A stretch of 64,000 nt of DNA from Clostridia bacterium (GTDB lineage: Bacteria > Bacillota > Clostridia > Oscillospirales > Acutalibacteraceae): the NCBI GenBank assembly GCA_017507805.1, contig JAFWAC010000018.1, forward strand, positions 62,001 to 126,000, in the 5' to 3' direction. The notes beneath the pieces were generated by a model, which saw only the letters and a list, made by a program, of their open reading frames with translations, was not told the origin of the DNA and did not search any database. Shown in pieces: positions 1-64,000 of the stretch. Numbering within the stretch: the first letter of the stretch is position 1; the number at the start of each line of letters is the position of its first letter. The position numbers and the translations under genes are program-made.

Positions 1-32
1 CCTGAAGCCAAAGAAATCAGAAGCTCTTTCAT
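1..32 (-). CDS. khpA: KH-domain RNA-binding protein KhpA, N-terminal fragment
   Basis: Only the first ten codons lie in the window. They read MKELLISLAS, preceded by a GTGAGG ribosome binding site. This matches the typical start of the small single-KH-domain protein KhpA (YlqC), which in Firmicutes follows rpsP directly and binds RNA together with KhpB. The call rests on the short N-terminus plus gene order (ffh, rpsP, khpA). The rest of the gene runs off the left edge. Confidence 0.65.
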   Translation of the reverse strand, partial: MKELLISLAS

Positions 33-74
33 TAATAATTAACCTCACAAAATTTGACATTCGTTTGTCTTGGA

Positions 75-317
75 TTAGATTACACCGTTTTTCTTAAGCA
101 AAGCTTTAACGGTGTCTGTCGGCTGAGCTCCGTTAGCAATCCATTTCTTAGCCTTTTCGCTATCGATATTAACAGCTGCCGGATCCTTAGTGGGATCGTA
201 GGTACCGATTTCCTCGATAAAACGACCGTCACGCGGGTATCTTGAATCAGCTACAACTACACGGTAGAAAGGAGCCTTTTTAGCGCCCATACGGCGAAGT
301 CTGATTTTTACTGCCAT
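75..317 (-). CDS. rpsP: 30S ribosomal protein S16
   Basis: This 80-residue basic protein has the normal length and start of S16 ([20 protein letters not shown]) and the conserved [10 protein letters not shown] region. It is an early assembly protein of the 30S body. It lies 51 bases downstream of ffh, with a GGAGGTG ribosome binding site, and is followed by khpA, the standard SRP/S16 cluster. The carboxy end stays close to the minimal bacterial length, with no extension. Confidence 0.97.
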
Positions 318-368
318 TATAATACACCTCCGTTTTTAAAATTACATCTATGTTTTAAAGACAACAGT

Positions 369-1721
369 CTAAAAACCGAAATTACCCGGACCGCCGGGGA
401 AATTTATTCCGCGCATAAGTCTGCGCTTTCCACCCTTAACATTCATCTGCTTGAACATTTTTTTCATCTGTTCATACTGTTTCAGTAAGCGGTTTACATC
501 CTCAACCTTAACTCCGGCGCCAGCCGCAATGCGGCGCTTGCGGGACGCGTTGATAATGTCCGGCTTTGCTCTTTCCTTTTTGGTCATTGAGGTTATAATA
601 GCCTCAATTCTAAGCATCTGGCGGTCATCAATATCAACATCACGAAGCTGTTTGTCCATTCCGGGAAGCATTGAAAGAATACTTTTCAAGGACCCCATTT
701 TCTTTATCTGACCAAACTGCTCCAAAAGGTCGTTCATATCAAACTTATTTTCCTGAAGCCTTTTAGCGGTTTCCTCTGCCTTTTTCTCATCAAGCTCAGA
801 CTCAACTTTTTCAATGAGCGAAAGCACATCGCCCATCCCAAGTATACGGGAAGCCATACGGTCGGGATGAAATTCATCAAGCTCATCAAGCTTTTCTCCC
901 ACACCTGCGAACATAATAGGTTTTCCTGTAACCGCCCTCACCGAAAGCGCGGCACCGCCACGGGTATCACCGTCAAGCTTAGTAAGGATTATACCGTCAA
1001 TTTCAAGGATATCGTTAAAAGCCTTAGCAATGTTTACTGCATCCTGACCGACCATAGAATCAACAACAAGCAGAATGTTATTAACCTCAACCGCTTCGGT
1101 TATGCGCTTCAACTCATCCATAAGCTCGGTATCAATATGCAAGCGACCTGCGGTGTCAAGAATTAAATAATCGTAACCGTAATCTCTTGCGTATGCAACC
1201 GCCTTTTGAGCAATCTTTTCGGGCTTTTCTGTACCCATTTCAAAAACCGGCGCATCAACGGCTTTACCAACCACCTTTAACTGCTCGATTGCGGCAGGAC
1301 GGTAAATATCACAGGCGGCAAGCATAGGTCTGTGTCCCTGTGCCTTAAGAAGCCTTGCAAGCTTTGCAGAGTGGGTTGTTTTACCTGAGCCCTGCAAGCC
1401 GCACATCATAACAACGGTTGGAATTTTAGACGAGGTTTTAAGCCTTGCCTGTTCATTACCCATTAAAGCGGTAAGCTCTTCTTTTACAATTTTTACCACC
1501 ATTTGCGCCGCAGTAAGGCTTTCCATTACATTGGCACCAATACATTTTTCGGTTACAGTGTTAGTGAAATCCTTAGCAACCTTATAGTTGACATCAGCTT
1601 CAAGAAGCGCTAAACGCACCTCACGCATAGCGGTTTTAACATCACTTTCGGAAAGCTTACCCTTTGAGCGCAGGCGTTTAAATACGCTGCCAAGCTTATC
1701 GGATAAATTATCAAACGCCAT
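369..1721 (-). CDS. ffh: Signal recognition particle protein Ffh (SRP54)
   Basis: Ffh is the GTPase that binds signal peptides and 4.5S RNA and brings ribosomes to FtsY at the membrane. Visible features are the four-helix N domain, the P-loop GLQGSGKTTHSAKLA near residue 105, DTAGRLHID, TKLDGDTRGG and a methionine-rich M domain ending in a basic, glycine-rich tail. The ATG reading MAFDNLSDKLG was chosen because AGAGGTGG sits five bases before it. A GTG three codons upstream lies inside that ribosome binding site. The partner ftsY is encoded at 12,796-13,713. Confidence 0.96.
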   Translation of the reverse strand: MAFDNLSDKLGSVFKRLRSKGKLSESDVKTAMREVRLALLEADVNYKVAKDFTNTVTEKCIGANVMESLTAAQMVVKIVKEELTALMGNEQARLKTSSKIPTVVMMCGLQGSGKTTHSAKLARLLKAQGHRPMLAACDIYRPAAIEQLKVVGKAVDAPVFEMGTEKPEKIAQKAVAYARDYGYDYLILDTAGRLHIDTELMDELKRITEAVEVNNILLVVDSMVGQDAVNIAKAFNDILEIDGIILTKLDGDTRGGAALSVRAVTGKPIMFAGVGEKLDELDEFHPDRMASRILGMGDVLSLIEKVESELDEKKAEETAKRLQENKFDMNDLLEQFGQIKKMGSLKSILSMLPGMDKQLRDVDIDDRQMLRIEAIITSMTKKERAKPDIINASRKRRIAAGAGVKVEDVNRLLKQYEQMKKMFKQMNVKGGKRRLMRGINFPGGPGNFGF

Positions 1722-1732
1722 TTTGCCCACCT

Positions 1733-2041
1733 CTACAATTCGTCAATAATATCAAAAATTTCAGCTACCGAAGCAGTATCACCGTTACGCGCCTTATCAC
1801 TTAACTCCTTAAGCCTTAAAAAGCGTTCACAGTAATGACATTTTGCCTCAAAAGCATTTAGCTGTGCCTCTGCACGCTTTATTAAATCACACACACCCTG
1901 ACGGGTTATACCTTCATTTTCGGCAATTTCTGCAAGGGATAAATCATCGTTATAATAATGCTCAGTAACAACTCTTTGCTTTTCGCTTAAAAACTCGCCG
2001 TACACATCAAGCAAAGCAGAAACATACAGGTTCTTACTCAT
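1733..2041 (-). CDS. ylxM: YlxM-type sigma-like HTH protein, SRP cofactor
   Basis: This is a protein of about 102 residues with a sigma-70 region 4-like helix-turn-helix (LSLAEIAENEGITRQGVCDL), the hallmark of the YlxM/p13 family. In Firmicutes the gene nearly always precedes ffh, and the protein modulates SRP assembly or activity. The start MSKNLYVSALLD was chosen over an upstream GTG because GAGGTG lies just before it. A consensus promoter stands directly upstream, so ylxM leads the ylxM-ffh-rpsP-khpA operon. Confidence 0.9.
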   Translation of the reverse strand: MSKNLYVSALLDVYGEFLSEKQRVVTEHYYNDDLSLAEIAENEGITRQGVCDLIKRAEAQLNAFEAKCHYCERFLRLKELSDKARNGDTASVAEIFDIIDEL

Positions 2042-2062
2042 AATCCACCTCACAGCCTAAAG

Positions 2063-2091
2063 ATTATAGCACATCGAAATCGGTCTGTCAA
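2063..2091 (-). promoter_or_regulatory. Sigma-A promoter of the ylxM-ffh-rpsP operon
   Basis: Read on the minus strand, a perfect TTGACA (2091-2086) and a perfect TATAAT (2068-2063) are separated by 17 bases. The first gene starts about 20 bases further on, so the 5' leader is very short. Confidence 0.85.
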
Positions 2092-2127
2092 GCTTTTTTC
2101 TTTACACCCTTTGTTTTTTCTTTGCTA

Positions 2128-2156
2128 TTGACTTTTTTTGGAATAACCATTATAAT
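2128..2156 (+). promoter_or_regulatory. Sigma-A promoter of wecB
   Basis: TTGACT and TATAAT are separated by 17 bases, just before the AGGAGA ribosome binding site of wecB. It is divergent from the ylxM promoter 37 bases away. Confidence 0.82.
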
Positions 2157-2186
2157 TAACACATCAAAAAAATAGGAGATTTTGGT

Positions 2187-3293
2187 ATGAAAATTAAGGT
2201 TATGAGCATCTTTGGAACAAGACCTGAAGCCATAAAAATGGCTCCGCTTGTCAAAGAGCTCGAAAAACGCGAGGAAATTGAAAGTATTGTTTGTGTTACG
2301 GCACAGCACAGAGAAATGCTTGATCAGGTTCTTGAAACCTTTAATATCACCCCTGATTATGACTTAAATATGATGAAGCAGGGGCAAACACTTATAGATA
2401 TCACAACCGGCGCACTAACAGGTGTTGACGGTGTGCTTAAGGAAGCAAAGCCTGATATTGTTTTAGTTCACGGTGACACCTCGACAACCTTTGCAGGCGC
2501 ACTTGCCGCATTTTATAATCAAATCGCTATAGGTCATGTTGAGGCAGGCTTACGGACATATAATAAATATTCTCCCTACCCCGAGGAAATGAACCGCCAG
2601 ATGGTTGATTGCATGACAGATATGTATTTTGCGCCGACAGAGCTCAGCCGCAAAAATCTGCTTGAGGAGAATATTGACGACAGCAAGATATATGTAACAG
2701 GTAACACTGCTATTGATGCGATGGATACCACGGTTGACGAAAATTACAGTCATCCCGAGCTTGATTGGGTTGGTGACGATAAGATGATATTGCTTACCGC
2801 CCACCGCCGTGAAAATTTGGGCGAGCCCATGAGAAATATATTCCGCGGTATTCGCCGTGTGCTCGATGAGATTGAGGGCATCAAGGTTGTTTACCCAATA
2901 CACAAAAATCCGCTTGTGCGCGCCGCGGCAGATGAGATTTTCAAGGACTGTGACCGAGTTAAGCTTATTGAACCGTTAGAGGTATTTGATTTCCACAATT
3001 TCCAGAATATGTCGCATATAATTCTGACAGACAGCGGCGGTATTCAGGAGGAAGCCCCCTCCTTAGGCAAGCCTGTTTTGGTATTGAGAGACACAACCGA
3101 AAGACCCGAAGGAATTGATGCCGGCACCCTAAAGCTTGTTGGTACAGACTCGGATGCTATTTACAAGGAAACCATACGCCTGCTTACCGATAAAGATGAA
3201 TACGAGCGTATGAGCAAAGCCTCAAACCCTTACGGTGACGGACACGCCAGCGAGCGCATTGTTGATGCAATTATAGAAAAATTCAGTAAATAA
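2187..3293 (+). CDS. wecB: UDP-N-acetylglucosamine 2-epimerase (non-hydrolysing)
   Basis: The enzyme interconverts UDP-GlcNAc and UDP-ManNAc in the cytoplasm, supplying ManNAc for teichoic acid or capsule. The 368-residue length fits. Landmarks are the N-terminal FGTRPEAIKMAPL, the VHGDTSTTFAGALAAFY region, HVEAGLRT, the PEEMNRQMVD stretch, TAHRREN and the C-terminal TDSGGIQEEAPSLGKP nucleotide-binding motif. It is monocistronic, with its own promoter and a strong terminator, embedded between minus-strand genes. No other wall-polymer genes lie beside it. Confidence 0.95.
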   Translation: MKIKVMSIFGTRPEAIKMAPLVKELEKREEIESIVCVTAQHREMLDQVLETFNITPDYDLNMMKQGQTLIDITTGALTGVDGVLKEAKPDIVLVHGDTSTTFAGALAAFYNQIAIGHVEAGLRTYNKYSPYPEEMNRQMVDCMTDMYFAPTELSRKNLLEENIDDSKIYVTGNTAIDAMDTTVDENYSHPELDWVGDDKMILLTAHRRENLGEPMRNIFRGIRRVLDEIEGIKVVYPIHKNPLVRAAADEIFKDCDRVKLIEPLEVFDFHNFQNMSHIILTDSGGIQEEAPSLGKPVLVLRDTTERPEGIDAGTLKLVGTDSDAIYKETIRLLTDKDEYERMSKASNPYGDGHASERIVDAIIEKFSK

Positions 3294-3299
3294 CAGCAA

Positions 3300-3335
3300 G
3301 TACCCTTGACAAGCTTGTCAAGGGTACCTTTTTTA
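3300..3335 (+). terminator. Rho-independent terminator of wecB
   Basis: A perfect 28-base palindrome (two 14-base arms, GTACCCTTGACAAG and its complement) is followed by CTTTTTT. It closes the wecB transcript just before the convergent ATPase gene ends at 3339. Confidence 0.92.
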
Positions 3336-3338
3336 AAT

Positions 3339-5930
3339 TCAAGAAAATCTCTTTGTGCCAAGCTTTAAAAGCTCGGTGACAGGAAAAATGCATAGTGAAA
3401 GTAATAAACAGATAACAAACTGCTTAAAGCTTAAAATTGTCAAACCAAAGACAAAGCCTGCCGGTGTGAATATCAGGAAAAGAATAATAAACAAGGTTAT
3501 TCCAACGGCATAATTCATAAAGCGGTTTGAGAAAATAGCTTTATTGAATATAGTGCCTGAGAACTTGTTGTTAATACAGTGGAAAATTTGTGATATACCC
3601 AATGTTGCAAAAGCCATTGTCATGGATGTGGCGGCATCGCCGAAATCGTTACCCAAGCCGTAGGCTATTAATGTAGCAACAGCAATAAACAAGCTTTGAA
3701 TTGAAACCGAAGCCGCAGATTTTAAATCGAAAATTTTTCCTATTGCAGAGAGTGGCTTTGAATGCATTATATTATCATCGGCATTCTCCATACTGAGTGA
3801 AATTGCCGGCGCACAATCAGTAAGTAAATTAATCCAAAGAAGCTGAACAGCGGCAACGGGAGCTGAACGGAAAATAAACATTCCGAAAACAACTGCAATT
3901 ATTTCCGCAAAATTACAACTTAAAAGATAATAGACCGATTTTCTTATATTGCTGAAAAGACCTCGGCTTTCCTTTATAGCATGCACTATCGAGCCAAAAC
4001 GGTTATTCGATATAACAATATCAGCATTGCTTTTAGCAACATCTGCACCGAATTTACCGATTGCACATCCAACATCCGCCTGTGCAATTGCTTCTGCGTC
4101 CTGAATACTGTCACCCGTTATTGTGACAACTTTTTTCTTTTGTTGCCATGCCTTAACGATGCGAAGCTTATGACTTGGAGAAATTCTCGCAAAAACCGAG
4201 TATTTCTCAATATTGGCGGAAAGCTTGTCGTCATCCATTTCATCAAGCTCGGCACCGGTTATTACAAATGTATCATCCTTTAAAATTCCTATTCTGCGAG
4301 CAATTGTTTTTGCGGTGGTAAGGTTATCACCCGTCAGCATAACGGTTTTTATTCCGGCGGCATCACAGGCGGCAATATCATCAACTATACCTTCACGCGG
4401 TGGGTCCTCAAGCCCCAAAAGACCGACAAATGTAAGATTACATTCAATATCAGCAGGTTGCGGATTGGCAGGGATTTCAGACAACGGTCTGATGGCTATA
4501 CAAACTAATCTTAAAGCTTCATTTGCCAATTTTTCATTAACCTCAAGGATACCTTTAACATCGCAACCGTCACACATTGGCACGATGCTTTCGGGAGCTC
4601 CCTTTACAAGAGCAAAGGGCTTTTCGTTAATCATCGTAATTACGGTCATAGCCTTGCGTTCGGAATCAAAAGGAATTTCAGTTATATGCGGAAAAAGATT
4701 AACAACATCCTGTCTGGACATAGAATTATATGCCAAGCAAGCCTTTTCGATTGCATCCTCGGTTGAATCGTTGTTGAGGGTTGAGCAAGCAGTTGCAAGC
4801 TTAATGATTGTTGCCGCAGTCTCGTCAACGGCATCGACACTCAAGCTGTATTGCTTTTTACCGTCAAATATATAGCTCAATTCCATTTTGTTATGGGTTA
4901 AAACACCGGTTTTGTCGCAACAAATAACATCGGTCTTACCTAACAATTCAGCGGCTTTTGGATCTTTAACAATAATTTTATCCTGCAAAATGCGATGAAT
5001 ACCAATTGCAATAACAATAGTTGTTATTGCGGGCAAGCCTTCAGGAATAGCCGCAACCGCCAATGCTGTTGCATTTATTAGCATCGATACCGTCATTTCG
5101 GCAAAATTTCCCGAAGCGAAGTTTTGAATCATACCCAACAAGAAAACAAAGGCGCATATAATAAGAATAGCAAAATTCACTATTTTGCTTAAAGAGTCAA
5201 GCTGTTGCTGAAGCGGCAGCTTATCCTCACCGCTTTGCTGTAAAATCGCAGAGGTTCTGCCCAACTCGGTTTCAAGTCCTGTTGCCACAACAACCGCTTT
5301 TGCATTGCCGTGAACAATACTACTGCCGGAAAAGAGCATATTTCTGCGTTCCTCAAGCAAGGCAATATCCTCGAAAGTGACATCTGCCTCCTTTTCTACC
5401 GGAATTTCTGTACCCGTAATTGCCGATTCGTTACAGCGAAGCTCATTTGACTCAATAATACGGGCATCAGCAGGAACATAATCGCCTTCTTCAAGCAATA
5501 TTATATCACCGGGCACCAAAAGTGCGGCATTAACACTTTTAAGTATCCCCTCGCGCATAACGGTAACTTCCGGGTTGGTTACCAGCTTCATATTATCAAG
5601 TGTGGAATCGGAGGTGTGGATATGAAAAGAACTAACCAAAGCATTAATCACAACTATTGCAATTATCAGCAATGAGGAATAGGCATCCACATTATTATAC
5701 GCTAAAGAAATAACAAAAGAAATAATTGCTATTATTATAAGCGCAATAACCGTTTTATTTCTAAGCTGTGCCAAAAAGCATTTTAAAAAGCTTGGCCGTT
5801 CAATTTTTGATACTACATTCTGACCATACTGCTCCAAACGAATATCTACCACACCGTTGGCAAGACCTGTTTTATCGTCAACCTCAAGCTCTTTTAAAGC
5901 TTCGCTTGTTGTGGCGTTATGCCAAATCAT
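3339..5930 (-). CDS. P-type ATPase, calcium-pump-like (P2), with altered catalytic motifs
   Basis: This is a large membrane ATPase of about 863 residues with the P2-type layout: cytosolic N-terminus, two membrane helices, A domain, PEGLP in helix 4 (AAIPEGLPAI), phosphorylation loop CCDKTGVLT near residue 340, N domain with FALVKGAPES, TGDN, and C-terminal helices carrying NLLTDCAPA. These point to calcium or another divalent/monovalent cation as substrate. Three signatures deviate: TGES reads TGTE, DKTGT reads DKTGV, and GDGVND reads GDSIQD. The start is the ATG reading MIWHNAT, with AAGGGG upstream; a TTG three codons earlier abuts the ribosome binding site. Confidence 0.85.
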   Translation of the reverse strand: MIWHNATTSEALKELEVDDKTGLANGVVDIRLEQYGQNVVSKIERPSFLKCFLAQLRNKTVIALIIIAIISFVISLAYNNVDAYSSLLIIAIVVINALVSSFHIHTSDSTLDNMKLVTNPEVTVMREGILKSVNAALLVPGDIILLEEGDYVPADARIIESNELRCNESAITGTEIPVEKEADVTFEDIALLEERRNMLFSGSSIVHGNAKAVVVATGLETELGRTSAILQQSGEDKLPLQQQLDSLSKIVNFAILIICAFVFLLGMIQNFASGNFAEMTVSMLINATALAVAAIPEGLPAITTIVIAIGIHRILQDKIIVKDPKAAELLGKTDVICCDKTGVLTHNKMELSYIFDGKKQYSLSVDAVDETAATIIKLATACSTLNNDSTEDAIEKACLAYNSMSRQDVVNLFPHITEIPFDSERKAMTVITMINEKPFALVKGAPESIVPMCDGCDVKGILEVNEKLANEALRLVCIAIRPLSEIPANPQPADIECNLTFVGLLGLEDPPREGIVDDIAACDAAGIKTVMLTGDNLTTAKTIARRIGILKDDTFVITGAELDEMDDDKLSANIEKYSVFARISPSHKLRIVKAWQQKKKVVTITGDSIQDAEAIAQADVGCAIGKFGADVAKSNADIVISNNRFGSIVHAIKESRGLFSNIRKSVYYLLSCNFAEIIAVVFGMFIFRSAPVAAVQLLWINLLTDCAPAISLSMENADDNIMHSKPLSAIGKIFDLKSAASVSIQSLFIAVATLIAYGLGNDFGDAATSMTMAFATLGISQIFHCINNKFSGTIFNKAIFSNRFMNYAVGITLFIILFLIFTPAGFVFGLTILSFKQFVICLLLSLCIFPVTELLKLGTKRFS

Positions 5931-5948
5931 AAAAAACAACCCCTTGAA

Positions 5949-6800
5949 TTACAAAATACTCAGATAATATTCCTTCATAAGCTTTGCATCCTCTGCCTGA
6001 GTTCCCGCCGACTCACAAATAAACACCGGACTGCAGTTATATTTAAGCGTCAATTCCAAAACGGGCTCAAAATCAGGCCCGTAAACCTTGTCATCAAATG
6101 TGAGATGCCGTTTTTCACCGCCGGTAGTATACTCGATTTTTGAAAAATGAGAATGAAATGTCCTTAGTCTTTCTGTGCCGATATTATCCCTGATTTTTAC
6201 AAAAACATTTTCATACTCCGACAAGGATTTAAAATAACCCATATCACGGGCGTTCAGGTGACCGAAATCTATACACGGAATAAGTCTTTCATCAATTTTG
6301 CAAAGCTCCAGCACCTCATAAAGGGTGCCAAGCTGATTGACCTTTCCCATGGTTTCCGGACATATATGAATATGACCTAAGCCCTCATCATCCAAAGCCT
6401 TCAAGCAGAGCTTCATCGTGTCCTTCGCAAGCAGGAGTGCATCCTCACGAGAAATTTTTCCGCAAGAACCCGTATGAACAACAATGCGATTACCGCCCAT
6501 AGCATTTACTGCCCTTGCAGAAGCCAAAACATAATTTACAGAATTAAGTCTCTTATCCTCCTCGACAGAGGACATGGAAATATAATAAGGTGCATGCAGA
6601 GAAAGTGATATTCCCTTTTCAGCCGCAAGCTTTCCGAGAGTTTCCGCCTTTTCCAATCCAATATTAACGCCCCTGCCGCACTGATATTCAAAGCAGTCAA
6701 GCCCCATTTTCATTACATACTCAGGCACATCCAAGCTGCTTTTGTAACCAAGTGCAGTAAAGCTTTCGGAATTACCGGCGGGACCAAATTTTGCAGACAT
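5949..6800 (-). CDS. Deoxyribonuclease IV-like TIM-barrel protein
   Basis: This 283-residue protein matches the AP-endonuclease 2 / xylose-isomerase-like TIM-barrel fold. Probable metal-ligand segments appear in family order: LHAPYY, VVHTGS, CPETMGK, CIDFGHLNAR, FHSHFSK and a closing ICES. Endonuclease IV (Nfo) cuts DNA at abasic sites using three zinc ions, and the length is right. Some relatives in Clostridia are annotated only as TIM-barrel proteins, so the enzymatic role is inferred. Its ATG follows the yqeG stop immediately, so the two are probably co-translated. Confidence 0.75.
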   Translation of the reverse strand: MSAKFGPAGNSESFTALGYKSSLDVPEYVMKMGLDCFEYQCGRGVNIGLEKAETLGKLAAEKGISLSLHAPYYISMSSVEEDKRLNSVNYVLASARAVNAMGGNRIVVHTGSCGKISREDALLLAKDTMKLCLKALDDEGLGHIHICPETMGKVNQLGTLYEVLELCKIDERLIPCIDFGHLNARDMGYFKSLSEYENVFVKIRDNIGTERLRTFHSHFSKIEYTTGGEKRHLTFDDKVYGPDFEPVLELTLKYNCSPVFICESAGTQAEDAKLMKEYYLSIL

Positions 6801-6801
6801 C

Positions 6802-7302
6802 CTAAACCTCCGTGTTTTTTATGTTAAAGTGTTTAATAATATGTTTTTCTAATTTTCTTCTTATTTTAAAGCTCAGCTTATCCTCCGGCTTAATAGGCGT
6901 CAGCAATATTGTATTAATACCTACTGCATTACCGCCTAAAATATCGGTAAAAATCTGATCACCCACTATGGCGGTATTTTTTTTATCGACACCTAATTTC
7001 TTAATTGCCCTTAAAAAGCCGAAAGGTAACGGCTTTAAACCGAGACTTATATAATCAAGGCTGATTTTTTCAGCAAAAGGCTTTACCCTTTTTTTCTTTG
7101 AGTTGGAAAGCACTGTAAGCTTTATACCGTTTGTATGCATAAGGCTGAGCCATTCGGTAAGACCGTCTGTTAAAATCTGACCGTGGTGGGTGGAAAGTGT
7201 GTTATCCACATCCAGGATAAGTGCAGTAATACCGTATTTCCGTAAAAGAGGTAAGCTTATATCTGTTACCCTGTCCAATTTAATATCAGGCTTTAAAAGC
7301 AT
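6802..7302 (-). CDS. yqeG: YqeG family HAD IIIA-type phosphatase
   Basis: This protein of about 166 residues carries HAD motifs: LILDVDNTLS (nucleophile Asp), TVLSNSKKKR (Ser/Asn) and a C-terminal VGDQIFTDILGGNAVG. These define the YqeG family of small HAD phosphatases common in Firmicutes; the substrate is unknown. The start MLLKPDIKLDRV was chosen because GGAGAA lies just upstream. A longer frame would have to begin upstream of the rpsU terminator at 7334-7362. Confidence 0.85.
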   Translation of the reverse strand: MLLKPDIKLDRVTDISLPLLRKYGITALILDVDNTLSTHHGQILTDGLTEWLSLMHTNGIKLTVLSNSKKKRVKPFAEKISLDYISLGLKPLPFGFLRAIKKLGVDKKNTAIVGDQIFTDILGGNAVGINTILLTPIKPEDKLSFKIRRKLEKHIIKHFNIKNTEV

Positions 7303-7333
7303 ATAATTTTCTCCAAAATCATAAAATAAAAAT

Positions 7334-7362
7334 AAAAAGCGGTTTATATAAAACCGCTTTTT
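7334..7362 (-). terminator. Terminator after rpsU
   Basis: On the minus strand, AAAAAGCGGTTT and AAACCGCTTTTT form a 12-base stem with a TATAT-type loop. The descending arm ends in a T run, ten bases past the rpsU stop. Confidence 0.8.
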
Positions 7363-7371
7363 CAAAGCTTA

Positions 7372-7548
7372 TTAGCGGAACTTTCTTTTACGAGCAGCTT
7401 CCGACTTCTTTTTACGCTTTACAGAGGGCTTTTCATAGTGCTCTCTTTTACGAACTTCCTGTATAACGCCGTCCTTAGCGGTTTGCCTTTTAAAACGGCG
7501 TAAAGCGTTATCAAGTGATTCGTTTTCTTTAATTCTAACTTGACTCAT
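7372..7548 (-). CDS. rpsU: 30S ribosomal protein S21
   Basis: This is a 58-residue, very basic protein beginning [20 protein letters not shown] and ending in a run of Lys/Arg, the standard S21 sequence. S21 sits near the anti-Shine-Dalgarno region of the 30S subunit and helps initiation. GGAGGGAGGG lies upstream of the ATG. A terminator follows directly. Confidence 0.96.
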
Positions 7549-7609
7549 TTACATTCCCTCCCTCCGCAAAAATGCAGGGGTATTATCATAATAGTTGCAG
7601 ATAACCGAA

Positions 7610-7858
7610 TTATCCTCTAAGAGCGATTATGTTTGCAACAATCGCAAGGACAAAGAAAAGAATTGCAACATACTTTGTCCATCTTGCAAGAAAAGCATCA
7701 AAGGTTCTTGCTTTATTCTTAGAAAGAAAAGTATCCGCACCGCCGGAGATTACGCCGTTTATACCTGCACGACGACCCGGCTGTAAAAGGATAGCGAGTA
7801 TTATTACAAGCGAAACGAGTATAATCAAAATACCTAATATTATCTCAAAGGCGTTCAC
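7610..7858 (-). CDS. secG: Protein translocase subunit SecG
   Basis: This small membrane protein has two hydrophobic helices flanking a conserved loop (LLQPGRRAGINGVISGGAD), typical of SecG, which assists SecYE/SecA translocation. The GTG reading (M)NAFEIILGILIIL was chosen because GGAGGTG stands seven bases before it. An ATG five codons upstream would put that ribosome binding site inside the coding region. A TATAAT element at 7889-7894 could serve as its promoter. Confidence 0.92.
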   Translation of the reverse strand: MNAFEIILGILIILVSLVIILAILLQPGRRAGINGVISGGADTFLSKNKARTFDAFLARWTKYVAILFFVLAIVANIIALRG

Positions 7859-7947
7859 CTGTTTCACCTCCATTGATTAATAGCTTCTATTATAATAACA
7901 TAACACAAATTAATTTGCAACAATTTTTTTAACAAATTTAAATAAAA

Positions 7948-10365
7948 TTATTGTGGTTTAACAACAATATTTACGAGCTTCTTAGGAATGTAAAGCTCTT
8001 TTACGATATTTTTACCCGAAAGCTCGTTAGAAATTGCCTCCTGTTCCTTTGCTAATGCAATAGCATCAGAAGCAGAAATATCAGCGGCAACATTAAGACG
8101 GGCTTTGATTTTTCCGTTTATCTGAACAACTATTTCCACGGTTGCGTCAACGCATTTACCTTCATCAAAGGCGGGCCATTCGGTTTGATTAAGCATACCC
8201 TCAAAGCCGTTAAGCTGCCAAAGCTCCTCAGTAATATGAGGTGCAAAGGGATTAAGTAAAATCAGGAAGGTTTTATATTCGCCACGGGTGATTTTTCCTG
8301 TGGCTTGAATAGAGTTAAGCAAGGACATTAATGCCGCAATCGCAGTATTCATCTTAAGACCTTCAATATCCTCGGTAACCTTTTTGATTGTACGGTGAAT
8401 TTCAGCCTCGAGTTCAGGGCGGTATCCGTCACTGTCGGTCAAAATATCACTTAATGCCCAAACCTTATCAAGGAAGCGCTTACTGCCCTTAATTGAGGAC
8501 TGACTCCAAGGAGCCGCTTTTTCAAAGTCTCCTATAAACATTTCATAGACACGCATAGTGTCAGCGCCGTAGTTTTCAATTATCTCATCGGGGTTTACTA
8601 CATTGCCGCGGGATTTTGACATCTTTTCGCCGTTTTCACCCAAAATCATACCGTGGCTTGTGCGCTTAGAATAAGGCTCAGCATTAGGTACAACACCGAT
8701 GTCATAAAGGAATTTATGCCAGAAACGGCTATAAAGCAGATGCAAAGTAGTATGCTCCATACCGCCATTATACCAATCAACAGGACACCAATATTCCAAA
8801 GCCTCTTTTGAAGCAAGCTCTTTATCATTGTGTGGATCGCAATAGCGCAGGAAATACCATGACGAGCCTGCCCATTGAGGCATTGTATCGGTTTCGCGCT
8901 TGGCAGGCGCGCCGCAGCAAGGACAGGTTGTATTAACCCAATCGGTCATTTTTGCCAAGGGAGATTCTCCGTTATCTGTGGGTTCGTAGGATTCTACATT
9001 GGGCAACAATAACGGAAGCTCGCTTTCATCGAGAGGAACATAACCGCACTTTTCGCAATAAACCATTGGGATAGGCTCACCCCAATATCTTTGACGGGAG
9101 AACACCCAATCGCGAAGCTTATAGTTGGTTTTAACACTGCCTATTCCCTTTTCTGTGAGCCAAGCCTGAATAGCCTTTTTAGCCTCTTCAACAGAAAGAC
9201 CGTTAAGGAAATCAGAATTAACAAGCTTGCCGGTTGCGCATTCTGTATATGCGGCTTTTTGAACATCCTCGCCGCCCGACACAACCTCGATTATAGGCAA
9301 ACCGAACTTTTTGGCAAAATCCCAATCTCGGCTGTCGTGTGCAGGAACTGCCATAATAGCGCCGGTACCGTAGGAAATAAGTACATAATCCGAAATAAAA
9401 ATCGGAATTTCAGTATTATTAACGGGGTTAATCGCAGTAACACCGTTAAGCTTTACGCCGGTTTTATCCTTGGCAAGCTCGGTACGCTCAAAATCAGATT
9501 TCTTAGCCGCGGTGGTCTGATATTCGCGCACCTCATCAATATTGCTGATTTTATCAGCCCATTTTTTAAGTAACGGATGCTCAGGAGACATTACCATATA
9601 TGTCGCACCGAACAAGGTATCAGCACGGGTTGTGAAAATTTCAAAGGTGTCACCGATATTGGTGCTGAAGGTTACCTGTGTACCGTAAGATCTGCCGATC
9701 CAATTGCGTTGCTGTGTTTTAACACGCTCAATAAAATCAACATCCTCAAGACCGTCAAGCAGCTTTTCGGCATAATCTGTGATTTTGAGCATCCACTGAC
9801 TTTTTTCCTTTTGGATAACCTCACTGCCGCAACGCTCACAAACACCGTTCACAACCTCTTCATTTGCAAGCACGCATTTGCAGGATGTGCACCAATTAAC
9901 TGCCATTTTCTTTTTATAGGCTAAGCCTTTTTTGAAAAGCTGTAAAAAAATCCACTGTGTCCATTTGTAATATGACGGGTCGGTAGTGTCAATTTCACGG
10001 CTCCAATCGAAAGAAAAGCCCAAAGACTTTAACTGTCTTTTAAAGTTTTCGATATTCTTTTCAGTAACAATTGCAGGGTGAATATGATTTTTAATGGCAA
10101 AATTCTCAGTAGGCAAGCCGAAAGCATCCCAACCCATAGGATAAAGAACATTAAAGCCCTGTAGTCTTTTCTTACGGCAAACTATATCTATTGCAGTATA
10201 AGAACGCGGATGGCCCACATGCAAGCCCTGTCCCGATGGGTAAGGAAACTCAACCAAGCCGTAAAATTTAGGCAAGGAATAATCGTTTTTGGCGGCAAAG
10301 GTCTGATTGTCATCCCATATTTTTTGCCATTTCTTTTCAATTTGACTGTAATCGTAATGTTGCAT
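7948..10365 (-). CDS. leuS: Leucyl-tRNA synthetase
   Basis: This 805-residue class I synthetase charges tRNA-Leu. The HIGH box reads [12 protein letters not shown] near residue 50 and the KMSKS loop reads EKMSKSRGN. Between them lie a four-cysteine zinc insert ([21 protein letters not shown]) and the CP1 editing domain. A second CxxC pair (CEKCGY, CPCCG) precedes [11 protein letters not shown]. Its GGAGGAA ribosome binding site overlaps the rsfS stop, so translation is probably coupled. No T-box leader is present, which fits expression from an upstream operon promoter. Confidence 0.97.
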
Positions 10366-10367
10366 TT

Positions 10368-10733
10368 TTATTCCTCCGTTGAGTTTGTAAGAATTTCGTT
10401 TAAGTCGAGGGCTTCACCGTCACTCCACATTTTATCAAGACCGTAAAATTCGCGTTGGTCACGGCTGAAAATATGAATTATAAGTGAGCCGTAATCAAGA
10501 ACAATCCAACCTGTGGCTCTGCCCTCGATATGATGAAGCTCTGCACCCGCTTCGGCAAGCTTGTCCTCAACCTCATCACACAGCGCCTTAACATGAGTAG
10601 ATGATGTGGCGGTGCAGATTAAAAAATATTCTGCCAAAACCGTAAGGTCTGCCACCTTTATGGCAGAAAGCTCTCTTGCTTTTTTTTCATTAAGGGTATT
10701 TGCGGCAATTTTTAATATTTCTAATGCGTCCAT
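10368..10733 (-). CDS. rsfS: Ribosome silencing factor RsfS
   Basis: This 121-residue protein of the RsfS/Iojap/YqeB type binds uL14 on the 50S subunit and blocks subunit joining under starvation. Characteristic segments are [34 protein letters not shown] and [21 protein letters not shown]. It sits between yqeK and leuS in the conserved nadD-yqeK-rsfS order. GGAGGAAAAAA precedes the ATG, which overlaps the end of yqeK. Confidence 0.95.
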
Positions 10734-11308
10734 TTTTTTCCTCCAAACAGTAGGGTGTCATTATATGCGTCAACAGTATCGGGATGAATAAATTTTCCTT
10801 CCTCCGTAAGCTCCGATATGGAAAATTTCAGTGCGTAAACCATAGCCTCCTCAAGAGACTTGTTTACAAGCTCTCTGATAACCTCTACATCCTCGTAATC
10901 GCGGTCAAGAGAAGTAAAGTCAGCCAAGTACAGAATAACCGCGGTAAGCGACATATCAGCTTTAGCAGTAGTATGATACCTTACTGCATCCAAAAGCTCA
11001 CCGTCTGTAATTCCCAAAACATTTTTTATATATGCTTCGCCGGTTATTGCATGCCAAAGCTTTCTGGTTTTTTTCTCAATATCGCTTAGCATTATACCAA
11101 AGCTTGTAAATATTTTCAAGTGTTCTTCAGGCGGAATATTTTTTGTTATATCGTGAAGCAGTCCCGCAAGGTAGCATTTTTCAGGGTCTCCCCCGTATTT
11201 TTCTGCTAAACGCCGAGCTTCGTCCGCAACGCACAAGGAATGGTAATACCGTTTTTCTGTGAGCATTTTTGAGAGAAGCTCTTTATATTTTTCATAATTG
11301 CTGTTCAA
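10721..11308 (-). CDS. yqeK: HD-domain hydrolase YqeK (probable Ap4A hydrolase)
   Basis: The HD motifs are clear: RYYHSLCVADEARRLA, GLLHDITKN with the His-Asp pair, HAITGEAYI and RYHTTA. YqeK proteins split diadenosine tetraphosphate symmetrically and are encoded next to nadD. The favoured start is a TTG reading (M)NSNYEKYKELL, eight bases after GGGGAG and just past the nadD stop. An upstream ATG at 11,341 would overlap nadD by about 30 bases without a good ribosome binding site. The start choice is moderately sure. Confidence 0.88.
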   Translation of the reverse strand: MNSNYEKYKELLSKMLTEKRYYHSLCVADEARRLAEKYGGDPEKCYLAGLLHDITKNIPPEEHLKIFTSFGIMLSDIEKKTRKLWHAITGEAYIKNVLGITDGELLDAVRYHTTAKADMSLTAVILYLADFTSLDRDYEDVEVIRELVNKSLEEAMVYALKFSISELTEEGKFIHPDTVDAYNDTLLFGGKKWTH

Positions 11309-11309
11309 A

Positions 11310-11897
11310 TCAGTATTCTCCCCTTTCGGACAAAAAAGCATGTATTTTCTCGGGTAAAAATCGTTTAGAACAAGAAAAATCCTTTCTTATATCGGTTGAA
11401 GAAACTGCAGTTATTATTTCATCCTTCACCGTAATATTCATACCCATCTCAGTAAATCGGGCTACACACTCGTCAAATAATGTATTATCGGTATCGGAAC
11501 GCCTGAAAACGACAAAAGGCAGTAATTTCATTAATTCTTTATAATTATACCATTTATCAAAGTATACGAGCATATCACCGCCGCAAACAAAAGCAAAGCT
11601 CTCACCGGGATATTTTTCCTGTAACAGTAATACCGTATCATAGGTATAGCTTTTGCCCTCCCGTTCAAACTCCAAAAGGCAAAGCTCTGCTTTTGGAAAA
11701 TCAGAAGCGGCAAGGCGACACATCTCAATACGAACCGCATCACTTGCCATAAAATCACATTTTTTGTGTGGCGGAATTTTGTCGGGCAAAACCAGAATTT
11801 TGTTAATGCTTTCATCAGCTTGCAGAGCAGAAAGCATCTCGTAATGCCCGATATGAAAGGGATTAAAGGTGCCGCCGAAAATCGCAGTTACAGGCAT
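11310..11897 (-). CDS. nadD: Nicotinate-nucleotide adenylyltransferase
   Basis: This 195-residue nucleotidyltransferase makes deamido-NAD from nicotinate mononucleotide and ATP. The family N-terminus IFGGTFNPFHIGHYEML carries the HxGH motif, and SSTDIRKD near the C-terminus is the ISSTxxR motif. The ATG directly abuts the yhbY stop (TAGATG), so the two are translationally coupled. Confidence 0.95.
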   Translation of the reverse strand: MPVTAIFGGTFNPFHIGHYEMLSALQADESINKILVLPDKIPPHKKCDFMASDAVRIEMCRLAASDFPKAELCLLEFEREGKSYTYDTVLLLQEKYPGESFAFVCGGDMLVYFDKWYNYKELMKLLPFVVFRRSDTDNTLFDECVARFTEMGMNITVKDEIITAVSSTDIRKDFSCSKRFLPEKIHAFLSERGEY

Positions 11898-12191
11898 CTA
11901 TTTCACCAGCTTAATAACCTTATTATTTTTGCTTTCCTTATACAGAATAAACCGTGTACCTATGACCTGAACAACATCACACTCCACTGCTTGAGCAATG
12001 TTGTCTGCCGTTTCTCTGACCGTTGTAGGGCAGGTTTCCAAAATGCGCAGCTTTATAAGCTCTCTTGCCTCAAGAGCATCGCGTACCTGTTTTATTGTAT
12101 TTTCCGTAATACCGGATTTTCCTATCTGTAAAATTGTTTCCATTTCGTTTGCCATACCGCGCAGTTGTGCGCGTTGTCTGCTGTTTAACAT
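11898..12191 (-). CDS. yhbY: YhbY family RNA-binding protein (CRM domain)
   Basis: This 97-residue protein is a single CRM domain: LNSRQRAQLRGMANEM, IGKSGITENTIKQV and ELIKLRILETCPTT. YhbY proteins associate with pre-50S ribosomal particles. It overlaps the end of rdgB by seven bases and runs straight into nadD, a typical Firmicutes arrangement linking ribosome assembly genes and NAD synthesis. Confidence 0.93.
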   Translation of the reverse strand: MLNSRQRAQLRGMANEMETILQIGKSGITENTIKQVRDALEARELIKLRILETCPTTVRETADNIAQAVECDVVQVIGTRFILYKESKNNKVIKLVK

Positions 12192-12796
12192 AAATTTTCA
12201 CCGCTAACATCGATATATTTTTTTAGCTCGTCCTTGAAAAGTCTTAAAGCCTTTCCTCGGTGGCTGATACTGTCCTTTTCCTCAGCCGAAAGGTGACCGA
12301 AGCAACCTTTTTCGCTTATAAAAAGCGGATCATAGCCAAAGCCGCACTCTCCCGATTCCTCAAAAGCTATATGACCGTGACATTCTCCCCTAACGGTAAA
12401 CTCCCTGCCATCGGGAAAAACACAGGCAATTGCCGCAACATAGTATGCAGTGCGCTTTTCCATGGGAACACCCGATAGCTCGGCAAGCAGCTTTTCATTA
12501 TTCATTTCATCATTTCCGTGACAGCCGGAATAACGGGCAGAATAGATACCGGGAGCACCGTCCAGATAATCAACACAAAGTCCCGAATCGTCTGCAACGC
12601 TTATATAACCCGTTTCCTCAAGACCGGCTCTTGCCTTTAAAATGGCATTTTCCTCAAAGGTAGCTCCCGTTTCCTCTATTTCAGCCAAAGGTGCATCCAA
12701 ATCCTTTTCACAAACCACCTCAAAGCCCAACGGAACTAATATACGGCTTAATTCAACAAGCTTTTTGGCATTTTTAGTAGCAATAAATACTTTCAT
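12185..12796 (-). CDS. rdgB: XTP/dITP diphosphatase (RdgB/HAM1)
   Basis: This 203-residue HAM1-family enzyme removes non-canonical purine triphosphates. Key segments are the N-terminal IATKNAKKLVELSRI, FEENAILKA, the metal-binding VADDSGLCVDYLDGAPGIYSAR start, GFGYDPLF and SHRGKAL. It overlaps the ftsY stop by one base. Confidence 0.95.
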   Translation of the reverse strand: MKVFIATKNAKKLVELSRILVPLGFEVVCEKDLDAPLAEIEETGATFEENAILKARAGLEETGYISVADDSGLCVDYLDGAPGIYSARYSGCHGNDEMNNEKLLAELSGVPMEKRTAYYVAAIACVFPDGREFTVRGECHGHIAFEESGECGFGYDPLFISEKGCFGHLSAEEKDSISHRGKALRLFKDELKKYIDVSGENLC

Positions 12797-13713
12797 TATC
12801 GTTCCTCACCGTCAAAAATAGCATCTGCAAATTCGGCAGCATTAAAGGGCTGTAAATCATCAATACCCTCGCCTATACCGACATATTTAACCGGTATATC
12901 AAGCTCGTTTCTTATCGGTATTATTATACCGCCTTTTGCGGTGCCGTCAAGCTTAGTTAAAACAATTCCCGTAATATTGGTGACATTTTTAAATTCCCGT
13001 GCTTGATTTACGGCATTTTGACCTGTTGCCGCATCCAAAACAAGTAGTGTCTCAACCGATGCATCTGGCAATTCGCGCGAAATAACACGGTTAATCTTAG
13101 CAAGCTCATCCATAAGATTTTTCTTATTATGAAGTCTGCCGGCGGTGTCGCAAATAATAACATCGGCACCCCTTGCCTTGGCAGAAGCGATAGTGTCAAA
13201 AACTACGGATGCCGGGTCAGTACCCTCAACGCTTTTAACCATTGTAACACCTGCGCGCTCTGCCCATATACCGAGCTGGTCAATTGCAGCCGCACGGAAG
13301 GTATCAGCGGCACCTAACACCACATTTTTACCCTGCGCTTTAAGCTGTGCGGAAATTTTACCGATTGAGGTGGTTTTTCCGACACCGTTGACGCCGATAA
13401 CAAGAATAACCGATGGCTTGGTTTCTAATTTCAAGCCCTCATCCTCACCCAACATTTCGACAATAATCTCTTTCAAAAGAGATTTCACCTCATTAGGGTC
13501 TGTGACACCGGTTTCTTTGATTTTTTTGCGGAGTGCATCGCAGATTTCGCCCGATGTGGTAACACCGATATCCGACATAACGAGGGTTTCCTCCAGCTCC
13601 TCAAAAAGCTCCTCGTCTATTTTTGTGAAGCTGTTGACAATACTGTTTATACCGTCTGCAATACTGTTACGGGTCTTTTTAAAACCCTCTTTTATTTTAC
13701 TGAAAAAGCCCAT
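12796..13713 (-). CDS. ftsY: Signal recognition particle receptor FtsY
   Basis: This 305-residue SRP receptor GTPase pairs with Ffh and delivers ribosomes to the Sec translocon. It has GVNGVGKTTSIGK, DTAGRLHNKKNLMDEL and TKLDGTAKGG. The acidic A domain of E. coli FtsY is missing, as normal in Firmicutes, leaving an amphipathic basic N-terminus (MGFFSKIKEGFKKTRNSIAD) for membrane contact. Confidence 0.96.
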   Translation of the reverse strand: MGFFSKIKEGFKKTRNSIADGINSIVNSFTKIDEELFEELEETLVMSDIGVTTSGEICDALRKKIKETGVTDPNEVKSLLKEIIVEMLGEDEGLKLETKPSVILVIGVNGVGKTTSIGKISAQLKAQGKNVVLGAADTFRAAAIDQLGIWAERAGVTMVKSVEGTDPASVVFDTIASAKARGADVIICDTAGRLHNKKNLMDELAKINRVISRELPDASVETLLVLDAATGQNAVNQAREFKNVTNITGIVLTKLDGTAKGGIIIPIRNELDIPVKYVGIGEGIDDLQPFNAAEFADAIFDGEER

Positions 13714-13727
13714 TTAATCACCTGAAA

Positions 13728-14729
13728 TCATATAGTATCCAAAAAATAGCTCTGTGAATCTGCCCTACAACCAAATTCGTCCAAAACAGAAATTCTGAAA
13801 TAAACATCTGTATCCTTAAGCTCAAACACAGCCTCATTTACATGTTCACCCTCCGGTGCTGTTACGGTGGCACTGCGTCTGCCAAAGGTCGAAAGAGATA
13901 CTTTTTTAGCATTCGAGCAGTTGACAGTAACCTTATTATCCTCTACCGAAATTTCATAAATAAGAGGTCCGTTTGAAACATAAAAATTGCCGTTCAGCAA
14001 GGAATTGATAACCTCGGAATACTCTAATTTATCGGCTTCTATCATACAGAAGGTGCCAAAAGAATCGTCCTTATGATTATGATTATCATCCCCTGAGGTT
14101 ATGAAAAGTCTCTTGCCGTCACGCAAAAAATCATCATGAACATTTATATCATATTCGTATATTCCCGAATGATTAACACTGCTGTTATAAATTTCAACAC
14201 CCCAAAGTCCTTCATAGCCTGAATACTCACGATAATTTTCCAAAGACCAGCGCGGATGATTATAAGCAACGAAAAATCCATTATCATTAGCAATTTTTAT
14301 CAGATTATTAATACCCTCCGTGCTATACGGACGCTCCACATCCTTTTCCGGCTTGCTCAGATTAGCGCGTATCTCCGGAGAGGAATAATGGTCATATACC
14401 GAATTATAGAAAGCGTTATAGACATTATCCTGTTCTTTAGCATAAACATTCAAATGACATACCTTCATATTAAAGTTTTTGAGGGTGGATTGCTCGGGAA
14501 ATTCCTTGATAGCCAGCTCACTGCTTGTAATTGTTAAAAAATCCTCATCATCAAGATAGGAATTATTATTCAAAAACTCATGATCGGTTATAGCGAGTAT
14601 GCTGTAACCGTGAGATTTATAATATTCCTTTAATTCTGCAGGTGTCAGCTTTCCGTCAGACAAATTACTGTGGCAATGCAAATTACCCTTATAGAAATTA
14701 TTTTTTCCGCCGAATAAAAGCTTTTTCAT
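13728..14729 (-). CDS. PHP-domain phosphoesterase
   Basis: This 333-residue protein begins with a PHP domain: NLHCHSNLSDGKLTP, ITDHEFL, a later YNHPRW and GDDNHNH supply the histidine and aspartate metal ligands. A C-terminal beta-rich segment follows (about residues 240-333). Relatives are stand-alone phosphoesterases of unknown substrate, not DNA polymerase subunits. It lies between smc and ftsY, four bases after smc, so it is probably expressed with the chromosome-segregation operon. The exact reaction is not predictable. Confidence 0.8.
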   Translation of the reverse strand: MKKLLFGGKNNFYKGNLHCHSNLSDGKLTPAELKEYYKSHGYSILAITDHEFLNNNSYLDDEDFLTITSSELAIKEFPEQSTLKNFNMKVCHLNVYAKEQDNVYNAFYNSVYDHYSSPEIRANLSKPEKDVERPYSTEGINNLIKIANDNGFFVAYNHPRWSLENYREYSGYEGLWGVEIYNSSVNHSGIYEYDINVHDDFLRDGKRLFITSGDDNHNHKDDSFGTFCMIEADKLEYSEVINSLLNGNFYVSNGPLIYEISVEDNKVTVNCSNAKKVSLSTFGRRSATVTAPEGEHVNEAVFELKDTDVYFRISVLDEFGCRADSQSYFLDTI

Positions 14730-14732
14730 TTA

Positions 14733-17700
14733 CTATGCACCTCTATTGTCCTCAAGTAATTTTTTCTCAAGCTCGGCAACATTAAGCTCCAAAAGCTTGG
14801 TAACACCCTTTTCCTGCATGGTCACGCCGTAAAGCATATCTGCCGCCTCCATTGTACCGCGGCGGTGAGTAACGCATATAAACTGTGTTGAAAATTCGGA
14901 TTTTTTCATATAATCGGCAAATCTGTCAACATTTATATCGTCAAGTGCAGTATCGACCTCATCAAGGAAGCAAAAGGGCGGTGCATTAACACGCATGATA
15001 GCAAAGTAAATTGAGAGAGCGATAAGCGCTTTTTCTCCGCCCGAAAGACCGTCAAGGCTTGGAACATTTTTACCCGGAAGCTTTACATTAATATCAATTC
15101 CGCTTTCAAGAATATTTTCGGGGTCACTCAATGACAGGCTCGCAGTACCTCCACCGAAAAGCTCTGTAAATGTCTTTGAGAAATTCTCACTTATTTTTGC
15201 AAAGCCCTCGGTAAATATTTCCTTCATTTGGGTTGTAAGCTGATTAATGAGCTTATGAAGCTCGGCACGGGAATTTTCCACATCCTCAACCTGTGCTGTC
15301 AGGAAATCATAGCGCTCCTTAACCTCTTTATACTCCTCAATAGCAGAAACATTAACATTTCCTAAGTTGCGTATTTTTCCTTTGATTTCAGCCAAGGTGC
15401 GTTTTGCCTCTGCCGGATGCTCAGGCTCAGAAGCCACACTTTCGGCTTCGCTTCGAGTAAGCTGATACTCATCGTAAAGCTTGCGGATAACCTCGTCATA
15501 TTCTTTAAGCATAACCTCTTTGCGCTCCGAAAGTCTGGCAAGCTCGCCACCTATTTGCTCGCGGCGGAGAGTTTTTTCTCTTTCGCTGTTGCGCAATTCC
15601 ACGCCCGCCTTCTCGGTTTGATTGCGCTTTTCAAGCATATCCGCGATATTCGTCTCGCAGGCAACAATCTTTTCCCTAAGACCCTCAATTGCAATGTTGA
15701 TTGCGGCAATCTGTGAGGTTATAGCTTGGTTTTTAACATTAATGCGGGAAATTTCCACATCAATTTCATTACTGCGTTCTCCGCGGGAGGAAATGAGAGC
15801 CAACAGTGAATTAGCGGCATTTTCAAGCTGCTCAATATCCTTTTCAAGCTCAATAACAGAAAGCTTTACCGCAGTAATTTCCGCACCGAGCGCCTCGCGG
15901 GTTTCATTGAGACTGTCCCTGCCGCCTGTCATTCGGTCAATTTCTGCCTGAAGCTCGGTTTTACTGCTGTCAATTTCCGCAATTCTTACAGCCGCATCTG
16001 CCGATTGCTTTTTAAGCTGGATAAGCTTTTCATCATCATTCTTATATTCATTGGTAAGCTGATTTAAAGCAGATTTTATATTTGAACGCAGGTCATCAAT
16101 TCTTTTAAGCTCTGCCAAAGCGCGGATTTTATCCTCGTTTGAGGTCAAAAGCTCTGCTTTAACAGCGGTTATGTCTGCATCAACCGAAGCCACCGCCTCA
16201 TTTGCAGAGGTGAGCTTTTGGGAAACTGCATCTGCCTTTTCGGTTAAAGCCTTTATATCATTCTGCAATTTTTCAATATCCGAAGCACGGCTTAAAAGAC
16301 CGGCATTTTTTATGAGTGAGCCGCCCGTAAGCGAACCGCCCGGATTTATAACCTGACCGTCAAGTGTCACAACCTTAATACGGTAACCAAATTTTTTGGC
16401 AATGGTTGTTGCGCTGTCGATATCCTCTGCGACAACAGCACCGCCCAAAAGATATTTGATAATCTCTCGGTATTTTTCGTCTGTTTCCACCAAATCGGAA
16501 GCAAGTCCCACAAAACCGAACATATCCTCAAAACCGTGTTCTTTAAATTCGCGTGACTTAATTGTTGCAACCGGCAAAAATGTTGCACGACCGCCGTTTG
16601 ATGTTTTAAGAAAATTGATTGCTCGCTTAGCGTCAGCCTCGGTTTCGGTGATAACATTCTGTATGGCATTGGAAAGTGCCGTTTCAACGGCTATACTGTA
16701 TTGCTTTTCAACCTTGATAAGCTTGGAAACAGGACCGCAAATTCCTTTTAAAATTCCGGTTTCCGCCTGCGACATTACCGCCTTTACCGAATGGGCAAAG
16801 CCCTCCATATTGTTTTCAAGCTCTTTTAAAATCTGGGCTCTGCGGCGTTTTGCCTCTATATCAAGCTTCAGGTCGTCAAGCTCCTCTTTGAGCGAATCGA
16901 CAGCCTGTACCCGTGAAGCCAATCTTAATTCATAGCCTTTTAATGTGTTGCTATCACTTTCAATAGTTTCTTCAAGGCTATTTAAAAGCTTTTGTGTTTC
17001 ATCAAATTCGCTGTTCAAGCCGGATAATTCATCATTATATTGTTTTATCTGTGTATCGGAATTTCCTCTGCGGTTGCAAATTTCCTCAATAGCGGTATCG
17101 GCAGTAACCATTATTACACGCATATCAGCGCTTTGCGAAGAAAGGGTATTAAGTGCGCGGATTTGGGTTTCGATTTTTCTTGAGATGGTGTCACTGTCAG
17201 ACAAAAGCTCCGAAAGCTGCTGTTCAAGATTGTGAAGCTTTGCTTCAAGCTCTGCGCGCTCTTTTTCCTTCTGTGCCGCCAACTGTTTTTTGTTTTCGAT
17301 TTCTGCCAAAGCATCACTGTCAGAACGGCTCAGGTTTTCCTTTTCCTCAGTTAGTCTTGCAACTGTGTCATTATTATGCGCAATATCATTCTCCAGGACG
17401 GTTATCTCGCCGCCAAGCTTCACAATTTCCTCATTCGTGGATGAAATTGTGAGCCTTTCACCCTCAATATCGGAGGTGAGTCTTGCAAAAAACGCAGTGT
17501 TTTGCTCAGTTTTGCGGTCAAAATCCTCCAAATCCTGCTCGATCTCGCGATAGGAATGCTCAGCAGCCGCAATTTTACTTTCCTGATTGCGCAAAGCTTC
17601 CTTTGAATTATTGAGCGTATAAAGCCAAAGTCCGATTTCAAGCTCTTTTTTCTGCTCGGAAAGCTCCAAAAATTTCTGTGCTTTACGGCTTTGCTCCTCC

Positions 17701-18314
17701 AAGGGACCAACACGCGATTTTAATTCATCTAAAATATCGTGAAGTCGCAAAAGATTTTCCTCAGCCGCCAAAAGCTTTCTTTCAGCTTCTATTTTGCGGT
17801 ATCGGTATTTTGAAATACCGGAAGCCTCCTCAAAAATGTCCCGTCTTTCGCCCGATTTAGAGCTGATAATATTATCGATTTTACCTTGTCCGATCATAGA
17901 ATAGCCGTCTCTGCCGAGACCTGTATCCATAAACAGCTCATGAATATCCTTAAGACGAACGGAAACACCGTTTATGGCATATTCACTTTCGTGGGAACGG
18001 TAATATCTACGGGTTATAGCAACAAAATCATTGTCAAAATTAAGTGTGCGATCTGTATTATTGATATTAAGTGTAACCTCACAAAAACCGTGAGGGCGCC
18101 GACTTTCCGTACCACCGAAAATAACATCCTCCATTGATTGTCCGCGCAAGCTTTTGGTAGACTGCTCACCCAAAACCCAACGAACGGCATCTGAAATATT
18201 ACTTTTTCCGCTGCCGTTTGGACCTACAACAGCCGTAATACCCTTGCCGAATTTAAGGACAGTTTTATCCGCAAAGGATTTAAAGCCTTGAATTTCTATT
18301 GAGCTTAATAGCAT
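14733..18314 (-). CDS. smc: Chromosome segregation protein SMC
   Basis: This 1193-residue condensin ATPase compacts and individualises sister chromosomes. It has an N-terminal Walker A (VVGPNGSGKSN, near residue 35), two long coiled coils, a central glycine-rich hinge (about residues 510-660), the C-terminal signature LSGGEKALIALS and Walker B FCFLDEVDTALDD. Full length, no frameshift. ScpA and ScpB are not in the window. Confidence 0.97.
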   Translation of the reverse strand: MLLSSIEIQGFKSFADKTVLKFGKGITAVVGPNGSGKSNISDAVRWVLGEQSTKSLRGQSMEDVIFGGTESRRPHGFCEVTLNINNTDRTLNFDNDFVAITRRYYRSHESEYAINGVSVRLKDIHELFMDTGLGRDGYSMIGQGKIDNIISSKSGERRDIFEEASGISKYRYRKIEAERKLLAAEENLLRLHDILDELKSRVGPLEEQSRKAQKFLELSEQKKELEIGLWLYTLNNSKEALRNQESKIAAAEHSYREIEQDLEDFDRKTEQNTAFFARLTSDIEGERLTISSTNEEIVKLGGEITVLENDIAHNNDTVARLTEEKENLSRSDSDALAEIENKKQLAAQKEKERAELEAKLHNLEQQLSELLSDSDTISRKIETQIRALNTLSSQSADMRVIMVTADTAIEEICNRRGNSDTQIKQYNDELSGLNSEFDETQKLLNSLEETIESDSNTLKGYELRLASRVQAVDSLKEELDDLKLDIEAKRRRAQILKELENNMEGFAHSVKAVMSQAETGILKGICGPVSKLIKVEKQYSIAVETALSNAIQNVITETEADAKRAINFLKTSNGGRATFLPVATIKSREFKEHGFEDMFGFVGLASDLVETDEKYREIIKYLLGGAVVAEDIDSATTIAKKFGYRIKVVTLDGQVINPGGSLTGGSLIKNAGLLSRASDIEKLQNDIKALTEKADAVSQKLTSANEAVASVDADITAVKAELLTSNEDKIRALAELKRIDDLRSNIKSALNQLTNEYKNDDEKLIQLKKQSADAAVRIAEIDSSKTELQAEIDRMTGGRDSLNETREALGAEITAVKLSVIELEKDIEQLENAANSLLALISSRGERSNEIDVEISRINVKNQAITSQIAAINIAIEGLREKIVACETNIADMLEKRNQTEKAGVELRNSEREKTLRREQIGGELARLSERKEVMLKEYDEVIRKLYDEYQLTRSEAESVASEPEHPAEAKRTLAEIKGKIRNLGNVNVSAIEEYKEVKERYDFLTAQVEDVENSRAELHKLINQLTTQMKEIFTEGFAKISENFSKTFTELFGGGTASLSLSDPENILESGIDINVKLPGKNVPSLDGLSGGEKALIALSIYFAIMRVNAPPFCFLDEVDTALDDINVDRFADYMKKSEFSTQFICVTHRRGTMEAADMLYGVTMQEKGVTKLLELNVAELEKKLLEDNRGA

Positions 18315-18320
18315 TTTTGG

Positions 18321-19316
18321 TTACACTTCCTCTTTAATTTCTATTTGCAGATTGTTTAAATCAGACTTAACGGCTACCTTGCAGTTAAAGCCCTTTGATT
18401 TTAAGAATGTGAGATTACATCTCTTTTGACCTATCATTTTGGAAACATCCGATTTTGATACAAAAATGGTATAGTTTCCCTCTTTGTTAAGTCTTTTTAA
18501 CGCTGTATTAAGCATTATTTGCGATTGGCAAAGCTCACTGAAAGCAGGGTGCCAGGGACCTGCTATGAAGGCACTTTGTTCAATGGAATGTAAACCAAGT
18601 CTGATAACTTTGATATCAGCTTCGATAAACATTTCATAAAGCTCACTTGCCAAAGCAATTGCCTCGGAAAGTGTTTGCGGATTATAAATGTTGTCCGCGT
18701 GAAGTGCCGCAAGATAGGTATCCTTTAAAACAATAGTGGGATAAATTCGCACCGTATCCGGGTGAATATCAATTACCTTTTGTGCTGTAAGGATGGCTGA
18801 CTCGTCACTATCTGTATAAAGACCGGTCATTATCTGCAGGCCTAACTCAAATCCATATTTTTTTATCAGCACAGATGCCCTGACAACATCTGCTGAGGTG
18901 TGACCGCGGTTATTCATTTTAAGAACACGGTCGTTAAGGCTTTGTGCACCAAGCTCGATTGCCGTTACATGATATTTTTTTAATGTTGAAAGAATTTCCT
19001 CGTCAATTGCATCGGGACGGGTGGAAATACGGATTCCTTTGACATCTCCTGCTTCGACCGCAGATGCCGCCACCTTCAGCAAATCCTCCATATAAACAGG
19101 ATTTATTGCTGTGAAGCTACCTCCGAAAAAAGCAATCTCTGTAGTTTCGGGATTATAATTATTGGAGTTTTTTGCAACCTTAACCGCCTCGAGAACATCG
19201 GCAGTTCTCGGAGCCTTTCCAACTCCTGTAATATACCTTTGATTGCAAAAGCTGCATTTATTCGGGCAACCGATATGAGGGACAAAAATTGAAATATTAG
19301 AGTGCTTCTCACTCAT
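18321..19316 (-). CDS. Elp3-like radical SAM protein
   Basis: This 331-residue radical SAM enzyme has the cluster motif CPNKCSFCNQRYITG, then FFGGSFTAI, ISTRPDAID and ELGAQSLNDRVL, all typical of Elp3/MiaB-like cores. It lacks the acetyltransferase domain of true Elp3. In Clostridia a homolog commonly sits between rnc and smc. Substrate unknown; RNA modification is a guess from the fold. ATG and the rnc stop overlap (ATGA). Confidence 0.82.
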   Translation of the reverse strand: MSEKHSNISIFVPHIGCPNKCSFCNQRYITGVGKAPRTADVLEAVKVAKNSNNYNPETTEIAFFGGSFTAINPVYMEDLLKVAASAVEAGDVKGIRISTRPDAIDEEILSTLKKYHVTAIELGAQSLNDRVLKMNNRGHTSADVVRASVLIKKYGFELGLQIMTGLYTDSDESAILTAQKVIDIHPDTVRIYPTIVLKDTYLAALHADNIYNPQTLSEAIALASELYEMFIEADIKVIRLGLHSIEQSAFIAGPWHPAFSELCQSQIMLNTALKRLNKEGNYTIFVSKSDVSKMIGQKRCNLTFLKSKGFNCKVAVKSDLNNLQIEIKEEV

Positions 19317-19993
19317 ATTTCTGCTCCCATAAGGCTTAATGCCTGCTTTGCAGCCATCTGCTCTGCCTGCTTTTTACTTTTTCCCTTGCCTTTACCTATC
19401 ACATTAGAGTTGAGATGCACCTCAACCTCAAAAACCTTGTCATGGTCGGGTCCGCTTTGGTCGGTAAGCACATAGCTTACTGACTCCTCCGGATTTCGCT
19501 GTATAATTTCCTGCAAGGCTGTTTTGTAATCCTTAAAAGCAACATCCTCTGTATGCTCCAATTCGGGCAATATAAAGCGCATTACATGCTTTCTTGCTGT
19601 TTCCATGCCTCCGTCAAGATACATAGCCGCCAAAACAGCCTCAAATGCATCTGCAAGAATAGAAGCCCTTTTTCTTCCGCCGCCTTTATCCTCACCCTTG
19701 CCAAGGCGCAAAAACTCGCCCAATTTTAATTCCTTGGAGAATTCACAAAGAGACTTTTCGCAAACCAAGGCTGCTCTGAGCTTTGTAAGCTCTCCCTCGG
19801 GCATACTGTTGAAATTTTTATAGAGATAATCCGCAACAATCACCGAAAGCACCGAATCACCCAAAAATTCTAATCTTTCGTTTGATAAAATGCCGTTGCG
19901 AACCTCATTGGCATAAGAAGAATGTGTCAAAGCATTTATAAGTAAATTTTTATTTTTAAAATTATATCTTAAATTTTGCTCCAAAGCTTTCAT
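19313..19993 (-). CDS. rnc: Ribonuclease III
   Basis: This 226-residue endoribonuclease cleaves double-stranded RNA, including rRNA precursors. The catalytic domain signature reads NERLEFLGDSVLSVIVADYLY, with the second acidic cluster in LADAFEAVLAAMYLDGG. A dsRNA-binding domain follows from about residue 155 (DYKTALQEIIQRN, ending KSKKQAEQMAAKQAL). Directly downstream of plsX; acpP, often found between them, is absent here. Confidence 0.97.
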   Translation of the reverse strand: MKALEQNLRYNFKNKNLLINALTHSSYANEVRNGILSNERLEFLGDSVLSVIVADYLYKNFNSMPEGELTKLRAALVCEKSLCEFSKELKLGEFLRLGKGEDKGGGRKRASILADAFEAVLAAMYLDGGMETARKHVMRFILPELEHTEDVAFKDYKTALQEIIQRNPEESVSYVLTDQSGPDHDKVFEVEVHLNSNVIGKGKGKSKKQAEQMAAKQALSLMGAEI

Positions 19994-20004
19994 AGTTTCT
20001 CACC

Positions 20005-20997
20005 TTATAGGTCGGTAAGAGCCTCCGAAACTGCATCTATAACACCGTTTTCGGTAAATATTACCGCCTGTTTTATTGCATTTTTTATCGCCTTTGCATT
20101 TGAACTGCCATGCGCCTTGATTACCGGCTTTCTCACGCCTAAAAGCGGTACGCCGCCAATCTCAGTGCTATCCATCATTCCCTTTAAGGCATACAAATCC
20201 TTTTTAAGAACAAGCGCCGCAAGCTTATTTTTAATATTTTTATACATAACCTTTTTTATCATACCGAAAAAGGTTGAGGCAGTGCCCTCAATAAGCTTAA
20301 GCGCGATATTACCTGTAAATCCATCGGTAATAACCGCATCGCATACACCTTTGGGCATTTCGCGTGATTCAATGTTACCGACAAAGTTTATCGGCGTGGC
20401 TTTAAGCAATTTATATGCTTCAAGCTGAAGCTCGCCGCCCTTAGTATCCTCAGTACCGATATTGAGCAAACCGATTGTAGGATTGCTTTTACCCTCAACC
20501 CTTTCAAGATAAGCCTTTGCCATAATACCAAACTGTTGAAGCATTTCGGGACGGCATTCTGCATTCGCACCCATATCCATAAGCATATAGTGTCCTGTTG
20601 GTGACGGAATTAGTCCCGCCAACGCAGGGCGCTTTATACCCTTAATCCGTTTTACCAGCAATGTGCCGCCAACCACAACAGCACCTGTTGAGCCGGCAGA
20701 AACAAAGGCGTCTGCCCTATCCTCGTTAAGCTCCTTAAAGGCAAGTGCCATAGAGCTGTTTGAATGAGCCTTTAAAAGTGTTGTGGGCTCATCGTGCATG
20801 GAAATAACATCATCGGTATCAATTATTATAGTCTCGCCGAAAAATTCAAGCGCATTTTCGGATATGATTTTCTCAATCTCGGCTTTTTTACCGGTAAGTG
20901 TGATTTGGACACCCAGCTCCTTTGAAGCTAATGCCGCGCCCTTGACAATTTCTAACGGCGCATTATCGCCACCGTAAGCATCTACAACTACACGCAT
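20005..20997 (-). CDS. plsX: Phosphate acyltransferase PlsX
   Basis: This 330-residue enzyme makes acyl-phosphate from acyl-ACP for phospholipid synthesis. The N-terminus VDAYGGDNAPLEIVKGA, DRADAFVSAGSTGAVVVGG and GVRKPVIKAHGSSNAKAIKNA are diagnostic. It precedes rnc with an 11-base gap and follows trmFO at two bases. Confidence 0.96.
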   Translation of the reverse strand: MRVVVDAYGGDNAPLEIVKGAALASKELGVQITLTGKKAEIEKIISENALEFFGETIIIDTDDVISMHDEPTTLLKAHSNSSMALAFKELNEDRADAFVSAGSTGAVVVGGTLLVKRIKGIKRPALAGLIPSPTGHYMLMDMGANAECRPEMLQQFGIMAKAYLERVEGKSNPTIGLLNIGTEDTKGGELQLEAYKLLKATPINFVGNIESREMPKGVCDAVITDGFTGNIALKLIEGTASTFFGMIKKVMYKNIKNKLAALVLKKDLYALKGMMDSTEIGGVPLLGVRKPVIKAHGSSNAKAIKNAIKQAVIFTENGVIDAVSEALTDL

Positions 20998-20999
20998 AC

Positions 21000-22325
21000 T
21001 TATTCTCCTTGAATTTTAAAATTCCCGTCAATATTTTTATCAAACCACTGTAAGGAGCGCTCGGACAATGCAGCATAGCGTTCGCGTTTGTCCTTGATTT
21101 TCTGCTCTAACGGTGGCAAAACGCCGAAATTGGCACCCATTGGCTGAAAATTTGTCACCGATTCATCACATATGTATTTAAGCAAAGCGCCTATCATGGT
21201 AAATTCGGGTAACACGATTGCTTTTTCTTGGTTAAGATATGCCGCCGCATTAATACCTGCAATTATACCACTTGCGGCAGATTCCATATACCCCTCTACA
21301 CCGGAAAGCTGACCTGCAAAGAAAATTCGGGGATTTGCTTTAAGTGAAAGATTATCCAATAAAAGCCTTGGCGAATTTATAAATGTGTTACGGTGCATAA
21401 CACCGTATCTCATAAACTCAGCATTTTGTAATCCCGGAATCATTGAAAAAACCCGTTTTTGTTCAGGGAATTTAAGATTAGTTTGAAATCCCACAAGATT
21501 ATAAAGACTGCCTGCCGCATTTTCTTTCCTTAACTGAACTACAGCCCAAGGTCTGTGACCTGTGCGCGGGTCGGTTAGTCCAACAGGCTTTAAGGGCCCA
21601 AAACGAATTGAATCATCCCCGCGCTTTGCCAAAATTTCTATTGGCATACAGCCTTCGTAAACATTAACGGGACAGTCAAAATCCTTTAGAGGCGCACTTT
21701 CAGCAGAAATTAATGCATTATGAAATTTGGTATACTCGTCCTTGTTCATAGGACAATTAATATAATCGTCAGTGCCTTTTCCGTAACGCGAAGCAAAAAA
21801 TGCAATATTCATATCAATGCTTTCGGCAGTAACAATAGGAGCCGCCGCATCGAAAAAGCTGAGATTTTCCGTTTCGCAAAGCTTGGAAATATTCTCTGCC
21901 AAAGCGCCGTCTGTGAGAGGTCCGGTTGCCACAACCGTGACGGTGTCATCCGGAAGCTCGGAAACCGTTTTGCACTCAACCTTGATATTGGGATGGGATT
22001 TGATTTTTTCGGTTATATATTTTGAAAAAATGTCTCTATCAACCGCCAAAGCGCCGCCCGCCGCAACCGAACAGGTATCTGACGCTTCGAGACACAAGGA
22101 GCCGAAACGGCGCATTTCCTCCTTTAAAAGCCCTGCCGCAGAATCAATGCGTGCCGCCTTCAGGGAATTAGAGCAAACCAGCTCGGCAAAATCGGAGCTT
22201 TTATGTGCTGCGGTGCTTTTTTGCGGCTTCATTTCAAGAAGCGTAACATCTATTCCTCTGTTGGCAAGCTGCCATGCGGCTTCACAGCCGGCAAGACCTG
22301 CACCAATAACAGTAACGCTTTTCAT
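21000..22325 (-). CDS. trmFO: Methylenetetrahydrofolate-tRNA-(uracil-5-)-methyltransferase TrmFO
   Basis: This FAD- and folate-dependent enzyme makes the T-loop m5U54 in tRNA. About 441 residues, beginning [20 protein letters not shown], the dinucleotide-binding glycine motif. [25 protein letters not shown] and [19 protein letters not shown] are family hallmarks. The ATG overlaps the topA stop (TAATG) and has AAAGGAG upstream, so the in-frame extension into topA is rejected. Another folate-consuming enzyme in a folate-rich window. Confidence 0.95.
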
Positions 22326-24418
22326 TATTTCTCCTTTGTCTTTGAGCCTTTTTTCTGTCTTGTAGGACAATTTGAATTCATACAGTAGCTTCTGCCGCGT
22401 ATACCTGCAATTAAATAATCACCGCATTCAGGACATTTTTCACCTGTGGGAATACCGGGAGAAGCAAAATCGCACTTAGGATAATTAGAGCAACCGTAAA
22501 ATTTCTTGCCCTTTTTAGAAACCTTTTTAAGAAGCTTTTCGCCGCATTTCGGACAAGGCTGTTTTACCTCATCCTCCGGCATGGGCTTTGTGTTTTTACA
22601 GGTGGGATAATTGGGGCAAGCAAGGAATTTGCCAAACCTACCGCTTTTGATAACCATTTTACTGCCGCATTTTTCGCACAAAATTTCGGTTTCCATAACG
22701 GGCACCTTAACCCGCTTGCCGTCCAGAGATTCCTCTGCTTTTTTATAATGCTTATCAAAATCCTGATAAAACTGTGCTATAGTATCTATCCAATTAATGT
22801 CCCCCGCACCGATTTTATCAAGCTTTTCTTCAAGACCTGCGGTAAACTTAACATCAAATATGCGCTTGAAATATTCAACCATAAGGTCAACAACAACCAT
22901 ACCCAGATTGGTAGGCTTAAGGGTTTTCTTTACCCTTTCAATATAATCGCGATTGAGGATATTTGAAATTATCGGTGCATAGGTAGAAGGTCTGCCTATG
23001 CCGTTGTCGTCAAGCGCTTTAATCAGGGTGGGCTCTGTATATCTCGGCGGAGGTTGAGTAAAGTGCTGATTGGGAGTTAATTCTCTGAGCTTCAGCACAT
23101 CGCCGACATTCATATCCGGCAAGGCAACCTCTTTTTCACCCACATCATCGCGTCCTTCCTCATAAAGAACAGTGAAACCGTCAAACCTAACCGAATAACC
23201 GCTTGCTTTAAAAATATAATCAGCGGCAGTAATATCCACATTAACGGTATTCTGAACACAGGCAGCCATCATAGAAGCAATAAAGCGTTCCCAAATAAGC
23301 TTGTAAAGCTTGTACTGCTCAGAGGTAAGAGAATCCTTTACTTCCTCCGGAGAAAGGCTTATAACTGTGGGACGAATAGCCTCATGAGCATCCTGTGCTC
23401 CGTTTTTAGTCTTAAAATATCTGGGAGAAGCCGGCAGATATTTTTCACCGTAACGGCTTGAAATATATCCCTTGGCGGCAGCGCGTGCCTCCTCGGAAAT
23501 ACGGAGAGAATCGGTACGCATATAGGTGATAAGACCGGTTACACCTGTACCGGGAATATCAACACCCTCGTAAAGCTGCTGTGCTATACGCATGGTACGC
23601 TGACCTGTAAATCCTAATTTACGGGAAGCCTCCTGTTGAAGGGTTGAGGTTATGAAAGGCGGTGCCGGCTGGCGGTTACGCTCACCCTTTTTAATTTTTG
23701 AAACGGTATACACCGCATTATCAAGGGCATTGATTATTTTTTGAGCTTCTTCCCCGTTTGGAATATTTTCAATTTTTTCACCGTCTGCAGTGCCGTAAAG
23801 CTTAGCCATAAAGGTCTTTTTGCCTGCGGCAAGCTTGGCATCAACCGTCCAATATTCCTCGGTCACAAAGGCTTCTATCTCGCGTTCGCGTTCAACAATC
23901 AAACGCAGGGCTACCGTTTGAACACGGCCTGCCGAAAGGCCGCTTTTAACCTTTTTCCAAAGAAAGGGACTGAGCTTATAACCAACGATACGGTCAAGCA
24001 CGCGGCGAGCCTGCTGTGCATCCACCAAATCAAGATTTAATTTTCTCGGAGCTTTAATTCCTGCCATCACGCCGCTTTTTGTGATTTCGTTAAAGGTAAC
24101 GCGGTTGGCTTCGTTTATATCAAGCGCCAATATCTGTGCCAAGTGCCAGGAAATAGCCTCACCCTCTCTATCAGGGTCGGTAGCAAGAAAAACCTGCTCA
24201 CTTTCTGCCGCCGCCTGCTTTAACTGCTTAATCAAATCCTTTTTATCAGGCATATTGATATACTGCGGCTCAAAGTTATTTTCCACATCAACGCCCAGCT
24301 TAGATTTTGGCAAATCACGAATATGACCCATTGAAGCCATAACCCTGTAATCACTGCCGAGATATTTATTGATACTTTTCACCTTGGTTGGTGACTCAAC
24401 AATTAAAAGCTTTGACAT
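22325..24418 (-). CDS. topA: DNA topoisomerase I
   Basis: This 697-residue type IA enzyme relaxes negative supercoils. A Toprim domain starts at residue 3 ([13 protein letters not shown], later [15 protein letters not shown]). The catalytic tyrosine lies in [15 protein letters not shown] near residue 300. Three C-terminal zinc ribbons carry CxxC pairs ([24 protein letters not shown]). Sits in the dprA-topA-trmFO order common in Firmicutes. Confidence 0.97.
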
Positions 24419-24444
24419 ACATTGCCTCCGTTAAAGATTTAATA

Positions 24445-25593
24445 TTAGGATATTTTTTCAAACATTCCTCCGGGAAGTGCCCGAATTAAAAACTCCATTT
24501 CAAGCTCAGTCAGCGCTGAAAGCAGTTGTTGCGAGCTTAAGCCTGTATTTTTAATTTCCTCAGGCAAAAATTTTTGCTTATCTAAGCAATTATATACTAT
24601 TTTTGCCTCTTTTGAAAGGGTTTCATTAAAATTTTCTTTTTTCTTTTCACTTTTTTCGTTCTCGCATTGTTTTGTGTCCGAAATAATTTTCCCCTGATAC
24701 GCTCTTTCTATATTGATTTTATCAGGGAAACGCAAAATATATTCATTAAAAATATCAGACGCATCAAGCAAGGGCTTAGCACCGTCCCTCAAAAGAGCAT
24801 TAGAGCCTAAGTATTCCTTTTTATTAGGAGAACCGGGAATTACAAAAACATCCCTGCCCTGCTCATAAGCATTGCGCGCTGTAATCAAAGCCCCGCTTTT
24901 GGTACCTGCCTCAATTACCACTGTGCCTAAGGTTAAAGCAGACATTATTCTGTTTCTTATCGGAAAAGCGTATTTTGTGGTATCAGCAAATGGCGGATAC
25001 TCACTTATAAGACAACCCTTTTCGGTTACCGCCTTTCGCATAGCCGCATTTTCGGGTAAATATTTACTTTCTGTTCCGCACGCCATTACAAGTGCGGTAA
25101 TACCGTCCGCCTTAAGAGTACCTGCATGTGCATAGGTGTCTATACCAATAGCGCCGCCGCTTACAACAATAAATCCCGCCCTTGATAAGCGATAGCTTAA
25201 TGAGTATGCAGAGCGCTTACCAAAATCACTCGCCTCGCGCGGACCTACAATGCAAATAGAGGGTGTACCGTTAAAATCCGGCAGTTTTCCTTTTACATAA
25301 ATCACCAACGGCGGATTATCAATTACCGAAAGTGAAATAGGATAGCGCTTGTCACCCAAAGCAATTATTTCTATTCCCAATTTTTTACAGTCCGAAACGA
25401 TTTTCTCCGCTATAGAAATATGTGTTTTCTTAATTCTCGATAACTCTCTGTTTGTAAAAAGTCCGCTTTGCAGGCAGGCTTCATAACCTGCCGAATGCAC
25501 ATTTTTCGCCGTTTTAAAATAATCAATTATTTTTAAAAGACGGTTATTTCCTGCACCCAAAATCAACTGCAACCAAACATTATAATTTATCAT
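24445..25593 (-). CDS. dprA: DNA-processing protein DprA
   Basis: DprA protects incoming single-stranded DNA and loads RecA during transformation. The Rossmann core shows VGPREASDFGKRSAYSLS, VVSGGAIGIDTYAHAG, FPIRNRIMSALT and VIEAGTKSGALITARNA, and a C-terminal winged-helix region follows an acidic/lysine linker. The start MINYNVWLQLIL gives an ATGA overlap with the preceding methyltransferase. A GTG five codons upstream lies inside that gene. No other competence genes are nearby. Confidence 0.93.
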   Translation of the reverse strand: MINYNVWLQLILGAGNNRLLKIIDYFKTAKNVHSAGYEACLQSGLFTNRELSRIKKTHISIAEKIVSDCKKLGIEIIALGDKRYPISLSVIDNPPLVIYVKGKLPDFNGTPSICIVGPREASDFGKRSAYSLSYRLSRAGFIVVSGGAIGIDTYAHAGTLKADGITALVMACGTESKYLPENAAMRKAVTEKGCLISEYPPFADTTKYAFPIRNRIMSALTLGTVVIEAGTKSGALITARNAYEQGRDVFVIPGSPNKKEYLGSNALLRDGAKPLLDASDIFNEYILRFPDKINIERAYQGKIISDTKQCENEKSEKKKENFNETLSKEAKIVYNCLDKQKFLPEEIKNTGLSSQQLLSALTELEMEFLIRALPGGMFEKIS

Positions 25594-26372
25594 TTCATCA
25601 TTTCCCACATTGAAATTGATGCCGCCACAGCAGCATTTAAGGATTCTGCCTTTCCGTTCATCGGAATAGTGATGAGCTGTGTTGCAACTCGTTTTGTTTC
25701 CTCTGTTATGCCGTTAGCTTCGTTTCCGATAATGATAACCGAGCCATCATCAAACCGTACACCGTTAATTGACAAAGCGGTATTGTCTACAACGCACGCA
25801 AAGCTTTTTAAGCCAAGCTTTGGCAAACAATTGGAAAAATCCTCAAGAATTATAAGCGGCATACGCAAAAGCGTACCCATAGAGGCTCGCAATGCTTTCG
25901 GAGAATACGGGTCGCATCCGCCGGAGCTCAGAATAATGCCGGTCACTCCCAACGCCTCTGCCGTGCGTGAAATTGCCCCCAAATTTGAAGGGTCAGCAAC
26001 ATTTTCGAGTGCAATATATCTGCCGTTTAAATCAATTTCTGTTGCAGACAAATCCTTTATCCTTGATACCGCAATCACACCTTGAGGAGTTGCGGTATCG
26101 CTTATTTTCTTAAAAAGGCTGTCCGGAAGCTCATAGCATTCCTCAGAGCATTCTGAAAAACCCGTAATTTGTTCAGAGTATTTTATTTTTGCAGTTTGCG
26201 AGACAATTAATTTATCAAACCGAATTGAATTTTCATATGCATCGGTGCAAATACGCAAACCCTCAAGCACAAAAGAACCGTTTTCTTTTCGCGCTTTAGC
26301 AGAAGACTGCAACGCACAAATCAGCTTGATAAGTGAATTTTCTCTGCTTGAAATTTTTTTAAATTCCTTCAA
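25590..26372 (-). CDS. TrmH-family (SPOUT) RNA 2'-O-methyltransferase
   Basis: This 260-residue protein has an N-terminal substrate-binding domain and a C-terminal SPOUT knot. Motif 1 is NVADPSNLGAISRTAEALG, motif 2 IIIGNEANGI and motif 3 IPMNGKAESLNAAVAASI. Family members methylate 23S rRNA or tRNA ribose. The specific target cannot be read from sequence. Confidence 0.9.
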   Translation of the reverse strand: MKEFKKISSRENSLIKLICALQSSAKARKENGSFVLEGLRICTDAYENSIRFDKLIVSQTAKIKYSEQITGFSECSEECYELPDSLFKKISDTATPQGVIAVSRIKDLSATEIDLNGRYIALENVADPSNLGAISRTAEALGVTGIILSSGGCDPYSPKALRASMGTLLRMPLIILEDFSNCLPKLGLKSFACVVDNTALSINGVRFDDGSVIIIGNEANGITEETKRVATQLITIPMNGKAESLNAAVAASISMWEMMK

Positions 26373-26437
26373 AGCCGCATCTCCTTTTTCTTTAAAATAC
26401 CTGTAAAAATCAAGAAATTATCACCCAACAAAAATGA

Positions 26438-26466
26438 AAAAGTCGCCCGAGGGTTCTCGGGCGAGA
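26438..26466 (-). terminator. Terminator after rplT
   Basis: CGCCCGAG and CTCGGGCG form a GC-rich 8-base stem with a four-base loop, followed on the minus strand by ACTTTTTC. It ends the infC-rpmI-rplT operon. Confidence 0.9.
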
Positions 26467-26470
26467 AAAA

Positions 26471-26830
26471 TTATTTTTCAAGAGCCTTTTTTGCAGCCTT
26501 AACAAGTGTTGCAAAGCCTGCAGCGTCATTAACAGCCAAATCCGCAAGCATCTTGCGATTGATTGCAATACCTGCCTTATTAAGACCATTAATAAAGGAT
26601 GAATAATTAATATCGTTCATTTTGCATGCAGCCGAAATACGGGTAATCCAAAGACGGCGGAAATCGCGCTTTTTCTGCTTACGACCAACATAGGCATAGT
26701 TGCCCGATTTCATTACGGCTTCTTTCGCAGTTTTAAAAAGCTTAGACTTAGCGCCAAAATAGCCCTTAGCAAGCTTTAAAATCTTTTTTCTTCTTTTACG
26801 GGTTGCTAACGCACCTTTAACTCGTGCCAT
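26471..26830 (-). CDS. rplT: 50S ribosomal protein L20
   Basis: This 119-residue basic protein begins [20 protein letters not shown], the standard L20 start. It is needed for early 50S assembly. In Firmicutes L20 represses its own operon by binding the infC leader, which fits the structured leader at 27,606-27,761. Confidence 0.97.
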
Positions 26831-26859
26831 TTGTATATACCTCCAATTTCAAGCTTCTC

Positions 26860-27057
26860 TTATTTGTAAGGAATCATTTTCTTTATCTTTGCAACGTTTG
26901 TTACATCGGCAGTAACGGTCTTGCGAAGATTTCTTTTACGCTTGGTTGTTTTCTTGTTCAAAATGTGTGACTTGTAAGCATGGGCGCGCTTAACCTTACC
27001 GGTTTTTGTGAGCTTGAAGCGTTTCTTTGCGCCGCTGTGTGTTTTAATCTTAGGCAT
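26860..27057 (-). CDS. rpmI: 50S ribosomal protein L35
   Basis: This 65-residue protein begins [17 protein letters not shown] and is rich in Lys/Arg, identical in length and pattern to L35. Middle gene of the infC-rpmI-rplT operon, with a GGAGG ribosome binding site. Confidence 0.97.
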
Positions 27058-27086
27058 TGTAAATCCTCCTTGAAATTTTTACTACT

Positions 27087-27605
27087 TTATTTTCCCGACT
27101 TCGGAGCAAGGAACATAAGCATATTACGTCCTTCCATCTTAGCAGCCTTTTCGACAGACGAATAATCCTTACAGTATTCGGCAAAACGGGACATTGTGTC
27201 CAAACCGATTTCAGGATGACCTAATTCACGGCCTCTGAAGCGGATGGAAACCTTAACCTTGTTACCGTCCTGCAAAAAGCGGATTGCATGTCTGCCCTTT
27301 GTCTCAAAATCATGAACGTCAATACTAAGACCCAAGCGAATTTCCTTGACTTCCATTGTCTTTTGGTTCTTTTTGGCTTCCTTCTCGCGTTTTGCCTGCT
27401 CAAAACGGTACTTACCGTAATCCATTATTTTGCAGACAGGCGGCTGAGCATTCGGGGATATGCAAACCAAATCCATATCCGCAGCATAAGCTGCCTCCAA
27501 AGCCTTGGCGATGGGAATGATACCCAACTGAGAACCGTCAGCGGAAATTGTGCGAACTTCCTTGAATTTAATATTTTCGTTTACGGCGACCTCTTTACTG
27601 CTAAT
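27087..27605 (-). CDS. infC: Translation initiation factor IF-3, AUU start
   Basis: About 172 residues. IF-3 checks the start codon on the 30S subunit. The first ATG/GTG/TTG-type codon (27,527) would remove about 26 residues of the N domain. The frame is open further upstream and reads ISSKEVAVNENIKFKEVRT, beginning with ATT at 27,605, seven bases after GGAGGTG. AUU starts are established for infC in other bacteria, where IF-3 represses its own synthesis by rejecting them. The C domain shows KEIRLGLSIDVHDFETK and VSIRFRGRELGHPE. Confidence 0.93.
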   Translation of the reverse strand: MSSKEVAVNENIKFKEVRTISADGSQLGIIPIAKALEAAYAADMDLVCISPNAQPPVCKIMDYGKYRFEQAKREKEAKKNQKTMEVKEIRLGLSIDVHDFETKGRHAIRFLQDGNKVKVSIRFRGRELGHPEIGLDTMSRFAEYCKDYSSVEKAAKMEGRNMLMFLAPKSGK

Positions 27606-27761
27606 GTTGACGCACCTCCAAAATTAGGTTGACCAAATGGTCAAAACAAAAGCGTGGACGCACAATACGCCCACGCACAAAGATACCATAAATAACGGAA
27701 ATCTTATAGACCCTTTAGCTGAAACCGAGGGTGAGGACGCACAGCGTTCTGCTTCATTGTG
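27606..27761 (-). promoter_or_regulatory. infC leader with attenuator (L20-leader type)
   Basis: About 155 bases of 5' leader separate the promoter from infC. It holds a strong hairpin on the minus strand (arms 27,676-27,666 and 27,662-27,652, GCGTGGGCGTA against TGCGTCCACGC) followed by TTTTGTTTTG, a classic attenuator. Then comes a small palindrome TTGACCATTTGGTCAA near the ribosome binding site. The upstream half could form the competing structure. Position and layout fit the L20-controlled leader known from Bacillus; the antiterminator pairing was not worked out. Confidence 0.75.
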
Positions 27762-27767
27762 ATTAAT

Positions 27768-27795
27768 ATTCTACCATATATTTTCATTTTGTCAA
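27768..27795 (-). promoter_or_regulatory. Promoter of infC-rpmI-rplT
   Basis: Minus-strand TTGACA and TAGAAT separated by 16 bases, placing the transcript start near 27,761, just before the structured leader. Confidence 0.75.
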
Positions 27796-27814
27796 GACTT
27801 TTTTACATTTGTTT

Positions 27815-29155
27815 TTAAAATTTATTTTCCAGCTTCTTTTCCCAACCACTGAAAAGATACATTAAAAATCCGACAAGCGCGTCAGCTATCCAAAAAGATA
27901 TCCATCCTATGTAAATACCGTGAATACCAAGCGCGGGCGCAAGCGCTATGCTTACAACTATCCTCACCACAGAACCGCATACCGTGGCAATCAGTAAGGG
28001 CTTCATGCTTGCAACTCCTCTGAAAAAATGATGCAACAGATTGGCAACAACATTCAACAAAATAAAGGGTAAATAGTATTTTAAAAATATAACGGTATAT
28101 TCTATTGCGACTTCACTTGCACCTTGGTCAAAAAACAATGAACAAATCCAGCGAGGCAAAAATACCGAAACGAGAAAGAACGGAAGCATAAAGAGTATAT
28201 TTTGCCCCAGCCCAAACCAAAGTCCTTTTTTGATTTTATCGTATGTTTTAGCACCCACGCACTGTGCAACAAAGTTTCCGACCGTTTTTCCCGCATTCTG
28301 ATAAATGGTGGCATTTATATCATAAATCCGCACAGTGACGGTATAGCTTGCGCTTGCGGCACTGCCTATTGAATTTACCAAGGGCGATATTAGCAAAGTA
28401 GAAAAGTACATCGCCGACTGCTGGAACATGGTTGGTAAAGCGAAATGCACGGTATCCCTTAAAACCTTTAAATTCACATGCGATTTATGCCTGTTCGTGC
28501 CAAGCTGTGAAAAACAGCGTCTCAATTTAATAATATAGCATGCGTCTACTGCCGTTGCAGAAAATACGGTTGAAAAAGCGATACCCGCAATTCCCAATTT
28601 CAATACCGCAACACTAAAAATATTACCCGTTATATTTAATATTGCAGATAAAAATGACATATAAAGCGGAAATGTGCCGTCTCCAAATGCGTTGAAAATA
28701 TACACACAAATCACAGAAAAAATCATAGCGACATTGCCAAGCGTGCAAATTGTGTAGTAAATATCCGCCTCATATATTACAGCGGCATCAATTTGTAAAA
28801 CAGCATAAAACTGCTTTCTGAAAACAACCATCATAAGGCTGAGTAAAAATATTACTGCTGACACTGCAACAACATTGTTAATTACAACTGTTTTTAATCT
28901 GTAATACCTTTTTGCCCCGAAAAGACTTGCAACATATATTCCGATACCTGTACCGTATCCCCAAAAGACCGAGTTGAAAAATGTTATAAGCGGAGATGTA
29001 GCACCGATTGCCGCAAGCCCTGCCTCCCCTATCATTTTACCAGCAATTATTGTATTAATTGTATGATATGCCTGAGAAAGCACGCCTGCCAAAACCATTG
29101 GAATTGCAAACAACAAAAAATTACGGCACATACTTCCCCTTGTTAAATCCTTCAC
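27815..29155 (-). CDS. MATE family efflux transporter
   Basis: This 446-residue protein has about twelve hydrophobic helices in two similar halves. It begins MKDLTRGSMCRNFLLFAIPM, the usual MATE opening, and has AYHTINTIIAGKMIGEAGLAAIGA in helix 2. MATE proteins export drugs or metabolites using sodium or proton gradients. Substrate unknown. It is divergent from the DeoR gene, with a 127-base gap, so the regulator may control it, but DeoR proteins usually act on sugar genes. Confidence 0.9.
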   Translation of the reverse strand: MKDLTRGSMCRNFLLFAIPMVLAGVLSQAYHTINTIIAGKMIGEAGLAAIGATSPLITFFNSVFWGYGTGIGIYVASLFGAKRYYRLKTVVINNVVAVSAVIFLLSLMMVVFRKQFYAVLQIDAAVIYEADIYYTICTLGNVAMIFSVICVYIFNAFGDGTFPLYMSFLSAILNITGNIFSVAVLKLGIAGIAFSTVFSATAVDACYIIKLRRCFSQLGTNRHKSHVNLKVLRDTVHFALPTMFQQSAMYFSTLLISPLVNSIGSAASASYTVTVRIYDINATIYQNAGKTVGNFVAQCVGAKTYDKIKKGLWFGLGQNILFMLPFFLVSVFLPRWICSLFFDQGASEVAIEYTVIFLKYYLPFILLNVVANLLHHFFRGVASMKPLLIATVCGSVVRIVVSIALAPALGIHGIYIGWISFWIADALVGFLMYLFSGWEKKLENKF

Positions 29156-29282
29156 TTACGACACACCCTTGACAACATATATTTCAGCCTGTATAATTAT
29201 ATAAAATTTTCATTTATTTGCAATATATGTTCTTAATTTATAAGAATTCTCAAATTTTATCATTTTAAAGAGGGCAGCTACT

Positions 29283-30044
29283 ATGGCTAAAAAGCGTACT
29301 GATATAATACTTGATATACTGAAAGCACAGGGGTATGTAACTGTAAAATATTTGACCGAACAGCTTCATTACAGCACCGCAACCATAAACCGCGATTTAA
29401 ATCTGTTGCAAAAGCAGGGGCTTATAAAGCGTCATTACGGCGGTGCTGAGCTTGCTGAGCACAAGGGGGTTCCGCTTACATTCAGGTACCATAAAATGAA
29501 GCCGGCAAAAAACATTATAGCGAAAAAGGCGGCAGAATTTATCAATGACGGTGATACCGTTTTTATTGATGCTTCCACAACCACACAATATATAGGACAA
29601 TACATTACAGACCGTAATGACCTGACGGTAATTACCAACAATATGATCTTAACCTCCTATTTAAGTGAATACGGTATAAAGTGCATTTGTCTCGGAGGCG
29701 AGGTGGTCGAAATTCCGTATATGTTGGGCGGTAACCAAACGGTAGAAAACGCCCGAACATATAAAGCGGACAAATTTTTCTTTGCAACCTCGGGAATAAC
29801 CGAAAACGGAATAATCAGTGACAGTGACGGATATTATTTCCTTCGGAAAATTATGTCTGAAAATTCCGATGAAGTATTTTACCTTGCAGACCATGATAAG
29901 GTTGGAAAAAGCGATTCGAGAATTTGTTTTGATTTAAATGATATAAATTATGTAATCAGCGATTATTCCTTCCCAATTAAGCTTAAAAACAAATTCAAAA
30001 GCACAAATTTTATAAAGGTGGATACACCGAAATCTCAAAAGTGA
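29283..30044 (+). CDS. DeoR family transcriptional regulator
   Basis: This 253-residue protein has an N-terminal DeoR helix-turn-helix (YVTVKYLTEQLHYSTATINR, then GLIKRHYGGAEL) and a C-terminal sugar-phosphate-sensing domain (DGDTVFIDASTTTQYIG, ITNN, CLGGEV). Members bind phosphorylated sugars and usually repress neighbouring catabolic genes. None is adjacent; the neighbours are a MATE exporter (divergent) and an AraC regulator (convergent). Confidence 0.9.
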   Translation: MAKKRTDIILDILKAQGYVTVKYLTEQLHYSTATINRDLNLLQKQGLIKRHYGGAELAEHKGVPLTFRYHKMKPAKNIIAKKAAEFINDGDTVFIDASTTTQYIGQYITDRNDLTVITNNMILTSYLSEYGIKCICLGGEVVEIPYMLGGNQTVENARTYKADKFFFATSGITENGIISDSDGYYFLRKIMSENSDEVFYLADHDKVGKSDSRICFDLNDINYVISDYSFPIKLKNKFKSTNFIKVDTPKSQK

Positions 30045-30045
30045 A

Positions 30046-30077
30046 AAAGCTCCCGTCATATCAAGGCGGGAGTTTTT
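30046..30077. terminator. Bidirectional terminator between deoR-type and araC-type genes
   Basis: CTCCCGtc and ggCGGGAG arms surround an AT-rich loop, with AAAAA on the left and TTTTT on the right, so it can stop both convergent transcripts. Confidence 0.85.
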
Positions 30078-30080
30078 AAA

Positions 30081-30821
30081 TTATGCTTTATAATCCGATG
30101 GCAAAATTCCTGTCACCTTTTTAAATGATTTTAAAAAATGACTGTAATCATAAAAACCGCAAATTACACTTATCTGTTTAAGTGTGAGTTCACCGCTTAA
30201 GATATACTCCTGTGCCAAATACACCCTTTCTTTGATAATTATATCGTAAATGGTGATATTCATTTCTTTCTTAAAGAGATAGCAACAATGCGATACAGAA
30301 AGATTTACACTTTTTGCCACATCCTCAAGACCGATTTTTTCGGTGATATGCTCAGATATATATTTAAGCATTGTATTTATATACGGATTCATGCTGCTTT
30401 TAATCAGTACATTTTGCAGTTGCATTATTATAAGACATATATAGTGATAGAGCATATCCTCTCGCAGCTCAATGAAGCGTTCTTTAAAAGAAACATCCAT
30501 AAGCTGTAAAAGCCTTTTCACCTCACTTGTAACACAGTTTTTCAGAATAGTGGGCAAATCGGGCGTCTCATCTGTAAGACAGAAAAAATTTATACTGTAA
30601 TAAGACGGTTCCTCTTTACAGGGCAAACGGTGTCTGCGCTGACCTTGGCGTACAAATATACCGTCTCCGGCAGAAACATTATATTCTTTTCCATCAATTT
30701 CATAAACAAATTCGCCCTCTAAAACGATAGTAATTTCATAATAATGAGGAATATCATTAATCTCGACAAAAGCTTTATTTGTGTTATGATTTAAAAGCTT
30801 GATTTTATATTTGTTCTGCAC
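30081..30821 (-). CDS. AraC family transcriptional regulator with cupin sensor domain
   Basis: The N-terminal cupin-like domain (HYYEITIVLEGEFVYEIDGK, then GDGIFVRQGQRRHRLP) is typical of sugar-sensing AraC regulators. Two C-terminal HTH motifs follow, from GLEDVAKSVNLSVSHCCYLFK to ISVICGFYDYSHFLKSFKK. The favoured start is a GTG with AGAGGTG seven bases upstream; a TTG 16 codons earlier has no ribosome binding site. It is divergent from the dockerin operon, so it is the obvious candidate activator of those genes. Confidence 0.88.
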   Translation of the reverse strand: MQNKYKIKLLNHNTNKAFVEINDIPHYYEITIVLEGEFVYEIDGKEYNVSAGDGIFVRQGQRRHRLPCKEEPSYYSINFFCLTDETPDLPTILKNCVTSEVKRLLQLMDVSFKERFIELREDMLYHYICLIIMQLQNVLIKSSMNPYINTMLKYISEHITEKIGLEDVAKSVNLSVSHCCYLFKKEMNITIYDIIIKERVYLAQEYILSGELTLKQISVICGFYDYSHFLKSFKKVTGILPSDYKA

Positions 30822-30869
30822 AGTCAACACCTCTGAAATAATTATATATTTATCGCTGCTTAAAGTCAA

Positions 30870-30992
30870 TCCAAATCATAAGATTTTACACTTTTGGTGC
30901 TAAATATAATAGGATTAGACTGTTGATATAACTCTCCTCAGAATGTAAAATTAAATAGTAGGATTATCTAACTTTTAAAAGGAGAGAATATC
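30870..30992. promoter_or_regulatory. Intergenic control region of the dockerin operon
   Basis: The eight-base sequence TAGGATTA occurs twice in direct orientation, at 30,910-30,917 and 30,959-30,966. TATAAT at 30,905-30,910 could be a -10 element, but no good -35 sits at the right distance, as is usual for activator-dependent promoters. The function of the repeats is inferred from position only. Confidence 0.4.
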
Positions 30993-33900
30993 ATGAAAAA
31001 ACGATTCAAAAAACTTTTGTCACTGTTTTTATGCACAGTGATATTGCTATCGGCTTTTTTGACGGTACAACCAATTTCTGCCGCAAATGCAGAAACCGAT
31101 GCAGTAGCTCTTGAAAAAACAGTTGCCGATTTTGAAAACGGTGAAAACCCTTTCCCGGTTATATGGAATGTTTACTCCGGGAAAGCACATGCCTCGGTTG
31201 ACAGTCAGTATATAGGACTTTCGGCAGAAACAGAGGCATTAAACGGAAATGCTTCACTCAAGCTGAATATCCCCTCAGGCAATACAAGAACAGAGGCTGC
31301 ATTTGCAGAGCCTAAGCTTAATAACGGTAATGCTGTTAAAAAATATATTACCTCTGCAAGCAATGCTTCCGGTATTATGCTTCGGTTAAAAATCAATAAT
31401 GATGCTTCAACCGAAGGTCACAATTTTGCAGTGCTTCTTTTACAGGGAACTGCACCTGCAAACACCCATCTTGCAAAGGACGCGGTGCTTTACGATTTAC
31501 AGGGTAATACTATTACTTCCACATCGACCTCATTAAGTGTGATAATACCCTCCGGCTTTGACGGATTTGTATACCTTCCCTTTGCATCGGCAAGGGCTAA
31601 TATTGATGCCGATGCAAACAAATACTATGACGATTATGTGAACAACCCCGAAAGCATGGTAGACTATACTAAGGATTATTCCATGACAATACTTTTCGGA
31701 AAATGGGGCGGCGGTGATTCCTCTTGGGACAACACAGAGGTTTTGGTTGATGATATATGTGTTATCGGCTCTGCTGATGGCGCCGTTTGGGATGCAATGC
31801 GTGCTTGCGGTTATAGTGATGTTTTAGCTTCGGCACAGCCCGAAAAATACACATTACCCATAACACACGAAAATCTTTGGCAGCCGATTTCATCCGTTAC
31901 TGCAACAACCAACTCTGCCGCAACAGATTTTACATATACTGCAAACGCTTCACTCACTAATAATGCCGATGAGGTTTTGCTTGGCGATATTTCAGCAAAG
32001 CTTTCTACCGAAACCACATACAGTGGCGATGCGGCAGGTGTTATTGAAACCCTTAAAACCAACAGCTTTACGGTTGCCGGTATAGAAGCTCTTGCTACCG
32101 ACAAAATAACTGCTGAAAATTATGCGTATCTAAAGATGCGTATTAAGGCACCTACTAACGAGAACGGTAATGCCTACACCTTCCGAACGATTTTTCATTC
32201 AAATAACCGCTACTACTTCTTAAGCAACCGTAGTGGTGTTGCTTATAACGCAGACGGAACAGAAAACAGCTCTTTCGCTGCAAACGCCGCTAAAACGGAT
32301 TATATCTATTTGCCTTCGGGATTTGACGGTTATATCTATTTGCCGATATACCGTTTAAGAGATACCGATGTCAATAATAATAACTTCGGTATAGCCGCCT
32401 TTACAACTGATACATATACTAATCCCACTCTTGACCAAGATTTTGATATACTCTTTTATTTTAAGCAAAACGGCTATAATCTTGACAATGCAGAGATTAT
32501 AATTGACGATTTAGATTTTGTGTTTGGTGATACCTTTAGCGAGCAATTACCCTTTTCCTTTGAGGATATACTATATACAAGACCTACCGTCAACGGAAAA
32601 GACGAAAGCTCATGGAAAGTCAAGGATTTAAGCGGTACAATCGGTTATACCGATGATAACGAAGCCCTTAACGGAAAAGCTTCACTCAGGATAGATGTCA
32701 AAGGCAACTACACTGAAAGTGTTTACTATAACTATAACGCGGTTATCTTTGATAACATTAATCCTGTCACCGACACCTCTATAGGCGGTGTTATGCTCAG
32801 ATTAAAGCTTTTAAACGACATAACTACCGGCACCGGTACAAAAGCTCACGGTATGCAGCTTGTTCTGGTTCAAAGCGGTTGTTCAGATACCTGTATAGGC
32901 GGAACCTCGACAAAGCTCTTTGATACTGACGGAAAACCGCTTCCTTCGACCGATTACGCCACCTCAAAAACCACAGTATACATACCAATCGGGTTTGACG
33001 GATTTGTATTTTTCCCGCTTTCCTCAAAAGCACATCGAACAGGCTCATCCGAATTAGTTGATACAACCACCACTTTCAGCTTACAGGTTTGGTTTACTGC
33101 ACCCGAGCTGTGGAACGGTGTAAGCGCTGTTTTCGATGATATTTCTTACTACACTGTTGCTGACAGTACGGTAGGTCTTACCGAAACCGATGCTATAAGC
33201 GCTATGAATACCCTCGGTTATACAACCAAATGGGCAGAGCAGCCCGATGCTTATGATCTCTCCTTGGATTTTGAGGATTATATGCTTCCCTTTGATACTG
33301 CGATTTCAAAATACGGTCAATTAAACGGAGATAACAAATATCCTGAAATCACAACTGACGCTCAGTTTGTAACAGGCAACGAAGCGCTTTCTGGTAATGT
33401 GTCTCTGAAATATTCCTTTATAAGGGACGAAGCTACCGAGGCTGCGGGCAGAAAATATATAAGAGCCTTAACCTCAATTAGTAGCTTCAACGGAATTGAG
33501 GGGCTTGACAAGGAAAGTATTGCAAATAATGCAGAAAACTACGCCTATCTTACTATGCGCGTAAAGGTGCCCGATACAAACGAAAGCGGCTATGAATTCA
33601 ATGTTTATGCTAAACAGGAAAATAACACTAAGCTTCCTGCCACAAGGTTGCGTGCCGAATACGGTTATACAGCAGACGGTGAATATGTTGAATTTAAGGT
33701 ATCTGACGGTGTGTCCACCCTGCCTGCAGGCTTTAACGGTACAATTTATATGCCGATCAAAAATTCCACATCCACAAAGGTGCTTACCACAGGTATGAGA
33801 GCTAAATACGGAAATTCATTTACCCAGGCGGACGGAACTGTTCTTTACGGCAACGATTATATGGTGGATTTCTCATCCGAATTTATTATGTATTTATACC

Positions 33901-34169
33901 TTGGTAACGCCGCATGGGCAGACACAGAGCTTTATATTGACGATATTCTGATAAAGAGCTTCGAGGCTTCCGACTTTGATAACAGCGGCAGTACAAACGC
34001 CCTCGATATTTTAACCCTTTCAAGATACATCTTAGGTGTTGACACGGTGCAAAGAGATGCGTTCGATTTGAACAAGGACGGTGACATCGATGTTGGAGAT
34101 GTTGTTCGTATCAAGAGAATAATTGCGGGCTTAGTTGAAGGCAGACGGAATAGGAGTGAATACAAATGA
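30993..34169 (+). CDS. Secreted dockerin protein with four repeated beta-sandwich-like modules
   Basis: A 1058-residue protein. It has a signal peptide (KKRFKKLLSLFLCTVILLSAF, cleavage near ISAANA), then four modules of roughly 230-250 residues (about 45-285, 290-520, 525-755, 760-985). Each contains a variant of P-x-GF(D/N)G-x-(I/V)-(Y/F)-x-P and ends near an acidic (D)D-(I/L) strand, a pattern like carbohydrate-binding beta-sandwiches. The C-terminus is a type I dockerin with two calcium-binding repeats (DFDNSGSTNALD, DLNKDGDIDVGD). No catalytic domain is recognised. It overlaps the next gene by ATGA and is divergent from an AraC regulator. Confidence 0.82.
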   Translation: MKKRFKKLLSLFLCTVILLSAFLTVQPISAANAETDAVALEKTVADFENGENPFPVIWNVYSGKAHASVDSQYIGLSAETEALNGNASLKLNIPSGNTRTEAAFAEPKLNNGNAVKKYITSASNASGIMLRLKINNDASTEGHNFAVLLLQGTAPANTHLAKDAVLYDLQGNTITSTSTSLSVIIPSGFDGFVYLPFASARANIDADANKYYDDYVNNPESMVDYTKDYSMTILFGKWGGGDSSWDNTEVLVDDICVIGSADGAVWDAMRACGYSDVLASAQPEKYTLPITHENLWQPISSVTATTNSAATDFTYTANASLTNNADEVLLGDISAKLSTETTYSGDAAGVIETLKTNSFTVAGIEALATDKITAENYAYLKMRIKAPTNENGNAYTFRTIFHSNNRYYFLSNRSGVAYNADGTENSSFAANAAKTDYIYLPSGFDGYIYLPIYRLRDTDVNNNNFGIAAFTTDTYTNPTLDQDFDILFYFKQNGYNLDNAEIIIDDLDFVFGDTFSEQLPFSFEDILYTRPTVNGKDESSWKVKDLSGTIGYTDDNEALNGKASLRIDVKGNYTESVYYNYNAVIFDNINPVTDTSIGGVMLRLKLLNDITTGTGTKAHGMQLVLVQSGCSDTCIGGTSTKLFDTDGKPLPSTDYATSKTTVYIPIGFDGFVFFPLSSKAHRTGSSELVDTTTTFSLQVWFTAPELWNGVSAVFDDISYYTVADSTVGLTETDAISAMNTLGYTTKWAEQPDAYDLSLDFEDYMLPFDTAISKYGQLNGDNKYPEITTDAQFVTGNEALSGNVSLKYSFIRDEATEAAGRKYIRALTSISSFNGIEGLDKESIANNAENYAYLTMRVKVPDTNESGYEFNVYAKQENNTKLPATRLRAEYGYTADGEYVEFKVSDGVSTLPAGFNGTIYMPIKNSTSTKVLTTGMRAKYGNSFTQADGTVLYGNDYMVDFSSEFIMYLYLGNAAWADTELYIDDILIKSFEASDFDNSGSTNALDILTLSRYILGVDTVQRDAFDLNKDGDIDVGDVVRIKRIIAGLVEGRRNRSEYK

Positions 34170-36760
34170 GAAAATTACTTTCTGTGATTTCGGTAATTCT
34201 GGCACTCACAATGCTTTTGGTATCTGTGCCTGTTTCAGCCGAAAAGACAACTGCAACGCACAGCGTTGCGCTTTCTGCACCGACAGAAACCCCCACATAT
34301 AACGAGTTCGATATTGATATTAATTTAAGTGGCTTCAAATATGCTACCGGTATTCAGCTTAATATAAATATCACAGGCTTTGAAATCCGTGCCATAACCT
34401 CGGATGTTTTCACAACCGATGAAAACGGATATCTGACCAAAAATCTCAATTACTCGGTAAGCGGTAATGCACTGAAAATTATGGTTGCAAGCACTTCCGG
34501 CTGGCAGGAGCTTGACAGCGACACCCCTGTAAAAGCATTTACGCTTAAAACAAAAGCTACTGCAGACGGTGAATACACCGTTTCGGTTGACAAGGCTGTA
34601 ATTTACGGCACAGCTTCCGCCCCTGAGGAAAAGGTTACCGATGTTGCCGTAACAAATGCCGATATTACTGTTAAAACATATTACAAAGACGAATTTGCCA
34701 ATGATGTCTGGAAGGATATGCTTCTTAACAACTACAGATTTTTCGATATGCCGAGAAATCAGGCATCGAGTGATCGCGAATATTTCGATTTGCTTTACAA
34801 ATTGGAAAGCGACCACCTACAGGGTGCTTGTGTTGATGACGATGCAAGATACTTATATCTTTCCTACGAAGCAGCTATTGCAAAAATGGATTTGGAAACC
34901 GAGGAAATAGTTGGTATTATAACCGGATTTGATGACGGTGTTCATACCGCCGGTATGGACTTTTATGACGGTTATCTTTACTGTAATGCCACCGTTCCTG
35001 CAAGTAAGACTTATGTTATGCAAATTGATGCAAGTAAGTTCCACGGACTTATGGATACCCCCGAGGAATGGGAAACGGTTTTACGCGTAATGCTTCCGTA
35101 CGAGACTATGCAAAACGCACGCGACCTTATGGGTGACTATGATATAAACGGTGACGGTTACGCAGAAACCGACGAGCTTGTAGAACGCAGTCAAGGCGCA
35201 GAAGGACACAGATATGCTTGTTGCGGTGTTGGAGCTATGTCCTTTGGTACACTGCCCGGTGAATTTGGTGAAAAAGATGCCGATACCTATATGATACTTG
35301 TCTCCGGTGCGCGTTGGTACGGTGATCCGGCACTTAACAAATACGGCGAACACTACTACCGTTATGATGACGAGCACTGTATATTGTATTTTTATAATGT
35401 AAATGATTTCCTCTCCCCCGAAGCTTCCTCAAAGCTTTTAAAGCTTGAATTCCGTGATGATGACACGGGCGACACAAACGGTGTTGCCAACGCGCGTTCC
35501 TTTAATTTTGAGGAGGATGCTGTAATAAAGGCTGAAAAAACACTATTTGCATTTACAGGCAATTGCTATTACGGTCCTCAAAGTATAGACTATAATCCCG
35601 AAAACGGCGATATTTGGCTTTACGGTTATGTTTCAACCGATGGTGCGCCTGTACTCGATGAAAAATCCATACCGCATAGTCCTTTATATGTAATAGACGG
35701 TTCGCGCGAACCGCAATTCATAGAGCTGCAGCTCGGACAAAACGTTGATTTAACAAACACAGATAATCTTTACGGCACAATTAAAAACCGTTCCGTAGAA
35801 ATTCGCGCAGAGGTTACAGCATGGGCAAAAGAAAGAGCAGAACGCTACCGCGTTGGTTACGAAGGCTCATGGCTTGCGCGTCCCGATGACAGTATGTTTA
35901 ACGATGACGGTTATTTAATGGGATATGTTCCCTACCTCAAATGCCTTTGCGGTGAGGATTGCCAAGAAGCCGACTACCCATATATCGGTTATGAAAATGT
36001 GTTGCTTTGCTCACGGTGTCAACCAAGTCCTTACGGTGCACAATATCTCGGAAACGGTTATTGGCTCTTTAGTAAAGCAGAGCAGATTTCACTTAACCAT
36101 TATGAAGGTAAATACCTTAATATTACCCCTATACAAAGCTGGAACTATGAAACACATTTGAAAAAGCAGGGCTTATACAATGACCCGTCTGTGGAAGCAC
36201 AGCTTTCTGTATTACAGAGCAAAATTGCATTGGCTGAGGACGATTTCCCGACACAGGATGAATTCACCGATGCAACCTGGGAAAATTATCAAAACGCCCT
36301 TAAAGCCGCTAAAGCCATGACAGCTGAAAACACCTTGGATGAAATAAAAACAGCCCAGGCGGCACTAAAGCAGGCGCAAAAGGACTTGCGGCAGGTAGAT
36401 ACAGCTTATGATAATGCAATAGCCTCTGCAAACAATCTGAACACCGTAATTTATACAAACCAAAGTGTAGCTATACTTCAAACAGCCTTGGATGCATTCG
36501 GAGAAAATCCATCACAGCTTAAAATTGCGGTGGAAACTCAAGCGCTTGTTGACGCACTTGACGCATTGGAGATTATCGGTGATATTAAGGCAGATAACGA
36601 GGTTAATATTTTGGATATGGTAAGACTTAAAAAATGTCTTGCCGAGGAAACAGAAATGAACGGCTATGCATACGATACCAACCTGAACGAAGTTCTTGAT
36701 ACAGGCGACCTTGTGCAGCTTCAAAAATTCCTACTTGGAACAATCAGCACATTTAAATAG
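34166..36760 (+). CDS. Secreted protein with cohesin-like module, beta-propeller-like region, FIVAR-like helices and dockerin
   Basis: An 864-residue protein. A signal peptide (MRKLLSVISVILALTMLLVS) is followed by a cohesin-like beta module (about residues 30-170: NEFDIDINLSGFKYATGIQL, later TPVKAFTLKTKATADGEYTV). Residues 180-640 form a large domain with propeller-like turns (DDDARYLYLSYEAAIAKMD, DYNPENGDIWLYG) and cysteine pairs near residues 590-625. A helical FIVAR-like part (about 660-790) and a dockerin (DIKADNEVNILD, DTNLNEVLDTGD) close it. Cohesin plus dockerin on one chain suggests an adaptor in an extracellular complex. The catalytic role, if any, is unknown. Confidence 0.78.
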   Translation: MRKLLSVISVILALTMLLVSVPVSAEKTTATHSVALSAPTETPTYNEFDIDINLSGFKYATGIQLNINITGFEIRAITSDVFTTDENGYLTKNLNYSVSGNALKIMVASTSGWQELDSDTPVKAFTLKTKATADGEYTVSVDKAVIYGTASAPEEKVTDVAVTNADITVKTYYKDEFANDVWKDMLLNNYRFFDMPRNQASSDREYFDLLYKLESDHLQGACVDDDARYLYLSYEAAIAKMDLETEEIVGIITGFDDGVHTAGMDFYDGYLYCNATVPASKTYVMQIDASKFHGLMDTPEEWETVLRVMLPYETMQNARDLMGDYDINGDGYAETDELVERSQGAEGHRYACCGVGAMSFGTLPGEFGEKDADTYMILVSGARWYGDPALNKYGEHYYRYDDEHCILYFYNVNDFLSPEASSKLLKLEFRDDDTGDTNGVANARSFNFEEDAVIKAEKTLFAFTGNCYYGPQSIDYNPENGDIWLYGYVSTDGAPVLDEKSIPHSPLYVIDGSREPQFIELQLGQNVDLTNTDNLYGTIKNRSVEIRAEVTAWAKERAERYRVGYEGSWLARPDDSMFNDDGYLMGYVPYLKCLCGEDCQEADYPYIGYENVLLCSRCQPSPYGAQYLGNGYWLFSKAEQISLNHYEGKYLNITPIQSWNYETHLKKQGLYNDPSVEAQLSVLQSKIALAEDDFPTQDEFTDATWENYQNALKAAKAMTAENTLDEIKTAQAALKQAQKDLRQVDTAYDNAIASANNLNTVIYTNQSVAILQTALDAFGENPSQLKIAVETQALVDALDALEIIGDIKADNEVNILDMVRLKKCLAEETEMNGYAYDTNLNEVLDTGDLVQLQKFLLGTISTFK

Positions 36761-36783
36761 CTTTATAGATATTTCTTCTTTAT

Positions 36784-36834
36784 AACAGAACAAGCGGAGG
36801 CTGAGTAATGATTACTGCCTCCGCTTGTTCTGTT
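36784..36834. terminator. Strong terminator of the dockerin operon, shared with the convergent gene
   Basis: Two perfectly complementary 18-base arms (AACAGAACAAGCGGAGGC and its complement) flank a 15-base loop, 24 bases after the second dockerin gene stops and just before the convergent gene ends at 36,847. T richness follows on the plus side (TGTTGTTATTT). Confidence 0.9.
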
Positions 36835-36846
36835 GTTATTTATAAA

Positions 36847-37488
36847 TTAAAGCTTTGCATAGCCATGAGCATTTATAATAGCGTCCAGCTTTTGCCCTTC
36901 CTTACACATGGGACATTCTCCTACGGGATAATTTGCATAGTCAGGCAAATCCTCAGGATTGAAAACGGAATGAACTGTATAACCGTTACACTCGCCGCAA
37001 GTGGCAAATATGGAGGCGATACCAACGGGATTTCCCTCATAGTATTTTACAGCCTTTATTGCTTCCTCTGCAGTGTAACCGTTGGTGACAGAAGCCGCTA
37101 AAATAAGCACATGCTTTCCCTTTATCATGGAAAGCGTATTTTCGCGGAATATGATTTTTCCTTCACTGCTGTACTCAGGAGAAGCAACATAAACGGTGCC
37201 GTGAGCATTCATATTTGTAAAATCATCATCAATCAGCTCCAAAGCCAGACAGGTGCCTATTACCTGAGTTTCATCAAGACAAAGAATTGTGTCAATCATT
37301 GTATTGTGATGATAATAATGAAGCAAGCCTTTAGCAACCGCCTTTGCTTCAGACAAGCGCGATTTTTGCGCCGTTACATCAATATAATAATTAGTGTGGC
37401 TGTGATTGGCGGCAAAGTGTCCCTTTGTAACACGCAAAACCAAATCAGGGTTTTTGGTGCGGATTTTATAGCTGTTTTCAATAGACAT
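36847..37488 (-). CDS. Type I phosphoribosyltransferase-like protein with C-terminal CxxC pairs
   Basis: This protein of about 213 residues resembles orotate phosphoribosyltransferase-like proteins. A Rossmann-type segment (HVLILAASVTNGYTAEEAI) occupies the place of the PRPP-binding loop, but the two acidic residues of the canonical VDDVITTGGT are missing. The C-terminus holds CGEC and CPMC pairs likely to bind zinc. Activity and substrate are therefore uncertain. The start MSIENSYKIRT was chosen because AGGAGG lies eight bases before it. Confidence 0.65.
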   Translation of the reverse strand: MSIENSYKIRTKNPDLVLRVTKGHFAANHSHTNYYIDVTAQKSRLSEAKAVAKGLLHYYHHNTMIDTILCLDETQVIGTCLALELIDDDFTNMNAHGTVYVASPEYSSEGKIIFRENTLSMIKGKHVLILAASVTNGYTAEEAIKAVKYYEGNPVGIASIFATCGECNGYTVHSVFNPEDLPDYANYPVGECPMCKEGQKLDAIINAHGYAKL

Positions 37489-37575
37489 TAACAAAACCTC
37501 CTATTAAGCATTAAAATTATTCTTTACTGTAACTACCCTAATTATATCAAAACTGAAAAAAGCTGTCAAGAAAAT

Positions 37576-37612
37576 AACAAGTCTGCCTCCTTAAAAAAGA
37601 AGCAGACTTGTT
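37576..37612 (-). terminator. Terminator at the 3' end of the ZIP gene
   Basis: AACAAGTCTGC and GCAGACTTGTT form an 11-base stem on the minus strand, followed by ATTTTCTT. The ascending arm includes the last codons of the ZIP gene, so the coding end and terminator overlap. Confidence 0.8.
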
Positions 37613-38361
37613 GCCATAACCGCCATCCCTAAAATAAAACCTGTTGTAGCTATGTTACCTTTAGCATATTCACGAGCTGTCGGTAAAAGCTCATTGAAAG
37701 AAATATATACCATTATGCCTGCAACCGAAGCAAAGATTATACCAAATATAAAATCGTTAATTACAGGCATTAAAACTGCTCCGGCAAGAATTCCGCCTAT
37801 TGGCTCGGTAAGCCCCGAAAACAGCGAATAAAAAAAGGCTTTGCTTTTAGAGCCTGTAGCTTTGTATATTGGAACTGAAACAGCTACACCCTCAGGTATA
37901 TTATGAATTGCAATTGCCACTACTATGGGAACAGCTACCGTTGGCTCCTGCAGGGCAGAAACAAAGGTGGCTATTCCCTCAGGGAAATTGTGTATAGCAA
38001 TAGCAAGCGCTGTCAAAACACCCATACGCATAAGGTCTGTACCGCTTTTGCTTCCCTTTTCAGACGGTATTCCCGTTGGGATCATCCTATCAATCAAGGC
38101 AACAATTAAAATTCCGCCGAAAAATGCTGCTGCCGTTACCCATTCAGCCGTTTTTTCACCAAGCTCATTAATAAGCGCATCCTGCGCTTTAAAATAAATT
38201 TCTATCATAGAAACATATATCATAACTCCGGCAGAAAACCCAAGCATAAATCCCAAAAATTGATTACTTGTGTGCTTCATTAAAAAAGCACTGCAGCTAC
38301 CTATCCCTGTGCTTAAGCCGGCCGCAAGAGTAAATAAAAAGGCTATCCAGAAATCTGACAT
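37591..38361 (-). CDS. ZIP family metal transporter (ZupT-like)
   Basis: A 256-residue protein with about eight membrane helices. The ZIP metal-site signatures are present: ALAIAIHNFPEGIATFVS in helix 4 and VAIAIHNIPEGVAVSVPI in helix 5, both with HN-P-EG. ZupT-type proteins import zinc, iron, manganese or related divalent metals. No metal-responsive regulator box was recognised upstream. The neighbouring BlaI-type gene is divergent. Confidence 0.93.
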   Translation of the reverse strand: MSDFWIAFLFTLAAGLSTGIGSCSAFLMKHTSNQFLGFMLGFSAGVMIYVSMIEIYFKAQDALINELGEKTAEWVTAAAFFGGILIVALIDRMIPTGIPSEKGSKSGTDLMRMGVLTALAIAIHNFPEGIATFVSALQEPTVAVPIVVAIAIHNIPEGVAVSVPIYKATGSKSKAFFYSLFSGLTEPIGGILAGAVLMPVINDFIFGIIFASVAGIMVYISFNELLPTAREYAKGNIATTGFILGMAVMATSLLLF

Positions 38362-38446
38362 AATTTCACCTCACACAACTATACTCTTACATTTTATGCC
38401 GACATTCTGTTTTCTGTGAGGTATTGAAATACAGTCATAAAAAATC

Positions 38447-38496
38447 TTGACAAATCAGTCTACATAGTGTAAACTGATTATAGTCTACAATATGTA
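38447..38496 (+). promoter_or_regulatory. Promoter and twin BlaI-type operators upstream of the BlaI/BlaR1 pair
   Basis: TTGACA (38,447-38,452) and TAAACT (38,470-38,475) are spaced by 17 bases. Two dyads of the form TACA-N3-TGTA occur at 38,461-38,471 and 38,486-38,496, both preceded by AGTC. The first covers the spacer and the start of the -10 element. The BlaI/MecI operator core is TACA/TGTA, so this is a self-repression site. The repeats are 25 bases apart. Confidence 0.82.
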
Positions 38497-38514
38497 AACC
38501 GAGGAGGCTTTTAT

Positions 38515-38880
38515 ATGAGCGATTATCAGATGGGAGTAATCGAATCGCGCTTTGCGGATATTATCTGGGAGAACGAACCGCTTTCGTCAGCAGAGCTTTG
38601 CAAAAAAAGTGAGGAGCTGCTCAAATGGAAAAAATCAACAACCTATACCGTTTTAAAAAGGCTTTGCGAAAAAGGTATTTTTAAAAACGAGGGAGGGGTT
38701 GTCGGCTCCTTAATTTCCCGTGAGGATTTTTATTCGGTAAGAAGCGAAAGGTTTGTTGAGGAGGCTTTTGGCGGCTCTCTGCCTGCCTTTCTTGCCGCAT
38801 TTACAAAGCGCAAAAACTTAACCGCACAAGAGGTTGAGCAGCTGCGCCGCATAGTACGCGATTATAATGAAATAGGTTAG
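38515..38880 (+). CDS. BlaI/MecI/CopY family repressor
   Basis: A 121-residue winged-helix repressor: ESRFADIIWENEPLSSAELC, then WKKSTTYTVLKRLCEKGIF (recognition helix) and the wing, followed by a C-terminal dimerisation helix. Family members are cut by a BlaR1/MecR1 protease, which frees the promoter. The gene starts 18 bases after the second operator and is followed after 198 bases by a BlaR1-type gene. GAGGAGG is the ribosome binding site. Confidence 0.93.
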   Translation: MSDYQMGVIESRFADIIWENEPLSSAELCKKSEELLKWKKSTTYTVLKRLCEKGIFKNEGGVVGSLISREDFYSVRSERFVEEAFGGSLPAFLAAFTKRKNLTAQEVEQLRRIVRDYNEIG

Positions 38881-39078
38881 GCAAAACAAATTTATTTCAC
38901 CACAAAATCTTTGATTTTGCGACAAATTTTTATAAAAAAATTGTCCTTTTCCATTGAAATGAGTGTTGTGCAAAATTAAATAATATTATTTGATTTTGCT
39001 AAAGCTACTTAGAAAGTGGCTTATCGAAACGCTTTTTAGCGTTTCGACTAACTACAATTATTATGAGGAGGGCTGATA
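38881..39078 (+). other. Hairpin-rich spacer between blaI-type and blaR1-type genes
   Basis: No gene is visible. Three short inverted repeats occur: CAAAATC-TTT-GATTTTG, an AT-rich GACAA/TTGTC arm pair, and CGAAACGC-TTTTTA-GCGTTTCG at about 39,024-39,046. None is followed by a T run long enough to call a terminator. The last lies 30 bases before the blaR1-type ribosome binding site. Confidence 0.45.
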
Positions 39079-41205
39079 ATGGAACAGCTGTTTCTGCAAT
39101 TACTTAATATGAGCATAACCGCAAGCTGGATTGTGTTGGCAGTTTCGGTATTCAGGTTTTTATTCAAAAAAGCACCAAAAGCCATCATCTGCGTTTTGTG
39201 GGCTTTTGTGGCAATAAGGCTGATTTGTCCTTTTTCCTTTGAAAGCGTGCTCAGCCTAATCCCGAGTGCTGAAACTATACCGCAGGAGATTATCTATTCA
39301 AAAGAGCCTACAATAAACAGCGGTATTCCAATTTTGAACTCAAGTGTCAATCCAATAATTTCTGAAGCCTTTGCACCTGCTCCGCAAAACAGTGCAAATC
39401 CGTTACAAATATTAACCGCTATCGCGGCGAATCTGTGGATTGCGGGTATCGTTATAATGCTATCATATATAGCAGTAAGCTATCTGCGTTTGCGAAAAAG
39501 AACCAAGGAAGCCGCACCGCTTGAAAAAGGCATTTGGGTTTGCGACCGTATTGATACACCATTTATTTTAGGTGTTATTAAACCCCGAATTTTCTTGCCC
39601 TCTGCTATGAATGATGCGGATAAGCAATATGTAATAGCTCATGAAAAAGCCCACCTTAAAAGGTGCGACCATCTGTGGAAGCCTTTAGGATTTATTATAC
39701 TTACGGTTTATTGGTTTAATCCCGTTATATGGCTTGCCTACATTCTGCTTTGCCGCGACATTGAGCTTGCCTGTGACCAAAGGGTTATTAAGGAAATGGG
39801 AATAGAAAATAAAAAGCCCTATTCAAACGCACTTATTAATTGCAGTACGCCCGCAAAGCTGATAACAGCCTGTCCTTTAGCCTTCGGGGAGGTTGGTGTT
39901 AAAGGCAGAATTAAATCGGTGCTGAGCTATAAAAAGCCGAGCTTCTGGATTATAATTTTAACTTTCATAACCGGTATTGCTGTCGCCATCTGTTTTTTAA
40001 CAAATCCCATAACCGAAAAGAAAATTGACAATAATCTTAATACATTTTTAAAAAGCACAATCGCCGGAGAAAATTACTCCGAAAAAAGTATTAATAACTA
40101 CTGTGTTTTAGACTATAAAATTTTGGATATAAAAGAAAACGAGGACACCACTACGGTTTATCTTTGGACGCTATATCAGGAATACGGCTTTTCAAGAGAT
40201 TTCACACCCGAATCCGGTTCTCATATTCCTGTTGTTATCACCGCAAAAAAGCTTGAAAACGATTATGCTTTGTTAGAATATTGGACACCTGAGGACGGAA
40301 ATGAATATGCACCGAGCATTCGTTCGAAATTCCCTTGGTATTTGTGGGGAAAAGCACTATATTCACAGGGTTATATTGATGAGCTTTCAAAAAGCTGTAA
40401 CGAATTAGCAGCAGAATATTACGGTGTTACCCAAAACGGTGTGATTTATAAGAGCGAAAAGCTTATTATGGATAACGGTATGTTTTCGTTTTCTATTGAT
40501 CCTGAAGGCTACCTGCCCTACTTCCTTATCTCGGACGATTTCCACATTTATTCCGACCATTATACCTATCCCGACCTTTCCTCTCATTGGACATCCTGGG
40601 GAGATGCAGGTAAGCTTAAGGAATTTGACCTGAAAAAAGAAGGCTTCGGGACGGTACTTGCAAGTGAAATTTGGTATGACGGTTATTCTTCAGCAGAGCT
40701 TATTGAAAACAACCAAAAAGCTTATCTGGCTGTTGATGAAAAGTTGGAAAGAAAATATTATCTGCTTGAACAGAAAAACGGAGAAATATTTATCGCCTTT
40801 GGTTACACAGACCCCGATATTATCCGTCATATTTTCAAGGTCAACAAGAAGCAAATCACGGTCATTGAAAAACATTCCCAGAGAGAGGGCTTGACCATTT
40901 CGATTAAGCAAGCGGTGCTTAGCGGCTCAAAGCCCTACATTGAAATAGAATGGAAAAATGAAACTGACGAGGAAAAAGCCTTTGGTGAAGCCTTTGATAT
41001 TTATTATCACAAAAACGGCAAGCTAATTCGCTGTGCTAAAGGTGACCTTTTCTTTAACGCATTGGCTTATCTTATAAAACCGAACTCATCAGTAACACAC
41101 ACCTACTATATTTCCGAATTCGATTTGTCAAAAAGCGGAAAATACCGTTTTCAGGTTGGAGAATATGAGGGAGATTATTTGTGGATTGATTTTTTAATTG
41201 AATAA
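39079..41205 (+). CDS. BlaR1/MecR1-type M56 metallopeptidase with unusual sensor region
   Basis: A 708-residue protein. The N-terminal membrane metallopeptidase has about four helices and the zinc motif in YVIAHEKAHLKRCDHLW near residue 190, followed by DIELACDQRVI. After a last helix (near 300) comes an extracellular region of about 400 residues that ends in a beta-sandwich. Canonical BlaR1 has a penicillin-binding domain there; no SxxK-type serine site is evident. It is therefore likely to sense something other than beta-lactams. No beta-lactamase gene follows. Confidence 0.82.
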   Translation: MEQLFLQLLNMSITASWIVLAVSVFRFLFKKAPKAIICVLWAFVAIRLICPFSFESVLSLIPSAETIPQEIIYSKEPTINSGIPILNSSVNPIISEAFAPAPQNSANPLQILTAIAANLWIAGIVIMLSYIAVSYLRLRKRTKEAAPLEKGIWVCDRIDTPFILGVIKPRIFLPSAMNDADKQYVIAHEKAHLKRCDHLWKPLGFIILTVYWFNPVIWLAYILLCRDIELACDQRVIKEMGIENKKPYSNALINCSTPAKLITACPLAFGEVGVKGRIKSVLSYKKPSFWIIILTFITGIAVAICFLTNPITEKKIDNNLNTFLKSTIAGENYSEKSINNYCVLDYKILDIKENEDTTTVYLWTLYQEYGFSRDFTPESGSHIPVVITAKKLENDYALLEYWTPEDGNEYAPSIRSKFPWYLWGKALYSQGYIDELSKSCNELAAEYYGVTQNGVIYKSEKLIMDNGMFSFSIDPEGYLPYFLISDDFHIYSDHYTYPDLSSHWTSWGDAGKLKEFDLKKEGFGTVLASEIWYDGYSSAELIENNQKAYLAVDEKLERKYYLLEQKNGEIFIAFGYTDPDIIRHIFKVNKKQITVIEKHSQREGLTISIKQAVLSGSKPYIEIEWKNETDEEKAFGEAFDIYYHKNGKLIRCAKGDLFFNALAYLIKPNSSVTHTYYISEFDLSKSGKYRFQVGEYEGDYLWIDFLIE

Positions 41206-41210
41206 AAGTA

Positions 41211-41238
41211 TTGACAAAATCTAATTTGTTAATATAAT
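41211..41238 (+). promoter_or_regulatory. Promoter of the folT transcript
   Basis: TTGACA and TATAAT separated by 16 bases, placing the start about seven bases before the THF aptamer. Confidence 0.8.
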
Positions 41239-41250
41239 AATAATATATTT

Positions 41251-41348
41251 GCAGAGTAGACAGTCGAGCGTTAAGTGCCTGTGGGACGGGGAGTTGCCCG
41301 CAGGACGAAGGAACTTTTTCCCGCGGTTCGGCAGTCGCATCCCGCTGC
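41251..41348 (+). ncRNA. Tetrahydrofolate (THF) riboswitch
   Basis: The sequence follows the folE-motif consensus: GCAGAGTAGAC at the 5' side, GCGTTAAGTG, GGACGAAGGAAC, CGCGGT and the closing GCATCCCGCTGC that pairs with the start. It lies upstream of the folate transporter folT, its best-known context. THF riboswitches bind reduced folates at two sites and shut off folate uptake or synthesis genes. Confidence 0.93.
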
Positions 41349-41364
41349 CGTTTAATATCGGGTT

Positions 41365-41408
41365 TAATCCTCCTATTATTCGGAATAACGGGTAATAAGG
41401 AGGATTAT
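41365..41408 (+). promoter_or_regulatory. Ribosome binding site-sequestering hairpin (THF expression platform)
   Basis: AATCCTCCTATTA (left) can pair with TAATAAGGAGGATT (right) with one bulge. This buries the AAGGAGG ribosome binding site of folT. There is no T run, so the riboswitch should act on translation. An alternative pairing with the aptamer 3' end was not resolved. Confidence 0.78.
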
Positions 41409-41410
41409 TT

Positions 41411-41953
41411 ATGCAAAAAAACAGCAAACAATTTCTATTTAAGGTCGTTTTCACATCGGTACTTATAGCGCTCAATGTCATTTTAGAGCGCTTTCTCTCC
41501 TATTCGGTATGGAATCAAAGCATAAGCTTTTCGTTTATTACGATAGCCTTTGCCGCCTCTTTTTTAGGTATTCCGTATGCAATAGCGGTCGGCGGCTTGG
41601 GAGACCTTATCGGCTCACTGCTATTCCCTTTCGGTCCCTATTTCCCCGGCTTCACGCTGACAAATGTTTTAGCGGCTCTTTGCACAGGCATATTCCTGCG
41701 AAAAAATGCTACTATTCTCAAAATTTCAGCAAGCGTTGTTTTAAATAAGATTTTCTGCACCCTCTTACTTAACACGCTTTGGATTTCCATCCTCTACCGC
41801 GGCGGAATAAGCGACTTTTACACCGTACTCGTTCCCCGCTTGCCGCAGGCTGTGTTTATGGGTATAATTGAGATAATCGTCTTAATAATTGTTTTTTCAG
41901 AGAAAAGCAAAATCCGAAATATACTTGCTAAAAATATTAATAAAATCAATTAA
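41411..41953 (+). CDS. folT: Folate ECF transporter S component FolT
   Basis: This 180-residue membrane protein has about six helices and belongs to the ECF substrate-specific subunits. ALNVILERFLSYSV and the PFGPYFPGFTLTNVLAALC stretch match folate-specific FolT. It binds folate with high affinity and works with the shared EcfAA'T module, which is not encoded here. The THF riboswitch directly upstream supports folate specificity strongly. Confidence 0.92.
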   Translation: MQKNSKQFLFKVVFTSVLIALNVILERFLSYSVWNQSISFSFITIAFAASFLGIPYAIAVGGLGDLIGSLLFPFGPYFPGFTLTNVLAALCTGIFLRKNATILKISASVVLNKIFCTLLLNTLWISILYRGGISDFYTVLVPRLPQAVFMGIIEIIVLIIVFSEKSKIRNILAKNINKIN

Positions 41954-41957
41954 ATTT

Positions 41958-41982
41958 AAAAGCTCGGCATTGCCGAGCTTTT
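41958..41982. terminator. Bidirectional terminator between folT and spo0A
   Basis: Arms AAAAGCTCGGCA and TGCCGAGCTTTT form a near-perfect palindrome between convergent genes, with A/T runs on both outer sides. Confidence 0.85.
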
Positions 41983-41988
41983 AAATTA

Positions 41989-42768
41989 TCAGCCTGTTTT
42001 AAGCTTTAAACGAAGCTTGTCACTAATCATTGCAATAAACTCGCTGTTGGTTGGTTTTCCGCGGTCGGTTTGAACGGTGTACCCGAAATAGGAATTTAAA
42101 ACATCAATGTCTCCCCTGTCCCAAGCAACCTCAATTGCGTGTCTTATTGCTCTTTCAACCCTTGAAGCCGTTGTGCCGTGGGTTTTGGCAACCGTTGGGT
42201 ACAAAAGCTTTGTAACTGAATTTACAATGTCACTGTTCTTAACAGAAAGAATTATTGCCTCTCTCAAATAATGATAACCCTTAATATGTGCAGGAACGCC
42301 AATCTGATGTATTATTTCTGTTACCATCAATTCAAGCTCCGGATCGGTCACAACATTGTTTTTTACCACAAGCGGTGCCTTTTCGTTTTTCCAGCCGGAC
42401 AGTCTTATTATCCTTTCTGCAACTGTATTTACATCAAAGGGTTTGAGAAAATAATAACAGGCTCCCGCCTCAAGTGTTTCCTTTTCAAGTCTCTGATGAT
42501 CAAAGCTGCACATTGCCGCAACCAACGGTCTGTCCTTTAGAGAATATTCCTCCTTTAATACCGCAAGTACACCTAAAATATCAGTACCCGGCATAAACAC
42601 ATCCGCCAACACAACATCGGGTTTTTCAGATTTTATCTTATTAAGCAGAGTTTTACCGTTTTTCTCACAAAGCACCACATTCATACCGTATGCCTTAAAA
42701 ACTTTTGCACAATTCTGCCCTAAATCTGTTAAATCGTCAGTTACAACTATTTTTAGCTTGCTTTCCAT
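41989..42768 (-). CDS. spo0A: Sporulation master regulator Spo0A
   Basis: About 259 residues. The receiver domain starts [12 protein letters not shown] and has the phosphorylation site in [12 protein letters not shown]. The C-terminal DNA-binding domain shows [37 protein letters not shown] and [19 protein letters not shown], diagnostic of Spo0A. It marks the host as an endospore former or recent descendant. The start [12 protein letters not shown] has AGAGGT upstream. A Spo0A-box-like TGTCGAA lies about 140 bases before it. Confidence 0.96.
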
Positions 42769-42800
42769 AAATTTATACCTCTTCTCTTTTATTTTCCCAA

Positions 42801-42829
42801 ATAGTAGCACATAAAAACAGCAAAATCAA
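42801..42829 (-). promoter_or_regulatory. Promoter of spo0A
   Basis: Minus-strand TTGATT and TACTAT are spaced by 17 bases, with the start codon about 33 bases downstream. In Bacillus spo0A has a sigma-A and a sigma-H promoter; which factor reads this one was not determined. Confidence 0.55.
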
Positions 42830-42906
42830 GCCTTTCGGCAGCAGTTGCAAAAAGAAGTGGTGAGATGTCATTTTCTGCCAATTTTTTCCTCTTTTCTACC
42901 TACCCG

Positions 42907-42913
42907 TTCGACA
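42907..42913 (-). promoter_or_regulatory. Candidate Spo0A box (TGTCGAA)
   Basis: Exact match to the seven-base Spo0A-box core, between the groEL terminator and the spo0A promoter, suggesting autoregulation. A seven-base match alone can occur by chance. Confidence 0.45.
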
Positions 42914-42933
42914 GTTTTCGCAATATAAAAAGA

Positions 42934-42971
42934 ATAAAAAAACGGCTTGACAGTTGCTATACTGTCAAGCC
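42934..42971 (-). terminator. Terminator of groES-groEL
   Basis: GGCTTGACAGT and ACTGTCAAGCC make an 11-base perfect stem on the minus strand, followed by GTTTTTTTATT. Confidence 0.92.
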
Positions 42972-42989
42972 ATAAATCTTGGACTTTTA

Positions 42990-44627
<1,638 letters not shown>

Positions 44628-44643
44628 TTAAATCACCTGCTCC

Positions 44644-44928
44644 TTATTCAACGATTGCCAAAATATCCGACTGGTGAAGAACTGTATATTCCTCGCCGTC
44701 AATTTTAATATCCGTACCCGAATATTTAGCGGCAATTACCTTATCGCCGGGCTTAACGCTCATAACGATTTCCTTGCCGTCAACCAAACCGCCGGGTCCC
44801 ACTGCAACTACAACAGCAATCTGCGGTTTTTCCTTTGCGGCAGATGTAAGAACAATGCCGCTTTTGGTGGTTTCTTCTGCTTCTGTTGCCTTGATAACAA
44901 CATTATCAGCTAAAGGCTTAATGTTCAT
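44644..44928 (-). CDS. groES: Co-chaperonin GroES (10 kDa)
   Basis: About 94 residues, beginning MNIKPLADNVVIKATEAEE and showing the GIVLTSAAKEKPQ mobile-loop region and AAKYSGTDIKIDGEEY. It caps GroEL. The ATG with GGAGGAAATT upstream is used; an ATG seven codons earlier sits in front of this ribosome binding site. Confidence 0.97.
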   Translation of the reverse strand: MNIKPLADNVVIKATEAEETTKSGIVLTSAAKEKPQIAVVVAVGPGGLVDGKEIVMSVKPGDKVIAAKYSGTDIKIDGEEYTVLHQSDILAIVE

Positions 44929-44949
44929 TTGAATTTCCTCCATAAACAA

Positions 44950-44975
44950 ATATTTTGAGGTTTACACCCCAAATT
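44950..44975 (-). promoter_or_regulatory. Small hairpin in the groES leader
   Basis: On the minus strand TTTGGGG and CCTCAAA form a seven-base stem with one G-U pair and a TGTAAA loop, between promoter and ribosome binding site. It occupies the place where Firmicutes normally have a CIRCE operator, which is not present. Function unknown. Confidence 0.35.
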
Positions 44976-44992
44976 TTTATCATTTATTAAAC

Positions 44993-45020
44993 ATTTTATA
45001 CTAAAATAAGGAAAAGTCAA
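44993..45020 (-). promoter_or_regulatory. Promoter of groES-groEL
   Basis: Minus-strand TTGACT and TAAAAT separated by 16 bases, about 65 bases before groES. Confidence 0.6.
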
Positions 45021-45104
45021 GAGGTTGAGGAATTTTTTTAAGTTTTATTAATAATTTTATAAATTATATGCTTCCCAAAGAAATAAAAGTACCCGGAATT
45101 CAAA

Positions 45105-45437
45105 TTAAAGTCTATTTGAAATATCACCAAAAATTCTTTTTTCCTCTGTTGTGAAAATACTGTTACAGCATTTTTCCACAGCAGCCTTAACCGCCTTTGC
45201 AAGAATAGCGCCTTTACCCGTAACCGTTACCGTTTGATTATCAAGCTTAACAAAGCCACATCTGAGCAGTTGGGACAAATACTTCTCATTATTCGCTGCA
45301 AAATCCGGAAAAGCTTCCGCAACCGACAAAAGCAACGCCGCCTGCGGCAAAATACCGCTTCGTTTTGCAATGGGCTCAGCGCTTTCAATAAGCTTGGGCA
45401 AAATTTTCAAAAACAAATAAAGTATATCCTTTTCCAT
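45105..45437 (-). CDS. Small uncharacterised protein, possibly winged-helix
   Basis: About 110 residues, beginning MEKDILYLFLKILPKLIESA with GGGAGA upstream. The pattern is three or four helices followed by KYLSQLLRCGFVKLDNQTVTVTGKG, which looks like a recognition helix and beta wing, and a C-terminal helix ending in TTEEKRIFGDI. This resembles MarR/PadR-type winged helices, but no family match is certain. It is monocistronic and divergent from the purine operon, with a spacer of about 160 bases up to the purE promoter. Confidence 0.55.
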   Translation of the reverse strand: MEKDILYLFLKILPKLIESAEPIAKRSGILPQAALLLSVAEAFPDFAANNEKYLSQLLRCGFVKLDNQTVTVTGKGAILAKAVKAAVEKCCNSIFTTEEKRIFGDISNRL

Positions 45438-45600
45438 CTCATGTCTCCCTTTTATTCTTTTTTGACATTTTACCACATTTTTCTATCAAAGTAAACCCAT
45501 TAGAATTTTATCGCATTGTCCGTTTTCACTTGCAAAATAAACAAAAATTATCGCAGACATATTTAATATATGCTTTTTATTTAAAATTGTAATTGCCTCG

Positions 45601-45629
45601 TTGACAAAATATCGGGTATATGTTAATAT
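45601..45629 (+). promoter_or_regulatory. Promoter of the purine operon
   Basis: TTGACA and TAATAT are separated by 17 bases. Transcription would start near 45,636, just before the ZTP aptamer. Confidence 0.82.
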
Positions 45630-45647
45630 ATAAGCATACAATATATA

Positions 45648-45723
45648 TGGTTCTTTGTGACTGACGGATTAGTAGTGGAGCACCACATGAATCAAAGGAC
45701 CTTTGAGCCGACCGTCTGGGCAC
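45648..45723 (+). ncRNA. ZTP riboswitch (pfl motif)
   Basis: Hallmarks are GTGACTGACGG in the 5' subdomain, the small hairpin GTGG-AGCA-CCAC, CTTTG/CAAAG pairing, and the 3' signature GAGCCGACCGTCTGGGCA. The ligand ZMP/ZTP is AICAR mono-/triphosphate, which accumulates when 10-formyl-THF is short. The controlled genes start with purE and end with fhs, an ideal regulon. Confidence 0.92.
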
Positions 45724-45761
45724 ACTTATCCCTTTTTCGGGGTGACAAGTGCGCCCTTTTT
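45718..45761 (+). terminator. Riboswitch-controlled terminator before purE
   Basis: GGGCACACTTATCCC and GGGGTGACAAGTGCGCCC form a long stem followed by TTTTT. The left arm overlaps the CTGGGCA of the aptamer, so ligand binding and terminator formation exclude each other: a transcriptional ON switch. Confidence 0.88.
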
Positions 45762-45784
45762 AATGTTTTCAACAGGAGGATGTT

Positions 45785-46279
45785 ATGAAAAAAATCGGAA
45801 TAATAATGGGCAGTGACAGTGACCTGCCAATCGTTTCAAAAGCGGTTAATACACTTAAGGAATTCGGTGTGCCTTATGAGGTGCATGTTTTTTCGGCGCA
45901 CCGCACCCCCGCAGAAGCTAAGGAATTTAGTATTAATGCACGCAAAAACGGCTTCGGTGCAATCATCGCAGCCGCGGGAATGGCTGCACACCTCGCAGGT
46001 GCAATTGCCGCAAATACTACCCTGCCGGTAATCGGTATACCGATTAAATCCGGTAATTTAAACGGTATTGACGCACTTCTTTCTACCGTACAGATGCCCT
46101 CTGGTATACCTGTTGCTACGGTTGCGATTGACGGTGCAGTTAATGCCGCTTTATTATGTATACAAATTCTTGCCGTTACCGATTCTGATTTGGCTTCCAA
46201 GCTTGACCAAAAGCGGCGCATTGATTCGGAAAAAGTGCTTGAAAAAAATAAGGCTGTTGAGGCAGAGCTTAACAGCTAA
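45785..46279 (+). CDS. purE: N5-carboxyaminoimidazole ribonucleotide mutase PurE
   Basis: This 164-residue class I PurE moves the carboxyl group to C4 of aminoimidazole ribonucleotide. GIIMGSDSDLPIVSKAVN, VFSAHRTPAEAKEF and AAAGMAAHLAGAIAANTTLPV are diagnostic. Class I PurE normally needs PurK, which is not in the operon. First gene after the ZTP riboswitch, with AGGAGGATGTT upstream. Confidence 0.96.
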   Translation: MKKIGIIMGSDSDLPIVSKAVNTLKEFGVPYEVHVFSAHRTPAEAKEFSINARKNGFGAIIAAAGMAAHLAGAIAANTTLPVIGIPIKSGNLNGIDALLSTVQMPSGIPVATVAIDGAVNAALLCIQILAVTDSDLASKLDQKRRIDSEKVLEKNKAVEAELNS

Positions 46280-46314
46280 GGTTTTCTTGATTTCACCAAT
46301 TTGGAGGTTCTTTT

Positions 46315-47739
46315 ATGGGTGGATTTTTTGGTGCGGCTTGTAAAAAAGACGCCATTTCCGATGTGTTTTTCGGTACTGATTATCATTCGCATTTAGGCAC
46401 AAGACGAGGCGGTATGGCTGCTTTCGACAGCACTGTGGGCTTACAAAGAGATATCCACAACATTGAAAACTCGCCTTTCAGAACGAAATTCGAGCATGTT
46501 TTTGATGAGATGAAGGGTAACAGCGCTATCGGTTGTATAAGTGACAGCGATCCTCAGCCTCTGCTTATTAAATCAAAGCTCGGTACATACGCAATTTCAA
46601 TTATCGGTATAATTAATAATTCAAAGGAATTAATCGATAAATATATGACCACATCGGGTGGACATTTCAGCGCTATGACGGGCGGCGCCATAAATTCATC
46701 TGAGTTGGTTGCCGCACTTATAAGTCAAAAAAATTCCTATACCGAGGGCATTACCTTTGCGCAGGAGGTTATTGACGGCACCGCCTCAATTCTTTTACTT
46801 AAGGATAACGGTGCGATTATTGCCGCAAGGGATAAGGTTGGTAGGTTGCCGCTTCTCATCGGAAAAAGTGACTACGGCTATTGCGCCTCCTTTGAGTCCT
46901 TTGCCTATAAAAAATTAGGATATTGTGATGAAAAGGAATTAGGTCCCGGTGAAATAGTTGAAATCACGGCTGACGGAATAGCCCAACTGAAGCCCCCCTC
47001 TAAAGAAATGAAAATCTGCTCCTTCCTTTGGTCATATTACGGATATTCAACCTCTGAATACGAAGGGGTTAATGTTGAACTGATGCGTTACCGCAACGGT
47101 GAAATAATGGCAGAAAACGATGCCGCAAACGGTATGCTTGAAAATATAGATTATGTTGCAGGTATACCTGACTCAGGTACTCCGCACGCAATAGGCTATG
47201 CAAACAAAAGCCACATTCCCTTTGCGCGTCCCTTTATTAAATATACGCCTACATGGCCGCGAAGCTTTATGTCTGCAAGGCAGGATGACCGCAAGCGTGT
47301 TGCCAAAATGAAGCAAATTCCTGTCCACAGCCTTATTGAGGATAAAAACCTGCTTTTTGTGGACGATTCGATTGTTCGCGGAACACAGCTTAAGGAAACT
47401 GTTGAATTTCTTTATAAAAACGGCGCAAAATCGGTTCATATGCGTTCTGCATGTCCCCCGATAATGTACGGCTGTAAATACCTGAACTTCACCCGTGCCA
47501 CAAGTGAAATGGAGCTTATAACGCGCAGCACTATTGTTGAGCTTGAGGGCGAGGAAGGCTTGAAATATATAGATGAATACAGTGATTCAAGCACCGAGCG
47601 CGGAAAGGCTATGAGAAACAGAATTTGTGAAAAGCTGAATTTTGCCTCTCTTGAATTTCAGTCCCTTGAAGGGATTATAAAAGCCATCGGTTTAGAGCCC
47701 TGCAAGCTTTGCACATATTGCTGGAACGGCAAAGAATAA
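46315..47739 (+). CDS. purF: Amidophosphoribosyltransferase-like PurF lacking the N-terminal cysteine
   Basis: A 474-residue PurF family protein. The C-terminal transferase half is intact: PRPP loop LLFVDDSIVRGTQLKETV, and cysteines in SACPPIMYGC and PCKLCTYC suited to an iron-sulfur cluster as in Bacillus PurF. The N-terminal glutaminase half is altered. It starts MGGFFGAACKK instead of MCGI, so the Cys nucleophile is absent, and the RYSTxG and HNG motifs are also not recognisable (IGCISDSDPQP, IIGIINN). It is the only PurF in the cluster and follows purE with GGAGG. Confidence 0.85.
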   Translation: MGGFFGAACKKDAISDVFFGTDYHSHLGTRRGGMAAFDSTVGLQRDIHNIENSPFRTKFEHVFDEMKGNSAIGCISDSDPQPLLIKSKLGTYAISIIGIINNSKELIDKYMTTSGGHFSAMTGGAINSSELVAALISQKNSYTEGITFAQEVIDGTASILLLKDNGAIIAARDKVGRLPLLIGKSDYGYCASFESFAYKKLGYCDEKELGPGEIVEITADGIAQLKPPSKEMKICSFLWSYYGYSTSEYEGVNVELMRYRNGEIMAENDAANGMLENIDYVAGIPDSGTPHAIGYANKSHIPFARPFIKYTPTWPRSFMSARQDDRKRVAKMKQIPVHSLIEDKNLLFVDDSIVRGTQLKETVEFLYKNGAKSVHMRSACPPIMYGCKYLNFTRATSEMELITRSTIVELEGEEGLKYIDEYSDSSTERGKAMRNRICEKLNFASLEFQSLEGIIKAIGLEPCKLCTYCWNGKE

Positions 47740-47759
47740 AAAATACGGAGGTTTAAAAA

Positions 47760-48800
47760 ATGAATAATTCTCAATCCAAATCCTACGCTGACGCAGGTGT
47801 TGACATTACAGCCGGCTACAAGGCTGTTGAGCTTATGAAAAAGCACATTGCAAGAACACGAAACGAGGGTTGTCTTGACGATGTTGGCGGTTTCGGCGGT
47901 TGTTTCGGTTTGCCCTTAGCCGGAATGGAGGAACCCGTTTTAGTCAGCGGAACTGACGGTTGCGGCACAAAGATTAAGCTTGCAATTTTAATGGACAAGC
48001 ATGACACAATCGGTATAGATGCCGTTGCAATGTGTGTTAATGATATTATATGTGTTGGTGCAAAGCCGCTTTTCTTCTTGGATTACATTGCCTGCGGCAA
48101 AAATATTCCCGAAAAAATCGCACAGATAGTAAGCGGTGTTGCTGAAGGCTGTGTTCAATCGGGCGCGGCACTTATAGGCGGCGAAACCGCTGAGCATCCC
48201 GGTATGATGCCTGTTGATGACTACGACCTTGCAGGCTTTGCAGTTGGTATTGTTGATAAGAAAAAAATCCTTGATAACACCACCATGAAAGAGGATGATG
48301 TTGTAATAGCACTTCCCTCAACCGGTGTTCACTCAAACGGCTTCTCACTTGTTCGCAAGGTTTTCGATGTTGAAAACTGCGACCTTACCTCCCCGAGAGA
48401 GGAATTAGGCGGAGTATCATTAGGCGATGCACTCTTAGCCCCCACAAAAATTTATGTTAAGCCCATCCTTGCTTTAATCGAAGCTGTTAAGGTCAGAGCC
48501 ATCTCTCACATCACAGGCGGCGGCTTCTATGAAAATATCCCGAGAAGCATTCCTGACGGTTTCGGCGCTGAAATATTTAAGGATAGTATTAAGGTATTAC
48601 CAATATTCAATTTGCTTCAGAAAACCGGCAACATCCCTGAAAGAGATATGTATAACACATATAATATGGGTGTTGGTATGAGTGTTGTTGTAGCACGCGA
48701 GGATGCTGAAAAGGCACTTGAAATTCTTAAGGCAAACGGTGAGGATGCTTATATCATCGGTAAGATAGTTAAATCTGACACTAAAATCTCCATTATTTAG
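47760..48800 (+). CDS. purM: Phosphoribosylformylglycinamidine cyclo-ligase PurM
   Basis: A 346-residue AIR synthetase. YADAGVDITAGYKAVE, GTDGCGTKIKLA, CVNDIICVGAKPLFFLDYIA, LIGGETAEHPGMM and ITGGGFYENIPR match the family. It closes the imidazole ring using ATP. About 20 bases after purF, GGAGG ribosome binding site. Confidence 0.97.
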   Translation: MNNSQSKSYADAGVDITAGYKAVELMKKHIARTRNEGCLDDVGGFGGCFGLPLAGMEEPVLVSGTDGCGTKIKLAILMDKHDTIGIDAVAMCVNDIICVGAKPLFFLDYIACGKNIPEKIAQIVSGVAEGCVQSGAALIGGETAEHPGMMPVDDYDLAGFAVGIVDKKKILDNTTMKEDDVVIALPSTGVHSNGFSLVRKVFDVENCDLTSPREELGGVSLGDALLAPTKIYVKPILALIEAVKVRAISHITGGGFYENIPRSIPDGFGAEIFKDSIKVLPIFNLLQKTGNIPERDMYNTYNMGVGMSVVVAREDAEKALEILKANGEDAYIIGKIVKSDTKISII

Positions 48801-48809
48801 GGTGGCGCT

Positions 48810-49406
48810 ATGAGTATAAAAAACATTGCTGTTTTGGTTTCGGGCGGCGGCACTAATTTGCAGGCGCTTATAGATGCACAAAACAGCGGAATTATCAAAT
48901 CCGGCAAGATAGGTCTTGTTATTTCCAATAATCCCGATGCCTTTGCTCTTGAGAGGGCTAAAAAGGCGGATATAAAGACTGCAGTTTGCAATAAAAAGGA
49001 TTTTGCTTCTGCGGAGCTTTTCGAGGAGAAGCTCATTTCCCTTTTAGAGGAAAATAAAACCGATTTCATTGTACTTGCAGGCTTTATGTGTATACTCAGT
49101 GAGAAATTCACCTCCCGCTTTGAGAAAAGAATTATTAATGTTCACCCCTCCCTTATCCCCTCTTTTTGCGGCAAAGGCTTTTATGGGCTTCATGTTCACG
49201 AAGCCGCGCTCAAATACGGTGTTAAGGTCACAGGTGCCACAGTTCACTTTGTCAACGAAATCCCGGACGGCGGTGAAATTATAATGCAAAAGGCTGTGGA
49301 GATCAGAGACGGCGATACTCCGGAAACACTTCAAAAGAGAGTTATGGAGGAAGCAGAATGGAAAATTTTGCCCCTTTCTCTCGAAAAGGTTTGCGGTGAA
49401 ATGTAA
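48810..49406 (+). CDS. purN: Phosphoribosylglycinamide formyltransferase PurN
   Basis: A 198-residue enzyme that uses 10-formyl-THF to formylate GAR. VLVSGGGTNLQALIDA at the N-terminus, LAGFMCILSEKF, NVHPSLIPSFCGKGFYGLHV with the catalytic Asn/His, and GATVHFVNEIPDGGEII are the expected motifs. Ten bases after purM; its stop overlaps the next start (TAATG). Confidence 0.97.
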   Translation: MSIKNIAVLVSGGGTNLQALIDAQNSGIIKSGKIGLVISNNPDAFALERAKKADIKTAVCNKKDFASAELFEEKLISLLEENKTDFIVLAGFMCILSEKFTSRFEKRIINVHPSLIPSFCGKGFYGLHVHEAALKYGVKVTGATVHFVNEIPDGGEIIMQKAVEIRDGDTPETLQKRVMEEAEWKILPLSLEKVCGEM

Positions 49407-50359
49407 TGAAAAAGAAAAATCGCAAATTAAATTTTGCGTTTACAGCTATACGTGATATAATTTCTATCTTTTTAGCTTTTACAGTAACCGACTATGTGAC
49501 AAGGCGATTTAAAATTAAATCCTCGTTATATGAATTTTTAATTTATTTTGGTTTTTTATTTGTTGTTACAATTATCGGTACTTCGATTCAGACAATTATT
49601 AAAAAAATTAAGAAAAACATGTATAAAAGGAGGATTTTCAGAATGAAAATCATGTCTATTGAAAATGAACTTAATTCCCTGGCTTACCACGGCAGAGGCA
49701 TTATTATCGGCAAAAGTGCTGACGGTAAAAAAGCAATTACCGCCTACTTTATTATGGGCAGAAGCGAAAACAGCCGCAACAGAATATTTATTGAAAACGG
49801 AGAAGGCATAAGAACACAGGCTTTTGATGAATCAAAAATGACAGATCCGCATCTCATTATTTACGCACCTGTAAGAGTTTTAGGCAATAAAACGATCATT
49901 ACAAACGGCGACCAGACCGATACAATTTATGAGCTTATGGATAAGCAGATGACCTTTGAACAGGCACTCCGTACCCGTGAGTTTGAGGACGATGCTCCCA
50001 ACTACACTCCCCGTATTTCAGGTATTATCCGTCTTGAGAACGGTGATATGAACTATGCAATGTCAATTCTTAAATCGGCTGACGGCGATGGCTCTTCCTG
50101 CCAGAGATATACTTTTGCCTACAGTAATCCAATCGCCGGCAAGGCAAAGTTTATACATACATATAAGTGTGACGGTAATCCGTTGCCCAGCTTTGAGGGT
50201 GAGCCTAAAACCCTTGAATTACCCGATTGTGATATTGACACATTAACAGACCTTATTTGGAAAAATCTCAATCAGGACAACAAGGTTTCGCTTTTTGTAA
50301 GATATATTGATTTATCAAACGGCAGTTATGAATCAAGAATTGTAAATAAAAACAACTAA
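49406..50359 (+). CDS. purO: PurO-type IMP cyclohydrolase with N-terminal membrane segment
   Basis: Residues 80-317 (MSIENELNSLAYHGRGIIIG, TAYFIMGRSENSRNRIF, DAPNYTPRISGII) match the archaeal-type IMP cyclohydrolase family, which closes FAICAR to IMP. The first 79 residues are different: two hydrophobic stretches (about 17-33 and 43-61) and a basic linker. An exact AGGAGG (49,628-49,633) stands nine bases before an in-frame ATG at 49,643, where the enzyme domain begins. Either the long membrane-anchored form, a short soluble form, or both are made. The start at 49,406 overlaps the purN stop and has only GGTGA upstream. Confidence 0.8.
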   Translation: MKKKNRKLNFAFTAIRDIISIFLAFTVTDYVTRRFKIKSSLYEFLIYFGFLFVVTIIGTSIQTIIKKIKKNMYKRRIFRMKIMSIENELNSLAYHGRGIIIGKSADGKKAITAYFIMGRSENSRNRIFIENGEGIRTQAFDESKMTDPHLIIYAPVRVLGNKTIITNGDQTDTIYELMDKQMTFEQALRTREFEDDAPNYTPRISGIIRLENGDMNYAMSILKSADGDGSSCQRYTFAYSNPIAGKAKFIHTYKCDGNPLPSFEGEPKTLELPDCDIDTLTDLIWKNLNQDNKVSLFVRYIDLSNGSYESRIVNKNN

Positions 50360-50372
50360 GGAGAAAATCAAA

Positions 50373-51557
50373 ATGAAAGAGTTTGAACTTAAATACGGTT
50401 GTAACCCTAATCAAAAACCGTCCAAGATTTATATGGCAGACGGTAGCGACCTTCCTATTGAAATTCTTTGCGGCAGACCCGGATACATTAATTTCTTAGA
50501 TGCATTCAACTCATGGCAGTTGGTCAAGGAGCTCAAGGAAGCTTTGGGACTTCCGGCTGTTACATCCTTCAAGCATGTAAGCCCCACAAGTGCTGCTGTC
50601 GGTACAATTTTGCCCGATAAGCTTAAAAAAGCCTGCTTTGTTGATGATATTGAGGATTTGGACAGCTCATTATTGGCTTGCGCCTATGCAAGAGCAAGAG
50701 GAACCGACCGTATGTGCTCCTTCGGAGATTGGGTGGCATTATCCGATGTGTGCGATGTTACCACCGCATTACTTATCAAGCGCGAGGTTTCTGACGGTGT
50801 TATTGCCCCCGGTTATACACCCGAAGCTTTGGAAATCTTGAAATCCAAAAGAAACGGTAACTATAACATTGTTAAAATTAACCCAGATTATGTACCTGCT
50901 GAGGCTGAGCATAAGCAGGTATACGGTATAACCTTTGAACAAGGCAGAAACAATTTCAAGATTGATGAGGAATTGCTTTCCAATCTTGTTACCGAAAATA
51001 AAACCCTGCCCGACAGTGCAAAACGCGACCTTATAATTTCTCTTATCACACTCAAATACACCCAATCCAATTCGGTTTGCTTTGCAGTGGACGGTCAGGC
51101 AATCGGTGTAGGTGCAGGTCAGCAATCAAGAATTCACTGCACAAGACTTGCCGGAAGCAAGGCTGATACATGGTTTTTGCGTCAGCATGATAAGGTTCTT
51201 TCTCTCCCCTTCCTTGATGAAATCGCAAGACCTACAAGAGACAATGTTATTGACGGTTATATTAACCGCAATGAGGAGGATGTTTGCGCTGACGGAAATT
51301 GGCAGAAATACTTTAAAACTCAACCCGAACCTCTTACCGATGAGGAAATCAAGGCTTACCTTGCAACCATTTCGGGTGTAGCCTTAGGCTCTGATGCCTT
51401 TTTCCCCTTTGACGATAACATTGAACGCGCTTACAGAAGCGGTGTTTCTTATATAGCTGAGCCCGGCGGTTCAATCCGTGACGATGTAGTTATTGAATGC
51501 TGTAACAAATACGGAATTGCAATGGCCTTCACCGGAATGAGACTTTTCCACCACTAA
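50373..51557 (+). CDS. AICAR formyltransferase (stand-alone PurH C-domain)
   Basis: A 394-residue protein matching the formyltransferase half of PurH. FKHVSPTSAAVGTI holds the catalytic Lys/His, and YTQSNSVCFAVDGQAIGVGAG, QQSRIHCTRLAGSKAD and AYRSGVSYIAEPGGSIRDD are conserved. It transfers the formyl group from 10-formyl-THF to AICAR. The N-terminal IMP cyclohydrolase domain of normal PurH is absent; the preceding PurO-type gene supplies that step. Often annotated as purH-like. Confidence 0.93.
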   Translation: MKEFELKYGCNPNQKPSKIYMADGSDLPIEILCGRPGYINFLDAFNSWQLVKELKEALGLPAVTSFKHVSPTSAAVGTILPDKLKKACFVDDIEDLDSSLLACAYARARGTDRMCSFGDWVALSDVCDVTTALLIKREVSDGVIAPGYTPEALEILKSKRNGNYNIVKINPDYVPAEAEHKQVYGITFEQGRNNFKIDEELLSNLVTENKTLPDSAKRDLIISLITLKYTQSNSVCFAVDGQAIGVGAGQQSRIHCTRLAGSKADTWFLRQHDKVLSLPFLDEIARPTRDNVIDGYINRNEEDVCADGNWQKYFKTQPEPLTDEEIKAYLATISGVALGSDAFFPFDDNIERAYRSGVSYIAEPGGSIRDDVVIECCNKYGIAMAFTGMRLFHH

Positions 51558-51575
51558 TATTAAGGAGAAATTAAA

Positions 51576-52814
51576 ATGAACTTTTTTGACGAACTTAAAC
51601 AATATGACAGTGAGGTTGCTAATGCCTGTAACTTAGAGCTTGAGCGTCAGCAACACAATATTGAGCTTATTGCCTCTGAAAACATTGTTTCCAAAGCCGT
51701 TTTGCTTGCTGCAGGCGGTGTACTTACGAATAAATATGCCGAGGGTTATCCCACAAAGCGTTATTACGGCGGTTGTCAGTGCGTTGATATCGTTGAGGAT
51801 ATTGCCCGCGAAAGAGCCAAAAAGCTTTTCGGCTGCAGCTTTGCCAATGTTCAGCCCCACAGCGGTGCTAACGCAAACCTTGCAACATTTTTTGCCCTTA
51901 TTAATCCCGGTGATACCGTTATGGGTATGAATTTGCAGCAGGGCGGTCACCTTTCCCACGGCTCACCTGTTAATATTTCGGGTAAATACTTTAATATCGT
52001 ACCTTACGGTGTAAGTGACGAAACCGAAACCATTGATTATGACGAAATGAGAAAAATTGCTCTTGAGTGTAAGCCGAAGCTTATCGTTGTGGGCGCTTCT
52101 GCTTACTCAAGAATTATCGATTTCCCCCGTTGCCGCGAAATTGCAGACGAGGTTGGAGCTTATCTTATGGTTGATATGGCGCACATTGCAGGTCTTATCG
52201 CCGCAGGTGTTCATCCCTCTCCTGTTCCCTACGCACATGTTGTTACAACCACCACACACAAGACCTTAAGAGGTCCCCGCGGCGGTATGATTTTGACTAA
52301 TGACGAGGAAATTGCAAAGAAAATTGACAAGGCTGTATTCCCGGGTACACAGGGCGGTCCTTTAATGCACATTATCGCTGCAAAGGCAGTAGCTTTAGGC
52401 GAGGCTTTAACCGATGAATACAAAGAGTATCAAAGCCAAGTTGTTAAGAATGCCGCCGCTTTGGCAGAGGCTTTAACCAATGAAGGCTTTGAGCTTGTTT
52501 CGGGCGGTACTGATAACCACCTGATGCTTTTGAAGCTTGTAAAAGAGGGTATCACAGGAAAAGAGCTTGAACACAGACTTGACGAGGTTCACATCACCGC
52601 TAATAAAAACACCGTTCCAAATGACCCTCAAAGCCCCTTTGTTACAAGCGGTGTAAGACTTGGTACTCCTGCTGTTACAACACGCGGCTTCAAGGAAGCT
52701 GAAATGAAAAAGATTGCTCGTTGGATACGCGAGGTTGTAGATGATTTTGACGGCAATAAAGAAAGAATAAGTGCAGAGGTTCAAGAGCTTTGTGCTAAAT
52801 TCCCGATTTATTAA
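51576..52814 (+). CDS. glyA: Serine hydroxymethyltransferase
   Basis: A 412-residue PLP enzyme that converts serine and THF to glycine and methylene-THF. [15 protein letters not shown], the Schiff-base lysine in [16 protein letters not shown] near residue 230, and [14 protein letters not shown] are diagnostic. It supplies both glycine (for PurD) and one-carbon units to the pathway, which explains its place between the formyltransferase and purD. Confidence 0.97.
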
Positions 52815-52848
52815 TTATCACTTATAAACTCAAGTAAGGAGTATTGCA

Positions 52849-54117
52849 ATGAAAGTAATGGTAGTTGGTGGCGGCGGACGCGAGCATGCCATAATAAAAA
52901 AGCTTAAAGAAAATAAAAGCATCACCGAAATTTACGCGCTTCCTGGTAACGGAGGTATTGCAGCGGATGCAACCTGCGTTAATATCGGTGCAAAGGATAT
53001 AGACGGTCAGGTTGAATTTGCCGTTAATAATAAAATTGACTATGCGGTAGTTGCTCCTGATGACCCGTTGGTTTTGGGTGCGGTTGATGCTCTGCAAGAA
53101 GCTGGTATCCCATGCTTCGGTCCCGACAAAAAAGCTGCAATAATTGAGGGAAGTAAGGTTTTTTCTAAAAATCTTATGAAAAAATATAATATTCCCACCG
53201 CTAAATACGAGGTTTTTAATGATTTGGATTTAGCTCTTGAATATCTTGACACAGCACCCATCCCTACCGTTATCAAGGCGGACGGGCTTGCACTTGGCAA
53301 AGGCGTTATTATTGCCGAAACACGAGAGGACGCAAAAGCGGCTGTGCGCTCAATGATGGAGGACAAGATTTTCGGAGAAAGCGGAAGCAATGTTGTTATT
53401 GAGGAATTTTTAACAGGACCGGAGGTTTCAGTGCTTTCCTTTACTGACGGTAAAACCGTTGTTCCAATGGTTTCATCAATGGACCACAAACGCGCTTTAG
53501 ACGGTGACAAAGGGTTAAATACCGGAGGTATGGGCACCGTTGCTCCTAATCCCTACTATACCGAAAAAATTGCTGATATTTGCATGAAAACTATTTTCCG
53601 TCCCACAGTTGAAGCAATGAATTCTGAGGGCAGAAGCTTTAAAGGATGTCTTTATTTTGGACTTATGCTTACTCCTGACGGCCCCAAGGTTATTGAATAT
53701 AACTGCCGTTTTGGCGACCCCGAAACACAGGTTGTTCTTCCCCTTTTGGAAAGTGATTTGCTTACTGTTATGCAGGCAGTAACAAACGGAACACTTGATA
53801 CCTGCGAGGTTAAATTCAAAAACGGATCTGCCGCTTGTGTGGTTATGTCTTCGAGCGGATATCCGCAAGCTTACGAAAGCGGATTTGAATTATCGATAGA
53901 CAACAGTGTGGCAGACTGTGTTTATGTTGCAGGCGCAAAGCTTGATGACAATGTTCTTAAAACTGCCGGTGGCAGAGTTTTGGGTGTTACCGCCACAGCT
54001 GATACATTAAAATCTGCTCTATCGCTCGCATACGAAAGGGTTGAAAAAGTTCATTTTGACAATGCTTTTTACCGCAAGGATATAGGCGCTAAGGCATTAC
54101 AGGCAAAGGAAGGTTAA
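52849..54117 (+). CDS. purD: Phosphoribosylamine-glycine ligase PurD
   Basis: A 422-residue ATP-grasp enzyme that joins glycine to phosphoribosylamine. VMVVGGGGREHAIIKKL, TVIKADGLALGKGVIIA, FTDGKTVVPMVSSMDHKRA and IEYNCRFGDPETQVVLP are conserved. AAGGAG ribosome binding site. Glycine is supplied by the preceding glyA. Confidence 0.97.
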   Translation: MKVMVVGGGGREHAIIKKLKENKSITEIYALPGNGGIAADATCVNIGAKDIDGQVEFAVNNKIDYAVVAPDDPLVLGAVDALQEAGIPCFGPDKKAAIIEGSKVFSKNLMKKYNIPTAKYEVFNDLDLALEYLDTAPIPTVIKADGLALGKGVIIAETREDAKAAVRSMMEDKIFGESGSNVVIEEFLTGPEVSVLSFTDGKTVVPMVSSMDHKRALDGDKGLNTGGMGTVAPNPYYTEKIADICMKTIFRPTVEAMNSEGRSFKGCLYFGLMLTPDGPKVIEYNCRFGDPETQVVLPLLESDLLTVMQAVTNGTLDTCEVKFKNGSAACVVMSSSGYPQAYESGFELSIDNSVADCVYVAGAKLDDNVLKTAGGRVLGVTATADTLKSALSLAYERVEKVHFDNAFYRKDIGAKALQAKEG

Positions 54118-54121
54118 AATT

Positions 54122-57100
54122 ATGGTATACCGTATATTTGTTGAAAAGAAAAAAGAGCTTGCAAATGAAGCATGCGGTCTGCTCAAGGATATAAACGGTC
54201 TTTTACAGATAACTTCAGTAAAGGATGTAAGGGTTTTAAACCGTTACGATGTTGACAATATTGAAAAAGAGTTGTTTGATTATGCTGTTGGTACTGTATT
54301 TTCCGAGCCACAGCTCGATACGGTTTGCGAACAGCCTGAGCTTGAGGGCGCATATGTTTTTGCCGTTGAGTATCTACCAGGTCAGTTTGACCAGCGCGCC
54401 GATTCTGCAGCTCAATGTATACAAATTATTTCTCAGGGAGAGCGCCCGAGGGTTCGCACCGCCAAGGTTTATGCAATCTACGGTGACCTCACAGAAAAAG
54501 AAATTGCTGAAATTAAAAAGTATGTTGTAAACCCTGTTGAAGCAAGAATTGCAGCTCTTGACAAGCCCGAAACGCTTGAAACCAAATATGATATTCCTAC
54601 AACCGTTGATACCTTAGACGGTTTTATCGACTTGGACAGAGCAAGTCTTGAGGCATTTGTTTCCAAGTACGGTTTAGCAATGGATGCCGATGACATTGCT
54701 TTTTGCCAGAACTATTTTAAATCCGAAAACCGTAATCCAACCATCACTGAAATTAGAATGATAGATACATATTGGTCCGACCATTGCCGTCATACTACAT
54801 TTTTAACCAATATCGATAATTGCGTTTTTGAGGACGAGCTTTTACAAAAAGCATACGATGATTATATTGCTACACGCAAGGAGTTAGGCAGAACAAAGCC
54901 TGTTTGCCTTATGGATATTGCCACTCTTGCTGTCAGATACCTTAAAAAGAAAGGCAAGCTTCCAAAGCTTGATGAATCCGAGGAAATTAATGCCTGCACC
55001 GTTAAAATTGATGTTGAGGTAGACGGTGTAACAGAGCCGTGGTTACTGTTATTTAAAAATGAAACTCACAATCACCCCACCGAAATTGAGCCTTTCGGTG
55101 GTGCGGCTACCTGTATAGGCGGCGCAATTCGTGACCCACTTTCCGGTCGTTCTTATGTCTACGGCGCTATGCGTGTTACCGGTGCCGCAAACCCCTTGAA
55201 AAGCGTTGCAGAGACTATGCCCGGCAAGCTTCCCCAGAGAAAAATTGTTACTACCGCGGCAGACGGTTATTCATCCTACGGTAACCAAATCGGTCTCGCC
55301 ACAGGTATTGTTGACGAGATTTATCATGACGGCTATGCCGCAAAGCGTATGGAAATCGGTGCAGTAATTGCCGCTGCCCCCGAAAAGAATGTTCGCCGCG
55401 AGGTTCCTGCCCCGGGTGATGTTGTAATCCTTTTGGGCGGAAGTACCGGTCGTGACGGTTGCGGTGGTGCTACCGGCTCCTCAAAATCACACACAGTTGA
55501 GTCCTTGGAGTCCTGCGGTGCAGAGGTTCAAAAGGGTAACGCACCTGAGGAAAGAAAGCTGCAGCGCCTTTTCAGAAATTACGATGCCTGCCGTATGATA
55601 AAGCGCTGTAATGACTTCGGTGCAGGCGGTGTTTCGGTTGCAATCGGTGAATTGGCAGACGGTCTTGAAATCGACCTTAACGCAGTTCCTAAAAAATATG
55701 ACGGTCTTGACGGTACCGAGCTTGCAATAAGTGAGTCTCAGGAAAGAATGGCTGTTGTAATTGAAAAGGAAAATGTAGATAAATTCTTAGAGCTTGCTCA
55801 CAGCGAAAACCTGCAGGCGGTTGTTGTTGCCGAGGTCAAGGCAGAGCCGCGTTTGGTTATGAATTGGAACGGCAAAACCATAGTTAATATCAGCCGCGAA
55901 TTCCTTAATTCTAACGGTGCAGAAAAGCATATAACCATCACACCTGCAAAGCCTGAGGATTATAACATCCCCGTAAGCGGAGGCTTTACAGAAAATCTGA
56001 CTGCCTTGGCAGATGACCTTAATATATGCTCAAAGCGCGGTCTTTCCGAGCAATTTGACTCTACCATAGGTGCAGGAACAGTGCTTATGCCTTTTGGTGG
56101 CAAAAATCAGCTTACCCCCATTCAGGCAATGGTGCAAAAGATTTCTGTTGAGAAAAAGCATACTGACGATTGCTCCCTTATGGCTTGGGGCTACAACCCG
56201 TTTATCACCGAAAAAAGTCCCTATCACGGTGCATATCTGGCTGTTGTCGAGTCGGTTTCTAAGCTTATTGCTACCGGCGCCGAATTTAAGGATGTATACC
56301 TTACATTCCAAGAATATTTTGAGCGCCCGGGTAAGGACGGTAAGCGTTGGGGTAAGCCTTTAGCTGCGCTTTTGGGTGCCTTCAAGGCGCAGATGGAGCT
56401 TCAAATCGGCTCAATCGGCGGTAAGGACTCGATGAGTGGTACATTTGAAAATTTAGATGTACCCCCTACCCTTGTTTCCTTTGCAGTTACCACAAACAAA
56501 ACCAAAAATATTATTTCTCCCGAATTTAAAAAATCCGGAAACAAGGTTGTTCTTATAACACCGGTTTACGATGAGAAAGCCAAGCTTCCTGTTACCGCTT
56601 CGCTTTTAAGTGTTTATAATACCGTTACAAAGCTTATGCGTGAGGGTAAGGTTGTTGCCTGTTATACGCCCGGTCTTGGCGGTATTGCAGAAGCAGTAAT
56701 GAAAATGTGCTTTGGCAACGGTTTAGGCTTTGATTTTAACAGCGATATATCTACATCGGCTATATTCGGCTACTGCTACGGTGGCTTCCTGCTTGAGGTT
56801 ACCGAGGATATTGATGACGGTATTTTAGTGGGTACCGTAACCGACAGCAACAGCATTACCTATAATTCCGAGAAGGTTGATTTGGAGAAATTACTTGGTA
56901 TTTACGAAAACAAGCTTGAAAGTGTTTATAAATGCAATATTGGGGACAGAAAAACACCTATGGAGAACTTTGCATTTGACGCAGAAGCACGCGTAGCACC
57001 TGCAATAAAGGTTGCAAAGCCCAAGGTTTTAATTCCTGTATTCCCGGGCACAAACTGCGAATTTGACAGCGCCAAGGCAATGAGCGATGCAGGTGCAGAG

Positions 57101-57814
57101 CCTGAAATATTTGTTATTAACAATCAGTCCAGCGAAGGTATTTCACGCAGTGTTGATACCTTTGCACAGAAGCTCAAAGAGGCTCAAATGATATTTGTAC
57201 CCGGCGGTTTTTCGGGCGGTGATGAGCCTGACGGCAGTGGTAAGTTTATTACAGCATTCTTTAGAAATGCCGCTATTAAAGAGCAGGTGACCGAGCTTTT
57301 AGATAACCGTGACGGTCTTATCTGCGGTATTTGCAACGGTTTCCAGGCGCTTATTAAGTTAGGTCTTGTTCCCTACGGTAAAATTATTGATACCGATGAG
57401 AATTGTCCCACCCTCACCTTTAACACAATCGGCAGACACCAATCAAGAATTGTAAGAACAAGAATCGCTTCCAATAAATCTCCTTGGCTCGCTCATACTA
57501 ATATTGGTGATGTTTACAGCGTGCCGATTTCACACGGTGAAGGCAGATTTTTGGCTTCTGAGGAATTGATAAGACAGCTTGCCGCAAACGGACAGATTGC
57601 TACACAGTATGTTGACCTTAACGGCAACGCCACAAGTGACGTGCACTTTAATCCCAACGATTCAATGTTTGCAATTGAGGGTATCACTTCACCTGACGGC
57701 AGAGTTTTCGGCAAAATGGGTCACTCTGAGCGCAGAGGTGCAGGTCTTTATAAAAATGTTCCGGGTGAATATGATATCAAGATGTTTGAATCGGCTGTAA
57801 AATATTTTAAATAA
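54122..57814 (+). CDS. purL: Phosphoribosylformylglycinamidine synthase, single-chain PurL
   Basis: A 1230-residue large-type enzyme holding the PurS-like, PurL and PurQ parts in one chain. The synthase region shows DTYWSDHCRHTTF, ETHNHPTEIEPFGGAATCIGG and CNDFGAGGVSVAIGELADG. The C-terminal glutaminase starts LIPVFPGTNCEFDSAKAMSDAG and has the nucleophile in GLICGICNGFQALIKLG. This glutaminase is intact, in contrast to PurF. Many Firmicutes have split PurSQL; the large form is common in Clostridia. Confidence 0.96.
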   Translation: MVYRIFVEKKKELANEACGLLKDINGLLQITSVKDVRVLNRYDVDNIEKELFDYAVGTVFSEPQLDTVCEQPELEGAYVFAVEYLPGQFDQRADSAAQCIQIISQGERPRVRTAKVYAIYGDLTEKEIAEIKKYVVNPVEARIAALDKPETLETKYDIPTTVDTLDGFIDLDRASLEAFVSKYGLAMDADDIAFCQNYFKSENRNPTITEIRMIDTYWSDHCRHTTFLTNIDNCVFEDELLQKAYDDYIATRKELGRTKPVCLMDIATLAVRYLKKKGKLPKLDESEEINACTVKIDVEVDGVTEPWLLLFKNETHNHPTEIEPFGGAATCIGGAIRDPLSGRSYVYGAMRVTGAANPLKSVAETMPGKLPQRKIVTTAADGYSSYGNQIGLATGIVDEIYHDGYAAKRMEIGAVIAAAPEKNVRREVPAPGDVVILLGGSTGRDGCGGATGSSKSHTVESLESCGAEVQKGNAPEERKLQRLFRNYDACRMIKRCNDFGAGGVSVAIGELADGLEIDLNAVPKKYDGLDGTELAISESQERMAVVIEKENVDKFLELAHSENLQAVVVAEVKAEPRLVMNWNGKTIVNISREFLNSNGAEKHITITPAKPEDYNIPVSGGFTENLTALADDLNICSKRGLSEQFDSTIGAGTVLMPFGGKNQLTPIQAMVQKISVEKKHTDDCSLMAWGYNPFITEKSPYHGAYLAVVESVSKLIATGAEFKDVYLTFQEYFERPGKDGKRWGKPLAALLGAFKAQMELQIGSIGGKDSMSGTFENLDVPPTLVSFAVTTNKTKNIISPEFKKSGNKVVLITPVYDEKAKLPVTASLLSVYNTVTKLMREGKVVACYTPGLGGIAEAVMKMCFGNGLGFDFNSDISTSAIFGYCYGGFLLEVTEDIDDGILVGTVTDSNSITYNSEKVDLEKLLGIYENKLESVYKCNIGDRKTPMENFAFDAEARVAPAIKVAKPKVLIPVFPGTNCEFDSAKAMSDAGAEPEIFVINNQSSEGISRSVDTFAQKLKEAQMIFVPGGFSGGDEPDGSGKFITAFFRNAAIKEQVTELLDNRDGLICGICNGFQALIKLGLVPYGKIIDTDENCPTLTFNTIGRHQSRIVRTRIASNKSPWLAHTNIGDVYSVPISHGEGRFLASEELIRQLAANGQIATQYVDLNGNATSDVHFNPNDSMFAIEGITSPDGRVFGKMGHSERRGAGLYKNVPGEYDIKMFESAVKYFK

Positions 57815-57828
57815 AGAGGTGCTTTTAA

Positions 57829-59505
57829 ATGGCTTATCTGTCAGATATAGAAATTGCTCAACAGGCAGAAATGCAACCTATAACCCAAATCGCCCAAAAG
57901 GCAGGAATTGATGAAAAATATTTAGAGCAATACGGAAAATATAAGGCAAAGATTGATCTTGCATTAGCCAAAGAAACCGACCGCAAGGACGGGAAGCTCG
58001 TCTTGGTAACTGCCATTACCCCCACCCCCGCAGGCGAGGGAAAAACCACAACCACAATCGGTCTTGCAGACGGTATGAACCGCATTGGTGAAAAGGTATG
58101 CGTTGCTTTGCGCGAGCCATCACTCGGTCCCGTTTTCGGTGTAAAGGGCGGTGCGGCAGGCGGCGGATATGCGCAGGTTGTACCTATGGAGGACATAAAT
58201 CTCCATTTTACGGGTGATTTCCACGCAATTGGCGCTGCTAATAATTTGCTCGCCGCTATGCTTGATAACCACATTCATCAAGGCAATGCCTTGGGTATTG
58301 ATGTTCGCCGCATCAGCTGGAAGCGTTGCGTTGATATGAATGACCGCCAGCTCCGTTTTGTTACAGACGGTCTCGGTGGCAGAGTGAACGGTGTCCCCCG
58401 TGAGGACGGCTTCGACATCACTGTTGCAAGCGAAATAATGGCTGTACTTTGTCTTTCAAGCTCGATTACCGACCTTAAAGAAAGACTTTCGAAAATCATT
58501 GTTGGCTATACCTTTAATGACGAGCCTGTAACCGCAGGTCAGCTTAATGCCGCAGGCGCAATGACCGCATTGCTTAAGGATGCACTCAAACCCAACCTTG
58601 TTCAGACACTTGAGGGTACACCCGCGTTAGTACACGGCGGTCCCTTCGCAAACATTGCACACGGCTGCAACTCAGTAACAGCTACAAAAATGGCAATGAA
58701 GCTTGCTGATTATGCAATTACAGAGGCAGGCTTTGGCGCGGATTTGGGCGCAGAAAAATTCCTTGACATTAAATGCCGTATGGTAGGGCTTACACCCTCC
58801 GCCGTTGTGATTGTTGCAACCGTCAGGGCGCTTAAAATGCACGGCGGTCTCGACAAGAAAGCCTTGAATGAGGAAAACCTCGGTGCGTTGGAAAGAGGTA
58901 TTCCCAACCTTTTGCGTCATGTTTCCAACATAAAAAATGTTTACAAGCTGCCTTGTGTTGTAGCTGTCAACCGTTTCCCGACCGATACCGATAATGAAAT
59001 TGAATTCATTATTGAAAAATGCAGGGAATTAGGTGTTAATGTTGTTCTTTCGACCGTTTGGGCTGATGGTGGCAAAGGCGGCGAGGAATTGGCAAGGGAG
59101 GTTGTTCGTCTTTGTAACGAGGAAAAAGGCGATTTCACCTTTAGCTATACTTACGATTGCTCCATCGAGGAAAAAATTGAGGCCGTTGTCAAGAAGGTTT
59201 ACGGCGGTGACGGTATTATAATAACACCTGCCGCAAAGAAGCAGATTGATAAGCTCACTGAGCTTGGCTTTGATAAATGCCCTGTTTGCATTGCCAAAAC
59301 TCAATACAGCTTCTCCGATGACCCAACAAAGCTTGGTGCTCCCGAAGGCTTTAAGGTTACGGTTAGAAATGTTAAGGTTTCTGCCGGTGCAGGCTTTATA
59401 GTAGTTCTTACGGGCGATATTATGACTATGCCCGGTCTTCCGAAATCACCGGCCGCCGAAAGAATTGATGTTGATGAAAACGGCAAAATAACCGGATTGT
59501 TTTAA
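57829..59505 (+). CDS. fhs: Formate-tetrahydrofolate ligase
   Basis: A 558-residue enzyme that makes 10-formyl-THF from formate, THF and ATP. The P-loop reads [19 protein letters not shown], with [22 protein letters not shown] start and [20 protein letters not shown]. It completes the ZTP-controlled operon by regenerating the cofactor used by PurN and the AICAR formyltransferase. AAGAGGTG ribosome binding site 15 bases after purL. Confidence 0.97.
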
Positions 59506-59523
59506 GTTTTTAAAAGATAATAA

Positions 59524-59545
59524 GGCTCTTTGTCAATAGTTGGGG
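59524..59545 (+). mobile_element. Possible ISL3-family terminal repeat remnant
   Basis: GGCTCTTTGTCAATAGTTGG resembles the GGCTCTTTGTCAA-type ends of ISL3-family elements. No transposase is next to it. It lies 18 bases past fhs and marks where the conserved chromosome gives way to mobile DNA. Identified from memory of the family end only. Confidence 0.4.
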
Positions 59546-59573
59546 TAAAGAGTTAAAATAGAAAAGATTTATG

Positions 59574-59601
59574 CAAGCAGTCGCCGTCAGGCGGCTGCTT
59601 G
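59574..59601 (+). repeat. GC-rich hairpin downstream of fhs
   Basis: CAAGCAGTCGCC and GGCGGCTGCTTG form a 12-base stem (one G-U) with a GTCA loop, followed by TTCTTTG. It could end the purine operon transcript but has a poor T run, so it may instead belong to the mobile element. Confidence 0.5.
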
Positions 59602-59608
59602 TTCTTTG

Positions 59609-59734
59609 TGCAGGTGTTATGACATTGATTTTTCTAGTATAAACACAGATGATTTGATGTCGGCAACTATTCATGCCGCCAATGGTATAGATGACTTTTT
59701 AAAAGAAATTTTCAAAAATGCTATTCAACAATAA
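59609..59734 (+). pseudogene. C-terminal remnant of an unidentified protein
   Basis: An open frame without a usable start reads YDIDFSSINTDDLMSATIHA and ends in FKNAIQQ before TAA. It has protein-like composition but the front is missing, just after the ISL3-like end. Family not recognised; probably the tail of a mobile-element gene. Confidence 0.4.
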
Positions 59735-59742
59735 ATCAATTT

Positions 59743-59775
59743 GCAGACTGCAAAATTGCGGTCTGCTTTCCTTTT
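59743..59775 (+). terminator. Terminator after the gene remnant
   Basis: GCAGACTGCAA and TTGCGGTCTGC form an 11-base stem followed by TTTCCTTTT. Confidence 0.7.
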
Positions 59776-60184
59776 ACCTATCGTTATAATAGCCTTTTAG
59801 AATTTCATCAAGATGAACCTTACCTCTTGTTCTGCGGACATTGTTTATTGCTTCGGCACGCATACTATCAAGTTCTCTGTCGCTAATATCCGTAATCTGT
59901 GCAATGATTCGTGTTATCATTTCAAGCTCAACTGCATATCTAAACAAGCCTTTTGAAATTGCTTTCGCATTATCTTCAGATAAATCCGCAACTGCTTTTG
60001 AAAGTTTCTCAGATAATATCGGGCTATTATCTTTTAGCATCTCGTTTGCAATATAGTTTTCAATCATTGCAGAAAAGAATTCGTTTCTTGAAGAATATCC
60101 TAATTTGTCCTTTGCTGCATCTGCTTTTTTGATAAGTTTTTTATCTAAATAAAGACTAATTCTTTTCATATTGGGAGAGTCCAT
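59774..60184 (-). CDS. Ribbon-helix-helix DNA-binding protein (MobC/relaxosome-like)
   Basis: A 136-residue protein. The N-terminus KRISLYLDKKLIKKADAAKD, then LGYSSRNEFFSAMIENYI, is a ribbon-helix-helix domain: a basic beta strand and two helices. A helical C-terminal part ends RRTRGKVHLDEILKGYY. Similar proteins assist relaxases in mobilisable elements or act as antitoxins. No relaxase or toxin gene is beside it in the window. AGAGGTGAT precedes the ATG. Imperfect inverted repeats lie directly upstream. Confidence 0.7.
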   Translation of the reverse strand: MDSPNMKRISLYLDKKLIKKADAAKDKLGYSSRNEFFSAMIENYIANEMLKDNSPILSEKLSKAVADLSEDNAKAISKGLFRYAVELEMITRIIAQITDISDRELDSMRAEAINNVRRTRGKVHLDEILKGYYNDR

Positions 60185-60710
60185 TTTTTATCACCTCTTT
60201 TCATTACACCAACAGGTTGCCACCTGGTGGCACCTAATATTTTTCTTAGAAAACGGCTTAAAATCGGCAAACCTTATTTTTATAGGCGCCGTTCTTTACG
60301 CCAAACGCATTTTTACGGCGCCTAAAGGTGTCAACCAAAATTCAACTTTAAATTTCTTCACAAATGGCTTAAACATGCCTTTTTTCGGTCGGCTCTGCCG
60401 TCCGATGTGATGTGCAGCGACGTCGTTTACGGCGTCGTTGCTTTCACCTGCTTGATTTTCGACCCTGAAAAATTCGTCCGAAATTCCATTTTAAATTGTT
60501 TTCACAAATGCCTCAAATTTCGTTTTAATGGTTTATACCGAGTCTGTACCCTATTTTTGATACAAAAACCCACACAAGTTGAAACACGGGCGACAAAATG
60601 CGAGCCTATGGTTTTACATACCTTTTTAATTTAAGTTTAAGAAAATACCGTTATTTTTTCTCTGAAAATTTCAATTTTTAAGCCCAATTTTTTGTTCGAA
60701 AACATTGTCT
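60185..60710. other. Gene-free region with GC-rich inverted repeats, candidate oriT
   Basis: No convincing gene. It holds an imperfect dyad at 60,204-60,232 (around CCACCTGGTGG), a perfect 10-base inverted repeat TAGGCGCCGT/ACGGCGCCTA (60,283-60,292 and 60,315-60,324), CGGTCGGC-TCT-GCCGTCCG (60,386-60,404) and GCAGCGACG/CGTCGTTGC (60,414-60,422 and 60,433-60,441). A roughly 30-base imperfect direct repeat, including TTCACAAATG, recurs near 60,345-60,375 and 60,485-60,515. Its place beside a ribbon-helix-helix gene fits an origin of transfer; not proven. The stretch 60,600-60,710 is plain AT-rich. Confidence 0.5.
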
Positions 60711-61106
60711 TTAAACTGCCTTATTATTTTCCTTAAAATTCGGTTTGTTTTTATTCCTTAAATTAAACTCTAATTTCATCATTTGCTGCCTATAAAAATA
60801 GTCTTTTGCTTCCTTAATAGGTCGGATAGTATACCGCAAATTTCCGTTCTGTTTTTGCCCTGTTTTTAAGGTTACAGTTGTATGCTCTGTGCTAATAAGA
60901 CACTTATTTTCAAGACTTTTTACATATTTCATAACTGTTTTCTTACTCATTTTTAATGCCTTTCCTATCGTATTATAGCTTGGATAGCATGTATAAGTTT
61001 CTCTATCTTCACAGGACATAAGGTATGTATAAACTGCTAATTCACCACTGTTCAAACCTAAGCAAAAGATTTCATTAGGCATAGGAAAGTAATTGTTTTT
61101 CTTCAT
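60711..61106 (-). CDS. Helix-turn-helix protein of mobile elements
   Basis: A 131-residue protein. KNNYFPMPNEIFCLGLNSGE is followed by a winged HTH (YPSYNTIGKALKMSKKTVMKY, ENKCLISTEHTT) and a charged tail rich in Lys/Asn. This arrangement is seen in replication- or transfer-control proteins of Gram-positive conjugative elements. GGAGGG precedes the ATG, which follows the upstream excisionase-like stop by three bases, so both are made from one transcript. Confidence 0.72.
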   Translation of the reverse strand: MKKNNYFPMPNEIFCLGLNSGELAVYTYLMSCEDRETYTCYPSYNTIGKALKMSKKTVMKYVKSLENKCLISTEHTTVTLKTGQKQNGNLRYTIRPIKEAKDYFYRQQMMKLEFNLRNKNKPNFKENNKAV

Positions 61107-61109
61107 TCA

Positions 61110-61313
61110 TTACCCTCCTGTATTCCGTTCTACCCACTCTTTAAATTTTGATTTCTCTACGAGTAATCTGTTGCCAACCTTTAGTACAGGAAAGTCTTTT
61201 TCATGCATAAGTTCGTATGCAGAAGACGGTGCTATACCCAATACCTCTGCTAAAGTTTTTGCATTTAAAAAGAGCGGAAGCTCATCATAATTTTTGTAAA
61301 TTGATTCTTTCAT
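61110..61313 (-). CDS. Excisionase-like small HTH protein
   Basis: A 67-residue protein with a MerR/Xis-type HTH: FLNAKTLAEVLGIAPSSAYE, then FPVLKVGNRLLVEKSKFKEW with the RLLV wing. Such proteins direct excision of integrative elements, normally with a tyrosine recombinase that is not in this window. Its ribosome binding site (AAAGGATG) begins about 20 bases after the terminator of the putative noncoding RNA, so some expression may come by readthrough. Confidence 0.75.
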   Translation of the reverse strand: MKESIYKNYDELPLFLNAKTLAEVLGIAPSSAYELMHEKDFPVLKVGNRLLVEKSKFKEWVERNTGG

Positions 61314-61339
61314 TTTTAAATCATCCTTTCAAATTTCAA

Positions 61340-61935
61340 ATAAAAAAGACTCATATTTTTAAGTGAAACAACCTTACATCGTTGTTTCAAACTTTAAAAT
61401 ATAAGTCTGAAAATTTTTACAAATATTCAATTTTTAATATATATCTTTTGATGTGATGTTAACTAATTAGTGTTCAATTAAATTTAAAATGAGTACAATT
61501 CACCTAAGGACCTGACAACTTTTCATTCAAAAACTTAAATAATTACGGTCCTACATCCACGCATTTTTGCTTACCAACCGTTTTCATATCTTGTAGCATA
61601 TTAAAATTCATCTCGCTACAAATTCAACATCTGTCATTGAAACAACTATCCACATTCATTGTTTCAACCAATTAATTTTCGATTCGTATTTGTCCACCAC
61701 ATCCCCGAATCAAGGAACGTTTTTTCCTGGTCATGCCTTTGACCTTCATAGGAATTTCACCTCTCAGATGTCACCTGAGCCCTATTGGGGAAGTATCATT
61801 ATACCCTCTATTTGTTATCGTTCCAATATGGGTTGCACCACATCGTCTAGGTCGTGCCTACTGTAGCTTGTTGGTTTGCCAACAACAGAGGGGAAAGTAA
61901 AAGAAACGCTGATATATATTTTTCAAGATTCGTAC
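61340..61935 (-). ncRNA. Candidate large structured noncoding RNA (about 600 nt)
   Basis: No reading frame fits. The minus strand has a promoter upstream, and a long terminator hairpin ends it. Inside are many stable stems: TTGTTGG/CCAACAA (61,868-61,885), CTCAG/CTGAG (61,763-61,779), GGTCA/TGACC (61,729-61,744), AGGAA/TTCCT (61,713-61,728), GATTCG/CGAATC (61,681-61,711), TTGAAACAA/TTGTTTCAA (61,637-61,667), TTGTAGC/GCTACAA (61,591-61,621) and AGGACC/GGTCCT (61,507-61,552). CCCTCT (61,892-61,887) can pair with AGAGGG (61,808-61,803) to close a multibranch domain. Length and setting recall ROOL-type RNAs; identity unproven. Confidence 0.65.
61342..61408 (-). terminator. Long terminator hairpin of the candidate noncoding RNA
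   Basis: Arms 61,408-61,381 and 61,372-61,347 pair over about 25 positions with few mismatches, including GTTTGAAACAAC against GTTGTTTCACT. A T run (six bases) follows on the minus strand. It lies between the structured region and the excisionase-like gene. Confidence 0.85.
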
Positions 61936-62290
61936 ATTTAGGTTAACATAATACTATAAAATTGTCAATATATTTTGATATTATTTCAACCTAGTGTTAC
62001 AGAATATTTACACTTTATACACATACAAATATCTATTTAATGTATTTCAGTTAACGAATTTATGATTTACAAATAAGAAAACAACCACTATTCATTTTTC
62101 AGAAGAATGGTCGTGCCTTGCATTAGAACTCATCGACAGAGCCTTATCTAAACATATTAAATATTAAGATTATTGTATGCAAATTCGAAAGTTGCTTATC
62201 TTTGATTTATGCGGTATAAATTTTACACTATATATTAATAGATGAAATCCTGCCACCCTGTCCATAAGCACATGTAAATATTTTACCGCA
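61936..62290. other. AT-rich region without genes
   Basis: No open frame of note. One hairpin at about 62,084-62,116 (AACAACCACTATTC against GAATGGTCGTG, imperfect) is followed on the minus strand by TTGTTTTCTT and could be a terminator for something transcribed from the right. Otherwise nothing recognisable. Confidence 0.4.
61940..61968 (-). promoter_or_regulatory. Candidate promoter of the noncoding RNA
   Basis: Minus-strand TTGACA (61,968-61,963), 17-base spacer, TAACCT (61,945-61,940). The -35 is perfect and the -10 is weak. It would start transcription near 61,933. Confidence 0.5.
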
Positions 62291-62302
62291 AAAATTTACA
62301 CT

Positions 62303-62390
62303 GTTCAATTTGAGCGACGAAGGTGTTCAGTTTTAAACGACGACACCGTTCAATTTAAGCGGCCGAGGTGTTCGATCTTGTCCGCCGTAT
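62303..62390. mobile_element. Four degenerate direct repeats, IS21-like terminal repeats
   Basis: GTTC-led units start at 62,303, 62,325, 62,348 and 62,370, a period of 22-23 bases (GTTCAATTTGAGCGACGAAG, GTTCAGTTTTAAACGACG, GTTCAATTTAAGCGGCCGAG, GTTCGATCTTGTCCGCC). Multiple internal repeats of this kind occur at the ends of IS21-family elements. TGTAAATATTTTACCGCAAA just to the left may be the tip. No istA/istB is next to it, so this is a remnant or solo end. Confidence 0.5.
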
Positions 62391-62480
62391 TCACTTTCCG
62401 CTGTTTCTACATTCTTCAACCTGTCGTACCCATTCTTCGAGTTTCTGACTCTTATTATACGTTTGAAGTTCACTTGACAT
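62391..62480 (-). pseudogene. Truncated IS66-type accessory protein TnpA
   Basis: A frame of 29 codons begins MSSELQTYNKSQKLEEWVRQ and stops early in TGA. Its start resembles IS66-family TnpA-like accessory proteins (a YxKxQKLxxW pattern, then a CRxSG motif). The ribosome binding site GGAGATG is intact. The rest is replaced by the direct-repeat array, suggesting insertion or deletion. Confidence 0.45.
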
Positions 62481-62694
62481 TTTTTCATCTCCGATAATAC
62501 TTATTGTCTTTAAATTCCACGTAACTCTTGTGATTGCAGTTTACTTTATTAGAGTATTATCTAATCCATTAAACTACATTGGACTTCATTGGATTTTAAT
62601 AGACTACTTTATATTATCTGGATTTTTAAGGTTCTTCAAGTCGCTTTCATATTTGACGCTTACGAATATTTTATAAAAACTCAATTATTTACTT
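62481..62694. other. AT-rich spacer without genes
   Basis: Between the IS66-like fragment and the lipoprotein gene. It contains short TGGA-type repeats (ACATTGGACTTCATTGGATT) and nothing else recognised. Confidence 0.35.
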
Positions 62695-63711
62695 TTAAAT
62701 TGGACTATCAATTTTATCTATAAGCCTTTTATTTATTTTATATTTCGTTTCAGATACTGATTTTCGTATCTTTGTATTAAGTTTTTCCATTGATAGATAT
62801 GTTTTAACGTTTTCCTTTACTTTTTCTAACGGAATATACTTTTCATCACTCTTTGAACAAACCTTTAGGATATATGCATTTGGTGAATCTTCAATTAATT
62901 TAACATCACCAACATCCATATTATTTAATGCTTCTATTATCAAAGGATAGCGAATCGAAAGACTTCTCACCTGCGACATATCGTATTCCACTTTGTTAAT
63001 AGTCATGCCTTGGTTATAAACTAAATTTTTAAGTTCTTCTCCTTGCTTGACTTTATGTATGATTTTTTGTACTGTATTTTTTATTTCCGAGAACTCGCTG
63101 TATCCTTCGATTAAAACTTGCTCACATTCATAAATAGATGGTTCGCAAAACATTTTATCTTTATTTTTCTCATAATAAGAATTGATTTCTTGCTCTGTCA
63201 AGTTTTCGGACAGTATACTTCTTAAATTCACAGAAAGATTTGATATTAAATACTCATAGTATTCTTCAATCGTAAAACTTGAAACACCATATATTTCCTC
63301 TTCGTTTTGTTGATTTTGCGACCTATCTAAATTTTCTTCTTCGAACATCCTATAAATAAATTCAAAACTATCATTTTCAATAAGTTTTTCTTTTTTTGCC
63401 ATATTTAATATAGCATGATTTTCCTTGATTTTTTCTATGGTTTTCTCATTCAAATATTCTATTGGAGTTATGCTACCAGAAGGATATTCCCGTTTCCAAA
63501 AAGATTTCGAAAAATCGGTTTCATTATAGTTTTTGGAATAATACATCATTGTTTCATCTTTAAGCGATGACATTACAATACGGTATTCCTCTTTTGGCAC
63601 TTCGGTTTCACCTATTTTTAAAATATAATTGGAATTTTGGCAGGAGGAACTCAATAAAACTATCGCAACTATCAAAAGTGTACTTAATATAAAATTAGAT
63701 AAACGTTTTAT
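62695..63711 (-). CDS. PrsA-like lipoprotein foldase, probable AUA start
   Basis: About 338 residues with SurA/PrsA-type layout: a lipoprotein signal peptide with the box LSSSC, helical chaperone-like N region (LTEQEINSYYEKNKDKMF), a parvulin-like part (CEQVLIEGYSEFSEI, LNNMDVGDVKLIEDS) and helical end. Such proteins help fold exported proteins. From the first conventional start (TTG, 63,675) the signal peptide lacks its positive N-terminus. An in-frame ATA at 63,711 adds KRLSNFILSTL and lies seven bases after AGGAGGG. No ATG, GTG or TTG exists between it and the upstream stop. Confidence 0.65.
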   Translation of the reverse strand: MKRLSNFILSTLLIVAIVLLSSSCQNSNYILKIGETEVPKEEYRIVMSSLKDETMMYYSKNYNETDFSKSFWKREYPSGSITPIEYLNEKTIEKIKENHAILNMAKKEKLIENDSFEFIYRMFEEENLDRSQNQQNEEEIYGVSSFTIEEYYEYLISNLSVNLRSILSENLTEQEINSYYEKNKDKMFCEPSIYECEQVLIEGYSEFSEIKNTVQKIIHKVKQGEELKNLVYNQGMTINKVEYDMSQVRSLSIRYPLIIEALNNMDVGDVKLIEDSPNAYILKVCSKSDEKYIPLEKVKENVKTYLSMEKLNTKIRKSVSETKYKINKRLIDKIDSPI

Positions 63712-63735
63712 TTCAAGCCCTCCTTGTTTTTTATT

Positions 63736-64000
63736 TTAAAACTCAACACCCGCTAAAGATATTGTATTACCGGTATATTTTGAGTTTTTATAAATCGCTT
63801 TTAGATATTTTATATCTTCTGCGGAATAATTATATGCATCAAACTGACATTCATCGGATATGAACGCATCTTCAGGTATTTGTGGGCATGCAGTACTATC
63901 GCTTATAAGCCCTTGTTTAAATAAAAACTCATCTATGCTTTCAGGGATTGGAATTTCTTTCGTTCCGGATGGTGCATCTTCAATCATTCCAATTTTTTTA
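63736..64000 (-). CDS. Unidentified protein, partial at window edge
   Basis: The frame stays open to the window end; an internal ATG at 63,987 gives 83 residues, ending KYTGNTISLAGVEF. Acidic, with CPQIPEDAFISDECQFDAY; no signal peptide or membrane segment in the visible part. It ends 24 bases before the PrsA-like gene, so they are likely one transcript. Family not recognised; the true start probably lies beyond the window. Confidence 0.5.
   Translation of the reverse strand, partial: KKIGMIEDAPSGTKEIPIPESIDEFLFKQGLISDSTACPQIPEDAFISDECQFDAYNYSAEDIKYLKAIYKNSKYTGNTISLAGVEF

What the first reader, a model, noticed from the sequence alone, without database searches (positions are those of the whole stretch)
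61340..61935. Possible large ornate noncoding RNA next to an excisionase gene
About 600 bases without a reading frame carry a promoter-like signal, at least eight hairpins with 5-9 base stems, a possible multibranch closing helix and a strong terminator, all on the minus strand. The stem sequence TGAAACAAC/GTTGTTTCA occurs in two separate hairpins (near 61,640 and in the terminator), so alternative or intermolecular pairing is possible. Size and mobile-element setting resemble ROOL or GOLLD RNAs, but the sequence may also be a new class. The hairpins and terminator are seen directly; the class is inference.
Basis: partly seen in the sequence, partly recalled or inferred. Interest (0 to 1): 0.85.

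Follow-up and report, generated by a model that had tools for sequence, protein, structure and literature searches.

The report
Antiterminator RNA in a phage remnant
The stretch holds a structured RNA of about 243 bases that is related to one which, in the gene-transfer element Tn916, lets RNA polymerase run past stop signals; here it sits in what looks like the remains of a deleted phage-like element.

Summary
The stretch is noncoding and folds better than shuffles, but it is not one 600-nt RNA. The conserved part is 61685-61927 (minus). Rfam sees only its 61-nt core (pemK RNA, RF02913). A profile of the whole element, built without the window and Tn916, matches the window over nearly its full length (E 1.2e-17); a covariance model of its 5' domain also does (E 2.7e-4). 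In relatives that domain covaries and follows a boxA-like motif shared with rRNA operons. In Tn916 this RNA lies in canT, a published cis-acting processive antiterminator (PMC11658703), whose inactivating S3 mutation falls in the pemK core. Best reading: a canT-class antitermination RNA; pemK and dinG are pieces of one RNA. My searches found no paper making that link. Sibling genome G555 has 4.77 kb more, with filamentous-phage-like genes, between the RNA and the terminator. The window copy has lost them, and the hairpin near 61640 was formed at the deletion junction. ROOL/GOLLD are not supported. The window copy is probably a stranded remnant; its activity is untested.

The parts
61685..61927 (-). 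conserved canT/pemK-class RNA element
   Evidence: whole-element profile HMM built from 78 relatives without the window and Tn916: E 1.2e-17, model positions 2-319 of 330
61913..61927 (-). boxA-like motif CTTGAAAAATATATA (degenerate against the family form CTT(T)GAMAAYTGAATA)
   Evidence: position; family motif; rRNA counterpart
61899..61908 (-). P0 closing helix, 5' strand
   Evidence: read from sequence; helix supported in relatives by partner swap; weak in the window itself
61718..61727 (-). P0 closing helix, 3' strand; one C-A mismatch where G555 has C-G
   Evidence: read from sequence
61884..61892 (-). P1 helix, 5' strand
61804..61816 (-). P1 helix, 3' strand
61790..61927 (-). 5' domain (boxA-like motif to start of core)
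   Evidence: covariance model R1, 39.9 bits, E 2.7e-4
61746..61802 (-). pemK RNA core, RF02913, with AUAAUGAUAC
   Evidence: 52.7 bits, gathering score 34.8
61729..61744 (-). P7 hairpin GGTC...GACC
   Evidence: read from sequence; hairpin at the same place in relatives by eye, not tested for covariation
61681..61711 (-). 3' module: GATTCG/CGAATC pair around GGGG...ACAAATA
   Evidence: read from sequence; present in a part of the relatives; partner-swap support is weak
61656..61662 (.). deletion junction: 4.77 kb present in G555 is missing here
   Evidence: two blastn blocks against L278 overlap by these 7 nt
61634..61670 (-). hairpin near 61640, formed across the deletion junction; not part of the conserved RNA
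61342..61408 (-). intrinsic terminator between the lost rep gene and xis
   Evidence: -25.9 kcal/mol, z -7.16; counterpart in G555
61110..61313 (-). excisionase-like HTH_17 gene
60711..61106 (-). HTH_36, replication-initiator-like gene
59774..60184 (-). ribbon-helix-helix gene
59758..62235 (.). stretch shared with the element of sibling genome G555
   Evidence: blastn blocks of 88.1%, 93.2% and 73.8% identity

Best explanation
61685-61927 (minus) encodes a canT-class RNA: a cis-acting leader that, once transcribed, changes the RNA polymerase that made it so that it reads through terminators (processive antitermination). Order: boxA-like motif as in rRNA leaders, closing helix P0, a branched 5' domain under P1, the pemK core with AUAAUGAUAC, hairpin P7, an optional 3' module. 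In intact elements it would let one transcript pass the element's terminators. In sibling G555 it stands before a phage-like structural and rep operon that is followed by a terminator and xis. In the window that operon is deleted, so the RNA now stands only before the terminator and the xis/HTH_36 genes and is probably a stranded remnant. Shown here: homology, covariation, boxA-like motif, gene setting, deletion. Shown by others for Tn916: antitermination. Inferred: the same activity in this lineage, and any role of boxA with NusB-S10.
For: Rfam pemK core. Whole-element profile E 1.2e-17 in the window, 9.4e-22 in G555, 5e-32 in the Tn916-type region of pCF10. Covariance model of the 5' domain: window E 2.7e-4, Tn916 type 2.1e-11. 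Covariation: 210 cells changed on both sides against 44-73 with partners slid; P0 own -15.6 against swapped -9.5 kcal/mol over 80. RF02913 lies between orf8-type HTH and xis in pCF10; the 452-bp canT fragment covers it and S3 falls in the core. canT is cis-acting, orientation-specific and processive (PMC11658703). boxA-like motif 106 of 148 against 5 of 148 shuffled, also in rRNA leaders of the window's family. Next gene on the same strand in 69 of 76.
Against: No transcript or activity data for this lineage. The sequence-only profile of the 5' domain alone gives the window only E 0.25. The window's P0 pairs no better than swapped partners (rank 23 and 55 of 80). Its boxA-like motif is degenerate. 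In Tn916 the active 452-bp fragment starts 2 nt inside the boxA-like motif, so a full boxA may not be needed, and in a 400-bp fragment S3 had little or no effect (PMC11658703). No clear promoter. Three related phage-like loci lack the RNA in the stretches held.
Confidence: 0.75

Rival explanations
1. A cis-regulatory leader of another sort (ligand-sensing, or control of translation of the next gene), as the Rfam label Cis-reg suggests; antitermination would be special to Tn916.
For: Median distance to the next gene is 134 nt and the first genes vary (PemK, excisionase, recombinase partners, ParA). Three-dimensional, well conserved core.
Against: The same RNA in Tn916 antiterminates without other Tn916 genes and with foreign promoters and terminators (PMC11658703). 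Downstream genes do not share one metabolic theme. boxA-like motif at the 5' end.
Confidence: 0.15
2. A free-standing noncoding RNA of the ROOL/GOLLD kind, possibly multimeric, with the terminator as its 3' end.
For: Size impression, mobile-element setting, strong terminator.
Against: No Rfam match to those families. The 3' 300 nt belong to another intergenic stretch. Relatives stand before genes rather than alone.
Confidence: 0.03
3. A single-stranded DNA structure (for example a replication or transfer origin) rather than an RNA.
For: Elements with rolling-circle type rep genes nearby (Rep_trans-like).
Against: The transcribed strand folds better than its complement in 63 of 80; boxA-like motif in fixed orientation; canT fails when flipped behind its promoter (PMC11658703).
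Confidence: 0.03

Closest known systems
canT of Tn916 (Wirachman and Grossman 2024, PMC11658703)
   Same: Homologous over the whole element; RF02913 core in the same place before xis; boxA-like motif at the start.
   Different: Window copy is in a deleted phage-like element, lacks int and the transfer genes, has a degenerate boxA-like motif, a shorter P2 region and a weak P0. No activity shown.
Rfam pemK RNA RF02913
   Same: Core matches above the gathering score.
   Different: The Rfam model has 61 positions; the conserved RNA is about four times longer. Rfam gives no function beyond cis-regulatory type.
Rfam dinG RNA RF03082
   Same: 3 of 4 dinG loci match the same 5' domain model; two of them show the boxA-like motif.
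   Different: The window scores 20.4 bits against a cut-off of 46.9.
rRNA boxA antitermination leader
   Same: CTTTGAAAACTG / CTTGAAAATT motif before a structured, stalk-closed RNA.
   Different: Here followed by a mobile-element RNA; dependence on NusB-S10 is unknown.
RNA antiterminators put (HK022), EAR, conAn2 (pLS20)
   Same: RNA-based antitermination, as described in passages of PMC11658703 and PMC8955417.
   Different: No Rfam match of another family in the window stretch at its cut-off; pLS20 bases 1-50000 of 65774 have no pemK and no R1 match.

Membership tests
Rfam pemK RNA (RF02913) | covariance-model score above the gathering score | tested here: met
   52.7 bits against 34.8
canT-class RNA | homology over the whole element, not only the core | tested here: met
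   profile E 1.2e-17, R1 E 2.7e-4; 5' domain by sequence alone only E 0.25
canT-class RNA | closing helix P0 formed | tested here: inconclusive
   supported in relatives; in the window rank 23 and 55 of 80 against swapped partners
canT-class RNA | co-directional with a recombination module (xis-int) or a long operon | tested here: inconclusive
   xis-like gene downstream but no integrase in the homologous stretch; operon deleted, present in G555
canT-class RNA | processive antitermination in cis | not testable with these tools
   shown for Tn916 by others (PMC11658703); not for this copy
rRNA-type boxA leader | boxA sequence | tested here: inconclusive
   family met; window copy CTTGAAAAATATATA is degenerate
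rRNA-type boxA leader | dependence on NusB-S10 | not testable with these tools
   needs an assay
ROOL / GOLLD / OLE / HEARO / raiA | Rfam match at the gathering score | tested here: not met
   three Rfam matches in the window, none of these; none up to E 10 in 61300-62200
Rfam dinG RNA (RF03082) | covariance-model score above the gathering score | tested here: not met
   20.4 bits against 46.9

The most novel reading that the evidence does not exclude
pemK and dinG RNAs are pieces of one widespread antiterminator class that joins an rRNA-type boxA to a large branched RNA in a single cis element. Conjugative and phage-like elements of Firmicutes use it to make RNA polymerase ignore terminators across their recombination, transfer or structural operons.
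Probability: 0.5. Interest if true: 0.8.

Novelty: new member of a known kind. Interest (0 to 1): 0.66.

Why it matters
It ties an orphan Rfam family, and probably a second one, to a tested function. It gives canT a covariation-backed structure, which its discoverers say they did not pursue, and names a testable partner (boxA with NusB-S10). If right, existing Rfam pemK hits become a map of where mobile elements cancel terminators.

Tried and rejected
ROOL/GOLLD and relatives: no Rfam support; the other weak Rfam hits there are far below their cut-offs. blastn of the 601-nt stretch against phages and plasmids gave only short matches, covering 11% of it or less. A first viral pattern scan found nothing; a looser one found 14 stretches. 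A second copy in the own genome: the other 30 matches are short, best E 0.1. Promoter prediction at chance. Sequence decay of the window copy: not supported, it keeps 46 of 57 family-conserved bases and G555 47. pLS20 as a carrier: no match in bases 1-50000 of 65774. Phage-like relatives of the G555 ATPase: 3 of 300 genomes of the family, none in viral contigs; the three stretches fetched (10.3, 19.0 and 3.4 kb, two cut by contig ends) have no pemK or R1 match. The RNA is therefore not general in such elements as far as seen. The first gene calls took spurious short ORFs and were replaced. A sub-alignment meant to show a closer subfamily of the window caught only two sequences. The P8 partner-swap gap is small (-18.0 against -15.8).

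Rows dropped or chosen: the 80 RNAs were chosen for having the loose boxA-like motif at the expected distance (103 of 148 full instances, clustered to 80), so the unbiased boxA count is 106 of 148. A3 holds 34 of the 37 references printed (L031, L075, L078 left out). A1 holds 128 of the 129 downstream proteins printed (one 2424-aa protein left out). The structure counted was fitted on the same alignment, so the counts lean towards it.

Full report
What is there. The window is G000:C5:62001-126000 and its contig ends 210 bases further on, so the upstream side is nearly cut off. On the minus strand 61340-61935 has no frame of 40 aa or more and folds better than 20 of 20 dinucleotide shuffles. 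Rfam reports one family in it at its cut-off: pemK RNA RF02913 at 61746-61802, 52.7 bits against 34.8. That model has 61 positions.

The RNA is larger than the Rfam model. With the own genome counted, pemK hits occur in 44 of 150 genomes of the window's family and in 26 of 398 of its phylum. Around them one larger layout repeats: a CTT(T)GAMAAYTGAATA motif, a helix strand (P0), a branched domain closed by P1, the pemK core, a hairpin (P7), the other P0 strand and, in a part of them, a 3' module with ACAAATA. The loose motif CTT(T)GAMAM lies upstream in 106 of 148 full instances against 5 of 148 after mononucleotide shuffling. The strict form occurs 43 times in 300-nt windows upstream of the core of 80 RNAs and 0 times in the other 1.72 Mb of those loci, both strands; the 80 were chosen for having the loose form, so the second number is the telling one.

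Structure. Over the 80, P0 strands pair with their own partner at -15.6 kcal/mol on average and with swapped partners at -9.5; own is the best of 80 in 28 cases and in the top tenth in 65. P1 gives -16.3 against -12.2. Two control pairs of regions give -7.1 against -6.9 and -13.6 against -13.2. On an alignment of 34 relatives of the 5' domain (window and Tn916 left out) six helices have 87.0% of cells paired against 38-45% with partners slid by 1-3 columns, and 210 cells changed on both sides against 44-73; 25 of 30 pairs have such a change against 15-21 slid and 19.7 on average in shuffles. The structure was fitted on this alignment. The transcribed strand folds better than its complement in 63 of 80.

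The window belongs to it. A profile of the whole element from 78 relatives, without the window and Tn916, hits the window at 61927-61685 with E 1.2e-17, G555 with 9.4e-22 and the Tn916-type region of pCF10 with 5e-32; a profile of the 5' domain alone gives E 0.25, 0.0031 and 1.9e-9. The covariance model R1 of the 5' domain hits 46 of 49 sources at E below 0.01, among them the window (61790-61927, E 2.7e-4) and the Tn916 type (2.1e-11); at least two of the 49 were in the model (L091, and L127, which holds the RNA of L058). pLS20 and L069 gave nothing and L134 gave 0.048. R1 also hits 3 of 4 loci of a second orphan family, dinG (L068, L070, L071), so pemK and dinG look like cores of one RNA. The window's own P0 is no better than swapped partners (rank 23 and 55 of 80); its P1 is good (rank 10 and 0).

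What it does. The next gene is on the same strand in 69 of 76 (median 134 nt) and the previous one in 68 of 73 (median 92 nt to the motif), by a simple gene caller of my own. Of 128 downstream proteins (up to two co-directional genes per locus) 24 match Resolvase, 20 Recombinase, 18 PemK_toxin, 11 HTH_17, 8 ParB_N, 5 Phage_integrase and 5 AAA_31 (ParA type); of 70 co-directional upstream proteins 23 match sigma-70 region 4 and 9 HTH_16. One relative, L130, is Tn916 by its genes and by identity: 701 bases at 99% or more in 10 of 16 plasmid records with a match, two of them annotated as Tn916 excisionase, with the antisense 83-codon orf5 and its alanine 30. In Tn916 this region is canT. From the abstract, sections 9 and 10 and passages of PMC11658703: canT is a cis-acting, orientation-specific, processive antiterminator, most likely RNA, needed for transfer-gene expression after excision. 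Its 452-bp fragment runs from 126 to 577 bp after orf8, which on L130 is 9844-10295 and spans the pemK core at 10001-10101. The three-base S3 change (ATA to TGC) was aimed at a tyrosine codon of orf5; orf5 has two, both in GATAATGATAC (position read from the sequence). So a published loss-of-function mutation falls in the most conserved motif of pemK RNA. Results of that paper that do not fit simply: in a 400-bp fragment S3 had little or no effect, and some shorter pieces were active while a 291-nt one was not. Its main text has no occurrence of boxA, pemK or Rfam. Of my ten library searches three aimed at the link by name and none found it; Weinberg 2017, which I recall as the source of pemK RNA, is not held.

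boxA. In 8 of 16 rRNA loci of other genomes the motif TCTTTGAAAACT lies in the 16S leader or the 16S-23S spacer within the stretch held. In the window's own family, G054 (two operons) and G007 have CCTTGAAAATTAAACAACG 185 and 177 bases before 16S and TTGAAAACTGAA in the spacer; G175 of the class is less clear. That this is the NusB-S10 site is inference from rRNA antitermination (PMC10250234, passages). Against a needed role: the active 452-bp canT fragment begins 2 nt inside the motif, and what the vector adds is not known to me.

What happened in the window. Sibling genome G555 of the same genus matches window 59758-62235 in blocks (88.1%, 93.2%, 73.8%), with 4.77 kb more between the first two. 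That DNA encodes small proteins without a family, a P-loop ATPase (AAA E 6.9e-6; Zot PF05707 E 0.017 and a PHROG Zot-like family E 0.004, but a clamp-loader PHROG is better at 2.4e-8) and a Rep_trans-like protein just under its cut-off (E 1.2e-6). I read it as a filamentous-phage-like element, with moderate confidence. The window keeps the last bases and stop of rep beside the junction (read), so the window lost DNA rather than G555 gaining it; a misassembly of this draft genome is not excluded. The terminator survives between the junction and xis. So the 600-base object joins a conserved RNA of about 243 bases to an unrelated 3' stretch.

Confidence. That the window holds a member of the pemK/canT RNA class is close to certain; that such RNAs antiterminate in intact elements of this lineage is likely; whether the window copy still does is open. 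The object is a new member of a known kind. The larger gain is joining pemK, dinG, canT and boxA.

Noticed in passing
window 41250-41349 (+) and 45647-45728 (+): THF riboswitch (90.4 bits) and ZMP/ZTP riboswitch (60.5 bits).
   Followed up: no
up to 70 nt before the boxA-like motif in relatives: A hairpin, sometimes terminator-like, stands just before the motif: mean fold z -2.7 against mononucleotide shuffles, below -1.5 in 58 of 80. It may be a boxB-like part or the end of the upstream gene.
   Followed up: partly
window 61826-61798 (-): The best promoter-like match (TTGGAA-17-TATAAT) falls on the conserved pemK core, whose TATAATG resembles a -10 box; probably coincidence.
   Followed up: no
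L278 8989-9035 (-): G555 carries a DUF3800-XI RNA (43.2 bits) right beside the end of the shared stretch.
   Followed up: no
G012:C6:68792-69256 and 74242-74706: Two copies of the phage-like ATPase gene region 5.4 kb apart with identical scores: possible tandem element.
   Followed up: no
L273 2853-3082 (+): The Tn916-type region of pCF10 also holds an Rfam SQ2397 cis-regulator (229.8 bits).
   Followed up: no
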